This document shows, piece by piece, positions 1 through 64,000 of a stretch of DNA of 64,000 bases; position 1 is the first letter of the stretch; every line of letters starts with the position of its first letter. The stretch covers positions 1,054,001 to 1,118,000 of the forward strand of contig WGME01000003.1 in NCBI GenBank assembly GCA_016125225.1, given 5' to 3'. The translations under genes were made by a program, and so were the position numbers. This DNA comes from a bacterium. Lineage in GTDB: Bacteria > Planctomycetota > Planctomycetia > Planctomycetales > Planctomycetaceae. The notes beneath the pieces are model-generated. The model was not told the origin of the DNA. It did no database searches and saw only the letters and a program-made list of their open reading frames with translations.

Positions 1-1653
1 GCCATGGCCTTGGCACTGGTCGTCTTATTGCAGTACGTGCATTCCGTGACTCGCCGTAAGTCCACGATCCATACCGCCGCGAAATTCCGCCGGGAAGTGG
101 ATGATCTCTCGATTGAAGTTCTGCAATTAAGTCGTGAACGGGGACTGCAACGGCTGGAAAATCAGATTCTGCGTGAAGTGCTGCTGTTGGGAGATTGTCA
201 GAAAGCCATCGGTCATTTGCTGCGGCGATTCATCGTCAATCCGGATGATGCTTTTGGGCTGTTCATGCCTTTGGACCCCGCGAGTGACATGCCACGGCAG
301 AGCCGCGGTTTGAGTGAGGACAGTATCAAGAATCTGGTGCTGAACCATCAAACGTTGCAGAAGCTGCGTGAAGAGAACGCGATCGTTTGGCCCAGTCCGA
401 ACATGGTGAATTGCCCGATTTTCCCTATGCTTTCTCCCGTGGATCGCCGCAAAGCCCGGCATTTGTTTCTGGTGGGCATCGGCGACGATCAGGGGTTGCT
501 TGGCATTCTGGTTGCCACGAGTCTGCTGCCGATCGCGGGGCTACATACCGAACAGATTGAGTTGACCACGCGGTTGATGTCGAGCATTGCCCCGAGTTTG
601 CGGCAGACGCTGGAGATGGAACGACAATCGGTGCAGTTACGTTGTACACGAGAGATGCTCGAACTGCGTTCGATCAGTGATGGAAAATTTGTCCAACCAA
701 CATTGATGCTCGACAAGTTTCTATCACGACTGTCGCAAATGGTCGATGCCGAGCGAACGGCATTGTACATCGCCTCGGGCGAGGGGGTGGCCGAACTGAC
801 GCTGTCGTTGCGAACGGGAGTGCAGTTGCAGGCAGGGGTCGCACAACGCTGGCATCAGCATGAAGATGTGTTGTCACGCGTTGGTTGTCAGCTTGATCAG
901 GTGACCATCTGGGATACCAGCCAGCTTTGTCGGCAGGGGATTGATACCCTCATCGGCTCTGCGATCGTCTTGCCTTTGAATGATGGCAACAAGCAGTACG
1001 GAGTGGCCGTACTGACCCGAAGGAATCCCGCGGGTTATTCCGCGTCTCAACGCCAGTTGCTGATGTGGGCCAGCGAAACACTGTGCCACTCGCTCGAACG
1101 GGCGTTGAACTATGTGGCCATTGAGAAAGAAGCCAAGCTGGACGGCCTGACCGGGTTGGCGAATCGGCGCACGTTCGATTCTCAATTGAACGGTGCCATC
1201 AGCGATTTGCGTGATGGCATCTCACAGGAATGTTCGCTGCTGCTGCTGGACCTAGATCGCTTCAAGTCTGTGAATGATGTCTATGGTCATCAGGTGGGGG
1301 ATGCCGTCATTAAAGATGTGGCCGCGAAGATTCGCGACCAAGTGGAGCGGATGCGGTCTCAAGATCGTGGCTTACCGGCTCGTTACGGCGGCGAAGAAAT
1401 GGCATTGTTGCTGCCAGGGATGGGGATCAACGGGGCCTCGCGCATTGCAGAAAGCCTTCGAGCATCGATTGAACGCCATACTGTGAAATATCTGGAGACG
1501 ACATTACAGGTGACGGTGAGCATTGGGGTCGCAGCTTGCCCGATCCATGCCACAACGGGAGAGTCACTCGTTCAAGCCGCCGATGAAGCCTTGTATCGAG
1601 CGAAGGCGAATGGCCGGAACCAGGTGCAGTGTGCGTCAGCGAACCTCGCGTGA
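1..1653 (+). CDS. Diguanylate cyclase with GAF-like sensor region, 5'-truncated
   Basis: This protein probably makes cyclic di-GMP from two GTP at the inner membrane. The visible N-terminus is a hydrophobic stretch that remains open to the window edge (base 1 is in frame as Ala), so the true start and probably more membrane segments lie outside. Numbering from the ATG at base 4, residues about 50-370 look like one or two GAF-type sensor domains, followed by a GGDEF domain that begins at the DGLTGLANRR motif (residue 380). The catalytic loop reads RYGGEEM (460-466), so the last residue of the GG[DE]EF signature is Met rather than Phe. A possible inhibitory RxxD site (RSQD) sits seven residues before the GG instead of the usual five. 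The domain assignment is firm; activity and product feedback are inferred. It converges with the next gene. Confidence 0.9.
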   Translation, partial: AMALALVVLLQYVHSVTRRKSTIHTAAKFRREVDDLSIEVLQLSRERGLQRLENQILREVLLLGDCQKAIGHLLRRFIVNPDDAFGLFMPLDPASDMPRQSRGLSEDSIKNLVLNHQTLQKLREENAIVWPSPNMVNCPIFPMLSPVDRRKARHLFLVGIGDDQGLLGILVATSLLPIAGLHTEQIELTTRLMSSIAPSLRQTLEMERQSVQLRCTREMLELRSISDGKFVQPTLMLDKFLSRLSQMVDAERTALYIASGEGVAELTLSLRTGVQLQAGVAQRWHQHEDVLSRVGCQLDQVTIWDTSQLCRQGIDTLIGSAIVLPLNDGNKQYGVAVLTRRNPAGYSASQRQLLMWASETLCHSLERALNYVAIEKEAKLDGLTGLANRRTFDSQLNGAISDLRDGISQECSLLLLDLDRFKSVNDVYGHQVGDAVIKDVAAKIRDQVERMRSQDRGLPARYGGEEMALLLPGMGINGASRIAESLRASIERHTVKYLETTLQVTVSIGVAACPIHATTGESLVQAADEALYRAKANGRNQVQCASANLA

Positions 1654-1692
1654 TATCGGATCATGTGGGGCTGTCTGGAAACAGCCACTGGG

Positions 1693-2460
1693 TCAGTAAT
1701 CCAGACTGGCTCCCCCTTCGGCCTCAATGGCCTGACCAGTAATGAAGCTGGAATCTTCGGTCGCCAGGAAGAGGGCGATCGTGCCAATCTCTTCTGGTTG
1801 TCCCATGCGGCCGAACACCTGCAGTTGAGCCACCCGTTCGAGTGCCGACTCGGGATCATCGAGCGTCGCGGCCCATTCCCGCATCAAAGGGGTATCGATA
1901 TTGCTGGGGAGAATGGCGTTCACACGAATGCCTGCCGGTCCCAGTTCAATCGCTAGAGATTTCGTGAAGCCAACCTGGGCCGCTTTTGTCGAGGCATAGG
2001 CACTACTGCGGTCCTGACCCAGGACTGCAGTCATCGATGAGATATTGACGATGGTTCCTCGTGAGGTCCGCAGGTAGGGCACGGCGAGTTTGGCCGCGGC
2101 AAAGCCACTCAGGAAGTTGATCTGCAGCAGACTTTGTACGTCGGCCAGCTTCGTATCTTCCAGCCGAGTGGCAGGCGGATGGACCCCCGCATTATTGATC
2201 AGGCAATCGATCCGGCCCCAGGTCTCGACAACGCCAGAAATGGCCTGCTCGATTTGTACGGGATCGCTCACGTCGCACGCCCAGGCCCGGACTTCGCCTG
2301 GCCCATCACTTGTCAATTGGGCGGCAAGTTTCTGGGCTGTGCTGCTGTCACGGTCGAGCAACGCGACACGCCCGCCTTCACGTGCAAAGACCGCCGCACA
2401 GCCCGCGCCAATCCCCTTGGCACCGCCCGTGATGATCACCACACGGCCAGAAAATCGCAT
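1693..2460 (-). CDS. Short-chain dehydrogenase/reductase (SDR), classical type
   Basis: This is an NAD(P)-dependent oxidoreductase of about 255 residues, the normal length for classical SDRs. It has the TGGAKGIG cofactor motif at residues 11-18, NNAG at 89-92, the catalytic Ser at about 142 and YASTK at 155-159. The acidic residue at the end of beta-2 (LLDRD) suggests NAD rather than NADP, which is an inference. The C-terminus ITGQAIEAEGG matches the usual final SDR strand. The start is placed at the ATG that opens the Rossmann fold; a longer open frame upstream would run into the preceding gene. The substrate cannot be read from the sequence. The neighbours do not define a pathway. Confidence 0.88.
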   Translation of the reverse strand: MRFSGRVVIITGGAKGIGAGCAAVFAREGGRVALLDRDSSTAQKLAAQLTSDGPGEVRAWACDVSDPVQIEQAISGVVETWGRIDCLINNAGVHPPATRLEDTKLADVQSLLQINFLSGFAAAKLAVPYLRTSRGTIVNISSMTAVLGQDRSSAYASTKAAQVGFTKSLAIELGPAGIRVNAILPSNIDTPLMREWAATLDDPESALERVAQLQVFGRMGQPEEIGTIALFLATEDSSFITGQAIEAEGGASLDY

Positions 2461-2501
2461 GGTTTCCTCGCAAATGACTGGCAGGAATCGGGTGGTGGCG
2501 A

Positions 2502-2981
2502 TCAAGCCTTGGCGGGAGCGGCACCAAACTCTTTGCTTTGCTTCTTCATGCCGGCTTCGAAGGTTTCCCGAGCCTTGGTCCAGGCATCGTCCATGAGAGG
2601 AATATGGCAGCCGCCCTGACCTTTGCATTCATTCATGCCGGGAAGTGCTCCGCAGCCGCCTTGGCCTTTGCAGTCGTTCTGCGTGGCACACGAGGCGTCG
2701 GCGATGCTGGCACACGTTCCCTGACCCGCGCAGGCGTTGTCTTTGCTGCGGCCCAGGCCTTTGCAGGTGTTCAAACCGCGGCAGACATGCGGTTCCGACA
2801 ACAAGATGTGTTCTGCATTGGTCAATTCATTGGCAGCAACTTCCGTGGCTGCCGGAGTCCCTGCGTCTGGCGTGGCAGGTCCCCCACCACCGCAACCCAC
2901 GGCTGCCCCAGCGGTAATGCCTCCCAGTGCGGCAAGGGCTAACTGATGGAACTGACGACGATCAAGACCCGATTCCGACAT
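2502..2981 (-). CDS. Cysteine-rich Tat-exported lipoprotein with five CX5C units
   Basis: This is a 159-residue exported protein of unknown function. The N-terminus has a twin-arginine motif (DRRQF, Arg 8-9), a hydrophobic stretch and a plausible lipobox AVGC (Cys 30), followed by a Gly/Pro/Thr linker. The mature part holds nine cysteines at 67, 73, 83, 89, 97, 103, 109, 118 and 124. They form five overlapping or successive CX5C units, mostly with CKGxGxC or CAGxGxC sequence. The C-terminal tail is helical and Lys-rich. The pattern recalls metal-binding or post-translationally modified Cys-rich peptides such as the bufferin group, but no DUF692-type modifying enzyme lies nearby. Metal binding is therefore only a guess. 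The ATG at 2981 is chosen because it places the RR motif near the start. Confidence 0.72.
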   Translation of the reverse strand: MSESGLDRRQFHQLALAALGGITAGAAVGCGGGGPATPDAGTPAATEVAANELTNAEHILLSEPHVCRGLNTCKGLGRSKDNACAGQGTCASIADASCATQNDCKGQGGCGALPGMNECKGQGGCHIPLMDDAWTKARETFEAGMKKQSKEFGAAPAKA

Positions 2982-3263
2982 CGATTTCCCTTCCGGGTGA
3001 AACACCGTGCAAAGACGACTGGTAGTGGATTATAGAAAGTGTTCTTCGCAACGTCTGCTATCACGGCGGGAAAACCCTCGGCTGAGAGTCCCTTGTAATC
3101 GGAAATCGCTTTGAGAGTTGGTTGAAACGGCGGAAATCTTTCGGGCATCTCGTTGACGATTGATTCAAGGCGACGTTAGATCGTACAGTGAACACCTGCG
3201 GAGGACTGGCCGCAGGTGTCTGGAGAGCGTCGTCGCGATCGATTCAAGGGGTAACCGGCAACT

Positions 3264-3935
3264 ATGGCCTTCGTCACCATCCGTATCCTGGAAGGATTGG
3301 AACGCGGGCGCGTCTTCGCTTCGCTGCCGACGCCGGTCACCATCGGTCGGGAAGACGACAACGATATCCAGTTGAACGACGACCGTATCTCTCGTTTTCA
3401 TGCAAAAATTCAGGACGATGCCGGACGAGTCATCCTCACGGACCTGGAAAGCACAAACGGCACACGGGTCAATGGGCATCCGGTGCAGATGAAAGTGCTG
3501 CAACCCGGCGATCTCGTCTCCGTCGGTCGCTGTGTGCTGCTGTTCGGCGACCTGCCCCATTGGCAACCATCGGACTCGGAGAACAGCCGGGCTGCCAAGC
3601 AAACGGCGGTCTTCGGGGAAGACGACGATGAGGACGCTTCCAGCAGCCTCGATATCGACTTCCAGTCGGGGGCCGTCCATCCGGAAGCTGACCATCTCTT
3701 TCCGCATGGTGCCCCGCCGGCACCGTCAGAACTGAGACCGTTACATCGTGCGCAGGTTTCTGACATGCTGGCCTATCTGCACGATCAACTGGGAAAAGTC
3801 CTGGGGGCGGCGACGGAACACGATAGCTCGTCCGAGGATCGTGATATGGTTTGCCCACGTGAGATGTGGAACCAACTCATCAGCGTGCAAGCAACGTTAG
3901 CTGGCTATCTGAAAAAGATCGCGGACCCGGATTGA
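3264..3935 (+). CDS. FHA domain protein
   Basis: This is a cytoplasmic phosphothreonine-reading protein of 223 residues. The FHA domain fills residues about 5-95 and has the conserved binding residues GR (28-29), SRFH (43-46) and NGT (65-67). A low-complexity acidic linker follows (about 105-135), then a helical C-terminal part of about 80 residues that I do not recognise. No other standard domain is visible. It converges with a minus-strand operon encoding a WXG100-like protein, and both stop codons lie in one hairpin. FHA proteins often accompany type VII-like secretion genes and Ser/Thr kinases, so a link to that operon is possible but unproven. Confidence 0.88.
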   Translation: MAFVTIRILEGLERGRVFASLPTPVTIGREDDNDIQLNDDRISRFHAKIQDDAGRVILTDLESTNGTRVNGHPVQMKVLQPGDLVSVGRCVLLFGDLPHWQPSDSENSRAAKQTAVFGEDDDEDASSSLDIDFQSGAVHPEADHLFPHGAPPAPSELRPLHRAQVSDMLAYLHDQLGKVLGAATEHDSSSEDRDMVCPREMWNQLISVQATLAGYLKKIADPD

Positions 3936-3973
3936 TCGATGCAAGGGGCTAGCAAGCCTCGGCACGATCAATC
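3930..3973. terminator. Long inverted repeat spanning both stop codons of convergent genes
   Basis: The outer arms are GATTGATCG (3930-3938) and CGATCAATC (3965-3973), a perfect 9-bp match. The inner arms GGGGCT (3945-3950) and AGCCTC (3955-3960) pair with one G-U and close an AGCA loop. The FHA gene's stop and the facing gene's stop both lie in the outer arms. A bidirectional terminator is the simplest reading, although there is no clear U-tract. Confidence 0.5.
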
Positions 3974-4858
3974 GATGTAAAGCTGACGAACGACTTCAAA
4001 GCGGTAGCCATTGCCCGCCGGTTCGACTGAAAAGTAAGTCCGCTTGATTTGCGATGCCGGTTTTCCGCGATAGTCCCGTTCCAGAACCGCCAATTGATTT
4101 TCGATCTCGGGCGGATAGAAATGAAACAGCGGGGCATTCGGGGGCGTGTTGATGCCCGACCGGGCGAAGAGTTGCGCGTCGGCAAAGCGGCGTTGCCCCC
4201 CCTGCCAGGTCATATACAGCCGCTGCTCATCTTTTCCTGTTTGTATGCGGCGAATCATGGGTTTTGGTGTGGAAATCTGACTGAGATAAACCAGTTCTCC
4301 CCCTGGTAGCAACGTGCCGAGTTCAATGCGGAAGAAGTCGAGTTGCTTCGCGTATTCGTTCAGATCGACCTCATCGCTGAAACGTACAAACCATCGTTGT
4401 TCGCGGGGAATCCCACCCTGACCGCCCCCGGCACCCAAGGCTCTGCGTCCCGTGCCAGAAACCTTGCCACGCTTGCCGCTGTTTTTGACCGAGGTTTCAA
4501 ATTGTCGCTGGACCGGTTCTGCCGCCACGTCCGACAACTCAGTGACGGAATCCAGAGACTCCGCAATTTCCAGTTCTTCGCTGATCTCGTCCGTGGGGGA
4601 GGCATCGGTCACTTCCGGGTCGTTGGAATCAACCCGCAATGTCTCATCGACGGACCCGTCATCGAAACCACCAGGAAGCTCGATGAGTTCCACTGGAACC
4701 GCTTTCGCGGGAGGGGCAACACGATTCGTCATCCAGACCGTGGTCACGCCCACACACAATGCCCCGATTGCGAGCACTGCTGCGATCACCCCGGAAACCG
4801 CCTTGTCGTACGAGGTCACGCGTAACACGGGGGGCGGTGGTTTCAGGTCAGTCGACAT
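3968..4858 (-). CDS. Single-pass membrane protein of unknown function
   Basis: I do not recognise a family. The 296-residue product has a short Pro-rich cytoplasmic N-terminus, one membrane span at about 18-42, then a long acidic Ser/Thr/Glu-rich linker to about residue 130, a Gly/Arg-rich patch and a compact C-terminal domain of about 150 residues (starting near QRWFVRF). That layout suggests the C-terminal domain lies outside the cytoplasmic membrane. The start is taken at the ATG at 4858, which has GGAGA 11 bases upstream. A GTG at 4894 overlaps the preceding stop as GTGA and would add 12 residues. It is the last gene of an operon with the WXG100-like protein, and may be the membrane partner of its neighbours; this is inferred from position only. 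Confidence 0.68.
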   Translation of the reverse strand: MSTDLKPPPPVLRVTSYDKAVSGVIAAVLAIGALCVGVTTVWMTNRVAPPAKAVPVELIELPGGFDDGSVDETLRVDSNDPEVTDASPTDEISEELEIAESLDSVTELSDVAAEPVQRQFETSVKNSGKRGKVSGTGRRALGAGGGQGGIPREQRWFVRFSDEVDLNEYAKQLDFFRIELGTLLPGGELVYLSQISTPKPMIRRIQTGKDEQRLYMTWQGGQRRFADAQLFARSGINTPPNAPLFHFYPPEIENQLAVLERDYRGKPASQIKRTYFSVEPAGNGYRFEVVRQLYID

Positions 4859-4890
4859 GGACGAAACTGTCTCCGAATGCCATCGGCGAA

Positions 4891-6657
4891 TCACTTCGGG
4901 CGAATCTGCCGACGGTTATCGCGTTCATCATACGGACGAACACGCTGATACCAGGCATCCCAAGCGGCTTTTTGTTTGGTTCGCCAACCGGCCCCCTGTG
5001 CGGGGTCGGGGTTGTCGTCCTGAACTCCGGGGGGAGCAATCGGTAACGGTTCGGCATCGCCAGCCCGTGTGACGCCCAAGGGAAGGCGGCTGACAACACA
5101 CAAACCCATGCTGGCTTCCCAGGCCACATACAAATCGGGATCATCCAGCGTCGCGATCAGCAGGGGGACTTGACGGATATCACCAGAGCGAGACAACGCC
5201 CAGACCGCAACTTGACGAACCTCCGCATCGGGGTGTCTGACCAACTGTTGCAGACGCGGCAGGTTGCCGATCAATTCGTCGGGCTTTTCTAAAGAGACCG
5301 ATTCAATGAGTGCCTGGGCGACTTCGGGCAGATTTACTTCCGAGGGCTGTTCTAAGGCCGCCAGCAATTGATCGACATCTCCCTTGGGAACATGCGGCTT
5401 GAGTTCACCACCGCTTACGCTGACGGTGTCGAGTTCATCAGGCAGCCCACGGCCACCCACCAGCAAGCCACCAGCCACCAGTCGTTTTTTGGGACGCGGG
5501 ACGAGTGTCTTGGTGGCCCTCGATAAAAACAGGATGGCAAAGGATGTGTCGACCTCGGCGCTATAGTTGCCTGAGATATCCCAACTCCCGTCAGCGGCTT
5601 GTCGCTTTAACAGAAAGTCGACCCCCGTTTCGTACCAGTTCACCGCTCCAAACTCTTTGTGGCCGCTGATGGCACCGGCCCGCTCGCAGCCGTAGAGAAA
5701 GTAAATCGGATGCGGGCCACGCAAGCCGTCCTCAAAGAACCGGCTGACGGCGGCTTCCGCACTGGGCAACATTTTTTTGAAGGTCTCCCGACTGACGGAA
5801 ACCTTGTCGGCTGCCTGCCGTGCTGCAATCTTTTTGGCTTCTTCCTCTTTATCGGGGAGCTGTTCCAGGACACCAAACCTCTTGCGTGGCAGAGCATTTG
5901 CCGATTCCTGCGGGGCGGCATCGGGACCAAACAGCAGCAGTTGTGTGATCAGGGCGGTGCCATAGCCCGCAGCGGTCATTGATGCCGTGGAGCGGGAATG
6001 ATCAGCGTTCTGAATTTCATGGGGATGGTAAGAGAAACCGCCTTCACCCCGTTGTGTGGTGCTGAGGTATTTGGCACAGCGTGCCCAGACGTCGCGGGGG
6101 ACATCGATGCCAGCCCGATGAATGGCCCAAAGCCCGAGGATCGCATACTGCGTGATGCTGGTATCGCCCGTGGCTCCCACGGGAACAGCGGGGTAGTACC
6201 AGCCGCCGGCTTCAAGCTGCCGGGAGATTAAAAAATCTCGCAGCTTGGTGAGTTGTTCCTGATAAGACGGGGCATCGAGACTTTCCAGGAACATCGCATC
6301 GCAGCCGGCTTCATAGTTGATGATCGAAACCACGCCGGGCATGTCGGTGTAATAACCATCCTGAATCCGTCGCAGGATCGAATCGCGATGTCGAATGATA
6401 TCCGGGGCATCGGGCTGCACCTTCGCCTTGAGCAAGGCATACCCCACGAGGGAACCTTCACCGGTCCCGTGCCGAAACGGCCGCTGTTTCAGCCATGCAA
6501 CCCCCCGTGCCAGGGACTGATCGATCTTTTGCTGCAGTTCCACGGAGACATCGAGATCGGCCGCGAACACAACTCGAGGCACTAATCCTAGCAGGCACCA
6601 TCCTGCAAGAAGCAACCGGAACGCACGAACGCCGAATATCGAAACCAACCCTCTCAT
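4891..6657 (-). CDS. Exported terpene-cyclase-like (alpha/alpha-toroid) repeat protein with HEAT repeats
   Basis: This is a 588-residue exported protein. The first 32 residues form a signal peptide ending near VVFA. Residues about 40-390 contain repeats of the prenyltransferase/squalene-cyclase fold, including GGWYYP, GEGGFSYHP and DGSWDISG segments followed by helices such as TSITQYAILGLWA. The DxDD catalytic signature of hopene cyclases is not evident, so a structural or binding role is likelier than cyclisation. Residues about 460-545 look like HEAT repeats (LVRHPDAEVRQVAVWAL). The start overlaps the stop of the upstream gene as ATGA, indicating translational coupling. Such secreted toroid proteins are frequent in planctomycetes and mostly uncharacterised. 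Confidence 0.75.
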   Translation of the reverse strand: MRGLVSIFGVRAFRLLLAGWCLLGLVPRVVFAADLDVSVELQQKIDQSLARGVAWLKQRPFRHGTGEGSLVGYALLKAKVQPDAPDIIRHRDSILRRIQDGYYTDMPGVVSIINYEAGCDAMFLESLDAPSYQEQLTKLRDFLISRQLEAGGWYYPAVPVGATGDTSITQYAILGLWAIHRAGIDVPRDVWARCAKYLSTTQRGEGGFSYHPHEIQNADHSRSTASMTAAGYGTALITQLLLFGPDAAPQESANALPRKRFGVLEQLPDKEEEAKKIAARQAADKVSVSRETFKKMLPSAEAAVSRFFEDGLRGPHPIYFLYGCERAGAISGHKEFGAVNWYETGVDFLLKRQAADGSWDISGNYSAEVDTSFAILFLSRATKTLVPRPKKRLVAGGLLVGGRGLPDELDTVSVSGGELKPHVPKGDVDQLLAALEQPSEVNLPEVAQALIESVSLEKPDELIGNLPRLQQLVRHPDAEVRQVAVWALSRSGDIRQVPLLIATLDDPDLYVAWEASMGLCVVSRLPLGVTRAGDAEPLPIAPPGVQDDNPDPAQGAGWRTKQKAAWDAWYQRVRPYDERDNRRQIRPK

Positions 6658-7193
6658 GAGTGCGGCTCCGATTCGGACGGCCCTGCTGTCGGGGTCTCAG
6701 CGGAATCTGTCGCGGGACTGACGCTGTTGTAGGCCTCCAAGGCGAGGACCATCTGATCCAGCACCGCCATCATCTGGAGGATCTCGTATTCCAGCCAGCG
6801 CTCCAGCGGACCGACTTTCCCCAGGAATTCGTTGGTCTGATCGGCGGATCTCAAACCGGCCCGGCGTGTCACGTCAATCTGTTGCTGCACATATTCCAGT
6901 CGACGCTGGGCCTTCTGCACGGCCACTTTTTCTTCGATGCAGGCAGAACGATGACCCGCCACGGTTCGCATCCGACAGGTTTCATAAGAGATGCGACAAC
7001 TCGAAACACGGTCATAAGCACGACGCAGTTCACTCTGCCAGTACTGCGGCTGTTCATCTTGCAGCCAGCGCAATGTCCGCCGGGCTTCCTGACGCAAACT
7101 CCCCAAGGCGGCATCGGCGCGCTCGGCGAATTGCACGAGCGCCGCCCGCACTTCCGTAATCACCGATGAGTCTTGAACCCGTGCATCCGGCAT
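6654..7193 (-). CDS. Helical protein of unknown function, WXG100-operon partner
   Basis: I do not recognise this 179-residue protein. It is predicted to be almost entirely alpha-helical, with long amphipathic stretches rich in Arg, Gln and Glu, a Trp-containing turn (QYWQSELRRAYDR, about 50-62) and three Cys in the following helix. The C-terminal 25 residues are low-complexity Ser/Thr/Pro/Glu. No signal peptide or membrane segment is seen. The size and helical character fit a longer member of the WXG/LXG helical-hairpin superfamily or a chaperone for the small protein encoded nine bases upstream, but no motif proves it. Its stop overlaps the next start. Confidence 0.62.
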   Translation of the reverse strand: MPDARVQDSSVITEVRAALVQFAERADAALGSLRQEARRTLRWLQDEQPQYWQSELRRAYDRVSSCRISYETCRMRTVAGHRSACIEEKVAVQKAQRRLEYVQQQIDVTRRAGLRSADQTNEFLGKVGPLERWLEYEILQMMAVLDQMVLALEAYNSVSPATDSAETPTAGPSESEPHS

Positions 7194-7202
7194 GGCCCAG
7201 AC

Positions 7203-7475
7203 CTAACGCTGCTGCAGATACTCTTCAATACGTTCTGCTTTGCGGAGCAGATAGGGAATGTGCTCGGCATTGGCTTCCACAAAGCGTGACGCCATCCGCA
7301 GATGCTGCGTGAACTCTTCCGCGAACTTCTGATTTTCCTGATCACGCCACGACTGACTGAGCGTGTTGAGCTGCCCGCTCAAGGACGACAGCCGCGTCTG
7401 CAGGTCGGCATTGAAATCTCGCAGCATTCCCGCAAAGCGTCGCAGATCATCAGGATCAACTACGGCCTGAGCCAT
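7203..7475 (-). CDS. WXG100-like small helical-hairpin protein
   Basis: This is a 90-residue protein of the size and layout of ESAT-6/WXG100 proteins: two long helices separated by a turn holding SWRD (Trp43-Arg44-Asp45) at mid-length, followed by Phe51 in the QKFAEEF helix. In the family the central motif is WxG and is sometimes replaced by WxD or similar. WXG100 proteins are typically secreted as dimers by type VII systems through an EccC/EssC-type ATPase; none is seen in this window. It is first in a tight operon and has a good ribosome site (GGAGG, six bases before ATG). The family call rests on size, helix pattern and the Trp turn. Confidence 0.68.
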   Translation of the reverse strand: MAQAVVDPDDLRRFAGMLRDFNADLQTRLSSLSGQLNTLSQSWRDQENQKFAEEFTQHLRMASRFVEANAEHIPYLLRKAERIEEYLQQR

Positions 7476-7511
7476 ACCGTGCCTCCGGTGAAACGCCGAT
7501 TTATCGTCTTT

Positions 7512-8846
7512 TTATTTTACAACGTCGGGCAGGGCCAGCGATACACAAACCAATTCTCGATCGTTCCGGGCAAAGACACAACGCTCAGCAAAGGCGGGAT
7601 GGCTCCAGACCACCTCGCGACCGAAGCACTCTCCCGTCGGGGCGAGGACGTGAAATCGTCCCAGTTCCGTATAGCTTTCGGGCGTCAATCGCGCGAGGAT
7701 CAGGTCGCCGGTTTCGCTGAACAGGAATGTCCGATCTTCTTGTTGCACCAGAAACGCCGTCGCGTGACGGGCCCGGCGTGTTCCGCTGGTGGGGTCTGAT
7801 GTTTCCCACACTCGTGAGCCATCGGCCAGTTTGACCCCCATCAGGAAACCCGTGTCACAGTCGACCCCATAGATCATGTCATCCTGCAGGTAGGGCGTGC
7901 TGTTCGCACAATAGACGGCTGATTTCGCAGCCCCGTTCCAGACTCGTTCGGCAGCCGGACGGTTCGCCGCCAGACGGAATGCCGCACCCACCTTGCCAAT
8001 GCCACTTGCGAACAGCATGTTGCCCGATTTTTGGGGAGCCATGATCGACATGCCATAGCTCGGTTTCAGCGGCTGAGACCAGTAGACCGCACCGGTTTCC
8101 GGATTCAAGCTGTTAAGATTGTCCGCGTCCCAAATCAAAAGTTGCCGGACACCCCCGGCGGTGATGATGCTGGGCGGAGCATAGCCCGGCTCGCTGGCCG
8201 ACAGGGCTTTCCAGTTCTCTTTCCCCGTTTGCTTGTCGAACGCGACGGCGACGCTGCCCGCACCACCGACGAGGCAAATCAACTGGTCGCCATCAACCAG
8301 CGGATGGCCACTGAATCCCCAGATCGGGGCTTCGATGTGATATTCGTCTTTGAGAGATTTGTGCCAGAGAACACCACCCGATTCGACGTTCAGGCAGAGC
8401 AGATCCCCTTCCGCACCCAGCGTGTAGACCCGATCACCATCGACAGTTGGCGTAGCCCGTGGTCCCGAGGGATAAGAAATCTTGTACGGACAAGGATAGG
8501 CATACTCCCACAGCGGTTTACCCGTAACAGCATCAAAGCAGAGAACGCGTTCCTTCCCCTGCAGTTCGTTACGGGTGCCGGGGTCATTTTTTGTTTCGCC
8601 CGATTCACGGACGTAATCAGTGAGGAAGACCCGTCCGCCAGCGACCGCCGGTCCGGAATAGCCCGCCTGTACCGGCACTCGCCATTTCACCGGCAACCCT
8701 TCGGCCGGAATATTCTCCACAATGCCGGTTTCACGCCAGACACCGTCACGCTGCGGGCCGCGCCATTGCGGCCAGTCATCCGCGACTACCGCAGTTGCCG
8801 CCAGCAGACAAAGACCCAAGCCACCGGCCCCCAAGTTCCACCGCAT
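7512..8846 (-). CDS. Exported PQQ-type beta-propeller protein (BamB-like)
   Basis: This 444-residue protein has a signal peptide (first 22 residues, cleavage near VVA-DDW) followed by the DWPQWRGPQRDG opening typical of planctomycete exported propellers. Repeated blades with the pattern DAVTGKPLWEY, ESGGVLWHK and DKQTGKENWKA carry the PQQ-enzyme-like repeat. The blades resemble BamB and quinoprotein dehydrogenases, but dehydrogenase active-site residues are not apparent, so a scaffold or binding role is more probable. It lies in the same direction as the WXG100 operon, 36 bases upstream, with its own ribosome site (AGGATG). A shared transcript is possible. Confidence 0.85.
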   Translation of the reverse strand: MRWNLGAGGLGLCLLAATAVVADDWPQWRGPQRDGVWRETGIVENIPAEGLPVKWRVPVQAGYSGPAVAGGRVFLTDYVRESGETKNDPGTRNELQGKERVLCFDAVTGKPLWEYAYPCPYKISYPSGPRATPTVDGDRVYTLGAEGDLLCLNVESGGVLWHKSLKDEYHIEAPIWGFSGHPLVDGDQLICLVGGAGSVAVAFDKQTGKENWKALSASEPGYAPPSIITAGGVRQLLIWDADNLNSLNPETGAVYWSQPLKPSYGMSIMAPQKSGNMLFASGIGKVGAAFRLAANRPAAERVWNGAAKSAVYCANSTPYLQDDMIYGVDCDTGFLMGVKLADGSRVWETSDPTSGTRRARHATAFLVQQEDRTFLFSETGDLILARLTPESYTELGRFHVLAPTGECFGREVVWSHPAFAERCVFARNDRELVCVSLALPDVVK

Positions 8847-9062
8847 CGTTCATCCTTTGCCGAAATTACCGCCCAACGGCCCTGAGAATTGAGACTACCG
8901 ATTTCTGATACCGCAGGGCAGGCCGTATCTTACACCATCGCCATCCAGCCTGCCGAGCCACCCGACAACAGGTTCATTTTCCGTAGCGATTCCCCGGCGG
9001 AGAGATTACGCTGCAGGGAGGGGATTCCGCTGCTGTTGCTGATAAATCTTGGGAAAGAAGTC

Positions 9063-9686
9063 ATGACGATTCGATATGGACTTCTCATCGCAGGTTGCCT
9101 GATGTTCTCTGGGGCATCACCCCTGTGTGCGGGCGAGTACAACGAAGTGCTCTCCATTGGCGATGCCATGCCCACCTGGAAAGACCTGCCCGGCACCGAT
9201 GGCAAAACGCATTCGTCGGCGGACCTCGCCAAAATCGACATTGTGGTACTGGTCTTTACCTGTGCCAGTTGTCCCACGGCCGTCGATTATGAACAACGTA
9301 TCGATGCCTTGGTGCAAAAGCATTCCGGTCAGGTGGCGGTGGTTCCGGTCGTGGTGAATCAGGTCGAAGCTGACCGTCTGCCAGCCTTAACACGTCGCGT
9401 CGCCGATCAGGGCTTGCACTTCCAGTATCTCTATGATGGATCGCAGCAGATCGCCAAGGACTTCGGAGCGATTTTTACGCCAGAGTTTTACGTCTTTAAC
9501 AAAGACCGTCGTCTCGTCTACATGGGGGCTCTCGATGACAGCACCGATGCGGATGGCGTAAAAGTCCGGTATGTCGAAGATGCGATATTGGCCATTCAGG
9601 CAGGGAAAACACCTGCCGTTGCCGAGACCATCGCTCGGGGCTGCCGGGTGCGATATGCCCGCGAACGCCGCACACCGAAGCCATGA
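9063..9686 (+). CDS. Exported thioredoxin-like (redoxin) protein
   Basis: This 207-residue product has a signal peptide of about 23 residues ending at LCAG, followed by a thioredoxin fold. The fold shows SIGDAMPTWKDLPGTDGK, the strand IVVLVFTCASCP with Cys67 and Cys70, and a FTPEFYVFNKDRRLVYMG segment with the cis-Pro region. The CASC pair resembles the CxxC of TlpA/AhpC-TSA-like redoxins found beside planctomycete cytochrome genes. A role in extracytoplasmic thiol chemistry is likely but the partner is unknown. The ATG at 9063 has GGGAAAGAAG just upstream. A longer in-frame extension to 8889 lacks a signal peptide and is not favoured. Confidence 0.82.
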   Translation: MTIRYGLLIAGCLMFSGASPLCAGEYNEVLSIGDAMPTWKDLPGTDGKTHSSADLAKIDIVVLVFTCASCPTAVDYEQRIDALVQKHSGQVAVVPVVVNQVEADRLPALTRRVADQGLHFQYLYDGSQQIAKDFGAIFTPEFYVFNKDRRLVYMGALDDSTDADGVKVRYVEDAILAIQAGKTPAVAETIARGCRVRYARERRTPKP

Positions 9687-9747
9687 ATAACGGCTCGTCC
9701 CGTTGATATGCACCTATGATACACTCCTCAGATTCAAGGAACGAACC

Positions 9748-10926
9748 GTGCTGCGCCTTGGCATTCTCCTGACAATCGGGTTTTCAATCGGCGGGCAGAC
9801 ATTATTCGCCGTTGACATTCCCAAATTTGAACCGCAAACGCTCGACGATAACATCGGCAACGTCTGCTATACCGTCACCTCGACCGATGTGAATGGCGAT
9901 GGTCGCCCCGATATTGTCGCGGTGAGTGAGAACCGTGTGCAGTGGTACGAGAATCCCACGTGGGCCAAGCACATCATTCTTGAGGATCAGGTCGAGAAAG
10001 ACCATGTCTGTATCGCGCCGTACGATATCGACGGAGATGGTCAGATCGATTTCGCCCTGGGGGCAGGTTGGACCAAAATTGGCACGCTGCAGTGGATCAC
10101 GCGCGGTACCGATCCGCAGGCCAAGTGGAACGTCTATTTCATCGGACAGGAAACGTGGCTGCATCGGATGAGCTTTGCTGACGTCCTGGGAACTGGTCGT
10201 CCCCAACTTGTGATTTCGCCACTCAACAAAACCGTGGCCGATGGCGTGCGACTGACAGCCTTTGAAATCCCCGCCCATCCCAAAACCGATCGTTGGCCCG
10301 CGACCATTCTCGATGAGTCTTTGAACCGGATGCACAACCACACGCATCTGGCTTGGGATAAGGACCCGATCATCGACACCGTTGTTGCCAGTGAACAGGG
10401 TGTCTTTGTGATTCAGCGAGACGCCGCCACAGGAACATTCCGCAAGCAGCAGATTGGTTCCGGAGCCAGTGGTGATAAGCCGGAACTGCGCGGCGCGGGA
10501 GAAATTAAGATCGGTCATCTCGCTGATGGACGACGCTTTGCGGCGACGGTCGAACCGATGCATGGCACGATGGCGGTTGTCTACCTGCCTGGTGCCGACG
10601 GACAGCTCTGGACGCGCGTGGTCCTGGACGATTCCTTGAAGCAAGGCCATGCCGTCTGGCTCGCCGACTTGGATGGCGTGCCGGGCGATGAAGTGATCAT
10701 TGGTCATCGCGAAGCAGGGACAGGCACCGTCACGGGGCCGGGACTGTATGCCTACCAATCCCAATCCGGCGATGGCCGCGTCTGGAAGAAAACGGTGATC
10801 GACAATGGGGGCTGTGCGGTGGAAGATGCCATCGCCGTCGACCTTGATGCCGATGGTGACCTCGACCTTGTCGCCGGTGGACGGGCCACGCACAATGTCA
10901 AGATCTATTGGAACCGGCTGCGTTAA
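9748..10926 (+). CDS. Exported FG-GAP/VCBS repeat protein
   Basis: This protein of about 392 residues is probably an extracytoplasmic beta-propeller. It contains calcium-loop repeats of the FG-GAP/VCBS type: DVNGDGRPDIV, DIDGDGQIDFA, and near the C-terminus DLDADGDLDLVAGG. The GTG start at 9748 is chosen because AAGGAA lies about nine bases before it and because it opens directly into a signal peptide (LRLGILLTIGFSIGG). A TTG at 9703 would put 15 polar residues in front and has no ribosome site. Function and ligand are not known. Confidence 0.8.
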   Translation: MLRLGILLTIGFSIGGQTLFAVDIPKFEPQTLDDNIGNVCYTVTSTDVNGDGRPDIVAVSENRVQWYENPTWAKHIILEDQVEKDHVCIAPYDIDGDGQIDFALGAGWTKIGTLQWITRGTDPQAKWNVYFIGQETWLHRMSFADVLGTGRPQLVISPLNKTVADGVRLTAFEIPAHPKTDRWPATILDESLNRMHNHTHLAWDKDPIIDTVVASEQGVFVIQRDAATGTFRKQQIGSGASGDKPELRGAGEIKIGHLADGRRFAATVEPMHGTMAVVYLPGADGQLWTRVVLDDSLKQGHAVWLADLDGVPGDEVIIGHREAGTGTVTGPGLYAYQSQSGDGRVWKKTVIDNGGCAVEDAIAVDLDADGDLDLVAGGRATHNVKIYWNRLR

Positions 10927-10984
10927 CGGCTGGAGATTGTTATCGACAACAGGGATTGGCACTTCAAACTAAGGACTTCAGCAA

Positions 10985-11725
10985 GTGATCGCGAATCGGA
11001 CTGTTCAGATGAGTTTCTTTTGGGTGCTGGGAGCCGCTGCCATGGTGCAGGCCCAAGCCCCATTGAAGATTGAAGCCGTCGGTACCCCTGCGGCCTTGAT
11101 GGCTGAGGCGGCGGAAAAGGCCGACGAAATCCATCAGGCACTGGCTACTCCCGAGGCTTACAAAGAAGGTGCCGCCCAGTTAAAGCAAGGGGCCAGCCTG
11201 ATCGCCGTCATCGGTCAAGCCTTGGCGGAACACCCCGAAGATTCGACTCTGAAAGCCGCTGGCCCCAGCATTCGCGCTGCGGCGATCACCCTGGCTCGCG
11301 CGGGTTCTTACGAAGATGCCCAGAAAGCCTGGCCGAAGTTGGAAGGGGCTTTGAAAGGCGAAGTCTCTGCCGATGTGCCCGCGGAATTCAACTGGGGGAA
11401 GCTGAGCCGCATGCATCCCATGATGGAAGAAATGAATGGACGCGCGGCCAAGTTCCGCCGGGTACTGCGGCGACCGAAAGACCCCGAGGCTGACAGTCGT
11501 CATGTGATGGCGATCGCCCTCGGAGCCATGGCGACGCATGCCGATACCCATGAAGTGAAAGACCCGAACGACTTGCCACAATGGCATGCGCTGGCGGCGC
11601 AACTGCACGAACACATGGCGAAAGCAGCAGCGGCCGTGCGATCTAAAGACATCGAAACTGCCAAGAACGAATTCACGACCGGCATGGATACCTGTCAGAA
11701 GTGCCACGACAAGTTTCAGGACTGA
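10985..11725 (+). CDS. Exported cytochrome c-type protein with C-terminal CxxCH
   Basis: This is a 246-residue, mostly helical exported protein with a haem-binding motif CQKCH (237-241) very close to the C-terminus, the position seen in cytochrome c' and related four-helix cytochromes. A signal peptide occupies about the first 24 residues. His residues in the helical part (HPMMEEMNG, HADTHEV) could serve as ligands, but I cannot assign the distal one. The GTG start is backed by AAGGAC eight bases upstream. It follows the FG-GAP gene by 58 bases and may be co-transcribed. A strong hairpin lies after the stop. Confidence 0.78.
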   Translation: MIANRTVQMSFFWVLGAAAMVQAQAPLKIEAVGTPAALMAEAAEKADEIHQALATPEAYKEGAAQLKQGASLIAVIGQALAEHPEDSTLKAAGPSIRAAAITLARAGSYEDAQKAWPKLEGALKGEVSADVPAEFNWGKLSRMHPMMEEMNGRAAKFRRVLRRPKDPEADSRHVMAIALGAMATHADTHEVKDPNDLPQWHALAAQLHEHMAKAAAAVRSKDIETAKNEFTTGMDTCQKCHDKFQD

Positions 11726-11748
11726 AACCGCTTTTCTCTGATCGCACT

Positions 11749-11798
11749 GAGACCTGCCTGACTTCGCCAATTCGATCAGCGATCGTCAGGCAGGTCTC
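11749..11798. terminator. Bidirectional terminator between convergent genes
   Basis: A perfect 14-bp inverted repeat, GAGACCTGCCTGAC (11749-11762) and GTCAGGCAGGTCTC (11785-11798), with a 22-base loop, is followed by GTGTTTTATC. It sits between the convergent cytochrome and CBS genes. Confidence 0.75.
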
Positions 11799-11816
11799 GT
11801 GTTTTATCCGCTGGGC

Positions 11817-12254
11817 TTAGACGCGACCGTACAGATAATCATGCAGATTGCCGATCTGTGCGGCCTGCTCTCGCACCTGATGCGCATTCAGATCGCCGAT
11901 CGACAACATGCCAATCGGTTCCCCTTCGGCGTTGACGATGGGCAGATGACGCACCCGTCGATGCATCATGATTTCCTGCGCATCTTCCACGCAGGTTTCC
12001 GGACCAATGCACAACACTTCGCGGGTCATCACATCCGCCACACAGGTTTCGACGGGGCACTTGCGCTGAGCGACCACGCGGCGTAACACATCACGCTCGG
12101 TGAAAATGCCCACGCATTGTTCCCCCTCGGTGACGACGACGGCACCTATACCGCAGTCATTCATCAACTGAGTGGCTTCCAGCACCGATGCAGTGACCGG
12201 AACCGTGTACAGAGAGTGCTGCTTTTCCAGCAGTAAATGAAAGACGGACGACAT
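11817..12254 (-). CDS. Tandem CBS domain protein
   Basis: This 145-residue cytoplasmic protein consists of one Bateman module (two CBS domains, about 10-65 and 80-135). Signature segments are DCGIGAVVVTEGEQCVGIFTERD and RRVRHLPIVNAEGEPIGMLSIGDL. Stand-alone CBS pairs usually sense adenine nucleotides and regulate partner proteins. The ATG at 12254 has AGGAG eight bases upstream and removes an unrelated 24-residue extension. It lies downstream of mgtE in the same direction, separated by 190 bases, but a regulatory link to MgtE is only suggested by proximity. Confidence 0.88.
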   Translation of the reverse strand: MSSVFHLLLEKQHSLYTVPVTASVLEATQLMNDCGIGAVVVTEGEQCVGIFTERDVLRRVVAQRKCPVETCVADVMTREVLCIGPETCVEDAQEIMMHRRVRHLPIVNAEGEPIGMLSIGDLNAHQVREQAAQIGNLHDYLYGRV

Positions 12255-12444
12255 CGGCAGGGCTCCTGATTGAAGGGAGTAATATGGCCCGGATGTGTCG
12301 CAGAGGCCGGACGAATGTCCGCTCATTTACCTTAGTCAGACGCGTTTCAATTCGGCAAGAAAAATCTTTCGGAATCGTGAGATTTGGCGGAATTGCGTCT
12401 CGATCACTGGACGGCAAATCCAGCGAACTCAATCGCACAAATGC

Positions 12445-13818
12445 TTACCGCAGAATGAATTCCAGCAGGAACATCGCCACCAGAAAGTAGGTCGCGGTGG
12501 CCAACATATCGCTGATCGAGGCAATGAGCGGGTTACTCATTACGGCCGGGTCCCAGCCGAGACGTTCAACCAGCAGCGGAAGCATGGCACCGGTCACTGC
12601 GCCTAATAAGACCACGACTCCAATGGTGCTTCCCACGACGCCTGCCTCGGCGATATGCAGGTTAAATAGTGGGGGCAGCAGGACAAAGACCATGGTTGCC
12701 AGCGTCAAACCGAGCAAGCAGCCTGTCATCAGTTCGCGTCGCAACGTCGACCAGCGCTCACTATTGGTAAGTGAGCTGATTCCCATCGCCCGGATAATGA
12801 GCGTTGCCGATTGCGATCCCGTATTGCCACCGCTTCCCAACACCAGCGGCAGAAACCAGGCCATCCAACTGTGGCGGTCTTCCACGGCGTTGAAGCTTTT
12901 GGCAACCGCCGCCGTCAACAGGGACATGCAGGACAATACCACCAGCCACACGCCCCGTTTGCGGGCCATGGTCACAATGGGGGTCGAAAAGTAGCTGTTC
13001 TCAAGAGGTTCCATGGCCGATTGACGATAGGCGTCTTCTTCGGCTTCTTCCTGCACCAGATCGAGCACGTCATCGTGCGTGATGATTCCCACGAGGCGGT
13101 TTTGTTCGTCGACCACGGGCAAAGCCAGCAAGTCGAACCGGCCGAGTTCCCGCGATGCCGCATCCACCGAATCATCAACCTTCACGGTGACCAGATCGCG
13201 GCGCATGATGGTGGCCAGCAGCGTATGAGGCCGCGACAGAATGAGCTGTCGCAACGTAATCACGCCATGCAGATGGCGATCTTCATCGACAATAAAAATG
13301 TAGTAAATGGTCTCGCGATCGGGGGCCTGCTGACGCAATCGGTCGAGCGCATCGCGGACGGTCAGTTGTTCGGGAAGGGATGCGTACTCCGTCGTCATGA
13401 TCGAACCGCAAGCATCATCCGGGTACGACAGCAGCTTGCGGATTTCATCACGCTCCGCTTGAGCAATCAGAGGCAGCACCTGCTCGACACGGTCTTCGTC
13501 GAGATGTTCCAGAAGGTCGACTCGATCATCCGCCGACATGGCTTCGATCAACTTCGACAGGTGCGTGCGATCAATGGCATCGACCAGTTCAATCTGCTGC
13601 TGGGGTTCGATGAACTCGAGGATTTCGGCCTGTCGTTCAATGCTGCACGATTTCAGAACTCGCCAGGCTTCTTCAACCTCGATGCCCTCGAGGACTTCAG
13701 CCACAACCACCGGATACAGGGCGTCGCAAAATTCCTGCAGCCCCAGTTGATCATCTTCCTGCAACATCATGCGCAGGTCGGGCTGCAGCAGGTGATGATA
13801 AATCCCGGAGCCGGTCAT
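12445..13818 (-). CDS. mgtE: Magnesium transporter MgtE
   Basis: This is a Mg2+ channel/transporter of the inner membrane with the full family architecture in 457 residues. The N-terminal superhelical MgtE domain (about 30-135) is followed by a CBS pair (about 140-255), a connecting helix with acidic residues (VQEEAEEDAYR), and a C-terminal five-helix membrane domain (about 285-455). The membrane domain includes the ion-path segment LPLVLGSGGNTGSQS. The cytoplasmic domains close the pore when Mg2+ is high, as established for the family. Length and start are normal. Confidence 0.95.
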   Translation of the reverse strand: MTGSGIYHHLLQPDLRMMLQEDDQLGLQEFCDALYPVVVAEVLEGIEVEEAWRVLKSCSIERQAEILEFIEPQQQIELVDAIDRTHLSKLIEAMSADDRVDLLEHLDEDRVEQVLPLIAQAERDEIRKLLSYPDDACGSIMTTEYASLPEQLTVRDALDRLRQQAPDRETIYYIFIVDEDRHLHGVITLRQLILSRPHTLLATIMRRDLVTVKVDDSVDAASRELGRFDLLALPVVDEQNRLVGIITHDDVLDLVQEEAEEDAYRQSAMEPLENSYFSTPIVTMARKRGVWLVVLSCMSLLTAAVAKSFNAVEDRHSWMAWFLPLVLGSGGNTGSQSATLIIRAMGISSLTNSERWSTLRRELMTGCLLGLTLATMVFVLLPPLFNLHIAEAGVVGSTIGVVVLLGAVTGAMLPLLVERLGWDPAVMSNPLIASISDMLATATYFLVAMFLLEFILR

Positions 13819-13948
13819 GGTCTGAACTTTCTACCCGACCGCTGGTCAATGAGGCTGGCCGACTGTCTTATGGGCTGTGCAAGCAGCTTAACCAAACCGG
13901 CACGCCTCGCCCATCTGCAGGCCTGCACAACCGAGCTGGAGTAACAAA

Positions 13949-13980
13949 ATCGCCCCGTCGACAGCGATCGACAGGGCGAT
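13949..13980 (-). terminator. Rho-independent terminator after rpsI
   Basis: Read on the minus strand, ATCGCCC-T-GTCGA pairs with TCGAC-G-GGGCGAT around a six-base loop and is followed by TTTTG. Stem arms are 13974-13980 plus 13968-13972 and 13957-13961 plus 13949-13955. It lies 38 bases after the rpsI stop. Confidence 0.72.
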
Positions 13981-14017
13981 AATGAATGTTCCACGACAAG
14001 TGTCGCCAGCATTCCGA

Positions 14018-14563
14018 TCAACGCTTGGAGAACTGGAAGCTGCGGCGGGCTTTCTTGTAACCGTACTTCTTACGTTCCACCATACGGCTATCACGAGTAA
14101 GGAAGCCGTGTTCAGCAAGAGCCGGATGCAGGCTGGGGTTCAGAGCTTCCAACGCACGGGCGATTCCCAGAACGATGGCACCGGCCTGACCCGTTGTGCC
14201 GCCACCAATCACGTTCACATGGATATCAACTTGGCCCAGCTTTTCGGTGATTCGCAACGGCAGCAGAATATTTTCGCGATCACGCTCGACGCAGAAGTAT
14301 GCATCCATCGGGCGATCGTTCACCAGAAACTTGCCGCTGCCCGCCTGAATGCGAACGCGAGCCACGGAGGTTTTGCGACGGCCAGTGCCCCAAGCCGTGC
14401 CGAAGCGGTCGATCTTGCCCCGCGAGATGACGGGAGCCGGGGCCACTTCAACGGCAACACCCGCCTCGGGTGCGCTGCCGAAGGTCAAGGCCGGCGCAGA
14501 AGTCGAGAGGTCCATTTCAGCGGCCGGGCTGGACGATTCCGGTGTCAGGGTCTCTTCGCTCAT
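14018..14563 (-). CDS. rpsI: 30S ribosomal protein S9 with N-terminal extension
   Basis: This is the small-subunit protein S9, whose C-terminal tail reaches the P site. The conserved body begins around residue 55 (TGRRKTSVARVRIQAGSG) and ends with the typical basic tail KKARRSFQFSKR. At 181 residues it is about 50 longer than usual. The extra part is an N-terminal low-complexity segment rich in Ser, Ala, Pro and Glu (residues 1-50). It is downstream of rplM, the standard L13-S9 operon, with a 106-base spacer. The ATG at 14563 is the natural start of the extended form; no good internal start exists before the conserved region. Confidence 0.95.
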   Translation of the reverse strand: MSEETLTPESSSPAAEMDLSTSAPALTFGSAPEAGVAVEVAPAPVISRGKIDRFGTAWGTGRRKTSVARVRIQAGSGKFLVNDRPMDAYFCVERDRENILLPLRITEKLGQVDIHVNVIGGGTTGQAGAIVLGIARALEALNPSLHPALAEHGFLTRDSRMVERKKYGYKKARRSFQFSKR

Positions 14564-14669
14564 CTCAGAGAACTCACAGGGTCACAAGGACAAAAATTGT
14601 GTGTGAAAACGATAGTTCAGTGGTTTCAGCAGCAACACGACTCGCAGCGGAGTTCGCCACGAACCCATT

Positions 14670-15173
14670 TCAGGACGGCATCAGGTGCTCGGGAAACGGT
14701 TGCGGAACCTGGGCCTGATGCGGATGGGTGTCAGTCGTGTAAAGCTTCAGCTTATCCAGCATGTGTCGGGCCAAGGCGTTCTTGGGCAACATGCGGCGGA
14801 CCGCCAGCAGCAGCACGTCCGTCGGATGCTTGTCCCACAACTGCTCGACCGACAATTCTTTCAGACCACCGGGGAATTCCGAGTGCCGGTAGTACTTCTT
14901 ATTCGCAGTTTTGGTCGTGAAGTTTTCCATCCGGGGATGGACCATGGCACTGCCGACGAACTTCACTTTGTCGGCATTCAGGACAATCACGAAATCCCCA
15001 CAATCGACGTGCGGGGTGTAACAGGCTTTGTGCTTGCCCATCAGCACGGTGGCGATTTGCGTGGCCAGACGACCCACCACTTGATCTTTCGCGTCGATGA
15101 CATACCACTTGGGCTTTTGAGCCCCTGTAATGTCGGCAGGCTTCACAAACGTCGTGCGCTGAGCCACAGTCAC
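14670..15173 (-). CDS. rplM: 50S ribosomal protein L13
   Basis: This is large-subunit protein L13, a primary 23S rRNA binder. Conserved segments are KPKWYVIDAKDQVVGRLATQIA, GDFVIVLNADKVKFVG, and the C-terminal RRMLPKNALARHMLDKLKLY. The GTG at 15173 is preferred as start because GAGGTG lies immediately upstream and the product (167 residues) then begins VTVAQRTTF. An ATG at 15245 would add 24 residues unlike L13. The C-terminus continues about 15 residues past the usual end. It forms an operon with rpsI. Confidence 0.94.
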   Translation of the reverse strand: MTVAQRTTFVKPADITGAQKPKWYVIDAKDQVVGRLATQIATVLMGKHKACYTPHVDCGDFVIVLNADKVKFVGSAMVHPRMENFTTKTANKKYYRHSEFPGGLKELSVEQLWDKHPTDVLLLAVRRMLPKNALARHMLDKLKLYTTDTHPHQAQVPQPFPEHLMPS

Positions 15174-15354
15174 AATACACCTCGCGGCGGGAACCATCTC
15201 CCGCGTTCCATCACAAAAACTGGCGAAAAATGCCAAGAGCGTCATCGGTCCATGCAGACGGATAACCTGCGGAAGGGGAGAGTGTAACGACAGGCTGCTG
15301 ACTGTTCAACACTGCCGGGGAAAAGATTCACAGTGTTCACGCGCCCACATTACA

Positions 15355-16275
15355 TTACCCAAGTGCGTGCTTCCAACCCAGTTTCGGCAAAGGGGCGAGA
15401 CCGCTCGATTCGCTGCGGAGCCAGCAACCCGGCTCTGCCGTCACCACGCCTACCTTGGTTATGGGGGTTTGTGGGTGAGCGTTAAGGCAACTGTTCGGGA
15501 GATCGCTGACAGGAGTCGTGAACAAAAGCTCAAAGTCTTCGCCATCGCTCAAGGCGGCAGTCAACCGCTGCTCGGCAGACCAATCAGAAGGGATGTCGGC
15601 ATGGACTGGCACGATTTCGCCGGAAATGATGGCACCGACGCCACTTTCATCCAGAATGTGATGCAGATCCGCAGCGAAGCCGTCGCTGATGTCGATCATC
15701 GCATGGAGCGGGAATTGATGTTGTAGCCAAAGTGCTTCACGGACTCGGGGTGTGAACGTCAGGTGCCGACCCTGCAGGCTCCCTCCGCAAGCCCCGGTGA
15801 CGTAGATGCTGTCACCCGGGCGCGCTCCGGATCGCAATACCGCCCCATGTTCGGTCACGTCACCCATCGCGGTGATCGACACCACCAACGGACCATCCCA
15901 GGAATTGGTATCGCCCCCAGCGATCACGACTTCAAACTCTTCCGCCAGATCGAACAACCCTTGGAACATCCGCTCAATCTGTTGGCCTGGAAAGGTGCGC
16001 GGCAAGGCGACCGAAACAAAAGCCGCAGTCGGTCGCGCTCCCATCGCCGCGAGGTCGCTGAGATTCACGGCCAGACATTTTCGACCAATCAACTCCGGCG
16101 GTGCTTCTCCCCAACGGAAGTCGACGCCGTCCATCAACATATCGGTCGTCACCACTTCCCGAGTTGGATGGGGGTGGTGCAACACCGCCGCGTCATCGCC
16201 GATGCCGATCTCAACCGGTGCGCGAGTTTCGGCTCGTTGCCGCAATTGTGCGATCAGGTCGAATTCGTCAGGCAT
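15355..16275 (-). CDS. thiL: Thiamine-monophosphate kinase
   Basis: ThiL phosphorylates thiamine monophosphate to the active cofactor thiamine diphosphate with ATP. The 306-residue protein shows the family motifs GIGDDAAVL (about 23-31), TTDMLMDGVDF, KCLAVNLSDLAAMGA, VIAGGDTN and the C-terminal SDGEDFELLF. Length and start are normal. It is followed closely by the ClC channel gene in the upstream direction (21 bases apart), so the two may be co-transcribed although unrelated in function. No THI-box riboswitch is seen ahead of it. Confidence 0.94.
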   Translation of the reverse strand: MPDEFDLIAQLRQRAETRAPVEIGIGDDAAVLHHPHPTREVVTTDMLMDGVDFRWGEAPPELIGRKCLAVNLSDLAAMGARPTAAFVSVALPRTFPGQQIERMFQGLFDLAEEFEVVIAGGDTNSWDGPLVVSITAMGDVTEHGAVLRSGARPGDSIYVTGACGGSLQGRHLTFTPRVREALWLQHQFPLHAMIDISDGFAADLHHILDESGVGAIISGEIVPVHADIPSDWSAEQRLTAALSDGEDFELLFTTPVSDLPNSCLNAHPQTPITKVGVVTAEPGCWLRSESSGLAPLPKLGWKHALG

Positions 16276-16296
16276 GGCGAGACATCCGACCGAAGT

Positions 16297-18153
16297 CTAA
16301 TTGAGTTCTTCCAGAGTAGCCTGTTTCCGCTCCATCACCCGGCGGTTATAGACGGCAATGGTGTCTTTCCGTCGCAGCATTCCCAGTAGTTTTCCCGGTT
16401 CTTTGGGCGAGAGCACGGGGAGTTCGTCCAGATTTAGCTGCGTGAAGCGTGTGAGCGCCGTGTTGAGGTCATCATCCGGAGAAACGCTGACGAGTTTCGT
16501 GGTCATGATGTCGCGCGCGACGGCCAATCGCCAGATCACTTCGTCATACAAATAGGCTCGCAAATCATCAGTCGAGAAGATGCCCACCATGCGGTTCTGG
16601 GCATCAACCACGGGAAAATAGTTCTGCCGGGAATCGGGAATCGCGTGCAGAATGTCTTCCAACGTCATCGATTCCGGGATGGTTTTACGCTCTTTCAAGG
16701 GGACAGCAGAGACCCGGAGACCTTCCAGCACATCGATGATGAAGTCGCCGCGGTGAGCGGGAGATTCCAGCCGTGACGGAACTTGTTTGATATAAAGTTT
16801 CCACGGTCGGCAGAGGAGAAAACAAATCGTGGCCACCCACATCGAGGGCAGCAGCAATTTGTAGTCACCCGTCATTTCCGACACCATGATGATCGTGGAA
16901 ATGGGGGCGTGGGCACTCCCCGCGAAGAAACCGGCCATCCCCATGATGGTGTAGATTTCCGGGTGCGGGACGAGTTCCGGCCAGACCACATGCAGGGCCT
17001 GTCCGACCGCGGCACCAACACAACCCCCAATCACCATCGACGGTCCAAAGACGCCGCCCGAACCGCCGGAACTGATCGTCAGGCTGGTCGTCACGATCTT
17101 CACCAGGGCGATACACAGCAGTAAGGGCACACCCAGTTCAGCCGTGTTTTCCAGGGCGTATTGCAGTACGCCATATCCCGTGGAGAGGACGGCGAGTGCC
17201 CGCTCGTTTTTTCCGAAGGCATAATACATGGCCAAGCCCGTTGCCCCGGCGAGAAATGCTCCGATTGCCGGTCGTACCTGCCGTAAGATGGGCAGTTTCG
17301 CGAACAGTTTGTGAACGCCGTAAAACGTCTTGATGTACAGGACGCTGCAGAGAACCAGCAACACGGACAGCACGGTCAACGGAAAGAGTTCATACACCGA
17401 ACTCAACGAGTAATGGAGTCGGTCGCCGAACAAGGGCATGAATTGTCGGCTGGTTGGTAAGAACAACGAGTAAACACAATAGCCGACGATGGAGGAAACA
17501 GCAGCCGGGACGATGACTTCCGATTCCAGATCGGCTTCGCTGTAGAGAATTTCGGCGGCGAACAAGGCCCCGGCCAAGGGAGCCCGGAAGATCGCTCCGA
17601 CTCCGGCACCCATTCCCGCCGCCAGCATGATGCGGCGATCGCGGGCACTCAATTTCAGGTAAGTCGCCAGGCAGGACCCGAATCCGGCACCAATCTGCGC
17701 AATTGGTCCCTCTCGTCCGCCTGAACCACCCGTTCCCAAAGTGATCGCCGACGCCAACGTTTTGATGACGGGAACTTGCGGGCGGACATACCCCCTTTTT
17801 TGATGAAATGATTCAATCGCTGCATCGGTCCCGTGCCCTTCGGCTTCGGGGGCAAACGTGTAGACGAGCGAGCCGGAGGCCAAGCCCCCCACGGTCATGA
17901 TTGTCAGTAACCAGAAGGGGGAAAACGCCCGGTCTTCATGCTGGAAAAAGGGGTGTTCGCCCGCCGGTTCACGGGGTTCGTAGCCCGCAAAGTAAGACAG
18001 GCTGTAGTGCATCACGGCCTGGCTGGAGATCTGAAAGAAATAGGCTCCCACCCCCGCGACAACACCGATAATGCCCGACAAGACAAACCACTTGACGGAA
18101 GACTTGAGATCTAAGGCATGGACCAGTCGGTCGACCCATCGAGGTCGTTCCAT
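16297..18153 (-). CDS. ClC-type chloride channel/antiporter with C-terminal CBS pair
   Basis: This is an inner-membrane voltage-gated chloride channel family protein of about 618 residues. The membrane domain (about 15-440) shows the selectivity motifs GSGGREGPIAQ, which includes the gating Glu, and GSGGVFGPS. A CBS pair follows at about 475-600, ending with a basic tail. Bacterial ClC proteins are channels or Cl-/H+ exchangers; which type applies here cannot be settled by eye. The ATG at 18153 has AAAGGAA nine bases upstream; an in-frame ATG at 18198 would add 15 residues and remains possible. Confidence 0.92.
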   Translation of the reverse strand: MERPRWVDRLVHALDLKSSVKWFVLSGIIGVVAGVGAYFFQISSQAVMHYSLSYFAGYEPREPAGEHPFFQHEDRAFSPFWLLTIMTVGGLASGSLVYTFAPEAEGHGTDAAIESFHQKRGYVRPQVPVIKTLASAITLGTGGSGGREGPIAQIGAGFGSCLATYLKLSARDRRIMLAAGMGAGVGAIFRAPLAGALFAAEILYSEADLESEVIVPAAVSSIVGYCVYSLFLPTSRQFMPLFGDRLHYSLSSVYELFPLTVLSVLLVLCSVLYIKTFYGVHKLFAKLPILRQVRPAIGAFLAGATGLAMYYAFGKNERALAVLSTGYGVLQYALENTAELGVPLLLCIALVKIVTTSLTISSGGSGGVFGPSMVIGGCVGAAVGQALHVVWPELVPHPEIYTIMGMAGFFAGSAHAPISTIIMVSEMTGDYKLLLPSMWVATICFLLCRPWKLYIKQVPSRLESPAHRGDFIIDVLEGLRVSAVPLKERKTIPESMTLEDILHAIPDSRQNYFPVVDAQNRMVGIFSTDDLRAYLYDEVIWRLAVARDIMTTKLVSVSPDDDLNTALTRFTQLNLDELPVLSPKEPGKLLGMLRRKDTIAVYNRRVMERKQATLEELN

Positions 18154-18297
18154 CGCCAGTGGTTCCTTTGAATTGCGAGTACCGGGCTGAATTTTCATCG
18201 AACCCTATCAGGTCGGCGGGCTAGCGTCAAAGTGCCCGCCTCGGCACAATTCATTCACTGGACCTTTCTACCTCACCTCGCGACCAAGTTGATCACC

Positions 18298-19602
18298 ATG
18301 AACATCCCCCCTTGGTTCTTTCGGTTTCGGTTCGTTTTTCGGCTGACTTTGCTGGCGTTTCTTGCTGGTGCCACCTTTCATGTCGGTCAGGCAGCCGAGA
18401 GTCTGGAACTTCCGGCGACTGATGAGGGAGTTCCCGGGGCCGGTCCGATCCGTCGGTACGACTGGTTTCGGAATCTCTGGAATCAACGCCGGTCAGCATG
18501 GTCTCAGCGTGTCGAGCAGGATCAGAACGCTCTGGTTTTCCTTGGAGATTCAATCACCCAAGGCTGGGGCGACAATTTTCAGGGACGCTTTCCAGGCGTG
18601 AAACTGGCGAACCGGGGCATCAGCGGCGACACCACCCGGGGCATGCTGCTGCGACTGAAAGACGACGTGCTCGTACTGAATCCCCGGGGAGTGGTGCTGT
18701 TGATGGGCACCAATGACCTCGAAGAAGGGGCCGAGCCGGAAGTTATCGCGGGGAATCTGAAGCTGATCATTGCCGCCTTGAAAGAGCACCGTGAAGACTT
18801 GCCCATCGTCCTGTGCGAAGTCTTCCCCAGCGATGCGTCAAAGAAGCGTCCGGCGGATAAGATTAAACGGATCAACGAGTTGTATCGCGCCGCGGTGAAA
18901 GGTGATCCGCAAGTCACCGTCGTTGACACGTGGACGCTGTTCGCCAATCCGGAAGGCAACGCGAAGGCCGAAGAATTTCCTGATTTGCTGCATCCCAATG
19001 AGAAGGGCTACGCCATGTGGGCGGCTGCCATTCGCCCGGTGTTGGCGACGCTCGAATTCCTGGAAACGGAAGCCGACGAGTTCACGCCAGAACCCGGATT
19101 TGAAAGCCTCTTCAATGGTAAAGACTTGACGGGCTGGGGGTTCCGCGTGCAGAAAACGCTGGAAAAACAGGAATCCTTTGACGGTCAGACCGCTAGCACC
19201 GATGGCCGTTATGTCGCCAAGCATGGCCGCATCATCGTCACCACGCCGCCGGAAGGCCGCCGCGTGCAGCAGATGTGGACTACTCGCGAATTCCCTGAAA
19301 ACTTCGTGCTGAAGCTCGAATTCCGAGCCACGCCCAACGCCGATAGTGGCGTGTTCATTCGTCAGCCGCAGTTACAGTGCCGCGACTACCCGCTCGCTGG
19401 TCCCTATAAAGACCTGCAGCATTACAAGCCGCAGGACTGGAATGAACTGGTCGTGACGGTGAAAGACAACGTCGCCCACTGCACCTGCAATGGCGAGGTG
19501 CTGGAAGCCGCCCTGAAAGTTCCCCCGACCGGACCGATCGGTCTCGAAGGGGACCGCGGGCAAATGGAGTACCGGCGGATTCGTTTGATGCCGTTGCCGT
19601 AA
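18298..19602 (+). CDS. Exported GDSL esterase fused to DUF1080 domain
   Basis: This 434-residue exported protein has two domains. After a signal peptide (about 1-33) comes an SGNH/GDSL hydrolase (about 45-270) with FLGDSITQGW (nucleophile Ser), NRGISGDTT, LLMGTNDLEE and the catalytic DLLHPNEKGY. The second part (about 285-434) is a DUF1080 domain (the fold now named 3-keto-disaccharide hydrolase), from FNGKDLTGW through NADSGVFIRQP and QDWNELVVTVK to the closing EYRRIRLMPLP. The pairing suggests action on an esterified or oxidised glycan, which is an inference. It is divergent from the ClC gene. Confidence 0.88.
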   Translation: MNIPPWFFRFRFVFRLTLLAFLAGATFHVGQAAESLELPATDEGVPGAGPIRRYDWFRNLWNQRRSAWSQRVEQDQNALVFLGDSITQGWGDNFQGRFPGVKLANRGISGDTTRGMLLRLKDDVLVLNPRGVVLLMGTNDLEEGAEPEVIAGNLKLIIAALKEHREDLPIVLCEVFPSDASKKRPADKIKRINELYRAAVKGDPQVTVVDTWTLFANPEGNAKAEEFPDLLHPNEKGYAMWAAAIRPVLATLEFLETEADEFTPEPGFESLFNGKDLTGWGFRVQKTLEKQESFDGQTASTDGRYVAKHGRIIVTTPPEGRRVQQMWTTREFPENFVLKLEFRATPNADSGVFIRQPQLQCRDYPLAGPYKDLQHYKPQDWNELVVTVKDNVAHCTCNGEVLEAALKVPPTGPIGLEGDRGQMEYRRIRLMPLP

Positions 19603-19812
19603 CGGTTTCAGTTGAAATCTGTCGAGGAGGCTGCTAGGCTCTCGCGTTCCGGTTCCTGGGTCCTTGGGTGACCTGGAACGCTGTCGAGACAGCGCCGTTG
19701 ACCTCCGGAATGGCCGTAACTTCTTGTCAGGAAGCCGTTTTGGCTCGGCAGGTGGTGTCGGCAATCTGCTGTTTTGGTCCGCTCCGGGCTTTAGAGTTCA
19801 AACTGAGAATCC

Positions 19813-21294
19813 ATGTTTGAGGGCATCACTACTGGCCTGAAGGCCGCTGTGTCGATGTTGGGCCGGGGCGGCAAGCTCACGGAAGCCAATATTCGTGATG
19901 GCTTGGCCGAGGTCAAACGGGCTTTGCTGGAAGCCGACGTCAATTACGACGTCGCCACCGCTTTCGTTAAGCGGGTGACCAGCGAAGCTCTGGGTGAAAA
20001 AGTCCTCAAATCTCTCCGTCCCGATCAGCAATTCATCGGGATTGTGCATCAGCAACTCGTCGGTCTCATGGGGCCGACCGATCATTCTTTGCATCTCCGC
20101 CGTGATGGTCTGAACAAGATCATGATGTGCGGTCTGCAGGGCTCCGGAAAAACGACGACCTGTGGCAAACTCGCCCGGATGGTGAAAGAGGCCGGGTTCG
20201 AGCCGATGCTGGTGGCTGCCGACTTGCAGCGCCCCGCCGCTATCGAGCAGCTGAAAGTCATCGGCCAGCAGCTGGGCGTCACGGTTTATACCGAAGACCC
20301 GAAAACCAGTTCGCCGCTGCAGGTTTGCACCAATGCGTTGAAGGCGGCGAAGGCCAATGCCGCGATCAAGGTGCTCATTCTCGATACTGCCGGTCGATTG
20401 CACGTCGACCAGGAATTGATGAATGAGCTCGAACTGATTGATCGCAAGACCCAGCCTGACCAGATTCTGCTGGTCTGCGATTCGATGACCGGGCAGGATG
20501 CCGTCAACAGCGCCAAAGCCTTCAACGATGCTTTGGAAGTGGATGGCGTCATCCTTACCAAGCTCGACGGCGATACCCGCGGCGGTGCGGCGCTCAGCAT
20601 CAAAGAAGTCACCGGCGTTCCCATCAAGTACATCGGGGTCGGCGAACAGCTCGACAAGCTGGAACCGTTCCATCCCGATCGCATGGCTGGCCGTATCCTA
20701 GGCATGGGTGACGTGGTCACGCTGTTCGAGAAGGCCCAAGAAGCCTTTGATCAGGAAGAAATCCAGAAGCAGCAGGAAAAGATGCTGCAGGGGAAATTCA
20801 CCCTGGATGACTTCCGCAGTCAAATGCAGCAGATCCGCCGGATGGGTCCGCTGAAAGACATCGTGAAGATGATCCCCGGCCTTGGCAGCATGTTCGATTC
20901 CAACCCCGATATCGATGCTGAAGGGGATATGGGTCGCATCGAAGCCATCATCGGCTCGATGACCAAGCAGGAACGGAACAATCCGGACATTATTGACCGC
21001 AGCCGCCGCCATCGCATCGCCCGGGGTTCGGGGGTTGATCCTTCCGAAGTCAATCGGATGCTGAAAGACTTCGAGTCAATGGCGGGCATGATGCAGAAGA
21101 TGGCCGGCCTCGGCATGATGGACCGCATGAAGGCCATGGGCCAACTGATGAACGGGGGCTTCTTTGATCCCAACGCGGGGATGAAAGCGGTAAAGGGTTC
21201 CACCCGTTCTGGTCCGCTCGATGCCAAAGCCGCAGCAGATAAGAAGAAAAAAACCCGGAAAGACGCCAAGAAACAGAAGAAACGCAATCGTTGA
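19813..21294 (+). CDS. ffh: Signal recognition particle protein Ffh
   Basis: This is the SRP54 GTPase that binds 4.5S RNA and signal sequences and docks with FtsY. The N domain covers about 1-85, the G domain about 95-295 with P-loop [10 protein letters not shown] (107-116), DTAGR and [10 protein letters not shown], and the Met-rich M domain about 320-455. A Lys-rich tail makes the total 493 residues, about 40 longer than E. coli Ffh. It heads the rpsP-trmD-rplS block, a classical arrangement. The upstream 210 bases do not contain a recognisable 4.5S RNA. Confidence 0.97.
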
Positions 21295-21405
21295 AATTCC
21301 AGGATGAAGTGCGAAGGTTGAAGGCTAACGGAAGTTGTCCCTGATTCCCCGCTGTGATTTCCATTCATCCTTCAGAATTCATCCTTTACTAAGAGGAGTT
21401 TGTGA

Positions 21406-21777
21406 GTGGCCGTTCGGATTCGTATGAAGAAACTGGGACGTAAGCACCGTCCCTTTTACCGCATCTGTGTGATGGATTCGCGCGTGCATCGCGAAGGCAA
21501 GGCGATTGAAGAAGTCGGCTGGTACGATACCGCCGTCAGCGACAAGGCCAAGCGCGTCAGCATCAAGCTCGACCGCGTGGACTACTGGCTGTCGGTCGGC
21601 GCCAGCATGTCGGATCGCGTGGCCACGCTGGTCAAGAAGGTGAAGACGAACAAGTTCGGTGTCGCGGCGGCTCCGCCTCCGATGCAGGAACCGAAGCAAC
21701 CCGAACCACCAGCAGCCGAAGCTCCCGCTGAAGAAGCCGTAGCGGCCGAAGCTCCTGCGGAAGGTGGCGAAGGCTAA
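21406..21777 (+). CDS. rpsP: 30S ribosomal protein S16 with C-terminal extension
   Basis: This is ribosomal protein S16, needed for 30S assembly. The conserved body runs from AVRIRMKKLGRKHRPFYRI through residue about 85. The remaining 38 residues are a low-complexity Ala/Glu/Pro tail not found in typical S16 (about 80-90 residues). The start is GTG, with GAGGAG seven bases upstream. It is followed by trmD without the usual rimM in between. Confidence 0.95.
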   Translation: MAVRIRMKKLGRKHRPFYRICVMDSRVHREGKAIEEVGWYDTAVSDKAKRVSIKLDRVDYWLSVGASMSDRVATLVKKVKTNKFGVAAAPPPMQEPKQPEPPAAEAPAEEAVAAEAPAEGGEG

Positions 21778-21855
21778 GCCGTCGGTCGGAAGTTCGGAGC
21801 AGCATTTTGCGATGCCTGTTCAAGCCTTCCGGCGAACATGAACCATGAGACGATC

Positions 21856-22584
21856 ATGCGGTTCGATGTCCTGACACTGTTTCCCGAGTTGTTTCACAGC
21901 TATCTGCAGCAAAGCCTGCTCAAGCTGGCGATTCAGAAATCGCTGGTCGACGTGCAACTCTGGAACTTCCGGGACTGGACCACGGATCGTCATAAGTCGG
22001 TGGATGCCCCGCCATATGGAGGGGGGCCAGGCATGCTTATCATGTGTCCGCCCGTGTTCGAATGTGTCGAACATGTGCAGGCGCAAGGTGCGGCGCCCGG
22101 CCAACTGGTGATGCTGACGCCCGCCGGTCGACGGCTCGATCAGCGGCTGGTGGAAGAACTGGCGACCTTGCCGCGGCTGTTGCTGCTGTGCGGTCGCTAC
22201 GAAGGGTTTGATGAGCGGATCTCGCAGGGGCTGAAACCCATCGAGATTTCGGCCGGAGATTTCGTCTGCAATGGCGGCGAAGTTCCAGCCATGCTCATCA
22301 TCGATACGGTGATTCGTCTCATTCCCGGTGTTCTGGGTGATGAAACGAGCCACAAGTACGACTCCTTCGCAGAATCGGGACTGTTGGAATACCCCCAGTT
22401 CACGCGACCACGTGAGTATCGGGGGCTGACCGTGCCCGATGTATTATTGAGTGGCAACCACCAGGAAATCGCCCGGTGGCGACAGGAAGAAAGTCTGAAA
22501 CGGACCGCCGAACGACGCCGAACACCCCCTGCGAATGTCCCACGGCCTCCTGTCCCCTGGCAGGAAGATTGGCCGACCGACTAG
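21856..22584 (+). CDS. trmD: tRNA (guanine37-N1)-methyltransferase TrmD
   Basis: TrmD methylates G37 next to the anticodon using S-adenosylmethionine and prevents frameshifting. The trefoil-knot SPOUT signatures are present: PYGGGPGM, LLLCGRYEGFDERI and GDFVCNGGE. The product is about 242 residues, close to the family norm. The start is placed at the ATG giving MRFDVLTLFPE, the family's standard opening; an ATG at 21838 would add six residues. It lies between rpsP and rplS as in most bacteria. Confidence 0.96.
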   Translation: MRFDVLTLFPELFHSYLQQSLLKLAIQKSLVDVQLWNFRDWTTDRHKSVDAPPYGGGPGMLIMCPPVFECVEHVQAQGAAPGQLVMLTPAGRRLDQRLVEELATLPRLLLLCGRYEGFDERISQGLKPIEISAGDFVCNGGEVPAMLIIDTVIRLIPGVLGDETSHKYDSFAESGLLEYPQFTRPREYRGLTVPDVLLSGNHQEIARWRQEESLKRTAERRRTPPANVPRPPVPWQEDWPTD

Positions 22585-22662
22585 CCGCTGTGTGCGAAAC
22601 CATTAGAAATCGGAACTCGGTCCCTGGTTGACCGATCGAAGTTGTAGAAAGTGATGTGAGTC

Positions 22663-23031
22663 ATGCGAAACAAACTGATTGTGGTTGCTGAGCAGTCGAG
22701 CCTACGGGCCGATCCGATCGAATTCGAGATTGGCGACACCCTCGATGTCCATCAGCGAATTCTGGAAGGTGACAAAGAGCGCATCCAGATTTTCAACGGC
22801 GTGGTGATCGCTCGTAGTGGCACCGGCGTCGCGGAAAATTTCACCGTCCGCCGCATTGTGGCGGGTGAAGGGGTCGAGCGAACCTTCCCGATCCATTCCC
22901 CGAAACTCGCCAAGGTCGTGGTCAAGCGTCACGGGAAAGTCCGTCGCGCCAAGCTCTTCTTCCTGCGTGGTCGTACTGGTAAGGCCACCCGCCTCACCGA
23001 ACGCAGCGACAAGGTCACCAAGTCGGAATAA
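22663..23031 (+). CDS. rplS: 50S ribosomal protein L19
   Basis: This is ribosomal protein L19, located at the subunit interface. The 122-residue product shows GDTLDVHQRILEGDKERIQIFNGVVIARSG (with the substitutions expected in planctomycetes), FTVRRIVAGEGVER and the basic KVRRAKLFFLRGRTGKA tail. Length and position after trmD are standard. Confidence 0.96.
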   Translation: MRNKLIVVAEQSSLRADPIEFEIGDTLDVHQRILEGDKERIQIFNGVVIARSGTGVAENFTVRRIVAGEGVERTFPIHSPKLAKVVVKRHGKVRRAKLFFLRGRTGKATRLTERSDKVTKSE

Positions 23032-23055
23032 TGGCCTCCGCTGGGAGTTCACCAG

Positions 23056-23478
23056 ATGTGGGAGTTTCTCCGACGCCTGATTCGCGGGCGTCGGAGAGCC
23101 GACTCACTTGGCTCCGCCGGCGAAGAGCAAGCCGCCGCTTATCTCCGCCAATTGGGCTGGCGGATTCTCGCGCGGAATTATCGCCATAGGCTGGGTGAAC
23201 TCGACCTGATTGCGCAAGATGGCGACACCGTAGTGTTCGTCGAGGTGAAAACACGGTCGGGGGCCAGTCATGGTTTGCCCCTCGAAGCGGTCCATCTCGA
23301 CAAGCAGCGGCGGATCACACGGATCGCTCTCGCGTATCTCAAACAGCGCGGGTGGCTGGAACGACGCAGCCGTTTTGATGTCATTTCGATCGTCTTGTCA
23401 GGCGGCGATCAACCCCCGCAACTCAGTCATTACCGCCACGCCTTCGAAGCCCACGGACGCGGCCAGATGTATTCCTGA
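23056..23478 (+). CDS. YraN/UPF0102 family nuclease-like protein
   Basis: This 140-residue protein belongs to the YraN (UPF0102) family, which has a restriction-endonuclease-like fold. Diagnostic segments are EEQAAAYLRQLGWRI, NYRHRLGELDLIAQDGDTVVFVEVKTR (including the E-D-ExK catalytic pattern) and the final QPPQLSHYRHAF. The cellular role of the family is not established. It is 24 bases after rplS; in many bacteria yraN follows rplS with rnhB in between, and rnhB is absent here. Confidence 0.88.
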   Translation: MWEFLRRLIRGRRRADSLGSAGEEQAAAYLRQLGWRILARNYRHRLGELDLIAQDGDTVVFVEVKTRSGASHGLPLEAVHLDKQRRITRIALAYLKQRGWLERRSRFDVISIVLSGGDQPPQLSHYRHAFEAHGRGQMYS

Positions 23479-23490
23479 GGATGCGATGCC

Positions 23491-24510
23491 TTGAAAATCG
23501 CGGTGCTCGAAGTGGTCTCGGCGGGATTCTTCGGTCCTGATCCCGAGCCCTCTCTGCTTCGCGAAGGCCTGGCAATGTGGTCGGCCATCATCGCCGATTT
23601 GATGGCAGTTCCCGGCTTGGTCATCGACACGCTGATCCAGACGAATTGTCACCAGCAACAGCTTCGTGCCGATCATGTGCATCTTTGGCTGATCGATGAT
23701 GTAGCTGAATCCACAGTGTGCTGGGAAGCCGCATGTGAAAATGCAGATGCTGCGTTAATCATTGCTCCCGAGTTCTCTGGGATGCTGGCCAATCTCGTGA
23801 GTGCCGTCCCTCAGCAAGTTATGGTATGGAACGCACTTCCAGAAACAATCGGTCTGTGCTCAGACAAATTCGAACTTTGTGAGCATCTGCAAAGAAACGG
23901 CATTTCGACCATTCCCACCAGAGTATTGGACTGGTCGTGCCCCCCAGATTTTCGCCGGGGGAGTTATGTCATCAAACCCCGCGACGGAGCCGGTTCGTAC
24001 CTCGTCCGCATGGTCTCAAGTTTGCAGGAATGGTCGCAAGTCCGACAAGAGTATGTCGGGCTGACGGAAACTCAACCGCTCATTCAACCCTGCATCGCCG
24101 GGCGCAGCGTTTCAATGGCCGGATGGTTTGGCGATTCCGGCATGACTCTTCTACCCATCGCCGAACAGCATCTCTCGGAAGACGGGCAATACCGTTATCT
24201 CGGCGGGCAGATACCGGCGAACATGACAGAGTCCGAAGCGGCTGCGGTGTCGCATCTCTTCCGCAATGCCACGGAATCGCTGCCCGGCCTGCGGGGTTAT
24301 ATTGGGGCCGATATGATCTTGCCGATCGATGATCCCCTGTCACCAGTGCTGGTCGAAATCAACCCGCGATTCACCACGAGCTATGTGGGATATCGGCAGC
24401 TCTGGTCACGGTCCCCCTGGCCAGAATGGTTGAGTGGCAAGCCGCTCGATTGGTCATGGAATGCCGCTCAAAGGACTGTCCGGTTTCGTGCGGATGGAAC
24501 ATGGGAGTAA
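23491..24510 (+). CDS. ATP-grasp enzyme, MfnD-like (tyramine-glutamate ligase type)
   Basis: This 339-residue protein has an N-terminal pre-ATP-grasp region and an ATP-grasp core: SYVIKPRDGAGS (about 151-162), a central QPCIAGRSVSMAGW segment, and the Mg-binding VEINPRFTTSY near residue 290. In methanogens and H4MPT-using bacteria, MfnD of this superfamily joins glutamate to tyramine in methanofuran synthesis. I infer that role mainly because the next gene, four bases downstream, is an MfnF-like ASKHA protein. The start is TTG with GAGGA ten bases upstream. It overlaps nothing and is 12 bases after yraN. Other ATP-grasp ligase functions cannot be excluded. Confidence 0.72.
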   Translation: MKIAVLEVVSAGFFGPDPEPSLLREGLAMWSAIIADLMAVPGLVIDTLIQTNCHQQQLRADHVHLWLIDDVAESTVCWEAACENADAALIIAPEFSGMLANLVSAVPQQVMVWNALPETIGLCSDKFELCEHLQRNGISTIPTRVLDWSCPPDFRRGSYVIKPRDGAGSYLVRMVSSLQEWSQVRQEYVGLTETQPLIQPCIAGRSVSMAGWFGDSGMTLLPIAEQHLSEDGQYRYLGGQIPANMTESEAAAVSHLFRNATESLPGLRGYIGADMILPIDDPLSPVLVEINPRFTTSYVGYRQLWSRSPWPEWLSGKPLDWSWNAAQRTVRFRADGTWE

Positions 24511-24514
24511 CGCC

Positions 24515-25540
24515 ATGCAGCCACTTGTGTTGGGGCTCGATATCGGAGGGGCGAATCTCAAGGCGGCAACGTCACGGGGGGATGCCCGTTCGCTGGCGTT
24601 TCCTCTCTGGAAACAGCCTGAGAAGTTAGCCGCCGCCGTGCGGGAACTGGTGGCACGCTGCTCCGACGCGGAATGCATCGCCGTGACCATGACCGGTGAG
24701 CTGGCCGACTGTTATGCGACCAAAGCCGACGGTGTCAGGCAGATTTTGAATGCCGTGGCATCGGTCGCCGAACATCGACAAATTCATGTCTGGGGTGTTG
24801 ATGGCCGGTTCCATGCCATCGAGTCGGCGGTTCACCATCCGTTGACAGTGGCTGCATCGAATTGGCATGGGCTCGCGTCGTGGGTGGCACAGCGATATCT
24901 ACAAGAGTCCGGATTATTGATCGATCTGGGGTCGACCACGACCGACATCATTCTGTTTGTGGGGGGGCAGCCCACCGCGATCGGGCGGACCGATTTAACA
25001 CGCCTGCAGGCGGGCGAACTGGTTTACACCGGTACGCGTCGCACGCCGTTATGTGCGGTGGTTTCGCAAGTGCCGTATCAGGGGCAACTGGTGCCCGTCG
25101 CGGCAGAGCTGTTTGCCACGACTCTGGATGTCTATCTGAGGCTTGGTCTTGTTCCGGAAGATCCCACGGATCTTGATACCGCAGATGGACGACCCGCCAC
25201 ACGCGATGCGGCTGGCAATCGATTGTGCCACATGTTGTGCTGCGACTCTGCAGAATTGAATGCTGACGAGATTCAAACCCTCGCCGAATTCTGCCTGGAG
25301 CAGCAACTTCAAGGCTTGGAAAACGCCGTGCGACGGGTCATCAACCGGCAGCCTGGGCAACTTGATCGGCTGGTGCTGAGTGGTTCCGGCGTCTTTCTGG
25401 GTGAGATACTATTGGATCGAATGCCCGAGTGTGCTGATCTCACGACCACCTCGCTTGCACGGGAATTGACTCCCGAGTTGGCATCCGCGGCGTGTGCGTA
25501 TGCCGTGGCCTGTCTCTTGGCGGAAACATCCGCCAGATAA
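24515..25540 (+). CDS. H4MPT-linked C1 pathway protein (MfnF-like, hydantoinase/oxoprolinase family)
   Basis: This 341-residue ASKHA-fold protein carries the phosphate-1 motif LGLDIGGANLKAA at the N-terminus, a central LLIDLGSTTTDII (phosphate-2) and a C-terminal LVLSGSGVFLGE (adenosine). These match the family annotated as H4MPT-linked C1 transfer pathway protein; archaeal MfnF condenses the furan and tyramine parts of methanofuran. In planctomycetes such genes accompany formaldehyde oxidation/detoxification via methanofuran and H4MPT. The ATG at 24515 is chosen because GGGAG lies eight bases upstream and it starts right after the ATP-grasp stop. Confidence 0.78.
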   Translation: MQPLVLGLDIGGANLKAATSRGDARSLAFPLWKQPEKLAAAVRELVARCSDAECIAVTMTGELADCYATKADGVRQILNAVASVAEHRQIHVWGVDGRFHAIESAVHHPLTVAASNWHGLASWVAQRYLQESGLLIDLGSTTTDIILFVGGQPTAIGRTDLTRLQAGELVYTGTRRTPLCAVVSQVPYQGQLVPVAAELFATTLDVYLRLGLVPEDPTDLDTADGRPATRDAAGNRLCHMLCCDSAELNADEIQTLAEFCLEQQLQGLENAVRRVINRQPGQLDRLVLSGSGVFLGEILLDRMPECADLTTTSLARELTPELASAACAYAVACLLAETSAR

Positions 25541-25701
25541 AGTGGGGGGTCTGCGTGGTCTTTGGCGGTCGTGTCGGAAGATTCACTCACTCACTGTCTT
25601 TGGAGGCAAATCACACAAGCCTCGGCCACGAAAACTACCGATGACACGTTACGGCGAAATCCGTTTTGGGTGTTGCGCCTTGCCACGGAAGGTCTCAGCC
25701 G

Positions 25702-25932
25702 ATGTCACTGCCGATCATCGATGCCGATCAGGTCATTGTTACTGCTGCCGGAGATGTTCACGGCAGCGATACGCCCGCGAGCCGCGAGTTGGCCCGCCGC
25801 ATCAAAGCCTGTGTAAATGCCTGCGAAGGAATGTCGACCGAAGACCTGGAAGCCGGAATCATTCAGGACATGGCCCGGGTGATTGCCCAGGTGGTGCCCA
25901 TCCTCGAAGACAAAGTCCGCCCCGCCGCCTGA
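25702..25932 (+). CDS. Small conserved protein with RIKACVNACEGxxTEDLE motif
   Basis: This 76-residue protein has no assigned function. Its centre reads RRIKACVNACEGMSTEDLEAG, closely resembling a short motif (RIVxCVNAC-G--TE-LE) that I recall from many small phage and prophage proteins. The ATG follows AAGG by about ten bases. It ends four bases before the stop of the facing esterase gene, the tight convergent spacing seen for other real genes here, and it follows the MfnF-like gene by 161 bases. No phage genes are nearby. It could be domesticated; translation is likely but not certain. Confidence 0.55.
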   Translation: MSLPIIDADQVIVTAAGDVHGSDTPASRELARRIKACVNACEGMSTEDLEAGIIQDMARVIAQVVPILEDKVRPAA

Positions 25933-25936
25933 GCAC

Positions 25937-27667
25937 TTACAGTCGCGGTGCCTTCGGTTTGATGGGGGCCAAGTGGGCTGGGGCTCCCTGGACTTTCACC
26001 TTGCGCAGATAGACTTTGTCGCCGCACGTGGCATAGACGATATTGCGTTCCGGGCCTCCAAACGTCAGGTTCGACACCTTGCCATTCGGTGTCGGAATGA
26101 TGCAGTGGACGCGACCTGCCTGATCGCACACCTGCAATCCGAGTCGCGTTGCGACCCATAGTCGGCCGTCTGCGTCGACGCGCATGCCATCGGCTCCACT
26201 GTCATCCGCGTCATCCGGCATGTGCAGGTGATAGTACTTCTGCTTGTGCTGCAGTGAGCCATCGGGCTGCACCTGATAGCTGTAAACCCAATGCGACCGG
26301 CTATCGGCGACATACAGCAGCGATTGATCAGGCGACATGGTGATGCCATTCGAAAACTTCAGCCCGGAATCGACCACCCGTTTTTCTCCCTGCGGGCTGA
26401 TGTACCAGATCTGACTGGGAGATTTGCCATCCCAACCCGGCTGCGTGACATAGATTCCGCCGAGATGCGAGACCACAAGATCATTCCCGCGAAAACCTTC
26501 GGCAACGATTTGTGGTTCACCGGGAGAATCCCCCGTGATGTCGTAGGCCAGAATCTGTTCGCGTTCCATCGATACGGCATACAGGCCGCCATCGGGACCG
26601 AGGCTTTGTCCGTTGCTGCGTTTGGTCTCCGAGAGGTACTCCGTCACCTTGCCCGACAGGTCAACTTTATAGGTCCGACTGTTGGGGATATCGTTAAAGA
26701 AGACTTCGCCTTTCGCGTTGGCAGCAGGGCCTTCCGTGAATTGATAGCCCTCGCCGACCAGTTGCCAATCTTTGCCGGGAATCAGAATTTCCTGGAGTGA
26801 CGGAGAACCCAGCCCCGTTTTCACCGGTGTGGGCCAGTCTTTCCACAACCACCGCATGGCTTCGGGGAAGAGCTTGTTCGCCGCCTCGGCATTGTGGCCC
26901 CCTTTACCCCACACGTGAGTCACTTCGTAACCCGCGAAGACCAGCGAACGTTGCATTTCCTGGTTCGCCATCCACCAGTCGCCACCATAAATGTTGAGAT
27001 CGTTGGAACCATCTTCCAGGAAGATGCGAATCGGCTTCGGTTCATACTTTCGGACCAGCATGGGGTAATCGTTACCGCCACGGAGACCCACATAGGTACC
27101 GATGGAACTGAAAACCCGCTGGAACGCATCGGGGCGTTCCCAGGCGGCTGTGAAAGCACAGATGGCACCACTCGAAGACCCGCCGATACAGCGGTCATTG
27201 CCGTTCTGAGAGAGTCGAATGGCCCGACCATCGGCGGCGGTTTTGGTTTCCACATCGGGCAGCAATTCGTCCAGCAGGAAGCGGACGTAGCTGTCGCCCA
27301 AACCATCGTACTCATAACTACGATTGAAACGGTCGAGAGCCTGATCGCTGAGAGCAGGGACGCGGCCATGCATAATGAAGACGCCAATGGTGACAGGCAT
27401 TTCGCCTTTGGCAATCAGTTCGTCAAAGACCTTCGGAGCATTGAATCGAACTCCGTCCTGACAGACGAAAACACACGCTGGCGTTTCCGGTTTGTATTGC
27501 GCGGGTATGTAGATCCAGTAATCGCGAATGGTGCCAGGGAAAATCTGGCTCTGCGTGAATTGATGCTTCTGCACTTCCCCTTGGGGAATGTCCTGAGCGG
27601 TGGCAGTGAATCCGCTTCCCAGTAGAAACGCGAGATACGCCCAAGTCATCAAACCGCGACCGGCCAT
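25937..27667 (-). CDS. Exported esterase fused to SMP-30/gluconolactonase-like propeller
   Basis: This 576-residue exported protein joins two enzyme-like domains. After a signal peptide (about 1-24) comes an alpha/beta-hydrolase of the esterase D/enterochelin-esterase type (about 35-285): PACVFVCQDGVRF, the nucleophile elbow GGSSSGAIC, an acidic residue in LEDGSNDLN and His in GKGGHNAE. From about 305 to 565 there is a six-bladed SMP-30/gluconolactonase-like propeller with FTEGPAANAKGEVFF, LVVSHLGGIYVT and FSNGITMSPDQSLLYV. The ATG at 27667 has AGAGGT seven bases upstream. Lactone or sugar-ester hydrolysis is inferred; the substrate is unknown. Confidence 0.87.
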   Translation of the reverse strand: MAGRGLMTWAYLAFLLGSGFTATAQDIPQGEVQKHQFTQSQIFPGTIRDYWIYIPAQYKPETPACVFVCQDGVRFNAPKVFDELIAKGEMPVTIGVFIMHGRVPALSDQALDRFNRSYEYDGLGDSYVRFLLDELLPDVETKTAADGRAIRLSQNGNDRCIGGSSSGAICAFTAAWERPDAFQRVFSSIGTYVGLRGGNDYPMLVRKYEPKPIRIFLEDGSNDLNIYGGDWWMANQEMQRSLVFAGYEVTHVWGKGGHNAEAANKLFPEAMRWLWKDWPTPVKTGLGSPSLQEILIPGKDWQLVGEGYQFTEGPAANAKGEVFFNDIPNSRTYKVDLSGKVTEYLSETKRSNGQSLGPDGGLYAVSMEREQILAYDITGDSPGEPQIVAEGFRGNDLVVSHLGGIYVTQPGWDGKSPSQIWYISPQGEKRVVDSGLKFSNGITMSPDQSLLYVADSRSHWVYSYQVQPDGSLQHKQKYYHLHMPDDADDSGADGMRVDADGRLWVATRLGLQVCDQAGRVHCIIPTPNGKVSNLTFGGPERNIVYATCGDKVYLRKVKVQGAPAHLAPIKPKAPRL

Positions 27668-27905
27668 TGGAAAACCTCTTGCTGTCGAATCGTGATGTGG
27701 AGTGAATGCCGCCCAGCATACCAGCCGTTTCCAGCACGCGACAGAGAGCGTGAGCATGCAGATCGACCGGTGCTTGTCGTTGCCTCTCGCTGCCCATGTC
27801 CCGAGAATTCGGAATTCTGGTGTGAGATTTCCCCGTCCGGTGAGTTATAAGTGCAGGTCGACCTTAACCACATCTGCCACTTGGAATTCCTAGGCTGCGG
27901 GACCG

Positions 27906-28502
27906 ATGACGAATCTCCCAGACACACGCCTGAGCCTGCTGGTGCGACTGCAATCGCGGCGCGATGAGGAAGCGTGGGGAGAGTTTCTCGCCGATTACGA
28001 ACCCTTTTTGCTCGGGATGTTCCGCCGTCGCGGATTGCAGGAAGCCGACGTCCGCGACGTGACCCAGCAGGTCTTAGTCTCGATTGCCTCCAACGTGGGA
28101 CGCTGGCAACCCGACGGCCAGGCAGCGCCATTTCGCCGCTGGATCACCACGATTGCCCGCAATGCCGCGATCCGACATTTATCTCGGTCAGCACAACGTC
28201 CCGTGTCTGGCCTTCCGGAGCAGTTCGCCAGCATTGGACAGCCCTCTTCCACCGAACGCGCCGAACGGGAATACCAGCAGGAAATTCTGGCTTGGGCCAT
28301 TCAGCAGGTCCGGGACGAATTTCAGCCGACCACCTGGCAGGCCTTTTGGGAAACCTCGGTGCAACTGCGACCCATTGCCGAGGTGGCTCGCGAACTGGCC
28401 ATCAGCACGGGAGCGGTCTACATGGCTCGCAGCCGGGTGATGGCACGTCTGCGGGAAAAAACAGGGCACTTCGATCCCGACTTGCATGAGAGTGAGGAGT
28501 GA
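27906..28502 (+). CDS. ECF-type RNA polymerase sigma factor
   Basis: This 198-residue sigma-70 family factor has region 2 (about 25-95: EEAWGEFLADYEPFLLGMFRRRG, VRDVTQQVLVSI, FRRWITTIARN) and region 4 (about 135-185) with the helix-turn-helix VARELAISTGAVYMARSRVMARLRE. It belongs to the planctomycete-type ECF factors recognised by the TIARNAAI segment. The next gene, five bases downstream, encodes a kinase with an N-terminal zinc finger. That pairing predicts control of the sigma factor by the kinase. Confidence 0.9.
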   Translation: MTNLPDTRLSLLVRLQSRRDEEAWGEFLADYEPFLLGMFRRRGLQEADVRDVTQQVLVSIASNVGRWQPDGQAAPFRRWITTIARNAAIRHLSRSAQRPVSGLPEQFASIGQPSSTERAEREYQQEILAWAIQQVRDEFQPTTWQAFWETSVQLRPIAEVARELAISTGAVYMARSRVMARLREKTGHFDPDLHESEE

Positions 28503-28506
28503 TCCA

Positions 28507-30864
28507 ATGCCCACGCAACAGTCTCCCTGTGCGCCGGAACTGCTCGAACTCTGCCTGCAGGATGGTCTCACGGCCGCCGAGCTTGGCCGGTTGGAAGCCC
28601 ATCTGAACCAATGCGAAACGTGTCGCAAAGAGTTGGAGAATCTGGCCGCAGCTCCGCACACATGGTCACTGGCCGCGTCGTTGCTGAAAGAGTTGCCAAC
28701 CGGTTCAGCGGGGGTGGGACAAACAGGCGATATCCAATCCCGTCAGCCATTGGAGAAGAGTGTCCATGCGACCGACTTTGTGGTCGATGTGCTGTTGCCC
28801 GCCCGCACGCCGAACGCCATTGGTCGGTTGGATGACATCGAAATCCACGAAGTCATTGGGTCCGGCGGCAATGGGATTGTGCTCAAAGGCTGGCAGACCG
28901 AACTGCAGCGGTTGGTCGCGGTCAAAGTGTTACGGCCCGATCTGTGTTACAACGCGGATGCCCGTGTGCGTTTTGTACGCGAAGCTCGAGCCGCTGCCGC
29001 CGTGGTCCATCCACATGTGATGCCGATTTACTCGGTTCATGCCGAGGGACGCTGTCCGTATTTTGTGATGCCGTTGCTTTCCTGCGAATCGTTGCAGGAT
29101 CGACTCGACCGCGTGGGCTGCTTGCCTCTGGTCGAAGTGCTGCAGATTGGAATCCAGGTGTCGCAGGCCTTGGCAGCGGCCCATTCACGGGGCTTGGTCC
29201 ATCGCGACATCAAGCCCGCTAACATTCTCATCGAGAAGTCGGGACTGCATGTGGTGCTCGCCGATTTCGGATTGGCCCGTGCCGTCGATGATGCCTCGCT
29301 GACACAGGACGGGTTTGTTGCTGGCACTCCGCGTTACATGTCTCCCGAACAAGCCTATGGCGAGCGCGTGGATGAACGCAGCGACTTGTTCAGTCTGGGC
29401 AGCGTGCTCTATGCCCTCTGGACGGGCCGTCCTCCGTTTTCCGCCGAGACGGCCGTGGGAGTCTTGCGGCGACTCACCGACAGCCAACCGCGGGCGATGA
29501 GCAGTTTGCGGCCAGAGACCCCTGTCTGGTGGGAAGATCTGGTGATGTGGCTGCATCAAAAGGTCCCCGAAGATCGCCTCGGCCCGGCTGAGCACGTCAG
29601 CCAACTCCTGGAAAACTGTCTGCGACATACGCTGCAACCCGCACTCCATCCGATTCCCGCCGAATTGTTGATGGAAGTCGATGCCATAGCTCATATCGAT
29701 GGTGATGACGACACATCGCAAGGCGACCACATCCGTCTGTTCCTGATCTGGGGAGTTGTAGGCATGGTGATTTCAGCGCTCGCAATCACGACCACCGCCG
29801 GGATGGCTATCGTTGCCATGTCCTGGTTACCCGACCGTTCTGCTGGACCGCCACCACCGCCCGTGGTCGTGATCTCAGAACCGGCGACCGAACCCGTAAC
29901 AAAGGCACCAGCCGAGCCGTCAATCGAATTCCCCGCACATCTCTATGCAACGGAGCCCACTCCGTTTCCATCGATTCAAGTTGCCGAAGTCGACGATCAA
30001 AAGAAGGCCGCAGCAGAAACGAAGTATGGATCGGCAGAAGAAGCCTACCGGGTGGGGGCGGCGTTCTATTCGCTGAAGGAATACGTCAAAACCAAAGAAC
30101 CGTTTGAAGCGGCCTTGGCCCTTGCTCCGGACGATGCTTATCGCCTCAAAGTCTATCGCGCGCTGTTGCAAGCCTACACGCAGGAATCGAAATGGCAGCC
30201 GAAGGCCGAGGCGTTGGAATTCATTATCGCTAAATCAGAGCAGGAAGCGGAGCGGTCCTTGGCCCGACGAGAACTGATGGGGTTCATCCGGGAACGGGGC
30301 AAGACCAGCGAAGCCGTCAAACGCTATGAGGAACGTTTGAAGTTGGATTCCAAAGATGAAGCGACCATGTACATCCTCATCGAGATCTATTCGCGACTGA
30401 AGGATGACCCCCGTCGGGCCGCTGCATTGCTGGAGCAATGGGAGACCCTGAAGAAAGCCAACGGACAGGAAATGAAAGTCAGCGAAGCGGCTCAACTGGC
30501 ACAAGAATATGTCAAGCAGAAGAAGTTTCAGGAAGGTGCCGAACTCTACGAGAAAACCGCATTACGCGATGCCAAACTGGCGGCCTGGCATTACAAAGAT
30601 GCCGCCGCGGCCTGGCTGAAGGCAGGCGACAAGACACGAGCGGTTGCGGCCGCAAAGGCCTCCGCCGAGTGTGCCCCCGAAACCCGCTCGGAGTTGCTGG
30701 AACACTATTGGCATCGCGGTCTGGCCGACGTTTTCTTCGATACGGGGGAGTATGCCCTGGCGATTCCCCACTACGAACAGGCCATCGCCAAAACCCAGAT
30801 CGACGGCTATCTGAAAGATTGCCGGGCCCGGTTGGAACTGGCGCGTATGCGAGTCACGCAGTAA
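28507..30864 (+). CDS. Transmembrane Ser/Thr kinase with N-terminal anti-sigma-type zinc finger and TPR region
   Basis: This 785-residue protein starts with an HxxxCxxC motif (His32, Cys36, Cys39) in a short helical domain like the zinc-binding anti-sigma (ZAS) domain. An apparently active protein kinase domain follows (about 110-385): the GSGGNG loop at 118, VAVK Lys140, HRDIKPAN with catalytic Asp234, DFG Asp253 and GTPRYMSPEQ. One membrane span at about 411-440 leads to a Pro-rich linker and a C-terminal region of TPR-like helices (about 505-785), which would be extracytoplasmic. The ATG has GAGGAG eight bases upstream. The arrangement predicts that an external signal alters sigma factor release through the cytoplasmic kinase/ZAS part; that is inference. 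Confidence 0.9.
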   Translation: MPTQQSPCAPELLELCLQDGLTAAELGRLEAHLNQCETCRKELENLAAAPHTWSLAASLLKELPTGSAGVGQTGDIQSRQPLEKSVHATDFVVDVLLPARTPNAIGRLDDIEIHEVIGSGGNGIVLKGWQTELQRLVAVKVLRPDLCYNADARVRFVREARAAAAVVHPHVMPIYSVHAEGRCPYFVMPLLSCESLQDRLDRVGCLPLVEVLQIGIQVSQALAAAHSRGLVHRDIKPANILIEKSGLHVVLADFGLARAVDDASLTQDGFVAGTPRYMSPEQAYGERVDERSDLFSLGSVLYALWTGRPPFSAETAVGVLRRLTDSQPRAMSSLRPETPVWWEDLVMWLHQKVPEDRLGPAEHVSQLLENCLRHTLQPALHPIPAELLMEVDAIAHIDGDDDTSQGDHIRLFLIWGVVGMVISALAITTTAGMAIVAMSWLPDRSAGPPPPPVVVISEPATEPVTKAPAEPSIEFPAHLYATEPTPFPSIQVAEVDDQKKAAAETKYGSAEEAYRVGAAFYSLKEYVKTKEPFEAALALAPDDAYRLKVYRALLQAYTQESKWQPKAEALEFIIAKSEQEAERSLARRELMGFIRERGKTSEAVKRYEERLKLDSKDEATMYILIEIYSRLKDDPRRAAALLEQWETLKKANGQEMKVSEAAQLAQEYVKQKKFQEGAELYEKTALRDAKLAAWHYKDAAAAWLKAGDKTRAVAAAKASAECAPETRSELLEHYWHRGLADVFFDTGEYALAIPHYEQAIAKTQIDGYLKDCRARLELARMRVTQ

Positions 30865-30891
30865 CAACCCCATTGACGCACAATCATTGCT

Positions 30892-30916
30892 GAGCCTGAC
30901 GATCGCCGTCAGGCTC
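30892..30916. terminator. Bidirectional terminator between kinase gene and bioB
   Basis: Perfect 9-bp arms GAGCCTGAC (30892-30900) and GTCAGGCTC (30908-30916) close a seven-base loop between two convergent genes. The U-tract is weak on both sides (GGTTCGTTG on the plus strand). Confidence 0.62.
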
Positions 30917-30931
30917 GGTTCGTTGAGTCTC

Positions 30932-31972
30932 TCAACCCGCGCACATGGCATCGGCACAGTGATGCTCTTCCGATTCGGCACCACTGATGATGATTTCAAA
31001 GCCCAGGTCGGCAATCATCTGATAGTCCTGCTCAGCGGGTTGCCCCTTGGTTGTCAGATAATCGCTGACAAACATCGAGTTGGCTGCATACAGGCTCATT
31101 GCTTGCAGCGATCGCAGTTGCACTTCGCGACCACCCGACACCCGCAACTCAGCGGCCGGGTTGGCCATGCGGTAAAGACACAATGCCCGCAGGCAGTCTC
31201 GTGGAGTCAGATCCTGCTTCTCGCCCAGCGGAGTCCCTTCGATGGCATGCAGGAAATTGACCGGCGTGGAATGCACGCCGAGTTCCCGCAGTTCGAAGGC
31301 GACGTCGATCAGGTCGTCGTAAGATTGTCCCATACCGACAATCAACCCGCTGCACAGTTCCAGTCCCGCGGCTTTGGCGACCTTCAGCGTGTTCAACCGG
31401 TCTTCGTAGGAATGCGTGCTGACGATATCGGCGTGATGTTCCCGGCTGGTGTTCAGATTGTGATTGATCCGGTCAACACCGGCGGCCTTCAAAGTCTGGG
31501 CCTGTTCTGGCGAGAGCAGTCCCAGGCAGCAACAGATGTGGAGACCGTATTCGTTTTTGATTTTCTTGACCGTGTTCGCGACGTGTTCCACTTCGCGATT
31601 GCTGGGGCCGCGACCGCTGGCCACGATGCAATAGGTCCGCGCTTGCTGGGCTTTGGCCCGCGCGGCGCCTTCCATCAATTTGGCTTCGTTGAGCATCGGG
31701 TAACGCGGGATTTCAGCGTCAGAGACGATCGACTGTGAACAGTATCCGCAGTCTTCCGGGCAGAGACCGCTTTTCGCGTTCTTGAGGAAATAGAGCTGCA
31801 CCTGATGGCCGAAGTGCTCACGACGCACACGGTAAGTGGCCGCGAGGAGATCGAGGATTTCCACATCGGAACTATCGAGAATGGCCCGGCCTTCATCACG
31901 CGTCAGGGAGTGCCCGGCGAGCACGCGATCAGCCAGGGAATGCCATGTCGAGGAAGATGTTGCAGCGTCCAT
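30932..31972 (-). CDS. bioB: Biotin synthase
   Basis: BioB is the radical SAM enzyme that inserts sulfur into dethiobiotin, the last step of biotin synthesis. The radical SAM cluster motif CPEDCGYC (Cys 71, 75, 78) is intact, as are YCIVASGRGP, HNLNTSREHH and the C-terminal NSMFVSDYLTTKGQ. The second cluster ligands (CCCLG, SGLIVGMGQ regions) are in place. The ATG at 31972 gives about 347 residues, the normal length; an in-frame start at 32014 adds 14 residues. No other biotin gene and no BirA-type operator is seen next to it. Confidence 0.94.
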   Translation of the reverse strand: MDAATSSSTWHSLADRVLAGHSLTRDEGRAILDSSDVEILDLLAATYRVRREHFGHQVQLYFLKNAKSGLCPEDCGYCSQSIVSDAEIPRYPMLNEAKLMEGAARAKAQQARTYCIVASGRGPSNREVEHVANTVKKIKNEYGLHICCCLGLLSPEQAQTLKAAGVDRINHNLNTSREHHADIVSTHSYEDRLNTLKVAKAAGLELCSGLIVGMGQSYDDLIDVAFELRELGVHSTPVNFLHAIEGTPLGEKQDLTPRDCLRALCLYRMANPAAELRVSGGREVQLRSLQAMSLYAANSMFVSDYLTTKGQPAEQDYQMIADLGFEIIISGAESEEHHCADAMCAG

Positions 31973-32099
31973 AGGTTTCCAGGTGTCAGCAAAATGGCGG
32001 CAGAGATCCGTCACACAACATGCGATAAGATACCTTGCCTTGCCATTCTCTGCGAGTAACAGCCTAAACTGGGCGGACCGCAGGCCTAACAGCGAGGGG

Positions 32100-32750
32100 T
32101 CAGGGGGTGACGGGCGGCATCGGAGACGCTGCGGGGGTCGTCTTCACCCGCTTATGGGTATAGAGCTTCTGGCTGTCGAGCGACCGGAGTTGCATTTCGG
32201 TTTCGTTGATGCTTTCGATGCGTTGTTCCGAAGTTTCGCCGAACAATTTGGCCAGTGTTGCCGTGGTGTTGGCCGGCTCGCCTCCACTCATGATCATGGT
32301 CAGGACATTGTCTTTGAGGGACCATTGAATCCGAAATGTTAACTTGGGGCCGTACAACATCTTGCCGACGCTGTCGAGTTCCAGGGACATGGTCGCGGTG
32401 CCGTCTTCTTTGAAGGTGAAGACCCGGTGACCGTAGAACTCATCCGACCAGGAACCGATGAGTAATCCACGATTGTCGACCGTGGGCGAAGCGGGCACAG
32501 GGGCGGCACTAGACTGCTCGACGGGTGGAAGCGGTTCCGCTGGCTTGGTGGAGGTCGAAGATGCTGTATCGTCGGTCTGGCTGGGATTTGTCAACGCGGC
32601 GAGCGGGGCCGAGGCCATGACCGGCGGCGAATCGGGTTCGCCATAAAACATGGCGATCGCCCCCGCAATGGCCAGGCCGGCAATAACAAAGGCCAAATGG
32701 TGTTGGGGCCGCCAATATTGCGGAGGTTTGATCACTGGCGTATCCGTCAT
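32100..32750 (-). CDS. Membrane-anchored protein of unknown function
   Basis: I do not recognise this 216-residue protein. It has one N-terminal membrane span (about 18-37, HLAFVIAGLAIAGAIAMF), a long Ser/Thr/Pro/Ala linker to about residue 90, and a C-terminal domain of about 110 residues with alternating beta-strands (GSWSDEFYGHRVFTFKEDGTATMSLEL). That pattern is similar to lipocalin-like or DUF-type small beta domains that describe how a compound modifies a template. The domain should be periplasmic. GAGGAG lies upstream of the chosen ATG. It is upstream of bioB in the same direction but with no functional hint. Confidence 0.65.
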   Translation of the reverse strand: MTDTPVIKPPQYWRPQHHLAFVIAGLAIAGAIAMFYGEPDSPPVMASAPLAALTNPSQTDDTASSTSTKPAEPLPPVEQSSAAPVPASPTVDNRGLLIGSWSDEFYGHRVFTFKEDGTATMSLELDSVGKMLYGPKLTFRIQWSLKDNVLTMIMSGGEPANTTATLAKLFGETSEQRIESINETEMQLRSLDSQKLYTHKRVKTTPAASPMPPVTP

Positions 32751-32971
32751 ATTCCCTACTCCTCGGCCCCGTCCAATCGTCGTGGAAAGCAGGACCGGCG
32801 TCAATTGAGGATTGCGTACAGAGATACGGACTCCTCAAGCTTTACCCCGCAACTCAGGTGTACGGTTGCGATCTGCAGGGGCGATTCGGTTAAATACAGG
32901 TTCACGTGTTGATCGCTCGAAAACGCTCAACGCGCTCACCGGCCTGATCCGACACCTGGGAAGCCTGCTCT

Positions 32972-35746
32972 ATGAAATTTCTCACCACCAGTCTGCTCAG
33001 CCTGTTAAGTCTGGCAGCGATGAACGGGGCCTCTGCGGCACCATTCGAACTCAAAACAGACGACCATATCTGCATCATCGGCAATACACTTGGCGAGCGG
33101 ATGCAGCATACCGGGTGGCTGGAAACGCTGCTCGTTGCCAAATACCCGCAGCATAATCTGGTCTTCCGGAATCTGGCCTACAGTGGCGATGAAATCACCG
33201 GTTACCGCGATGGCAACAAGCGGATGCGGTCGCGCGACTTCGGCACGCAGGATCAATGGTTGTCGGCGAGTGCTCCCTGCCCGCAACCCGACAAGCTGTC
33301 CTCCCGCGACAAAGAAATCGGCCGTGTCAGTGAGAACCGCTTCGGGCTGACCAATACCAAAGCCGACGTGATCTTTGCCTTCTATGGTTACGGGGAATCA
33401 TGGGCCGGGGAAGCTGGCCTGGAGCAGTTCAAGAAAGATGTCGCTGATTTTATCGATCATACTTTGGGTCAGAAGTACAACGGCGAATCGGCCCCACGGC
33501 TGGTGCTCTTCTCTCCGCTGCCGTTGATCGACATGCAAGACTCAAGCCTGCCGGGTCAGGAATATATCGCTACGGTCAATCAGCAATTGCAGGCCTATAC
33601 GGCAGCGATGGCGGAAGTGACCAAGGCGAAAGATGTCACGTTCGTCGATCTGTTCACCCCGAACAGTGGCAACGTCCGTCCTACTCCGGAATGGTCCATC
33701 AACGGCCTGCATCTGACCGAAGCGGGAGATAAAGCCGTCGCCACGCAAATCATGTCGGCCTTATTTCCGAAGGAAAAAATCGGCAGTGGTAAAACCAGCG
33801 ATCAACTCGAGCCGTTGCGGAAAGCCATCAACGATAAGAACTGGTATTGGTTCCATCGTTATCGCACCACCGACGGCTATTCGACCTATGGCGACCGGGC
33901 CTTCCTCAAGTTCACGGAAGGCCCCGGCGGTTATGGCGATGGACTCTCTAACTACTCAGTGATGCAGAAAGAGTTGGAAGTCCTCGACGTCATGACGTCC
34001 AATCGCGACAAAGTGGTCTGGGCAGCCGCGAATGGGAAGACCGAAAAACCGGTCGACGATAACCTGCCCGAGTTTCTGAAAGTCGTCACCAACAAGCCGG
34101 GGCAGCTGGAAGGGGGAGCTCACCTTTATCTGACTGGTCTGGAAGCCATCGACAAGATGACCGTGCACAACGGCATGAAAGTCGAACTCTTTGCCGATGA
34201 AACGCAGTTCCCGGAACTCGTGAACCCGGTGCAGATGGCCTACGACACCAAAGGCCGCTTGTGGGTTTCAGTCTGGCCAACCTATCCGCACTGGCAACCC
34301 ACCAAAGACATGAATGACAAGCTGCTCATTCTGGAAGACACCAATGGTGATGGCAAAGCCGACACCTGCAAAACATTCGCGGGGGATATTCATAACCCTA
34401 CGGGTTTTGAATTCTGGAACGGGGGCATTCTGCTGGCTCAAGGCCCCGACTTGTGGTTCCTGAAAGACACCGATGGCGATGACCAGTACGACGAAAAGAC
34501 CCGCCTGATTCATGGATTGGACACCGCCGACACGCACCACACCGCCAACAGCTTTGCGATGGAACCGGGCGGTGCGGTCTACTTCCAGGAAGGAACCTTC
34601 CATCATTCCCAGATTGAAACACCCTGGGGCCCGACCCGTCGTGTGGCCAATGGTGCCGTGTTCCGTTATGAACCCCGCTCGCACAAGTTCGATGTCTATG
34701 TCTCCTTCGGCTTCGCCAATCCACACGGTCACATCTTTGAAAAGTGGGGTCAGGACATCGTCTGGGATGGCACGGGGGCTCAGCCGTATCATGCCACGCT
34801 CTTTTCGGGTGATATCGATTTCCCGAACAAGCACGGTCGTCCTCCGCAGGTTTACAAGCAGCGCACTCGACCTTGCCCTGGCACGGAAGTTGTCAGCAGC
34901 AGTCACTTCCCGGAAGAGATGCGGGGCAATCTGCTGGTCGGCAACGTGATCGGCTTCCAGGGGATTCTGCAGTACAAACTGACACAGAACGGGGCCAGCT
35001 TCGGAGCTGAAGAAGTCGAACCGATTGTCTTCTCGTCTGACGTGAATTTCCGTCCGTCCGATATCGAAATCGCACCGGATGGGACCATCATGTTCACCGA
35101 ATGGCAGAACACCATCATCGGCCATATGCAGCACAACCTGCGTGATCCCAGCCGCGACAAGCTGCACGGCCGGGTCTACCGCGTTCGCATGGCCGATAAG
35201 GAACCCCTGCAGCCAGTCGCCATTGCCGGGCAACCGCTGCCCCAGTTGCTGAGCCTGCTCGAAAGCCCGGATGACCGGGTGCGACACAGGGCCCGCATTG
35301 AGCTTTCTAACCGTCCGACCGGCGAGGTGATCCCTGCCGCTAAGGCTTGGATGGAAAGCCTGTCGACCAGCGCTCCCGAGTATGAGCATCATCTGCTCGA
35401 AGGGTTGTGGCTGTATCAAAGCCATGATGTCGTGAACGTCGAGCATCTCGAACGGATGTTGAAGTCCTCAGATGACCGGGCTCGTGCCGCTGCCACTCGT
35501 GTCCTCATCGCCTGGCGTGACCGTGTGCCGGAACCCTTGGCGTTGCTGCAGGAGCAGGTGAACGATGAAAGTCCCCGAGCCCGGTTGCAGGCGATTTGGG
35601 GGCTGAGCTACTTCACCGGTGCCGATGCCGTGAAAGCGTCGGAAATTGTGGTCGAGTCGCTGCTGTACGATCAGGATGAATTCCTGAAATTCGAGCTGGA
35701 TGAAACCAACAAAACCCTCGACCGCCGTACCAAGGCGGTGAAATAA
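32972..35746 (+). CDS. PVC-type membrane-bound dehydrogenase propeller with SGNH-like and HEAT domains
   Basis: This 924-residue exported protein has a signal peptide (about 1-22) and an SGNH-hydrolase-like domain (about 28-265) that reads IIGNTLGERMQ where GDSL would be and INGLHLT where the catalytic DxxH would be. A PVC-type membrane-bound dehydrogenase beta-propeller follows (about 395-735; e.g. LAQGPDLWFLKDTDGDD, NGAVFRYEPRSHKFDVY, FRPSDIEIAPDGTIMFTEW), then C-terminal HEAT-like repeats (about 745-915). Related planctomycete proteins usually end with a c-type cytochrome domain; here that part is the next gene. The SGNH part probably does not hydrolyse esters, because both Ser and Asp positions differ. 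Confidence 0.86.
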   Translation: MKFLTTSLLSLLSLAAMNGASAAPFELKTDDHICIIGNTLGERMQHTGWLETLLVAKYPQHNLVFRNLAYSGDEITGYRDGNKRMRSRDFGTQDQWLSASAPCPQPDKLSSRDKEIGRVSENRFGLTNTKADVIFAFYGYGESWAGEAGLEQFKKDVADFIDHTLGQKYNGESAPRLVLFSPLPLIDMQDSSLPGQEYIATVNQQLQAYTAAMAEVTKAKDVTFVDLFTPNSGNVRPTPEWSINGLHLTEAGDKAVATQIMSALFPKEKIGSGKTSDQLEPLRKAINDKNWYWFHRYRTTDGYSTYGDRAFLKFTEGPGGYGDGLSNYSVMQKELEVLDVMTSNRDKVVWAAANGKTEKPVDDNLPEFLKVVTNKPGQLEGGAHLYLTGLEAIDKMTVHNGMKVELFADETQFPELVNPVQMAYDTKGRLWVSVWPTYPHWQPTKDMNDKLLILEDTNGDGKADTCKTFAGDIHNPTGFEFWNGGILLAQGPDLWFLKDTDGDDQYDEKTRLIHGLDTADTHHTANSFAMEPGGAVYFQEGTFHHSQIETPWGPTRRVANGAVFRYEPRSHKFDVYVSFGFANPHGHIFEKWGQDIVWDGTGAQPYHATLFSGDIDFPNKHGRPPQVYKQRTRPCPGTEVVSSSHFPEEMRGNLLVGNVIGFQGILQYKLTQNGASFGAEEVEPIVFSSDVNFRPSDIEIAPDGTIMFTEWQNTIIGHMQHNLRDPSRDKLHGRVYRVRMADKEPLQPVAIAGQPLPQLLSLLESPDDRVRHRARIELSNRPTGEVIPAAKAWMESLSTSAPEYEHHLLEGLWLYQSHDVVNVEHLERMLKSSDDRARAAATRVLIAWRDRVPEPLALLQEQVNDESPRARLQAIWGLSYFTGADAVKASEIVVESLLYDQDEFLKFELDETNKTLDRRTKAVK

Positions 35747-35759
35747 TGAAATGCTGACC

Positions 35760-35799
35760 CGACCGGGCGGCTGTCCTCAACCAATAGCTGGCCCGGTCG
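35760..35799 (+). terminator. Terminator-like hairpin between dehydrogenase and cytochrome genes
   Basis: CGACCGGGC (35760-35768) pairs perfectly with GCCCGGTCG (35791-35799) around a 22-base loop and is followed by TTCTTTCC. It lies in the 82-base gap between two co-oriented genes that look like halves of one system, so it may terminate or attenuate read-through. Confidence 0.55.
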
Positions 35800-35828
35800 T
35801 TCTTTCCCGCCGATGAAATACTGCCATC

Positions 35829-37607
35829 ATGCCTGCCTTGCGTACTGCTTCTGCTCTGTTCTGCCTGATTCTTATCGCGTCGCCAGCCCTCGCCGAAGAA
35901 CCGACCAGCGCTGTGGGTCCGCTGATGAAGCTGTTTGAGAGTGGGCGCTTGCCCGCTCAACGTCAGCCCGCGGTTGTGGAGATGATCTGCCAGCGTGGGA
36001 ATGCGAACGATTTACGGGTCGTTCTCGATCGCATTCTGCAGGCCGATGGATTTGTACCTGAATTGCGAATCCAGGCACTCGATTGGCTGGCCGATGCCGC
36101 GGAAACCCGTAAGGTGGTGCCCGCTGGCGATCTTTCGGGCCTGGCAGCATTGGTGATCGGCGACCGTGCGACGGGGCAGCCCCAGTTGCAGCGGCGTGCC
36201 ATCCGCTTGGCCGCCGAATGGAAGGTGGCCGCGGTGGCACCTGCCTTGCAAAAGCTGGCGACCAGCACCGAAGTCACCCCGGCTTTGCAGCGATCAGCGA
36301 TCGATGGCCTCATCACGATTGGTGACCCGGGCAGTCACCAGACTCTGAAAGAACTCGCAACGGCGGGCCATCCGTTGCCGGTGCGTATGCAGGCCACGGC
36401 TGGGATTGTGAGTTTCGATGCCTCTGCTGCTGCCACAGCAGCCGCTGCCGTGCTGCACGATGCGACCGCGAAAGACGCACTCGGTCCACTGCTCGACGCC
36501 TTCTTCCAGCATAAGGAAGGGGTCGACGGACTGGCCGCCGCAATCAAGGCCCATCCGCCCACAGCCGATGTCGCTAAGGTGGCATTGCGGTACATGTATT
36601 CGGTGGGGCGGAGCGATGCGGCCTTGTCGAATGTCCTCGGCAACATCGCCGGAATCAGTGCCGACCCCACGCCGCCCACGCCGGAAGAAGTGGCTCGCAT
36701 CGTTGATGAAGTCATCGCGAAAGGGAATCCGGCACGCGGAGAAGCAATTTTTCGTCGCAAAGATTTGAGCTGCATGAAGTGTCACAGCGTCAGCCGTGCC
36801 GGCGGCCAGGTCGGGCCCGATCTCAGCCCGGTCGGTGTTTCTTCGCCGGTCGATTATGTCGTCAACTCCATCCTGAACCCCAACTTGGCGGTGAAGGAAC
36901 AATACGTCACGAAAGTCTTCGAACTCACTAGCGGCAAAGTGCTGACGGGTGTGGTCATCGATCGCGATGATGTGCGGGTCAACATCCGCGATGTCACAGG
37001 GACCACAGTGACTATCCCTGTGGCCGATATTGAAGAGGAAGTTGAAGGCCGTTCCTTGATGCCGCAGGGTCTGACGAAATTTCTGACGCATGAAGAACTC
37101 GTCGATCTGGCCAAATTCGTTTCCGAGTTGGGCAAGCCCGGGCCGTATGTGCTCAACCCCGGTAGAACCATTCAGCGCTGGAGGCTGATGAACGAAGCGC
37201 CCGAAGAGCTGACATCGTCGGTGCCGCATCTGGAACACGTCCGCGAACTCATTCTGGGAAGTGATTCCACGCATTGGACTCCGGTCTACTCGCAGGTCGC
37301 GGGGGTTTTACCACTCAGTGAATTGCGAGAAAATGGCGAACCGTTCGTGCTGATTTTGAAGGGCGAAGTGCAGGTGCGGACCGCCGGGGCGGTGCATTTC
37401 CATCTCGACTGCACGGAACGAACGCAGGTCTGGGTCGACGCTCAACCGTTTGATGACGCGAAAGATTGGTCAGCCACGTTCGATCCTGGTGTGCATGCGG
37501 TGATCTTGCGGATCGAACTTTCTGATCGCCCCGATCCCACCCTCAAACTGGAAGTGAGCACCCCCAACGATTCTTCAGCAAAGTTCGAACTCGTCGGCGG
37601 CTATTGA
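35829..37607 (+). CDS. Exported HEAT-repeat c-type cytochrome (PVC-type haem-binding domain)
   Basis: This 592-residue exported protein begins with a signal peptide (about 1-22), followed by HEAT-like repeats to about residue 285. A cytochrome domain then starts at GNPARGEAIFRRKDLSCMKCH (haem motif CMKCH at 315-319) and continues through the family-typical SILNPNLAVKEQY, VLTGVVIDRDD and LTHEELVDLAKFVSELG. The last about 130 residues form an extra beta-rich domain. In related proteins this region is fused to the dehydrogenase propeller, which is encoded just upstream here, so the two products probably form one electron-transfer complex. Confidence 0.86.
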   Translation: MPALRTASALFCLILIASPALAEEPTSAVGPLMKLFESGRLPAQRQPAVVEMICQRGNANDLRVVLDRILQADGFVPELRIQALDWLADAAETRKVVPAGDLSGLAALVIGDRATGQPQLQRRAIRLAAEWKVAAVAPALQKLATSTEVTPALQRSAIDGLITIGDPGSHQTLKELATAGHPLPVRMQATAGIVSFDASAAATAAAAVLHDATAKDALGPLLDAFFQHKEGVDGLAAAIKAHPPTADVAKVALRYMYSVGRSDAALSNVLGNIAGISADPTPPTPEEVARIVDEVIAKGNPARGEAIFRRKDLSCMKCHSVSRAGGQVGPDLSPVGVSSPVDYVVNSILNPNLAVKEQYVTKVFELTSGKVLTGVVIDRDDVRVNIRDVTGTTVTIPVADIEEEVEGRSLMPQGLTKFLTHEELVDLAKFVSELGKPGPYVLNPGRTIQRWRLMNEAPEELTSSVPHLEHVRELILGSDSTHWTPVYSQVAGVLPLSELRENGEPFVLILKGEVQVRTAGAVHFHLDCTERTQVWVDAQPFDDAKDWSATFDPGVHAVILRIELSDRPDPTLKLEVSTPNDSSAKFELVGGY

Positions 37608-37613
37608 TCCCCA

Positions 37614-38180
37614 TCAAGGTCGCTTTCGCACGACTAACAAACGTGGAGGATGTTGTCGTTCCGGATCGACAGCGCAGCGTTTCCACTCGAATTCCGTTGC
37701 GGATAGTCCATCCATCCAGTTTTCCACGGCCGCAGTTTCCTGTAAGCCGCCCGGATGCCCTGTGTAAGCCACAACCGTAATGATTCCGCCTTTGCGGAGT
37801 AAACGGGCGGCTTGTTCCAACGCCATCACCGTCGTGGCTGCCTGTGTGATGATCAATTTCCCGGCACCGGGCAGATAGCCCAGGTTGAACATCACTGCAG
37901 CCAGCCGGCCGTGATATTCTTCGGGAATCCAGACCGCCAGATGGCAGTGGTCTTGCTCGATGAGCGTCACGTTGGAGCAACCAGCAGACCGTAAGCGGAA
38001 TGCAGTCTGCTCCAAGGCGAGCGGTTGCCGATCGCAGGCAAAGACTCGGCCGGTCGGTCCCACCTGCTGAGCCAGAAACAGGGTGTCATGCCCATTTCCG
38101 GCAGTGGCATCCACGGCGATATCTCCTGGTGATACCACGGCGGCAATTTCGTCGTGCGCGATCGATGTCAGGGGCCGCAT
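37614..38180 (-). CDS. mnmM: tRNA 5-aminomethyl-(2-thio)uridine methyltransferase MnmM (YtqB family)
   Basis: This 188-residue Rossmann-fold methyltransferase carries the YtqB/MnmM hallmarks: the SAM motif VDATAGNGHDTLFLA (about 23-37), FACDRQ, the characteristic MFNLGYLPGAGK (about 96-107), a Thr-rich TQAATTVMALEQA helix, YTGHPGG and a closing NPP-like HPPRLLVV. In Gram-positive bacteria this enzyme converts nm5U34 to mnm5U34 in the tRNA wobble position, replacing the methyltransferase half of MnmC. Its start overlaps by 13 bases the end of an FAD oxidoreductase gene that could supply the preceding oxidation step. Confidence 0.86.
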   Translation of the reverse strand: MRPLTSIAHDEIAAVVSPGDIAVDATAGNGHDTLFLAQQVGPTGRVFACDRQPLALEQTAFRLRSAGCSNVTLIEQDHCHLAVWIPEEYHGRLAAVMFNLGYLPGAGKLIITQAATTVMALEQAARLLRKGGIITVVAYTGHPGGLQETAAVENWMDGLSATEFEWKRCAVDPERQHPPRLLVVRKRP

Positions 38181-39250
38181 GCACTCAGCTCCGTCAACCG
38201 ATTGAGATCACAACGAGGGTCAAACACCGGTTCGCCGCGCATCACGGCGAGCAGTTCCCTCGCCAGTCGCGGAGCCTGCAGCGTTCCTTTTGATCCCAGC
38301 CCATTCAGGTAACCCAATTGTGACGAACTCGGGTGTCGGCCGATGACCGGATATTGTTGCAGATGAATGGGTCGCACGGCCGCATGATGAGCCACAATTT
38401 GGAAAGGCCTGCGTAAGACCTGTCGCAGCAACTGTTCGATTTGCTCCCGCCCTGCCGCTGTCGGTGTTTCATCGAGTTGTTGCCATTCATAAGTCGAACC
38501 CGCCTGATACAAACCGTCGGCCCGGCGAGTGAGCCAGATCCCACGGTGTACCACGCGCGATTCTGTCAGGCCGGAGATGTCGAGAGTCAGAATCTCGCCC
38601 TTGGCTGGTCGAAAACGCACTGCGGAAAACCAGGGATGCTGCTGGGCTTGTAGTCCCTGACAACTGATGAGCCACCGCGCAGTGACATTGTAGCGAGGCA
38701 ACATGACACCTTCAGATTGCAAGATAAGGCCATCGCTCCATGACAACGAGTCCTGCCGATAACATCCCAATCGATCAAAGAAATCACGCGAAGATTGCAG
38801 ATACGTAGGGACATCGAGTTGCCCCGCTGTCAGCATTTCCATATCGCAAGTGGCTGGCAAGAAGGACTCAGCATCGAGTTCGGGCTGTGGTGGCGATCGC
38901 GTGATTTGCTCAAATTCGGGGTCGTTGCGCCGACGTTCAAAAATGGCGAGTTCTTCTGCTGTTTCGAACCGACGGACCATCGTTGTTTCGCGGAAAAACG
39001 AGGTTCCGAGCTCAGCCTCTGCCCTTCGATAGTGAGCCAGCGCGGCAGACCAGAACGCCGGGAACTGCCAGCTGATGACGAGTCGCTGTCCGGTGATCGG
39101 CGTGATCAGGCCCGCGGAGATGCGCGAGGGTGTGTTAGACTCGTTCCGATCAATGATCAGCACCCGCAAACCGGCCCAATGAAATTGCCAGGCAACAGCG
39201 GTGCCTGCCAATCCCTGTCCGAGAATGATGGCGTCATAGGTCATGGACAT
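38168..39250 (-). CDS. FAD-dependent oxidoreductase, DAO family, possibly MnmC oxidase-like
   Basis: This protein of about 360 residues has a glutathione-reductase-type FAD fold: the opening dinucleotide motif AIILGQGLAGTAVAWQ, a strand ending in LIIDR with the ribose-binding acid, the SRISAGLITPITGQRLV segment, and a C-terminal GYLNGLGSKGTLQAPRLA with the FAD pyrophosphate motif. This DAO-type pattern is shared by glycine oxidases and the FAD half of MnmC, which removes the carboxymethyl group from cmnm5U34. The overlap with mnmM strongly suggests the tRNA role. The ATG at 39250 is preferred because GGGGA lies about nine bases upstream; ATGs at 39256 and 39244 are alternatives. Confidence 0.75.
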   Translation of the reverse strand: MSMTYDAIILGQGLAGTAVAWQFHWAGLRVLIIDRNESNTPSRISAGLITPITGQRLVISWQFPAFWSAALAHYRRAEAELGTSFFRETTMVRRFETAEELAIFERRRNDPEFEQITRSPPQPELDAESFLPATCDMEMLTAGQLDVPTYLQSSRDFFDRLGCYRQDSLSWSDGLILQSEGVMLPRYNVTARWLISCQGLQAQQHPWFSAVRFRPAKGEILTLDISGLTESRVVHRGIWLTRRADGLYQAGSTYEWQQLDETPTAAGREQIEQLLRQVLRRPFQIVAHHAAVRPIHLQQYPVIGRHPSSSQLGYLNGLGSKGTLQAPRLARELLAVMRGEPVFDPRCDLNRLTELSACGP

Positions 39251-39296
39251 GACCATTGTTCCCCATCGAACACGGGGGGAGACTTTGCCGGAGTGA

Positions 39297-40634
39297 TCAC
39301 AAATCGATTCCCAGTTCCTCGATCTTGCGATAGAGGCTGGAAAGGCCCATGCGCAAGCGGCGGGCGGCTTCGCGCTTGTCAGGATACTCCCGCAGCACCC
39401 GCTCGATATGCAACCGTTCGTAGTGCCGAAGCGCCGACCGGAGATCATCGGTGTCGGGCAAGGGTTGCGAGGCCGTCACCAGATCGGGTGGCAAATCCTG
39501 TTGGCGGATCTGGTTGCCGTCACACATCATCACGGCCCGTTCGATGGCATTATCCAACTGCCGTACGTTGCCTTTCCAACTGGATGCGATCAGGGCACGA
39601 ATGGTTTCGCCTGTGGCTCCGGAAACCAGTTTGCCCATTTCGCGGCTGTGGCGGGCAATGAAGAAATCGACCAGTTCCGGGATGTCGTCGAGCCGTTCGC
39701 GTAGGGGCGGAATGCGGATCTTGACACCATCCAGCCGATAAAACAGGGCTTCATCAAAACGCCCTTCCGCGACCTCTGCGGACAGATCCCGTGTGGTTGC
39801 GGCGACAATCCGTGCCCGTTGCGTGAAGGGTTCCGATGCTCCCGAGGGCAAGACTTCGCCATACTCAATCGCCCGCAGCAGCTTCGCCTGGGTCGGTAAG
39901 GGCAGGTGTGTGACCTCGGCCAGAAAGACGGTCCCTTCACCCGCATTCCGGAAGATCCCCGCCTGCTCCGGAACCTGTGACGAAGCGGTTGAACCAAAGA
40001 GCTGAGCTTCGAGAAGTTCGACAGGGCGCGTCGAACAGTTCAAAGCCAGAAACCGTTCCTGTTTCTTTGGTCCCCAACGATGAATCGTGCGGGCAAATAG
40101 TTCCTTACCAGTACCCGATTCCCCCACCAGCAGTACATTGGCATTCGTGATCGCAACGCGACGGATCGTTTCCAGAACTTCCTGCAACGCCTTGCTGGAA
40201 CCAATCACTTCTTCCTGATCATCGCGGCGAGACAATTCGCGACGTAACGCCTGATTTTCCTGAAACAACTGGCGATACTGAAACAGTCGCTGCAGCTTAT
40301 TGGCCAGATCGTCAAAAATCACCGGCTTGACGAGATAGTCGAACGCCCCGGCTTTGAAGGCCTCCACAGCATTCTCCACCGTGGCATAAGCCGTGATGAT
40401 CAGCCCCGAAACATTCGGGTTGTACTGCAGCAGCCGGCGTAACAGGTTAACACCGTCGCCATCGGGGAGTTGCACATCGCAAATGGCCACCTGGAAGTCG
40501 CGATCGCGAATGGCTTTGACGGCATCGGCGATGGTACCGGCTGCAATGACGTCATAGCCATCATCCGTCAGGAACTCGCGCAACGAGGTGCGAATGATCT
40601 CTTCATCTTCCACGATCAGGACAGAGCGCTTCAC
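39297..40634 (-). CDS. NtrC-type response regulator with degenerate AAA+ domain
   Basis: This 445-residue regulator has a receiver domain (about 1-120; phosphoacceptor Asp53, Lys103), an AAA+ domain (about 140-375) and a Fis-type helix-turn-helix (about 400-445, REAARRLRMGLSSLYRKIEELG). Walker A (GESGTGKE, 171-178) is intact. The GAFTGA loop that contacts sigma-54 is missing: the segment after LFG (215-225) is short and unrelated. Walker B reads FLAE (237-240), with Ala at the position of the catalytic Asp, and the first arginine-finger position in FDEALFYR is Asp294. It is therefore probably not a sigma-54 activator and may not hydrolyse ATP. Its start overlaps the kinase stop as ATGA. Confidence 0.9.
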   Translation of the reverse strand: MKRSVLIVEDEEIIRTSLREFLTDDGYDVIAAGTIADAVKAIRDRDFQVAICDVQLPDGDGVNLLRRLLQYNPNVSGLIITAYATVENAVEAFKAGAFDYLVKPVIFDDLANKLQRLFQYRQLFQENQALRRELSRRDDQEEVIGSSKALQEVLETIRRVAITNANVLLVGESGTGKELFARTIHRWGPKKQERFLALNCSTRPVELLEAQLFGSTASSQVPEQAGIFRNAGEGTVFLAEVTHLPLPTQAKLLRAIEYGEVLPSGASEPFTQRARIVAATTRDLSAEVAEGRFDEALFYRLDGVKIRIPPLRERLDDIPELVDFFIARHSREMGKLVSGATGETIRALIASSWKGNVRQLDNAIERAVMMCDGNQIRQQDLPPDLVTASQPLPDTDDLRSALRHYERLHIERVLREYPDKREAARRLRMGLSSLYRKIEELGIDL

Positions 40635-42016
40635 GGTGTCATGACCTCTTCTACGGGTTCAGGGTCGAGTGAGTGCGAAGTGACGGGCAACATATCGGGG
40701 AGTTGCTGGAGTTCGTTGTTGGTCAACGAAACACAGAACGTGGTTCCGTGCGGCGACGTCGCGGTCAATTCCAACCGGCCGTGCAGTTCCTGCTCAACGA
40801 TATTGCGGCAGACAAACAGCCCTAACCCGGTGCCCGTTTCTTTGGTCGTAAAATAGGGCTGGAAGACCCGCTCGCGATGTTCAGGAGCAATCCCGCGGCC
40901 GGTATCGATCACTTCGACACGCAACCAGCCGGAGACCAGCGACGTCCGCAATTCGATGGTGCTCCCCTCGGGAGTGGCATCCATGGCGTTCAGAATCAGA
41001 TTGAGAATCACCTGCACGAATTGATCGCTGACCAGTCGCAACGCGGGTAACCCTGTGGCATACGTGATCACCATCCGTTTGCCTTTGCGGCGTTTGTAGT
41101 ACTTGGCGATATTGAGCGCGGCATCGATCGCGCGATGCACATCGGTCAGCGATGCTGTCGAACTCGCGGGACGGCTGAAATCGACGAGTTCTCTGAGCGT
41201 ACGCTGGATACGCCGCAGTTGATCATCGACCATGCTGAGCCGTTCCTGCGTGTGGTCATCCAGATTGCGTCGTTTCAGCAGTTGTACCAGGGAACTGATG
41301 GCTGCTAATGGGTTACCGACTTCGTGGGCAATTCCGGCTGCGAGCAGGCCAAATGCGGCTTGCTTTTCCTGCTGCACAATCATCGCCTGAGTTTCCTGCA
41401 GCTCTCGCGTTCGTTCATTGATGCGTTCTTCCAGCGAGTACTGATTCTGTTGCAGGGCGAGATTCAATTCTTCGAGTCGCTCACTGGCGTGCTTCAATCG
41501 GGCCGACAGCGATGTGCTGGCCCAGGCGACCCAGGCCATAAAGATCGGTGTCAGCACCAATGACGAAGATTCCTCGGAGGTGACCGTGCCCTGCATCACC
41601 GCGACAGACCCATAACTGGCCACATGCAAAGCCAATGTGCAGTAGGTGACTGCGGGAGCAAAGCGAATGGCGCTCACCAGCAGCGAGAGAAAATAGTAAA
41701 AGCGGAAGGCACTGAGCACGCCGCCATCGAACTGGCAGAGCAAGCCAATGAACATCGCCTCCATCGCGGAAGTGAAGAGGGGGTAATCCGCGAGGAAGAC
41801 GGTGCCCCGGACACTGAAGTAGGTGTCACACAAAGCATAAGCGGCGCCGACTGCGAGAATGGCGTTCAATGGTGCGGTGGAACCATTCGTTCCCAGGAAA
41901 TTCACGAGGCCGTAACCGACACAGATTCCGAACCAGCGAATCCGAATGGTGATCGCCTGGGCCGAAAGTTCCCAATCAAATTCGTTATCTCTGGTAAGAA
42001 GTGCTGCAGAAGACAT
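40631..42016 (-). CDS. Membrane sensor histidine kinase
   Basis: This 461-residue kinase starts with about five or six membrane helices (about 25-175), followed by a coiled coil (about 170-215) and the dimerisation/phosphoacceptor domain with AAGIAHEVGNP (His231). The HATPase domain has NLILNAMDATPEG (N box), DTGRGIAPEH (G1), GTGLGLFVC (G2) and TTFCVSL near the end. No large sensor domain is seen, so the signal is probably sensed in or at the membrane. It is translationally coupled to the following response regulator, and together they form a two-component system with unknown input. Confidence 0.9.
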   Translation of the reverse strand: MSSAALLTRDNEFDWELSAQAITIRIRWFGICVGYGLVNFLGTNGSTAPLNAILAVGAAYALCDTYFSVRGTVFLADYPLFTSAMEAMFIGLLCQFDGGVLSAFRFYYFLSLLVSAIRFAPAVTYCTLALHVASYGSVAVMQGTVTSEESSSLVLTPIFMAWVAWASTSLSARLKHASERLEELNLALQQNQYSLEERINERTRELQETQAMIVQQEKQAAFGLLAAGIAHEVGNPLAAISSLVQLLKRRNLDDHTQERLSMVDDQLRRIQRTLRELVDFSRPASSTASLTDVHRAIDAALNIAKYYKRRKGKRMVITYATGLPALRLVSDQFVQVILNLILNAMDATPEGSTIELRTSLVSGWLRVEVIDTGRGIAPEHRERVFQPYFTTKETGTGLGLFVCRNIVEQELHGRLELTATSPHGTTFCVSLTNNELQQLPDMLPVTSHSLDPEPVEEVMTP

Positions 42017-42301
42017 CGATCGAGTTCAGTGCCGGTTCGCGGACGGTGCACCAGAATGGTATGGTATGACGGGATTATAGGCGGAATGTGTGCGAACATC
42101 AGCCATCGACTGGGACAATCAAACCGAATCTGTCGAACTCGCTGGTGATGACGATTTTGCGTTCCCGCTGAAGTCGGCCGTTGTTCCGGGCCGATAATGG
42201 ACAAGTTGCACAATTGGCCGCTTGGTGCTCGACCCGTTTCTGCCAGAAACGCGACCGACACCCACGGCCTTGCGTCAGCGCTCACGAAGGCGAAAAGCGG
42301 C

Positions 42302-43792
42302 ATGCGGATTGTGATTGCCAGTTCCGAAGCAGTTCCCTTTTCCAAAACGGGGGGACTGGCTGATGTGGCGTCTTCGCTTTCCAAGGCGTTGGCCGAGGCG
42401 GGGCACGAAGTCTGGCTGGTCACGCCGTACTATCCACAGGAACTAGCCAAACTGGGAGACCGTGCTCCGAAACTGGAGCCTCTCAACCTGACCTTGCCAA
42501 TCGCCGTGGGAACGCATCTGGTCACGGCGCAGGTCTACAAAACGATGCTGCCCGGTTCGAATGTGTCGACGTTCCTCATCGATCAACCGGAGTATTTTGA
42601 TCGCCCGAGTTTATACGTCGACCGTCTGGGAGATTATCGCGATAACTGCGAACGGTTTGTCTTCTTCAGCCGCAGTGTGATTCAACTGGCGGAAGCCCTG
42701 CATTTCGAACCCGACATTATTCATGCCAATGACTGGCAGACCGCGTTGATTCCCGCGTTGCTGCAGATCGAAGGGGGCATGCGCATCGGGCTGGGGCAGA
42801 CGGCTTCGGTCTTCACCATCCACAATCTCGCGTTTCAGGGTCAATTCTGGCACTGGGACATGCTGCTTACGGGACTCGACTGGAAGTACTTCAACTGGCG
42901 CCAAATGGAGTTCTTCGGCAACCTGAACCTGATGAAGACGGGCATCATCTTCTCGGACATGATCACGACGGTCAGCCCGACTTATGCCCGGGAAATTCAG
43001 ACGCCGGAATTTGGTTGTGGTTTGAACGGTGTGTTATCGTCACGCCGCGATGTTCTGGTGGGCATTCTGAATGGGGTCGATACGGAGGACTGGAATCCCG
43101 CCCACGACCGTTATTTGCCGAAGACCTATGACGTTCACACTGTCGATGTGGGCAAAGCGGCCTGCAAAGCTGAGTTGCAGAAGCGACTGGGCTTACCGAT
43201 TTCTGCTGATAAGGCCGTGTTCGGTCTCGTTTCGCGGCTGACGGGTCAGAAGGGGCTCGACCTGGTCATGGGGAGCACCCACGACCTCATGCGCCACGAT
43301 GTGCAACTAGTCGTGCTGGGAACCGGCGAACCGGGTTATGAAGCGGGGCTGCAACGTCTGGCACAAGAATTCCCCGAGAAAATCGCGGTCACCATCGGGT
43401 ACAACGAAGAACTGGCCCACCTCATCGAAGCGGGGTCGGATATCTTTTTGATGCCCAGTCAGTACGAGCCATGTGGCCTCAACCAGATGTATAGCCTGAT
43501 GTATGGGACCGTGCCCATCGTTCGATCGGTGGGAGGGCTGGCTGATTCCGTCGTGGATGCCACGGAAGGAAATGTCGCGAACAGTACGGCGAATGGCTTT
43601 TCGTTTCACGAATACCGCAGCGATGTCCTCTTCCGGCAAGTCTGTCGGGCGTTGGGACTCTACCTGGATCGCCGGACCTGGCGACAGTTGCAACGCACGG
43701 GGATGGAACGCGACTGGTCGTGGAAACGGAGTGCAAAAGATTACGTGGCAGCCTATCAGCGCGCCATCCAGAAACGCCGTCATGACCGGTGA
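42302..43792 (+). CDS. glgA: Glycogen (starch) synthase
   Basis: GlgA extends alpha-1,4-glucan chains from ADP-glucose. The 496-residue GT5 protein has the substrate-binding KTGGLADV (15-22), HANDWQTAL, VFTIHNLAFQG, GILNGVDTEDWNP, VSRLTGQKGLDL and the C-terminal MPSQYEPCGLNQMYSLMYGTVPIVRSVGGLADSV region (given here in outline). The start is set at MRIVIASSE, the normal GlgA opening; an upstream extension to 42197 is not conserved-looking. galT follows 38 bases downstream, pointing to a small sugar-nucleotide operon. Confidence 0.95.
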   Translation: MRIVIASSEAVPFSKTGGLADVASSLSKALAEAGHEVWLVTPYYPQELAKLGDRAPKLEPLNLTLPIAVGTHLVTAQVYKTMLPGSNVSTFLIDQPEYFDRPSLYVDRLGDYRDNCERFVFFSRSVIQLAEALHFEPDIIHANDWQTALIPALLQIEGGMRIGLGQTASVFTIHNLAFQGQFWHWDMLLTGLDWKYFNWRQMEFFGNLNLMKTGIIFSDMITTVSPTYAREIQTPEFGCGLNGVLSSRRDVLVGILNGVDTEDWNPAHDRYLPKTYDVHTVDVGKAACKAELQKRLGLPISADKAVFGLVSRLTGQKGLDLVMGSTHDLMRHDVQLVVLGTGEPGYEAGLQRLAQEFPEKIAVTIGYNEELAHLIEAGSDIFLMPSQYEPCGLNQMYSLMYGTVPIVRSVGGLADSVVDATEGNVANSTANGFSFHEYRSDVLFRQVCRALGLYLDRRTWRQLQRTGMERDWSWKRSAKDYVAAYQRAIQKRRHDR

Positions 43793-43830
43793 GTTGTCCA
43801 GACGGCCTCGCAGGAGAACATTGACTCGTC

Positions 43831-44847
43831 ATGTCGGAATTGCGTCGCGACCCCTGGGTTGATCGCTGGGTCATCATGGCACCGGAACGGGCCGATCGCC
43901 CTCAACCCAAATCGATCACGGCGGAATGGCCCGACGCCTCAGCGGACGATCCCTTTGCAGAAGGCCGCGAAGCCGAGACGCCCGGAGAGTTGCTTGCCTT
44001 ACGGACTTCGGGAACCTTGCCCGATCAACCCGGCTGGCGTGTGCGTGTCGTGCCGAACAAGTACCCGGCCGTGCGGGCCGAACAGTCGGGAACTCCTGCC
44101 ACCGAAGGGCAGTATCAATCGATGCCGGGGATCGGTGCGCATGAGGTGATCATCGAATGCCCGCAGTTTGAAACATGTCTGTCTCGGCTGTCGCTCTCGC
44201 ATGTTCAAGAAGTGGTGTGGACCTACCGCGAACGCCTGCGGTTCCATCGGCAACAAGCCAAACTTGCACACATCCTGATCTTTAAGAATAAAGGCCGAGC
44301 CGCCGGAGCGACTTTGGCACATACGCATTCGCAACTGATGGGCACGCCCTGGGTTCCCAGTCTGGTGCAGCAGGAAGTGGCGACATCGATTCAGTATTGG
44401 CATCAGCATCAGCGGCAGCTTTGGACGGATCTTCTCCAGCAGGAACTCGCAGTGGGCCAACGCGTCGTAACTGTCGGCGAGCATTTCGTCGTGCTCTGCC
44501 CCTATGCCAGCCGATTCCCGTTTGAAACCCGCATCATTCCCCGCACAACGGAAAGCTGCTTCACCCGTGCGAGTGAGACTGAGATTCAGGAACTTGCCGA
44601 GCTGTTACGCAGCACACTTGCCGTGATGACCCGTTTGCATCCCACGCTGGCTTACAATCTCATCCTGCATACCATCCCCTTATCCGAGCAGGAGACGGCC
44701 GGATTTCGCTGGCATCTGGAGATTCTGCCACGCATTGGCCAGACCGCCGGCTTTGAATGGGGGGGCGGTTGCTATATCAACACCGTCGCCCCCGAAACCG
44801 CCGCGACCTGTCTTCAGGATGCCTGGGAATCAGCCGATACGGCCTGA
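43831..44847 (+). CDS. galT: Galactose-1-phosphate uridylyltransferase
   Basis: GalT swaps UMP between UDP-glucose and galactose-1-phosphate (Leloir pathway), using a nucleophilic His. The 338-residue protein shows SELRRDPWVDRWVIMAPERA, RVRVVPNKYPAV, EVIIECPQFE, and the active-site region ATLAHTHSQLMGTP where HTHSQ corresponds to the HPHxQ triad with Thr replacing Pro. A second HIT-like half contains RFPFETRIIP and FRWHLEILPR. It is downstream of glgA and may equally act as an ADP-glucose or other hexose-1-phosphate nucleotidyltransferase, as some members of the family do. Confidence 0.9.
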   Translation: MSELRRDPWVDRWVIMAPERADRPQPKSITAEWPDASADDPFAEGREAETPGELLALRTSGTLPDQPGWRVRVVPNKYPAVRAEQSGTPATEGQYQSMPGIGAHEVIIECPQFETCLSRLSLSHVQEVVWTYRERLRFHRQQAKLAHILIFKNKGRAAGATLAHTHSQLMGTPWVPSLVQQEVATSIQYWHQHQRQLWTDLLQQELAVGQRVVTVGEHFVVLCPYASRFPFETRIIPRTTESCFTRASETEIQELAELLRSTLAVMTRLHPTLAYNLILHTIPLSEQETAGFRWHLEILPRIGQTAGFEWGGGCYINTVAPETAATCLQDAWESADTA

Positions 44848-44857
44848 TTTCAGGCCG
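44840..44857. terminator. Hairpin containing both stop codons of convergent genes
   Basis: CGGCCTG (44840-44846), loop ATTT, CAGGCCG (44851-44857), followed by GTTTGGG. The galT stop and the facing WD40 gene's stop both lie inside this perfect 7-bp hairpin. Confidence 0.55.
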
Positions 44858-45845
44858 GTTTGGGAGCCATCAAACTGATGCGGCAAACTCCGTCATGATG
44901 CGGCGTGGCCAGCCGTAATCCATCCGGATGCAACGCCAGGTCGCGGAGACTGCTGCCGATATCGAAGAGATGAAATTCTTCCTTGGCATCGGTCTTCCAG
45001 AAGCCCAATTTGCCACCGGCATGGGCACCGAGGCCGCCAATCACATAGCCCTCAGGATGCCAGACCAGCCCCCAGGCGACACCGTTCATGTTGGCTTTGG
45101 TGAGGTGAGCGATGGCCTCTTTGCCTTCGGTCCAGTCGATTTCCGAGACAATCGGGTTGCCGACTCCGGCAAAAGCATTGGAGACATTGGTGATGCCGCT
45201 GGCCAGTAGCCGCGTGCCATCGGTATTGAATGTCATGGCGTGTGGTCCACCATAATCCGCCAGAAAGCCGCCGTCATATTTGGACAGGCTTTCGATCTTG
45301 AATTGACGCACCTTCTCGCCGGTCGAAACATTCCAGTGGATGAACTCGGCGACCAGATCGCCCGAGACCAGTTGCTGTCCATCTGGATGGAAGGCCACGT
45401 TGTAAACATTGCGGGCATGACCCAGGCAGTCACGGATCGGAGCACCATCGGCCAGGTTCCACAGGCGAACCTTCTGGTCGTTGCCGCAACTCGCGAGGAA
45501 CTGTCCATCGGGACTCACCGCGAGGGCACGCACCCATCCCACATGCGCGTCGATGGTTTTGATGGGCGTCGGTTGTTCCGCGGTGGTTGACCACCAGATC
45601 AAGCGGCCATCATAGCCACCGGTCACCATGACATCGCCCGCCTTGGTGAAAGCGAAGCTGCGGACCCAACTATCATGCGCAGCGAGCACCGTTTTGGTCG
45701 AGTTCGCCAGTTCCCAACGAATGACGTTGTTGTCTTGGGAACCCACGAAAACGTAACGACCTGTGGGATCGAATCGGCAGGCAATCAGGGGGGCATCGTG
45801 CTTCAGTTGCAACGAGACATGAGTTTGCAGAGGATCGGCGGGCAT
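44850..45845 (-). CDS. WD40-repeat protein
   Basis: This 331-residue protein has no signal peptide and is probably a single cytoplasmic seven-bladed WD40 propeller. The blades are clear: [77 protein letters not shown] (segments abbreviated), and [15 protein letters not shown]. The last blade is degenerate. Such proteins are protein-interaction scaffolds, and nothing around it indicates the partner. GGAG is seven bases before the ATG. It converges with galT. Confidence 0.88.
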
Positions 45846-45998
45846 GATGGTCTCCAGGTGGGAGCACAGGCGCCTGTGCTGTATGCTGAAGCATCATACA
45901 TCACTCGCCCCACGCAGGGGCAGTCAAATGCAGTCCACCAGCACAGTTTCTGGCCGCACAGTCGTGGGAGAATTTCACCGATGAGCCAAGGAAGTCCC

Positions 45999-47459
45999 AT
46001 GCGATCTTTTGCTTCAGTGACCCAAACTCTGGTCTTCTTCAGCATGGCCTTGGGTTCCTGGGTGCCAGGATTGCTTGCTGCCGAAACGCAACCGCGCAAT
46101 TTCGTGTTCTTTCTGGTGGATGATCTCGGTTGGGCCGATATCGGGGCCTTTGGCAGCCAGTTCTATGAGACGCCGCATATCGATGCCTTGGCAGCATCAG
46201 GAATGAAATTCACGCAGGCCTATGCCGCCTGTCCGGTCTGTTCCCCCACGCGGGCCAGCATTATGACCGGCAGGCACCCCGTGCGGGTCGACATCACCGA
46301 TTGGATTCCCGGATCTGTAGCGGGCAAAGCGCAGAACCCGCGCTTCCTGCATGTGAATGATCGGGACGACCTGGATCTGTCAGAAGTGACGATCGCCGAA
46401 GCCTTGAAGCCACGCAACTACCAGACATTTTTCGCCGGAAAATGGCATCTCGGTGATGCGGGGCACTTACCAACCGATCAAGGGTTCGATTTCAACCTCG
46501 GTGGTTTCCACGCAGGGTCTCCACCGGGTGGATACTACGGCCCCTGGAAGAACCCCTATCTCAAGCAGGAATTTGAAGGGGAATATCTCACAGAACGGCT
46601 GACCCAGGAATCGATCAAATTCCTGAAGACGCGAAACGCTGATCAGCCTTTCTTGTTGTATCAGGCGTTCTACAACGTCCACACGCCGATTACGCCGTAC
46701 AAGAAGCGTTGGGCTCATTTCCAGGAGAAGGCAAAAGACGAGTTTGGCACGACCACGTCGCCTGCCATCGCGGAACATGCCGGGCAGTCACGCACGCGGC
46801 AGGACAACAGCGAATATGCTTCGATGGTCGCCGCCGTGGACGACAGTGTCGGTGCCATCCTGCAGACACTGGCTGAACTGAAGCTCAATGAGCACACCGT
46901 GGTCTTCTTTTTTTCGGATAATGGCGGGCTGTGCACACTGAAGAAGCCCGGGCCGACCAGCAATCTGCCGCTGCGGTCTGGCAAGGGCTGGCTGTATGAA
47001 GGGGGCATCCGCGAACCGCTCATCATTCGGGCTCCAGGAGTCACGGCACCGGGAAGTGTGTGCGAACAGCCGGTGGTCAGCATGGACTTCTTTCCGACCA
47101 TTTTAGACTTGGCGGGCATTCCCCTCCGAGCCGAACTGCACGTCGATGGAGTCAGCCTGTTGCCATTGCTCAAGGGAGCACCCGCGATCGAGCATCCCCC
47201 GCTGTATTGGCATTATCCCCACTATCACGGGTCGACGTGGACCCCCGGAGCCGCCGTGCGTGCGGGGGACTGGAAACTCATTGAATTCTATGAATCGGGC
47301 GTCGCGGAGTTGTACAACCTGCGGGATGACCTGGGAGAACAGCACGATTTGAGCCAGACCATGCCAGAGAAACTCGCAGAACTCCGTACTCAACTGCAGG
47401 GCTGGCAGTCGTCGATGGGGGCCCAAATGCCGCAACCCAACCCCGATTACCGTCCGTGA
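45999..47459 (+). CDS. Exported sulfatase (arylsulfatase A family)
   Basis: This type I sulfatase hydrolyses a sulfate ester, probably on a polysaccharide. The 486-residue product has a signal peptide (about 1-28), metal-binding [10 protein letters not shown] (Asp41-42), the formylglycine signature [12 protein letters not shown] (Cys81) and GKWHLGD, plus a second metal/sulfate set in FFFSDNGG. The C-terminal subdomain ends with an [17 protein letters not shown] pattern typical of the family. Activity requires conversion of Cys81 by a formylglycine-generating enzyme, not encoded here. The ATG at 45999 has AAGGA upstream; one at 45981 adds six residues. Confidence 0.93.
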
Positions 47460-47578
47460 TCGGCCGGGCAATTTCATGAGTTGCCGCCTGTGTTCACCTT
47501 GGCATATGATCTCGCTTCCGATCAGAGTCTTCTGATCGGCTGAACCCTCTTGCCATCGTCGACGAAAGGCCTTCCCCG

Positions 47579-48943
47579 TTGGACCTGGGCGATCTGGTCA
47601 GTGCCATCCGTATTGTCGAATTGTCGGCGAAATCGCGACAGGCAGCGATCCGGGCACTGGTACAGGCTGCGGGTCTTGAAGACGAAAATATCGGTCCGGA
47701 AAAGATTCTCGAAGCCATCGAGGAACGGGAAGCAGCGGCCCAAACGCTAGTGGCACCCGACTTTGCCTTGCCGCACGCGTTCGTCGATTGGGACGGCGAT
47801 TTCCGCATCGTCATGGGCCGCAGCCGCAACGGTGTCGACTATGGGTTACCGACGGGGCAACAGGTCAAGCTGATCTGCCTGCTGATTATCGGTCGCAAGC
47901 TGCAGCAGACCCATGTCAATGTGCTCGCCGCCATGGCCGAGTTGCTGAAGACGACCGAATTCCGTCAGCAACTGATCGACGCGAAAGACACCAAGGCGAT
48001 CGATACCCTGCTGCTGGAGAAGGCGGGCCTCAAGGCCGATTCCCGTCCCACCCGTGCTCCGTCCATTCCCCGCATCACTTCCACGCTGATCAAGCAGGCG
48101 TTGCAACTAGTCGAAGGGATGAATGCTCAGGCGTTGCTGGTCGCCATTGATCGCGTGGAAAACGTTCCCTGGGACATCGTGAACGCCTGGACCGGGAAAC
48201 TGCTCGTCGTGGTTTCAACCCATTCCGAAGACTTCCCCGTCGCGCGGCCTGATACGCATATCTTCGATGTGCTGCATGCTTCGCTCTCGCGGATGGACCG
48301 GGCCAACCTGGGCCTGCTGCTGGCAGCTTCGGATGGCTTGCTGAATGAAAAAAGCAGTGTGGTCTGTGTGACCGGTCCCGATGGCCGCCGCCTCGACAGC
48401 ATTACCATTGCCAAACCCGAAGCTCACTTTCGGGCCATGCTGTCGGAAAAGAATAAGCGTGGAAAAACGATCATTCGTCCGGCGGTGCTACTCCGCGTGC
48501 TCTCGATTGCCTTGGAAATCGCCTCCGAGGGCCGCGAAGCCCATCCCGTAGGGACGATGTTCATTCTGGGCGATTCACGAAATGTCCTGCGGCATGCTCA
48601 GCAACTGGTGCTGAACCCATTCCATGGGTATTCCCGCCAACTCAGGAACGTGCTGGACCCCAGCCTCGCGGAAACGATCAAGGAATTTGCTTTGATCGAT
48701 GGGGCTTTCATCATTCAGGGCGATGGTACCGTGCTTTCCGCTGGAACCTACCTCATGCCCCGTTCGTCTCCCAGTTCCAGTCTAGCGCAAGGATTGGGGG
48801 CACGGCATCAAACCGCCGCTGCGATTTCTGCCAGCACCGTGGCCATGGCGATTACCGTCAGCCAATCGACCGGGACCGTGACCGTCTTCCGCAATGGGGC
48901 GACGGTCTTCAGCCTGGAACGGGGCAGTTCGACGCGCTGGTAA
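47579..48943 (+). CDS. PTS EIIA-like domain fused to diadenylate cyclase (DAC) domain
   Basis: This 454-residue cytoplasmic protein is predicted to make cyclic di-AMP. Residues about 1-150 form a PTS EIIA domain of the fructose/mannitol class, with the phosphorylatable His in FALPHAF (His66). A middle alpha/beta region (about 165-300) is not firmly assigned and may resemble the pyruvate-kinase-like part of CdaZ-type cyclases. The C-terminal DAC (DisA_N) domain (about 320-450) has the catalytic DGA (374-376) and GARHQTAA (407-414), where the usual RHR reads RHQ. The start is TTG; AAAGG lies about 11 bases before it. The EIIA part suggests that phosphotransfer or nitrogen/sugar status tunes c-di-AMP synthesis. 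Confidence 0.85.
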   Translation: MDLGDLVSAIRIVELSAKSRQAAIRALVQAAGLEDENIGPEKILEAIEEREAAAQTLVAPDFALPHAFVDWDGDFRIVMGRSRNGVDYGLPTGQQVKLICLLIIGRKLQQTHVNVLAAMAELLKTTEFRQQLIDAKDTKAIDTLLLEKAGLKADSRPTRAPSIPRITSTLIKQALQLVEGMNAQALLVAIDRVENVPWDIVNAWTGKLLVVVSTHSEDFPVARPDTHIFDVLHASLSRMDRANLGLLLAASDGLLNEKSSVVCVTGPDGRRLDSITIAKPEAHFRAMLSEKNKRGKTIIRPAVLLRVLSIALEIASEGREAHPVGTMFILGDSRNVLRHAQQLVLNPFHGYSRQLRNVLDPSLAETIKEFALIDGAFIIQGDGTVLSAGTYLMPRSSPSSSLAQGLGARHQTAAAISASTVAMAITVSQSTGTVTVFRNGATVFSLERGSSTRW

Positions 48944-48951
48944 CCCGCCCG

Positions 48952-49479
48952 CTATTCTGATTCTTCACCGGACCGTGAGCGGTCGGCAAAGATTGGGACG
49001 CCAATCATCCGGCCGGAAAAGACCATCTTGCCGTTCACATAGCCTTGGAAGTCGAACTCGGCCCGTTTTCCGGGACGCAGCCGGAAGACTTTCGCCATCA
49101 ACAGCAGGCGATCACCGGGGAACACCGGACTGCGGAAACGGACTTCTTCCATGCCGCCGAAGCCCAGGAAGTCTCCCCCCCCCAGCACTTTGTACTTTCG
49201 AGCATAGAAACCAGCGAGTTGAGCGGCACATTCGCACAACATCACGCCGGGCATCAACGCGAAATCGGGCATGTGTCCCCGCACCCAGAACTCTTTATCT
49301 GTCAAGTCCTTATAACCGACAAGGCCGTGATTCGGCTCGTCGATCATCAGGATTCCCGTGAGTTGTTCCATCTCGAACCGCTGGGGATTGACCGCGCGAA
49401 TCTCTTCGATGCCGTACAGCGGACGGATCGGGTCGGTCAGGTCGAATTGTTCGAGGGGATAAAACGGCGGTGCGGGCAT
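48952..49479 (-). CDS. FabZ-like 3-hydroxyacyl-ACP dehydratase
   Basis: This 175-residue hotdog-fold protein resembles FabA/FabZ dehydratases. The catalytic region reads GHMPDFALMPGVMLCECAAQLAGF, equivalent to the FabZ GHFPxxPxMPGVLxxEAxAQ pattern (catalytic His about 69, Glu about 83). It continues with VRFRSPVFPGDRLLL and a C-terminal strand. FabZ itself is usually about 150 residues and encoded with lpx genes, so this may be a paralogue acting on a special acyl chain. It converges with the DAC gene, eight bases apart. Confidence 0.82.
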   Translation of the reverse strand: MPAPPFYPLEQFDLTDPIRPLYGIEEIRAVNPQRFEMEQLTGILMIDEPNHGLVGYKDLTDKEFWVRGHMPDFALMPGVMLCECAAQLAGFYARKYKVLGGGDFLGFGGMEEVRFRSPVFPGDRLLLMAKVFRLRPGKRAEFDFQGYVNGKMVFSGRMIGVPIFADRSRSGEESE

Positions 49480-49521
49480 GCGAAATCCTCAACGCCCGGG
49501 TGACCCAGGCTGGCAGCAAAA

Positions 49522-50478
49522 CTACAGGCTCAGAATATCGCGAACTTGGGGCAATTCGGTCAAGAGTCGATCGGGTTTCACGGCGGGATCTTTCAGATCC
49601 GCCATCGCCGCCCGGAGGCTGAGCTTATCGTGAGCGAAGAGGGCCGTCCGGAAACCGGCCTGCTTGGCCACCGCCAGGTCATCACGCAACCGGGACCCCA
49701 CAAACAGGACTTCGCCCGGTTCGAGACCCTTGGCCTGAAACCGTGCGACGGCTTGCTGATACAGCGATCGGCTCGGCTTCCGTACCCCTTCCTGATAGGA
49801 CAACGTCACCAGTGACAAATCGATGAGTTGCCCCAAAGGCTCGCCCGACCCCGCCAGCTCGAAGGCACGTTGGAGTTGAGCCAGCGTGAAGCACTGACCA
49901 TCGGCCAACAGTCCCTGACGAATTCCTGACGCATTGAGCAAATTCAATGTGTCAACAGCTCCGGCGGTCGCCTCGGTGCCTTGCAGAGATGCATGGAAAA
50001 AATAGGCGATCTTTTCGCAGAGTTGATCGAGATCGCCATACAGTGATTCATCATAGCTGTACTTGTCGAGTTCCATCTTGCTGAGCACACGTCGCCAGAG
50101 TTTGGCGGCATCGACCTCAGTCAGATCCCCTTTTTTCCCGGAACCGGCGAGTCGCAGGTCATCGTAGGCATTGAGATAGAGTTGCTGCAGATATTCCCAT
50201 GGGGCACCCGGCTTCCGCGACATGCTGTTCCACAGGTTGAATTCCTGCAGCGTTTTATCGAGGGCGACTTCCATCCGCATCTGCTGCGGATGCTGGAACA
50301 GCAGTTCGCCATCCGCAATGCGGAGCAAAGTCCCGTAGACATCATAAGCGACGGCTTTGATGCCCGGCAGCGGCTTCAGATAGGGTTGTGCGGGCATTGG
50401 CTGGCGCTTGGGAGCGCTCGGCCAACGGAGGTTCCGCTCCGACAACCATGTGGTGTATTCGATCAGGGATTTCGGCAT
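49522..50478 (-). CDS. HAD-superfamily hydrolase
   Basis: This 318-residue HAD phosphatase-like protein has motif I in AVAYDVYGTLLRI (nucleophile Asp), a helical cap (about 70-165), motif II in GLLADGQCF, motif III Lys in EGVRKPSRSLY and motif IV in VGSRLRDDLAVAKQAG. These features fit a haloacid dehalogenase/phosphoglycolate-phosphatase-like enzyme, but the substrate is unknown. The first 35 residues before the Rossmann core are extra; an ATG near residue 28 would give a shorter version. It lies 42 bases from the FabZ-like gene in the same direction and may share its transcript. Confidence 0.83.
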   Translation of the reverse strand: MPKSLIEYTTWLSERNLRWPSAPKRQPMPAQPYLKPLPGIKAVAYDVYGTLLRIADGELLFQHPQQMRMEVALDKTLQEFNLWNSMSRKPGAPWEYLQQLYLNAYDDLRLAGSGKKGDLTEVDAAKLWRRVLSKMELDKYSYDESLYGDLDQLCEKIAYFFHASLQGTEATAGAVDTLNLLNASGIRQGLLADGQCFTLAQLQRAFELAGSGEPLGQLIDLSLVTLSYQEGVRKPSRSLYQQAVARFQAKGLEPGEVLFVGSRLRDDLAVAKQAGFRTALFAHDKLSLRAAMADLKDPAVKPDRLLTELPQVRDILSL

Positions 50479-50576
50479 GACTTCAGATCAGCGAAAGTTG
50501 AGATCCTGCGTATCGTAATCCATTGCACGCGATAACAAAACTGTCGCCGACAGTAGATGTTTCAGCGCCAAAAAGC

Positions 50577-50594
50577 CGCCACCGCTGAGTGGCG
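50577..50594 (-). terminator. Rho-independent terminator after DUF1501 gene
   Basis: On the minus strand CGCCAC, loop TCAGCG, GTGGCG, then GCTTTTTGG. The hairpin plus T-run lies 34 bases past the stop of the DUF1501 gene and closes its operon. Confidence 0.7.
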
Positions 50595-50627
50595 GGCATT
50601 CGGCATCCACAGAAACTCTGTACGATC

Positions 50628-52088
50628 TCAGGCCAGAATGCCGTCGACGACATGGCCATGCACGTCGGTCAGCCGATACCGCCGCCCCTGGAATTTGTAG
50701 GTCAGCCGTTCGTGATCGATCCCCAGCAGATGCAACATGGTGGCATGCAGGTCGTGAATGTGGACCGGATCTTTGACGATGTTGTACCCGTATTCACAGG
50801 TCTCGCCGTAGCTGGTCCCGGGCTTGATCCCGCCCCCCGCCATCCAGATCGAGAAACAGCGAGGATGGTGATCGCGGCCGAAGTTGTTGGCCGTCATCAA
50901 ACCCTGGCAGTAATTGGTCCGGCCGAACTCGCCTCCCCAGATGACCAGGGTTTCATCGAGCATGCCCCGTTGCTTCAAGTCCGCAATCAGCGCGGCGGCA
51001 GGTTTGTCGGTCTGGCGGCACTCATTCGTAATCGCCCCTGGCAAACCACCATGGTGATCCCAGTCCTGGTGGTAAAGTTGAATGAACTTCACGCCCCGCT
51101 CCGCCAGTCGCCGGGCCAGCAGGCAGTTGGCGGCAAACGTTCCGGGATCTTTGGCGTCAGACCCATACAGATCAAAAATGTGCTGCGGTTCCTGAGCCAG
51201 ATCGGTGACCTCGGGGACACTCGACTGCATCGCGAATGCCATTTCGTAATTGGCGATGCGGTTGTTGATTTCGGCATCGGGTGTCCCGGCGAACTGGTGT
51301 TCGTGCAATTCTCTGAGACCATCCAGCACGGCCCGGCGATTTTCCGGAGAGACCCCCGCGGGATTATTGAGGTACAAAATCGGATCGGCCGAGGGGCGGA
51401 ATCGCACCCCTTGATGCTGCGACGCCAGAAAGCCCGAACCCCACAAATGCGACATCAGAGGCTGCCCCCCTTTGTTCTTCGTGATGAGCACCACAAAACT
51501 GGGGAGATTTTGATTGTCGGAACCTAGCCCGTAATCAAGCCAGGCCCCGATGCTGGGCCGTCCGGGAATCTGCGACCCACTCTGCATGAAGGTCACCCCC
51601 GGTCCATGATTGATCGATTCGGTGTACATCGACCGGATCACACAGAGTTCGTCGGCGACCTTCGCGGCTTCTGGCAGCAGTTCACTCAACCACTGGCCCG
51701 ATTGGCCATGCTGCGCGAACTGAAACGGTGAACCGGCTAGCGGGATGGAACTTTGATTCGCGGACATGCCGGTGAGCCGCTGTCCGCCCCGGACGGAATC
51801 GGGCAGTTGCTGGCCATGTTTTTCGACGAGCAAGGGCTTACGGTCATACAGATCGAGTTGCGATGGTGCCCCCGACTGAAAGAGATAGATGACCCGCTTG
51901 GCTTTGGGGGCGAAGTGCGTGCCCCCCAGAATGCCCGCAGCCTGTGTCGCCGTCTCGCGACCCAGCAGTTCTGCCAAGGCAATCCCGCCGAGCCCGCCAC
52001 CAATGCGGTTCAACCATTCACGACGGTTCAGCGTCGAGCCGAGTTCTGAAAACTTTTGTGGCATCATGGCACTCAAACATTCTGACAA
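50628..52088 (-). CDS. DUF1501 protein, Tat-exported, AlkP-superfamily-like
   Basis: This 486-residue DUF1501 protein has a twin-arginine signal (NRREWLNRIGGGLGG, about 21-35) and is exported folded. DUF1501 proteins are related to the alkaline phosphatase/sulfatase fold. Visible conserved segments are FQSGAPSQLDLYDRKP, WGGEFGRTNY and NNFGRDHHPR, plus HDLHATMLHLLGIDH near the C-terminus. The biological role is unknown. It is downstream of a DUF1549/DUF1553 cytochrome gene (37 bases), the standard planctomycete pairing, and is followed by a terminator. Confidence 0.9.
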   Translation of the reverse strand: MSECLSAMMPQKFSELGSTLNRREWLNRIGGGLGGIALAELLGRETATQAAGILGGTHFAPKAKRVIYLFQSGAPSQLDLYDRKPLLVEKHGQQLPDSVRGGQRLTGMSANQSSIPLAGSPFQFAQHGQSGQWLSELLPEAAKVADELCVIRSMYTESINHGPGVTFMQSGSQIPGRPSIGAWLDYGLGSDNQNLPSFVVLITKNKGGQPLMSHLWGSGFLASQHQGVRFRPSADPILYLNNPAGVSPENRRAVLDGLRELHEHQFAGTPDAEINNRIANYEMAFAMQSSVPEVTDLAQEPQHIFDLYGSDAKDPGTFAANCLLARRLAERGVKFIQLYHQDWDHHGGLPGAITNECRQTDKPAAALIADLKQRGMLDETLVIWGGEFGRTNYCQGLMTANNFGRDHHPRCFSIWMAGGGIKPGTSYGETCEYGYNIVKDPVHIHDLHATMLHLLGIDHERLTYKFQGRRYRLTDVHGHVVDGILA

Positions 52089-52125
52089 AGTCGCAGGACC
52101 GAGACGAGAATCCTAACCGCAGGCC

Positions 52126-55100
52126 TCACCGCTTCACTACGCACTCATCGTGGTTCATCAGGGCATTGATGACGTTGGTCCAGGCGGCAATTTCGATGAC
52201 GGGTAAGGCTGGATCAATCGGCTTCTCGCCGATCTTCACCAATGCAGCGGCATCAGTGGAATGCTCGCGATACCAGGCGAGTTGACGGTCATACATCCGC
52301 TGCAGAATGGCGAGTTCGGAGGCATCGGGTTCGCGGCCGATCAGGCGAATGCTGCCGGCGGACAACATGGCTGCCGGATCGCCTGCGTGTTCCTTGGATA
52401 AGGTTTCGGCTAGCACGCGGGCGGCTTCAATAAACTGTGGCCCATTGAGCAGTACGAAGGCATGCAGCGGTGTGTTCGTAATGTCGCGCCGAGCGGTGCA
52501 GACCTGCCGCTTGGGAACATCGAAGACTTCCAGCATGGGGGCCGGGCCAGTCCGTCGCCAGAAGGTGTATAAACTGCGTCGATAAAGTTGTTCGCCGGTC
52601 CCCGCGTTGCTGGGTTTGAACGACTCCGGCATGTCATACGTGCGGACAGGGGGACCGCCGAACTTGTCGACCAGCAGACCACTCGCGATCAGGGCGTTGT
52701 CACGAATCATCTCTGCCGGTAAGCGGAACCGTGGACCTCTCGCCAGCCAGAGATTTTCCGGATCGTCGGCCATGACGGTCGCCGAGCCCAGACTACGCTG
52801 CTGATAGGTGTGCGACATCACGATGGTTTTGATGAGATCTTTCATGTCCCATCCGGAAGCGATGAAACGACCGGCCAGCCAATCGATCAACTCAGGATAC
52901 TCCGGCCGTTCCGACTGGCTGCCGAAGTCTTCGGCGGTTTTGACGAGTCCCCGTCCGAAGAGACTCTGCCAGACCCGATTGACCGTGACTCGGGCCAGCA
53001 ATGGGTGCTGTGGATTGGTCAACCAGCGTGCGAGTCCAAGCCGATTACGCGGCTGATTCGCAGGGAAGGCCAGCAGCGAGGCCGGAGTTCCTGGCGTGAC
53101 GGGATCGCCCCGCAGATTGTATTCTCCACGCTTCAGAATGTAGGCGGTCTTCGGCTCCGCGAGTTCTTCCATCACCATGATTTCCCGGGCCGAATCGGCG
53201 AGTTCACTCAGAGCTTTCCGCTCAGCCAGCAAGTCGGCCTGCAACTTCGCGTAGGTTTCATCGAACCGGGCGAGATAGAATTGCTGCCACCGGGATTGTT
53301 GGTCGCCGGTCAGGTCCGTCGTCGTTGCCTGTGCGAGTGAACCGGGGGCATAGACCTCGGCGATTTCAAGATCGGTCAAGGCCCGGTTCCAGACGCGGAA
53401 CTCATCGACCAGCCCCCCTTTGAACCCACGATCACGGAACCGTTCCCCGATGGCAATGGAATCGCCCCCGCCGCCAGTGATGTCTTTCTGGAGGTGATCG
53501 CGAATGATGTTCGTTTCCGCCAATTGACCGTTGATGAAAATGCGGAGACCGCTGGCCCGGCCGGACCCGTCGCTGGAAACCGTCACATGCACCCATTCCC
53601 TGGTCGGCAGGGGTGACTGGCTTTGGATGGAAACGGCATCGCCCGGCCAGAAGTGAATCAACGACCATTGCAACCGGCCATCAATCAACAGCAACTCATA
53701 GCCCCGGCTGGCGGCATCGGTCCACGCGCGCGAGCGGTGAAAAATCACGGCCCGGTCTTTCATATCCGGCGTCTGCAGCCACAGGGACACAGTGAAAGGT
53801 TCATAGCGATGAAAATTCCCGACCGTGGTGGTGACCGCATGATCCCCGGTGAGCAGCAGTCCTTCGCCGATTTTCCCTGCGGTCAGGGTGTTCTCACCGG
53901 GTGAGGTCGCCGCGAGGTTCTCACCGACAAGGCTCGGGAACTTGCCTTCGGCATTGCGTTCTTCAAAGGGCAGATGCAGCACTTCGCCGGGGATGGGGCC
54001 TTCGATGACTGGCCGACTCGCTAACCAGTCGTCAATGGCTGCTTCCCGGGACTGGGCATAACCGAATGGGACTGCTTCAGCGGCTTTGCATTTCGCGATA
54101 GCTTCGGCCTGCTGTTTCTTCTGCTGTTCATTGAGCAACCACATCGTGGGGGTGGGGGCCGATGAGGTGAAGAACGAATAGAGCCCCGCTTCATCGATGT
54201 CGTCAAAGAAGGCAAAGAACTGGTAGTACTCACGTTGTGTGATCGGGTCGAACTTGTGGTCGTGACAGCGGCAGCATTCCAAAGTCAGGCCGAGAAAGGC
54301 CGTGCCAAAGGTCACCACGCGATCATTCACATAATTGACCCGATATTCTTCCTCGACCGAGCCTCCTTCCGCTTCCTGTTGATGCAGCCGATTGAATGCC
54401 GTGGCGAGCCGTTGCTCATTGGTCGGCTGGGGCAACAGATCGCCCGCGAGTTGCCAGGTGACGAACTGATCCCACGGCAGGTTTTGATTGAAAGCGTGAA
54501 TCACCCAATCGCGGTACGGCCACATGTCCCGTTCGCGATCGACCTGAAAGCCATAGCTGTCCGCATAGCGGGCCACATCGAGCCAGTCGGCCGCCATGCG
54601 TTCGCCGTAATGCGGCGACTTCAGCAACCGATCGACTAGGTTCTCGTAGGCTTGGGGATCGTTATCAGCCACGAAAGCTGTGATCTCGGCGGGACTTGGC
54701 GGCAAACCGGTGAGATCGAAAAACAGGCGGCGGATCAAAGTATGACGTTCGGCAATCAGTTGTGGTGAGAGACTCCGGTCGCGAAGTCCTGCAAACACGA
54801 TGTGGTCAATTTCATTGTGGGCTGCAATGCCTGTAGGAAAATCTGTCGGGACAGCCGGGAGGGCGACTGGTTCCACCGGCAGGAAGGCCCAATGCGGCTG
54901 GTACTCGGCACCGGCGGCAATCCAGCGGCGTAAGACATCGATCTCGGTCGCCGTCAATCGCCCCAACTTGGCATGCGGCGGCGGCATCACTTCGTCATCA
55001 CTCTCGGCCGTGATGCGTTGGAAGAGCAAGCTGCCCTCTGGCTGACCGGGCACAATCGCTGCGATATCGGACGACGCCGGTTTGAGGGCGATCTCCCGGA

Positions 55101-55263
55101 CATCGAGTCGCAGGTCAGCCGCTCGATTGGCACTGTCGGGGCCGTGACAGGCGAAGCATTTGTCGGACAGAATCGGCCGGACGTCGCGATTAAACTGGAC
55201 CGGTTCCGCCGCCACGGAGCAGGTGGCGATCATCGAGAGTACAACAAACCATCCGGCACGCAT
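52126..55263 (-). CDS. Exported cytochrome with DUF1549, LamG-like and DUF1553 domains
   Basis: This 1045-residue protein follows the planctomycete cytochrome plan. After the signal peptide (1-19) comes a haem domain with CFACH (36-40), then DUF1549 (about 145-355) ending at the second CxxCH ([12 protein letters not shown]). An inserted LamG/concanavalin-type domain follows (about 430-640; GLRIFINGQLAETN, GLVDEFRVWNRALTD), then DUF1553 (about 735-1030). LamG domains often bind glycans, so the protein may anchor to or act on polysaccharide; this is inference. It is the first gene of an operon with a DUF1501 gene. Confidence 0.9.
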   Translation of the reverse strand: MRAGWFVVLSMIATCSVAAEPVQFNRDVRPILSDKCFACHGPDSANRAADLRLDVREIALKPASSDIAAIVPGQPEGSLLFQRITAESDDEVMPPPHAKLGRLTATEIDVLRRWIAAGAEYQPHWAFLPVEPVALPAVPTDFPTGIAAHNEIDHIVFAGLRDRSLSPQLIAERHTLIRRLFFDLTGLPPSPAEITAFVADNDPQAYENLVDRLLKSPHYGERMAADWLDVARYADSYGFQVDRERDMWPYRDWVIHAFNQNLPWDQFVTWQLAGDLLPQPTNEQRLATAFNRLHQQEAEGGSVEEEYRVNYVNDRVVTFGTAFLGLTLECCRCHDHKFDPITQREYYQFFAFFDDIDEAGLYSFFTSSAPTPTMWLLNEQQKKQQAEAIAKCKAAEAVPFGYAQSREAAIDDWLASRPVIEGPIPGEVLHLPFEERNAEGKFPSLVGENLAATSPGENTLTAGKIGEGLLLTGDHAVTTTVGNFHRYEPFTVSLWLQTPDMKDRAVIFHRSRAWTDAASRGYELLLIDGRLQWSLIHFWPGDAVSIQSQSPLPTREWVHVTVSSDGSGRASGLRIFINGQLAETNIIRDHLQKDITGGGGDSIAIGERFRDRGFKGGLVDEFRVWNRALTDLEIAEVYAPGSLAQATTTDLTGDQQSRWQQFYLARFDETYAKLQADLLAERKALSELADSAREIMVMEELAEPKTAYILKRGEYNLRGDPVTPGTPASLLAFPANQPRNRLGLARWLTNPQHPLLARVTVNRVWQSLFGRGLVKTAEDFGSQSERPEYPELIDWLAGRFIASGWDMKDLIKTIVMSHTYQQRSLGSATVMADDPENLWLARGPRFRLPAEMIRDNALIASGLLVDKFGGPPVRTYDMPESFKPSNAGTGEQLYRRSLYTFWRRTGPAPMLEVFDVPKRQVCTARRDITNTPLHAFVLLNGPQFIEAARVLAETLSKEHAGDPAAMLSAGSIRLIGREPDASELAILQRMYDRQLAWYREHSTDAAALVKIGEKPIDPALPVIEIAAWTNVINALMNHDECVVKR

Positions 55264-55379
55264 GGAACCTATCCCCGCCAATCATCGAAGCATCAGCACA
55301 TGTTGCTGACTTCCAGCGTAAACAATGGGAGCGGGGTTGTCATGCCAAGTCTGCGGAGTTGCTGATGATGTCCTCAAAC

Positions 55380-56483
55380 TTACAACGTCACAAGATGGCC
55401 GTTGTCTTTCGCCGAAGCAAAACAGGCATCCATTACCCGTTGGGTTTTGAGCGTGATTTCGCCCCATTCCCAATCGGGGTGGCCACTCAGGGCCAGTTGC
55501 GAGAAGGTGCGGAACAACTGCGATTCCTGGGCATTCGGATGGTTGTTGCTGTGCTCGGGAATGGCCACCGTCCGGCCGCGTTCTTCCATGTCGAACTGGC
55601 AGCCGGAAACAATGAACTGCGAGTTGGTGACCCGATAGGTGACTTCGTCACCGAAGTAGGGCAACACGAAGTCGGGGACAAAGATATGGCCTTTAGTGCC
55701 GCTGATGCTGGCCCACTGCTGGTTCTCGGTCTGGAACGAGCAGTAGAACGAAGCCGAGACATTGTTCGCGAAAAAGAGTTCCGCCGAGAATTCTGTCGGC
55801 ACAGGGTTGGGGCTGTCAGGTCGACCGGCTTGAGCCAGCATGCGGGCCGAGACTTTAAGCGGTAATTCGTACTGCATGGTCCACAAGGCAAAGCGGATGG
55901 TGTACCAGCCCAGGTCACCCAGGCACCCATGTGGTTCGAGTTCGCTGCTCGCGCGGATGTTTCCGGCGATGAAGGGTTCGCCGCCATTGAAACTGAACTG
56001 CATGCCGATGCGCCGGATCTGGCCGACGCTCGCGCCATCGTCCAGCGTCTTGCGCAAGGCAGGCAGGCGGGCACTGTGCATATACATGACGCCATCCATG
56101 AACTGCACGTTCGACTGTCGGCAGGCCGCTAGCATCTCTTCGACATCGGCCGCGCTGATGCCTACGGGTTTTTCCACCAGCACATGCTTGCCCGCGTGTG
56201 CCGCCTTGATGACCCATTCCTTGCGGAGCCCCGTGGGCAATGGAAGATAAATGGCATCGACATCATCACGCGACAGCAGGTCTTCGTAGCTGCCACAGGC
56301 TGTCGGGGCAGTCTCAAAAGGAACGGTTGCCTGGCATTCGGAAATAAACTGCTGGGCCCGGTTGAGGGTGCGGCTCGCGACAGCGGTCAGCTTCGCATTT
56401 CCCGCGTTGCGAATGGCCTGCCAGTTCTTACGGGCGATGCCGGCGGTTCCCAGAATAGCCCATCGACACATGACGTCTGTCAT
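55380..56483 (-). CDS. Gfo/Idh/MocA family oxidoreductase
   Basis: This NAD(P)-dependent sugar-type oxidoreductase of about 367 residues has the Rossmann motif WAILGTAGIARKN at the N-terminus, the family's VLVEKPVGIS (EKP Lys near residue 100), and a C-terminal alpha/beta domain with HGCLGDLGWYTIRFALW. It resembles glucose-fructose oxidoreductase or dihydrodiol dehydrogenase-type members; the substrate is unknown. The ATG at 56483 is chosen over that at 56471, which lacks any upstream ribosome site. It sits between two DUF1549-DUF1501 operons and may share a glycan-related role. Confidence 0.88.
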   Translation of the reverse strand: MTDVMCRWAILGTAGIARKNWQAIRNAGNAKLTAVASRTLNRAQQFISECQATVPFETAPTACGSYEDLLSRDDVDAIYLPLPTGLRKEWVIKAAHAGKHVLVEKPVGISAADVEEMLAACRQSNVQFMDGVMYMHSARLPALRKTLDDGASVGQIRRIGMQFSFNGGEPFIAGNIRASSELEPHGCLGDLGWYTIRFALWTMQYELPLKVSARMLAQAGRPDSPNPVPTEFSAELFFANNVSASFYCSFQTENQQWASISGTKGHIFVPDFVLPYFGDEVTYRVTNSQFIVSGCQFDMEERGRTVAIPEHSNNHPNAQESQLFRTFSQLALSGHPDWEWGEITLKTQRVMDACFASAKDNGHLVTL

Positions 56484-56704
56484 CTGCTGTCGCTTTCCAC
56501 CGAAGAGAATCTCTGCTGCTGAGTTCACCGCATAGATTACGCGTCCGGCACGGCTGAGACAAATCAACAGGATTCACGCTGACGTTACGACTTCTACCCA
56601 CACTCGCCCTTTTCATCGCGGGGGGAACGGACCATAATCGATCAGCAAGTTTTGATGAATGGGCCGCTGGTTCAGGCATGGCGTCTCTGGTGGGAGGAGT
56701 CTGC

Positions 56705-59497
56705 GTGTTTCTGACATCGCGAACGATATTGGTCGCTGGCTGGGCGATCATGATCAGCCACTGCGCGCTGCTGGCTGCCGCTGAGAGCCCCGACTTTGTG
56801 CGCGATGTGCGTCCGATTCTTCAAAAGCATTGTTACTCTTGTCATGCCGCGGAAAAACAGAAGAGTGGCTATCGGCTCGATATCAAAGCGGCAGCATTTC
56901 GCGGTGGCGAACTCTACGGCGCCAGTTTGAAACCCGGCGATCTCGCGGCAAGTCCACTCTTCCAGTTCATTGCCGATCCCAATGCCGATTTGCAGATGCC
57001 CCCCGATGGCGAACGGCTCTCGACGGCCGAGATCGAGACACTCAAACGGTGGATTGAGGGCGGTGCGAATTGGCCGGACGGTGTTGACCTCGCCACATTA
57101 GAAGACCGGACCGATCACTGGAGTTTTCATCCGGTGAAGCGTGCGGAATTGCCTTCCGTAGGGCAAACCGCTTGGCCACGAAATGAGATCGATCATTTTA
57201 TCCTGTCTCGGCTGGAAGCCGCGGGGTTGGAACCCTCGGCAGAAACCGACCGCGTGTCGTGGCTGCGTCGGGTCTATCTGAATCTCATCGGGTTGCCGCC
57301 GACTCCAGAGCAAGTCGCTGCGTTCGTGGATGATACGCGTCCCGATGCCTATGCCAGGGTCGTGGATGAGTTACTGCAATCGCCACGGTATGGCGAACGC
57401 TGGGCTCAACACTGGCTCGATGTGGTTCGCTATGCCGACACGCATGGCTTTGAAGTGAACACCGAACGGCCGAATGCCTGGCCCTATCGGGATTACGTCA
57501 TTCGGGCATTGAACAACGATACGCCCTACGATCGATTCATTCGCGAACAGATCGTGGGCGATGCGCTCGGAGTCGATGCGGCCACCGGTTTTCTGATTAC
57601 CGCGTCGGTGCTATTGCCCGGGCAGATCGGCAAGGACGAACCATCAAAACGACTTGCCCGACAGGACTCCATCGACGAAATTGTGGTCAACGTCGGCCAG
57701 ACGTTCCTCGGCCTCAGTGTGGGGTGCGCGCGTTGCCATGATCATAAATTCGACCCGATTTCCCAACGGGATTATTACGCCATGCAGGCCCTCGTGGCGG
57801 GCGTGGAGTATGAAGAACGCGTGCCTGATACGCCGGAAGTCCGGGCCATCCGCGAAGCCGCCGCAACGGATCAGAAACGGCTTGCCGTCGTGGATGCCGA
57901 GCTGGCACAGTATGTCCCCTTGGCCGGAAGTGGCGCAACTCGGCCGATGATCAACGCCCGGCAGAATGTCGACCGCTTCGCACCGAGAGAAGCTCAGCGG
58001 CTCAAACTGACCATTCTGGCGACGAACAACCTCGAACCCTGCATCGATGAGTTGGAGATCTTCAATACGTCGGGAGAGAACATCGCCCTCGCCAGTCGTG
58101 GCGCGAAGGTGACATCTTCCGGAGATAATGTCTCGCCCAATCGACACGAACTTCGCTTTCTGAATGATGGCGAATACGGAAACTCGCGGAGTTGGATGTC
58201 GAATGAGATGGGCCGTGGGTGGGTCACTGTCGAATTGGCGGAACCACAGATGATCCAACGGGTCCACTGGGGACGTGATCGACAAGGGAAATTCACGGAT
58301 CGGCTGGCCATCGATTATCGCCTGGAAGTGTCCTCGTCGGACGGCAGTTGGCACGATGTGGCGACGGCTGCCGATCGCGAACCCTACGCACCGAATGCCC
58401 CGAAGTCGCAAGTGACAACATTGGAAGGGCTGACGGACGAAGAGCGGAGCATCGCTGCCCCGTTGCTGGCAGAACGTGAACTGTTGCAGAAGCAGATACA
58501 GGCGGCCGAACAGTTGCCTCGCTATTTTGCGGGCCAGTTCCGCACGCCGGATGATATCCATCTGTTGAGCCGCGGTGATCCGGAACAACCGAAGGAACGG
58601 GCCATCCCTGCGGTGCTCAGCACATTCGGCACCGTGAATCTTACCTCGGAGGCGGGTGATCGCGAACGCCGCGTCGCTTTGGCTGACTGGATTGCCAACC
58701 CCGGGCATCCATTGACCGCACGGGTCATGGTGAATCGCATCTGGCAGGGACACTTTGGCGTGGGTTTAGTAGAAACGGCCAGTGACTTCGGTCGCAGTGG
58801 GATGCCGGCGTCGCATCCCGAATTGCACGACTGGCTGGCCGATGAATTCGTGCAGTCTGGCTGGTCGATCAAGGAATTGCATCGACGAATCGTTTTGTCA
58901 GCGACTTATCGACAGTCATCCGCTTACCGGGAGACACCAGCCCAGCAGGATGCGGATGTTCGATTACTCTGGCGGTTTCCCCCCCGCCGTCTGGATGCCG
59001 AGATCTTACGAGACTCGATGCTCGCCACCAGTGGGCAGCTTGATTTGACGATGTACGGACGGGGATTTGATCTGTTCAATCAACGGGGCGGGCTGTCGGG
59101 TTTTACGCCGGTGGAACATTTTACCGGCCAGGGACTGCGTCGCATGATCTATGCACACAAAGTCCGCCGCGAGCGCGATGCCGTATTTGGTGCGTTTGAT
59201 TGCCCCGATGCCGGACAAAGCACGGCACGACGGCGGGAATCAACGACACCCTTGCAGGCCCTGAATCTGCTCAACAGTGGTTTCACCCTGGACTGTGCGG
59301 CGGCGCTGCAATCACGAGTTATTCGCGAGGTGGGAGCAGATCCGGCTGACCAGATTCGCCGGGCGTATCAACTGGTATTGAATCGTGATCCTGTCGATGA
59401 GGAACTGGCAGATTGCCTGGTCGTCGTGCAGGAGCACGATCTCACCGTGTTGTGTCGCGCTTTGTATAACAGCAATGAGGCCTTGTTCCTGCCATGA
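56705..59497 (+). CDS. Exported cytochrome with DUF1549, discoidin-like and DUF1553 domains
   Basis: This 930-residue paralogue of the cytochrome gene at 52-55 kb has a signal peptide (about 1-27), the haem motif CYSCH (43-47), DUF1549 (about 110-355) with [11 protein letters not shown], and DUF1553 (about 640-910). Between them, instead of LamG, is a discoidin/F5/8-type C-like beta domain (about 420-555; [34 protein letters not shown]). The start is GTG, with GGAGGAG a few bases upstream and a signal peptide immediately after; an ATG at 56678 lacks such a site. Its stop overlaps the next start as ATGA. Confidence 0.9.
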
Positions 59498-60972
59498 CTG
59501 ATTCCCTCGAACAACTGTCTGCCTCAGGTCGGGCCTTGCTCAATCGTCGCGACTATCTGTCCCAATCGGCAACGGCCTTGGGTGGCATTGCGTTGAGCAG
59601 CCTGTTGCACGAGCAAGGGTTGTTAGCGGCCACACCGTCGACGCCGCACATTAACCCCGCGCAGCCGTATGCCCCGCGAGACTCACACTTCCCGGCACGC
59701 GCGAAGAATGTGGTCGTGATTTTTTGTGCCGGTGCCGTCAGCCAGCTGGAGACGTGGGATTACAAGCCGCAACTGATTGAATGGGATGACAAGCCATTGC
59801 CGGGCGGGCCGGCCGTGACGTTTCAGGGCCCGGCGGGGAATCTGGCCCGGCCGCAGTATAACTTTCGACAACGGGGCGAGACCGGCAAATGGGTCAGCGA
59901 CATGATCCCGCATCTCGCCGAACTGACCGATGACATCGCGTTCATTCATTCATTGACCAGTAAATCGAACACGCACGGCCCGGCAGAGAATTTTCTGTCG
60001 ACTGGCTTCGTGCTCGACGGCTTCCCAAGTCTCGGTTCCTGGGTGACCTATGCCCTGGGGAGTGAAAGTCAGAACTTGCCAGCTTATGTGGCGATTCCCG
60101 ACCCGCGAGGTGTCCCGCAAAATGGTTCGAACAACTGGGGACCGGGTTTCTTACCGGCGGCGTTTCAAGGGACCACGTTCAGTTCAAAAGAACCGGTTCG
60201 CCACCTCACTGCTGCCGGCACAACACCGCGTCAAGATGCTGCCACTCGCCGACTGCTCGACCAAATGAACGCGCGGCATCTGGCCACACATCCGGGAGAT
60301 GAAAAGCTCGCGGCCCGCATTGCCAGTTATGAACTCGCCGCCCGCATGCAACTGAGTATGCCGGGATTGAGCGATCTCAGCACCGAACCGCAGCATATCC
60401 TTTCGATGTATGGGGCCGATGACACTGAGAATGCCGACAAAGCGGCTTTCGCCCGTAACTGCATTCTCGCGCGGCGGCTGATCGAACAGGGCGTGCGTTT
60501 CGTGCAGCTCTTCAACGGGGCCTATGCCAGCGGTGGCAAGTTGAACTGGGACGGTCACAGTGCCCTCAAGGATCAATACGATGTGCATGCCGCGATCCTC
60601 GATCAACCCGCCGCGGCACTCATTCGTGATCTGCGTCAACGCGGTTTGCTGGAAGAGACTTTAGTGGTCTGGTGCACCGAGTTCGGCCGCATGCCCTTCT
60701 TCCAGAAGGGAGCCAAGGGCCGCGATCATAACCCCGATGGCTTCACCTGCTGGCTGACCGGAGCGGGAGTTCGTCCCGGTGTGAGTCACGGGGCTACCGA
60801 TGACTTTGGACAGCGGGCCATCACCGAAATTCACCCGCTGTACGACTTCAACGCCACCATTCTGCATCTCCTGGGACTCGATCACGAACGGCTGACATTC
60901 GAGCACAACGGGATTCAGCGACGTCTGACCAATGTCGAAGGTCATGTCATCCACGAAGTGCTACGGACTTAA
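59494..60972 (+). CDS. DUF1501 protein, Tat-type signal, AlkP-superfamily-like
   Basis: This 492-residue paralogue of the DUF1501 protein above has a twin-arginine region [15 protein letters not shown] (about 17-31). Conserved segments are [42 protein letters not shown] and [20 protein letters not shown]. Its start overlaps the cytochrome gene's stop, indicating translational coupling. DUF1501 proteins are thought to act on exported substrates together with the partner cytochrome; the reaction is not known. Confidence 0.9.
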
Positions 60973-60978
60973 CCGGGA

Positions 60979-61920
60979 TTACTGCGGTGATGTCGTGCGG
61001 TTCGTGGCGGTGTGACGGAATGCTTCGTCGGAAGACAGCGGCTTACGGCTGATTTCCTGCCAATGGCGGATATCAATTTCATAGGGGCCTTGTGGACGGT
61101 CAAAGCCCCCAAATTCGGCGAGGTATTTTTCCAGGCGACCGAGTTTCTGCTCGGCTGTCAGCTCGCCGGGATGCCGCGTTCCCGGAACCCGGCCCCACAG
61201 AATGCGCGATGCACCCGTGGTGGTAAGTTCCAGCAATTGATCATCGATCGGTGTCTCGGGGCTGGCATGTTGCGGCAAGGTGATGGATGCCAGCCCGAGG
61301 GGTTTCCAACGCAAGCCGATGAAGTAGGCAAGTTGAGCGGCCGCGACCACACCGTTGTCACCCCACGCGCGCCCGGCTGCGCCACGTGGTCGGGTCGCGA
61401 TACCAGTGACGACAATGTAGCGCTGAAGATCTTCCTCATCGAAATCATTCGGCGGCAACAACACACTCTGCTCGTCAATGGCGTAGAAGCCATCGGGAAC
61501 TTGCACCAAGGCGACGGGGCGGCGGTACTTCAGCTCGACCGTCACCAGGGCCGGGTAAACATTACGGACCGAGACAACTTCCGCCACCCACGGGTGGGCC
61601 GCAAACGCGGTCGCGAGACGTGAGGGGAGCGTGTCATCCAGCAGCGAAAGTTCTTCCGGGAGCTGGCCCCGATGACGGACCTGCTCCAGAAAGTCGGCCG
61701 GTAACGCTGCCGGAACCGGTGGTTCGAGCTGGATTTGACGGAACGGCAACTGATATTCCGCACGCTCGTGCAACTTGGGAAGTTGGTCGATAATCCACGG
61801 TCCGAGCACTGGCAGTAGTGCGATCGCCGCCGCGGCAATTAACACGCGGGGACGAAAAATCCGTTGGGTCAATGCCGGTGCCGCTGGTGCCTCCGGCGCA
61901 GCGGGATTCGGTTTGGACAT
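60979..61920 (-). CDS. FtsQ/POTRA-like membrane protein
   Basis: This protein of about 313 residues has a Pro/Ala-rich cytoplasmic N-terminus, one membrane span (about 26-43) and an extracytoplasmic part that resembles FtsQ/DivIB. There is a POTRA-like segment (HPWVAEVVSVRNVYPALVTVELKYRRPVAL, about 108-137, given in outline) and a following beta domain (IVVTGIATRP). FtsQ links cytoplasmic and periplasmic divisome parts in other bacteria. It lies directly after ddl, the ddl-ftsQ order of dcw clusters. A GTG at 61992 overlapping the ddl stop (GTGA) would add 24 residues; the ATG at 61920 is reported because it precedes the span more naturally. Confidence 0.7.
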   Translation of the reverse strand: MSKPNPAAPEAPAAPALTQRIFRPRVLIAAAAIALLPVLGPWIIDQLPKLHERAEYQLPFRQIQLEPPVPAALPADFLEQVRHRGQLPEELSLLDDTLPSRLATAFAAHPWVAEVVSVRNVYPALVTVELKYRRPVALVQVPDGFYAIDEQSVLLPPNDFDEEDLQRYIVVTGIATRPRGAAGRAWGDNGVVAAAQLAYFIGLRWKPLGLASITLPQHASPETPIDDQLLELTTTGASRILWGRVPGTRHPGELTAEQKLGRLEKYLAEFGGFDRPQGPYEIDIRHWQEISRKPLSSDEAFRHTATNRTTSPQ

Positions 61921-61988
61921 GGCAGCCACAATCGAGGAACAGGGAATCTTACCTATTCCATCGGATGCAGACGGCCGGGCGATGCAGA

Positions 61989-62993
61989 TCACTCGGCGTG
62001 CGAGGTGCCGTCACCGACAGAGGCGCGCCGGACCTGTCTGTTCTGCAGAAGATGCGGCCGCGGAGGTCCACTGCGCAGGCAGCTTTGAACCGCACGATCG
62101 CACAATTCGGCAAAATCGATTCCCATCCGGGCGGCGGCCTTGGGAACCAGACTGTGATCCGTGAATCCGGGCACCGTATTCACTTCCAGAACCCAGGGCT
62201 TATGGGATTCATCGAGCCGGAAATCGACGCGGCTCAATCCTCGTGTACCAAGGGCACGACATGCGGCGACAGCGGCATCTTGTAGTTGCCCCATTGCTGC
62301 GGGTGGGAAATCGGTCTCGAACACGTATTCGGTCGCTTCGTCTTCGTATTTGGCATGATAGTCAAAGAAGGGCCGCGTGGTCCGGATGCAGATCGGTGGG
62401 AGCACTAGCTCATCGAAGATTCCGATCGTCCATTCCGTCCCTGTGATGTAACGCTCCACGATCCCGAATTGGTCGAATTCGAAGCAGTTCTGCAAGGCGG
62501 AAGCCAGTTGGCTTGGCTCTTGGACTATGCTGACACCCAGGCTGGAACCTTGGGTGTCGGGCTTGATGACGCACGGATAGCCCACGCTCTCGACCATCTG
62601 TTGCAAACGGCTCTGAGAATCGCTGGCATGCAGCAGCACATAGTTGGGCGTCGGCACGCCGAACTGCAGCAGCCGTTCTTTAGCCGCCGACTTGCTGAAG
62701 GTGAGACGCGATGTGGCCGCATCCGATCCGGTGAACGGGATGCCGGCGTGCTCCAGAATCTCCTGCAACTGTCCGTCTTCACCAAAGCGACCATGCAGGG
62801 CATTGAACACCAGATCGAACTGTTGCCAGTCAATGCCCGACAGATCAATTCCCGCTGGATCGATGGGAATGACGGTGTGACCGCGAGATGACAAGGCCTG
62901 CATAACCGAGGCACCACTCAATCGGCTGATAACCGCTTCATCCGAGTCGCCACCCATGAGCAGGGCAATGGTCTGTGAGGCGTTCGTCGTCAT
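61989..62993 (-). CDS. ddl: D-alanine--D-alanine ligase
   Basis: Ddl makes the D-Ala-D-Ala dipeptide of peptidoglycan with ATP. The 334-residue ATP-grasp protein shows LMGGDSDEAVISRLSG, ALHGRFGEDG (family HGxxGEDG, about 65-74), GIPFTGSDAATSRLTFSK, IKPDTQGSSLGVSIV and the closing VNTVPGFTDHSLVPKAA. The first signature has DSDEAVIS where most Ddl read xSxExxVS, and the C-terminal 30 residues are extra and basic. It is consistent with planctomycetes having peptidoglycan. It is the middle gene of a compact three-gene operon. Confidence 0.9.
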   Translation of the reverse strand: MTTNASQTIALLMGGDSDEAVISRLSGASVMQALSSRGHTVIPIDPAGIDLSGIDWQQFDLVFNALHGRFGEDGQLQEILEHAGIPFTGSDAATSRLTFSKSAAKERLLQFGVPTPNYVLLHASDSQSRLQQMVESVGYPCVIKPDTQGSSLGVSIVQEPSQLASALQNCFEFDQFGIVERYITGTEWTIGIFDELVLPPICIRTTRPFFDYHAKYEDEATEYVFETDFPPAAMGQLQDAAVAACRALGTRGLSRVDFRLDESHKPWVLEVNTVPGFTDHSLVPKAAARMGIDFAELCDRAVQSCLRSGPPRPHLLQNRQVRRASVGDGTSHAE

Positions 62994-63037
62994 GGCAGCA
63001 GCATCCCTGGGTGCCCCGAACTGGCGTTCGGTCGAAG

Positions 63038-63973
63038 TTATGGTTGCAGTGGTTGGGGAGCATTCGCATCACGCGAGCGTCTGAGTTGTTCCAGATAATT
63101 CGCGATGGCATCGTGCCCGACGCTGCTTTGCCGAATGACCAACGACCGCGTGGAATCAAAGCCTTTGACCGTTCCCTCGCTCCCCGCCGTTTGCCACGAC
63201 TTGGGCAGAATGTGTCGTTGAATCCGTTGGATCAGGGGCTCAAAATCGGGCTTACCCGTCTGCTGGTCGAACGACACAAGATCGGCAACGCCATACACCC
63301 GCACTTGCCAATCATTTTCGGATTTGGGCGGATTGTTGACGGGCACAGGCTGGGCTTCATTCGCAACCGGGGCCTGCTGTGCTCCGATCAGCACCAGGTC
63401 TTGTCGCACGGAATAGCCAAGGTCCAACGGCTTCATCAACTCTTGCAGCACTTCATCGAGGGGGGCCTGATCAATTTCTACTGTGATAGGTTGAGCCAGT
63501 TTCGGAGCAGCGGCCGCTGCGGTTTCTGGCTCCATCACCACGGTAAACCCCGCCTGCCGGGCGACATACTGCAACACATCCTTATGCGGTTGCTGCACGG
63601 CTTTCACCGACACTTTACGATGGAGCGAGGCCGCATCGGTCGCCTGGACCGCTGGCGTCGACTTGGGATCATCCTGAATCACCACGGGCAATGGCGCAGG
63701 AGCACCGGGTTCCGTCGCGGAAAAATGGAATTCGAAGCGACGTCCGGTCTCTTCCGACACGGTCACGCCAGCGGCAGCGCCGGGGGTCTGCAGCACCGGT
63801 TGAGCCAGTACCTTCTGACGACCCTGGTCATCGACTTCAATGATCCGTACCTGCACCAGATAGTGCCGCATGCCCGGAGTCGGAGCGGCGGACGAACGCG
63901 TCACCGTCGCCAAGCCCGGATCGGCTCCCCATTGGGAGGCAGCCCAGACCAGAAAAAGCACGGGAGTAGACAA
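63038..63973 (-). CDS. Secretin/STN-domain-like exported protein
   Basis: This 311-residue protein has a short hydrophobic N-terminus and a beta-strand-rich N-terminal half. A segment at about 150-200 resembles the STN/secretin short domain: PITVEIDQAPLDEVLQELMKPLDLGYSVRQDLVLIG (quoted in parts), and the C-terminal part (about 240-300) has the SLVIRQSSVGHDAIANYLEQLR pattern found in the same group of proteins. It lacks a secretin barrel, so it is probably a periplasmic adaptor or planctomycete-specific protein. The start is TTG with an ideal AAGGAGGAG six bases upstream. It is the first gene before ddl (44 bases apart). Confidence 0.68.
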   Translation of the reverse strand: MSTPVLFLVWAASQWGADPGLATVTRSSAAPTPGMRHYLVQVRIIEVDDQGRQKVLAQPVLQTPGAAAGVTVSEETGRRFEFHFSATEPGAPAPLPVVIQDDPKSTPAVQATDAASLHRKVSVKAVQQPHKDVLQYVARQAGFTVVMEPETAAAAAPKLAQPITVEIDQAPLDEVLQELMKPLDLGYSVRQDLVLIGAQQAPVANEAQPVPVNNPPKSENDWQVRVYGVADLVSFDQQTGKPDFEPLIQRIQRHILPKSWQTAGSEGTVKGFDSTRSLVIRQSSVGHDAIANYLEQLRRSRDANAPQPLQP

Positions 63974-64000
63974 TCCAACTCCTCCTTGAGTGGCGATTGT

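Follow-up and report, generated by a model that had tools for sequence, protein, structure and literature searches.

An FAD oxidoreductase clade fused to or encoded beside MnmM: a candidate cmnm5U34 oxidase in Planctomycetota and other phyla

Introduction

Which enzyme would oxidise cmnm5U34 in bacteria that methylate the wobble uridine with MnmM? The question is raised by a planctomycete locus in the window, the whole 64,000-nucleotide stretch of DNA analysed here, where an mnmM gene overlaps a gene for an FAD-dependent oxidoreductase. Cho et al. 2023 (PMC9976899) described as unknown the MnmC(o)-like enzyme that accompanies MnmM and, in the Firmicutes they compared, observed no operon uniting the two enzymes; they considered that Bacteroides, alpha-Proteobacteria and others with an orphan MnmC(m) likely have an MnmC(o)-like enzyme. 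An earlier note on this DNA had guessed, from the overlap alone, that the pair is a complete MnmC route in split form. For the oxidase step in the Gram-positives Bacillus and Streptococcus, Jaroch et al. 2024 reportedly proposed the radical SAM enzyme MnmL (YtqA).

Results

Gene layout at the mnmM locus

Both genes lie on the reverse strand. A DAO-type FAD oxidoreductase of 360 amino acids, for which we propose a role as cmnm5(s2)U34 oxidase, is encoded at 38168..39250, and a ytqB-type mnmM gene at 37614..38180 encodes a candidate tRNA nm5(s2)U34 methyltransferase of 188 amino acids. The two reading frames overlap by exactly 13 bases (38168..38180, reverse strand), as the earlier note had read them. 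The FAD gene could equally well start at a second in-frame ATG, at 39256. The sequence GGAG is found 8 bases 5' of the mnmM ATG, within the FAD gene, and the overlap probably reflects translational coupling. A 13-base overlap by itself is a usual operon feature; it is the conservation of the pairing that exceeds chance.

Directly upstream of the FAD gene, also on the reverse strand, are the genes for a response regulator of the sigma-54 type (39297-40634) and for a histidine kinase (40631-42016). The response regulator gene is 46 bases from the FAD gene, with which it may share a transcript. A regulatory link to this two-gene system was considered and rejected, because the response regulator had no strong homologue at the other loci searched. 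No Rfam elements were found in 37000-42500.

MnmM and the rest of the pathway in the genome

The product of 37614-38180 is MnmM by family assignment: its score against NF053511, the NCBIfam equivalog for MnmM, is 185.3 bits (cut-off 135), and its nearest PDB relatives are 4pon and 8h0s. Alignment to 8h0s indicates that it keeps D34, N101, Y104, K110, Y141 and H144, each of which inactivates the Bacillus subtilis enzyme when mutated (PMC9976899). The position of K11 is apparently occupied by histidine, by extrapolation from the alignment. Methyl transfer from SAM to nm5(s2)U34, giving mnm5(s2)U34, is the predicted activity.

The gene content that the earlier note had expected of such a route, mnmE and mnmG without mnmC, was found in the window's genome. 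MnmG is present (823 bits), and MnmE is full length with a score of 222 bits, slightly under the cut-off of 252.6. MnmC2 was not found in this genome and no protein in it exceeds the MnmC1 cut-off, the best sub-threshold match being a true ThiO, which is encoded separately (G000:C6:58852-59826) and scores 264.6 bits, over the ThiO cut-off. The model for MnmL/YtqA, TIGR01212 by NCBIfam naming, had no match over its cut-off of 180 bits in this genome, where the best score is 33 bits, or in any of the 27 members of its family. Since MnmM is present, MnmC2 is absent and neither MnmC1 nor MnmL is found over cut-off, MnmM needs some other oxidase; the FAD gene that overlaps it is our candidate for this role.

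Other planctomycetes differ in their gene content. Twelve genomes from other families of the class (G121, G167, G205, G266, G321, G327, G333, G350, G353, G365, G377 and G389) encode an MnmL/YtqA-family radical SAM protein over cut-off; none of them has MnmM over cut-off, and MnmC2 was found only in G266. One planctomycete, G373, has a full-length MnmG and no MnmE match at E 1e-30, possibly owing to assembly gaps.

Family, fold and conserved residues of the FAD protein

The FAD protein is matched by Pfam DAO at 75.9 bits and fits no curated family. Its scores against ThiO (TIGR02352, 61.1 bits, cut-off 250.8) and MnmC1 (TIGR03197, 41.9 bits, cut-off 174.2) are both far below the thresholds. A closer match to ThiO, which the earlier note had named as evidence against its proposal, is therefore found in the letter (61 against 42 bits), but at scores far below either cut-off, in an order that flips in a close relative, and in a genome with a ThiO of its own. 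The relatives of the FAD protein that were scanned against the MnmC1 model score 54-88 bits.

An AlphaFold model of the protein, built with 78 relatives, has a mean pLDDT of 95.7 and a glycine-oxidase/MnmC1 fold. The folds nearest to it are those of glycine oxidases (Z 36-37), CmiS2 (36), MnmC (33; 33.4 for structure 3ps9) and iminodiacetate oxidase (33). Glycine oxidases rank slightly over MnmC1 in both profile and structure searches and also provide the best PDB match. IdaA and CmiS2 are about 21% identical to the FAD protein, above the identity of MnmC. N-substituted glycines are the substrates of CmiS2 and iminodiacetate oxidase, and theirs is the type of bond that has to be broken in cmnm5U.

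R293 is invariant in 81 of 81 members of the FAD family and aligns with R302 of B. subtilis glycine oxidase and R567 of MnmC, the arginine that binds the substrate carboxylate. The family also has in common with MnmC1 an LGS[KR]G motif and an aromatic residue at 254, and the ThiO sequences that align at the motif site read GHYRNG. On a tree the members of the FAD family group together in one clade (support 100) that excludes the MnmC1 and the four ThiO sequences sampled. MnmC1 is placed as its sister at an SH-aLRT of 90, yet a grouping with ThiO is not rejected (p-AU 0.57), and sequence alone gives MnmC1 no edge over ThiO as its kin. The protein belongs to a separate clade and is not an MnmC C-terminal domain; the score below cut-off, the separate clade and the equivocal sister group do not establish orthology with MnmC1. 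The evidence as a whole points to a protein that would work like MnmC1 from within a clade of its own, and we do not claim membership of MnmC1. A search of plasmid records gave one match, a ThiO-like Halomonas protein.

Fusion and adjacency of the FAD gene and mnmM

A profile search was carried out across 84,980 species genomes and the best 80 loci were analysed. Among these 80, the FAD domain is fused to MnmM in 10 loci (L073, L074, L079, L080, L098, L112, L113, L114, L125 and L131, each a single reading frame), mnmM lies immediately downstream of the FAD gene in 27, and it is found within a few kb in 3. Nine of the fused loci are from Planctomycetota and one is from Akkermansiaceae (Verrucomicrobiota). 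Most genomes of the window's family have the two genes side by side, and in G283, G299 and G339 they form one reading frame. Fusions thus amount to at most 13 genomes (12 Planctomycetota and one Verrucomicrobiota), as the two genome collections may repeat species. In the fused proteins the FAD domain is N-terminal and MnmM is C-terminal, and the key residues of both enzymes are kept. The fused state requires 7 changes on the tree, which argues that fusion is not one inherited accident.

The adjacent loci include nine from Proteobacteria, among them the Rhizobiales IMCC20636 (L111, a complete genome) and the Methylococcales L135 and L139, with Alphaproteobacteria represented. The comparison with other phyla that the earlier note had suggested thus found FAD proteins fused to or beside MnmM in Verrucomicrobiota, Alphaproteobacteria and Methylococcales; the arrangement is present in a planctomycete, as had been proposed, but is not confined to planctomycetes.

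Contigs of metagenome-assembled genomes (MAGs) may carry wrong taxon labels. One such contig (L087) is labelled Bacteroidales, but its FAD protein groups with those of planctomycetes and its genome has MnmM; it is likely misbinned or transferred. A distant planctomycete, G259, encodes a 720-amino-acid protein (L222:934-3093, forward strand) with MnmM at residues 523-676, in which the approximately 520 N-terminal residues have no Pfam or NCBIfam match. This may be a fusion of MnmM to a partner of no recognised family.

Co-occurrence of the two genes in Planctomycetota

Among 392 Planctomycetota genomes, 22 carry both the FAD gene and mnmM, none the FAD gene only, five mnmM only and 365 neither (Fisher 1e-31, a value inflated by kinship). 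The window's family of 27 genomes divides into 22 with both genes and five with neither, and MnmG and MnmE are matched in all 27. In three genomes (G024, G274 and G315) the FAD gene and mnmM are both present but far apart, so their co-occurrence is more than linkage. The neighbourhoods of mnmM in the five planctomycetes that carry it without this FAD family contain neither MnmL nor an FAD gene.

The five members of the window's family that have neither the FAD protein nor MnmM (G087, G105, G257, G357 and G369) have MnmG and MnmE matches, and are predicted to stop at cmnm5U.

Association of the FAD gene with MnmC2

In two Bacteroidota loci, and in these two only, the FAD gene directly adjoins a gene for MnmC2 (L144 and L142; 199 and 202 bits against NF033855, cut-off 136). 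A wider set of 40 genomes bears the FAD gene without an adjacent mnmM. Twelve of these encode MnmM elsewhere and 16 have a strong MnmC2, with no genome having both strongly; in the 12 others, distant genomes of which several are incomplete MAGs, no methyltransferase was recognised. Where MnmM is absent, the only recurrent neighbours of the FAD gene are MnmC2 (two members) and cytidylate kinase (four). Pairing with either of two unrelated nm5U methyltransferases suggests that the FAD enzyme most plausibly makes nm5U.

Discussion

The FAD protein and MnmM very probably make up a split functional equivalent of the bifunctional MnmC and a complete mnm5U route, with the FAD protein as an alternative cmnm5U34 oxidase. 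What had been a guess from the overlap is now backed by the fusions, the co-occurrence, the adjacency to MnmC2 and the gene content of the pathway, which together support the predicted oxidase activity. From the gene layout, the fusions, the co-occurrence, the fold and the conserved residues we infer the substrate, the reaction and a direct coupling of the two steps. MnmE and MnmG would make cmnm5(s2)U34 in tRNA. The FAD protein would oxidise its N-carboxymethyl (glycine) arm at the alpha carbon to an imine, hydrolysis of which would yield nm5(s2)U34 and glyoxylate, and MnmM would then methylate nm5(s2)U34 with SAM to mnm5(s2)U34. The proposed chemistry follows that of MnmC (PMC3648344).

Three other explanations were weighed. 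The one that fares best, and that we still regard as very improbable, makes the FAD protein an oxidase of amino acids or N-substituted glycines whose substrate is a small metabolite, as with iminodiacetate oxidase (IdaA) and CmiS2, and which is merely co-transcribed with mnmM. IdaA and CmiS2 are indeed among the closest folds and exceed MnmC in identity, but against this reading stand the fusion to MnmM, the adjacency across phyla, the joint absence with MnmM in the window's family, and a second partner, MnmC2, that works at the same step. It is also very improbable that the protein serves another step of the same wobble-uridine pathway, for example one with another xm5U side chain or another product. 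Gene context ties it to the pathway without naming the step, and 12 of the 40 distant genomes with the FAD gene have neither methyltransferase; the fold, however, together with the invariant arginine for the carboxylate and an LGS[KR]G motif like that of MnmC1, fits the removal of an N-carboxymethyl group, and two unrelated methyltransferases that share nm5U as substrate point to the step that makes it. Least probable of all is a ThiO of thiamine synthesis placed beside mnmM by chance of operon layout, favoured by the score order of the single-protein scan and by glycine oxidases as best PDB and fold matches, but discarded in view of the separate true ThiO in the genome, the score far under cut-off and the place of the family on the tree outside the four ThiO sequences sampled, and leaving the recurrent fusion to a tRNA methyltransferase without explanation.

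As a probable split equivalent of MnmC, the pair resembles the E. coli enzyme (MnmC2 + MnmC1) in combining a DAO-fold FAD oxidase with a SAM methyltransferase in one polypeptide or operon, and its candidate oxidase has in common with MnmC1 the LGS[KR]G motif and the substrate arginine. It differs in that the methyltransferase is MnmM and not MnmC2, the fusions have the reverse domain order with the FAD domain first, and the proposed oxidase falls in a clade of its own and scores under the cut-off of the MnmC1 family. With the MnmL-MnmM route of Bacillus and Streptococcus it shares the methyltransferase and the position in the pathway; the oxidase step there is assigned to the radical SAM protein MnmL/YtqA, which is absent over cut-off from the window's genome and the family sample. 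ThiO, CmiS2 and IdaA resemble the FAD protein in fold and probably in chemistry, which would take place at the carbon of an amino-linked glycine, but their substrates are small molecules and the aligning ThiO sequences are without LGS[KR]G. We know of no tie between these three enzymes and tRNA methyltransferases.

No description of the MnmM-FAD pair was found in the literature searched, the full text of Jaroch et al. 2024 lying outside that search. The abstract of that study is said to mention fusion proteins and alternate arrangements, and part of the present finding may already be noted there.

The partner of this glycine-oxidase-like FAD clade is MnmM in Planctomycetota, Verrucomicrobiota and some Proteobacteria; in Bacteroidota it is MnmC2. 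It is reasonably likely that the clade is, more generally, the missing cmnm5U34 oxidase, working with MnmM in Planctomycetota, Verrucomicrobiota, some Alphaproteobacteria and Methylococcales, and with stand-alone MnmC2 in Bacteroidota. If so, MnmC1 and MnmL would be joined by a third solution to this step, one exchanged freely between two methyltransferases that are unrelated. Being widespread, joined to MnmM in fusions and located next to MnmC2 at some loci, the clade offers a directly testable candidate for the oxidase gap in several phyla, and the wobble-uridine pathway appears to be built from interchangeable parts.
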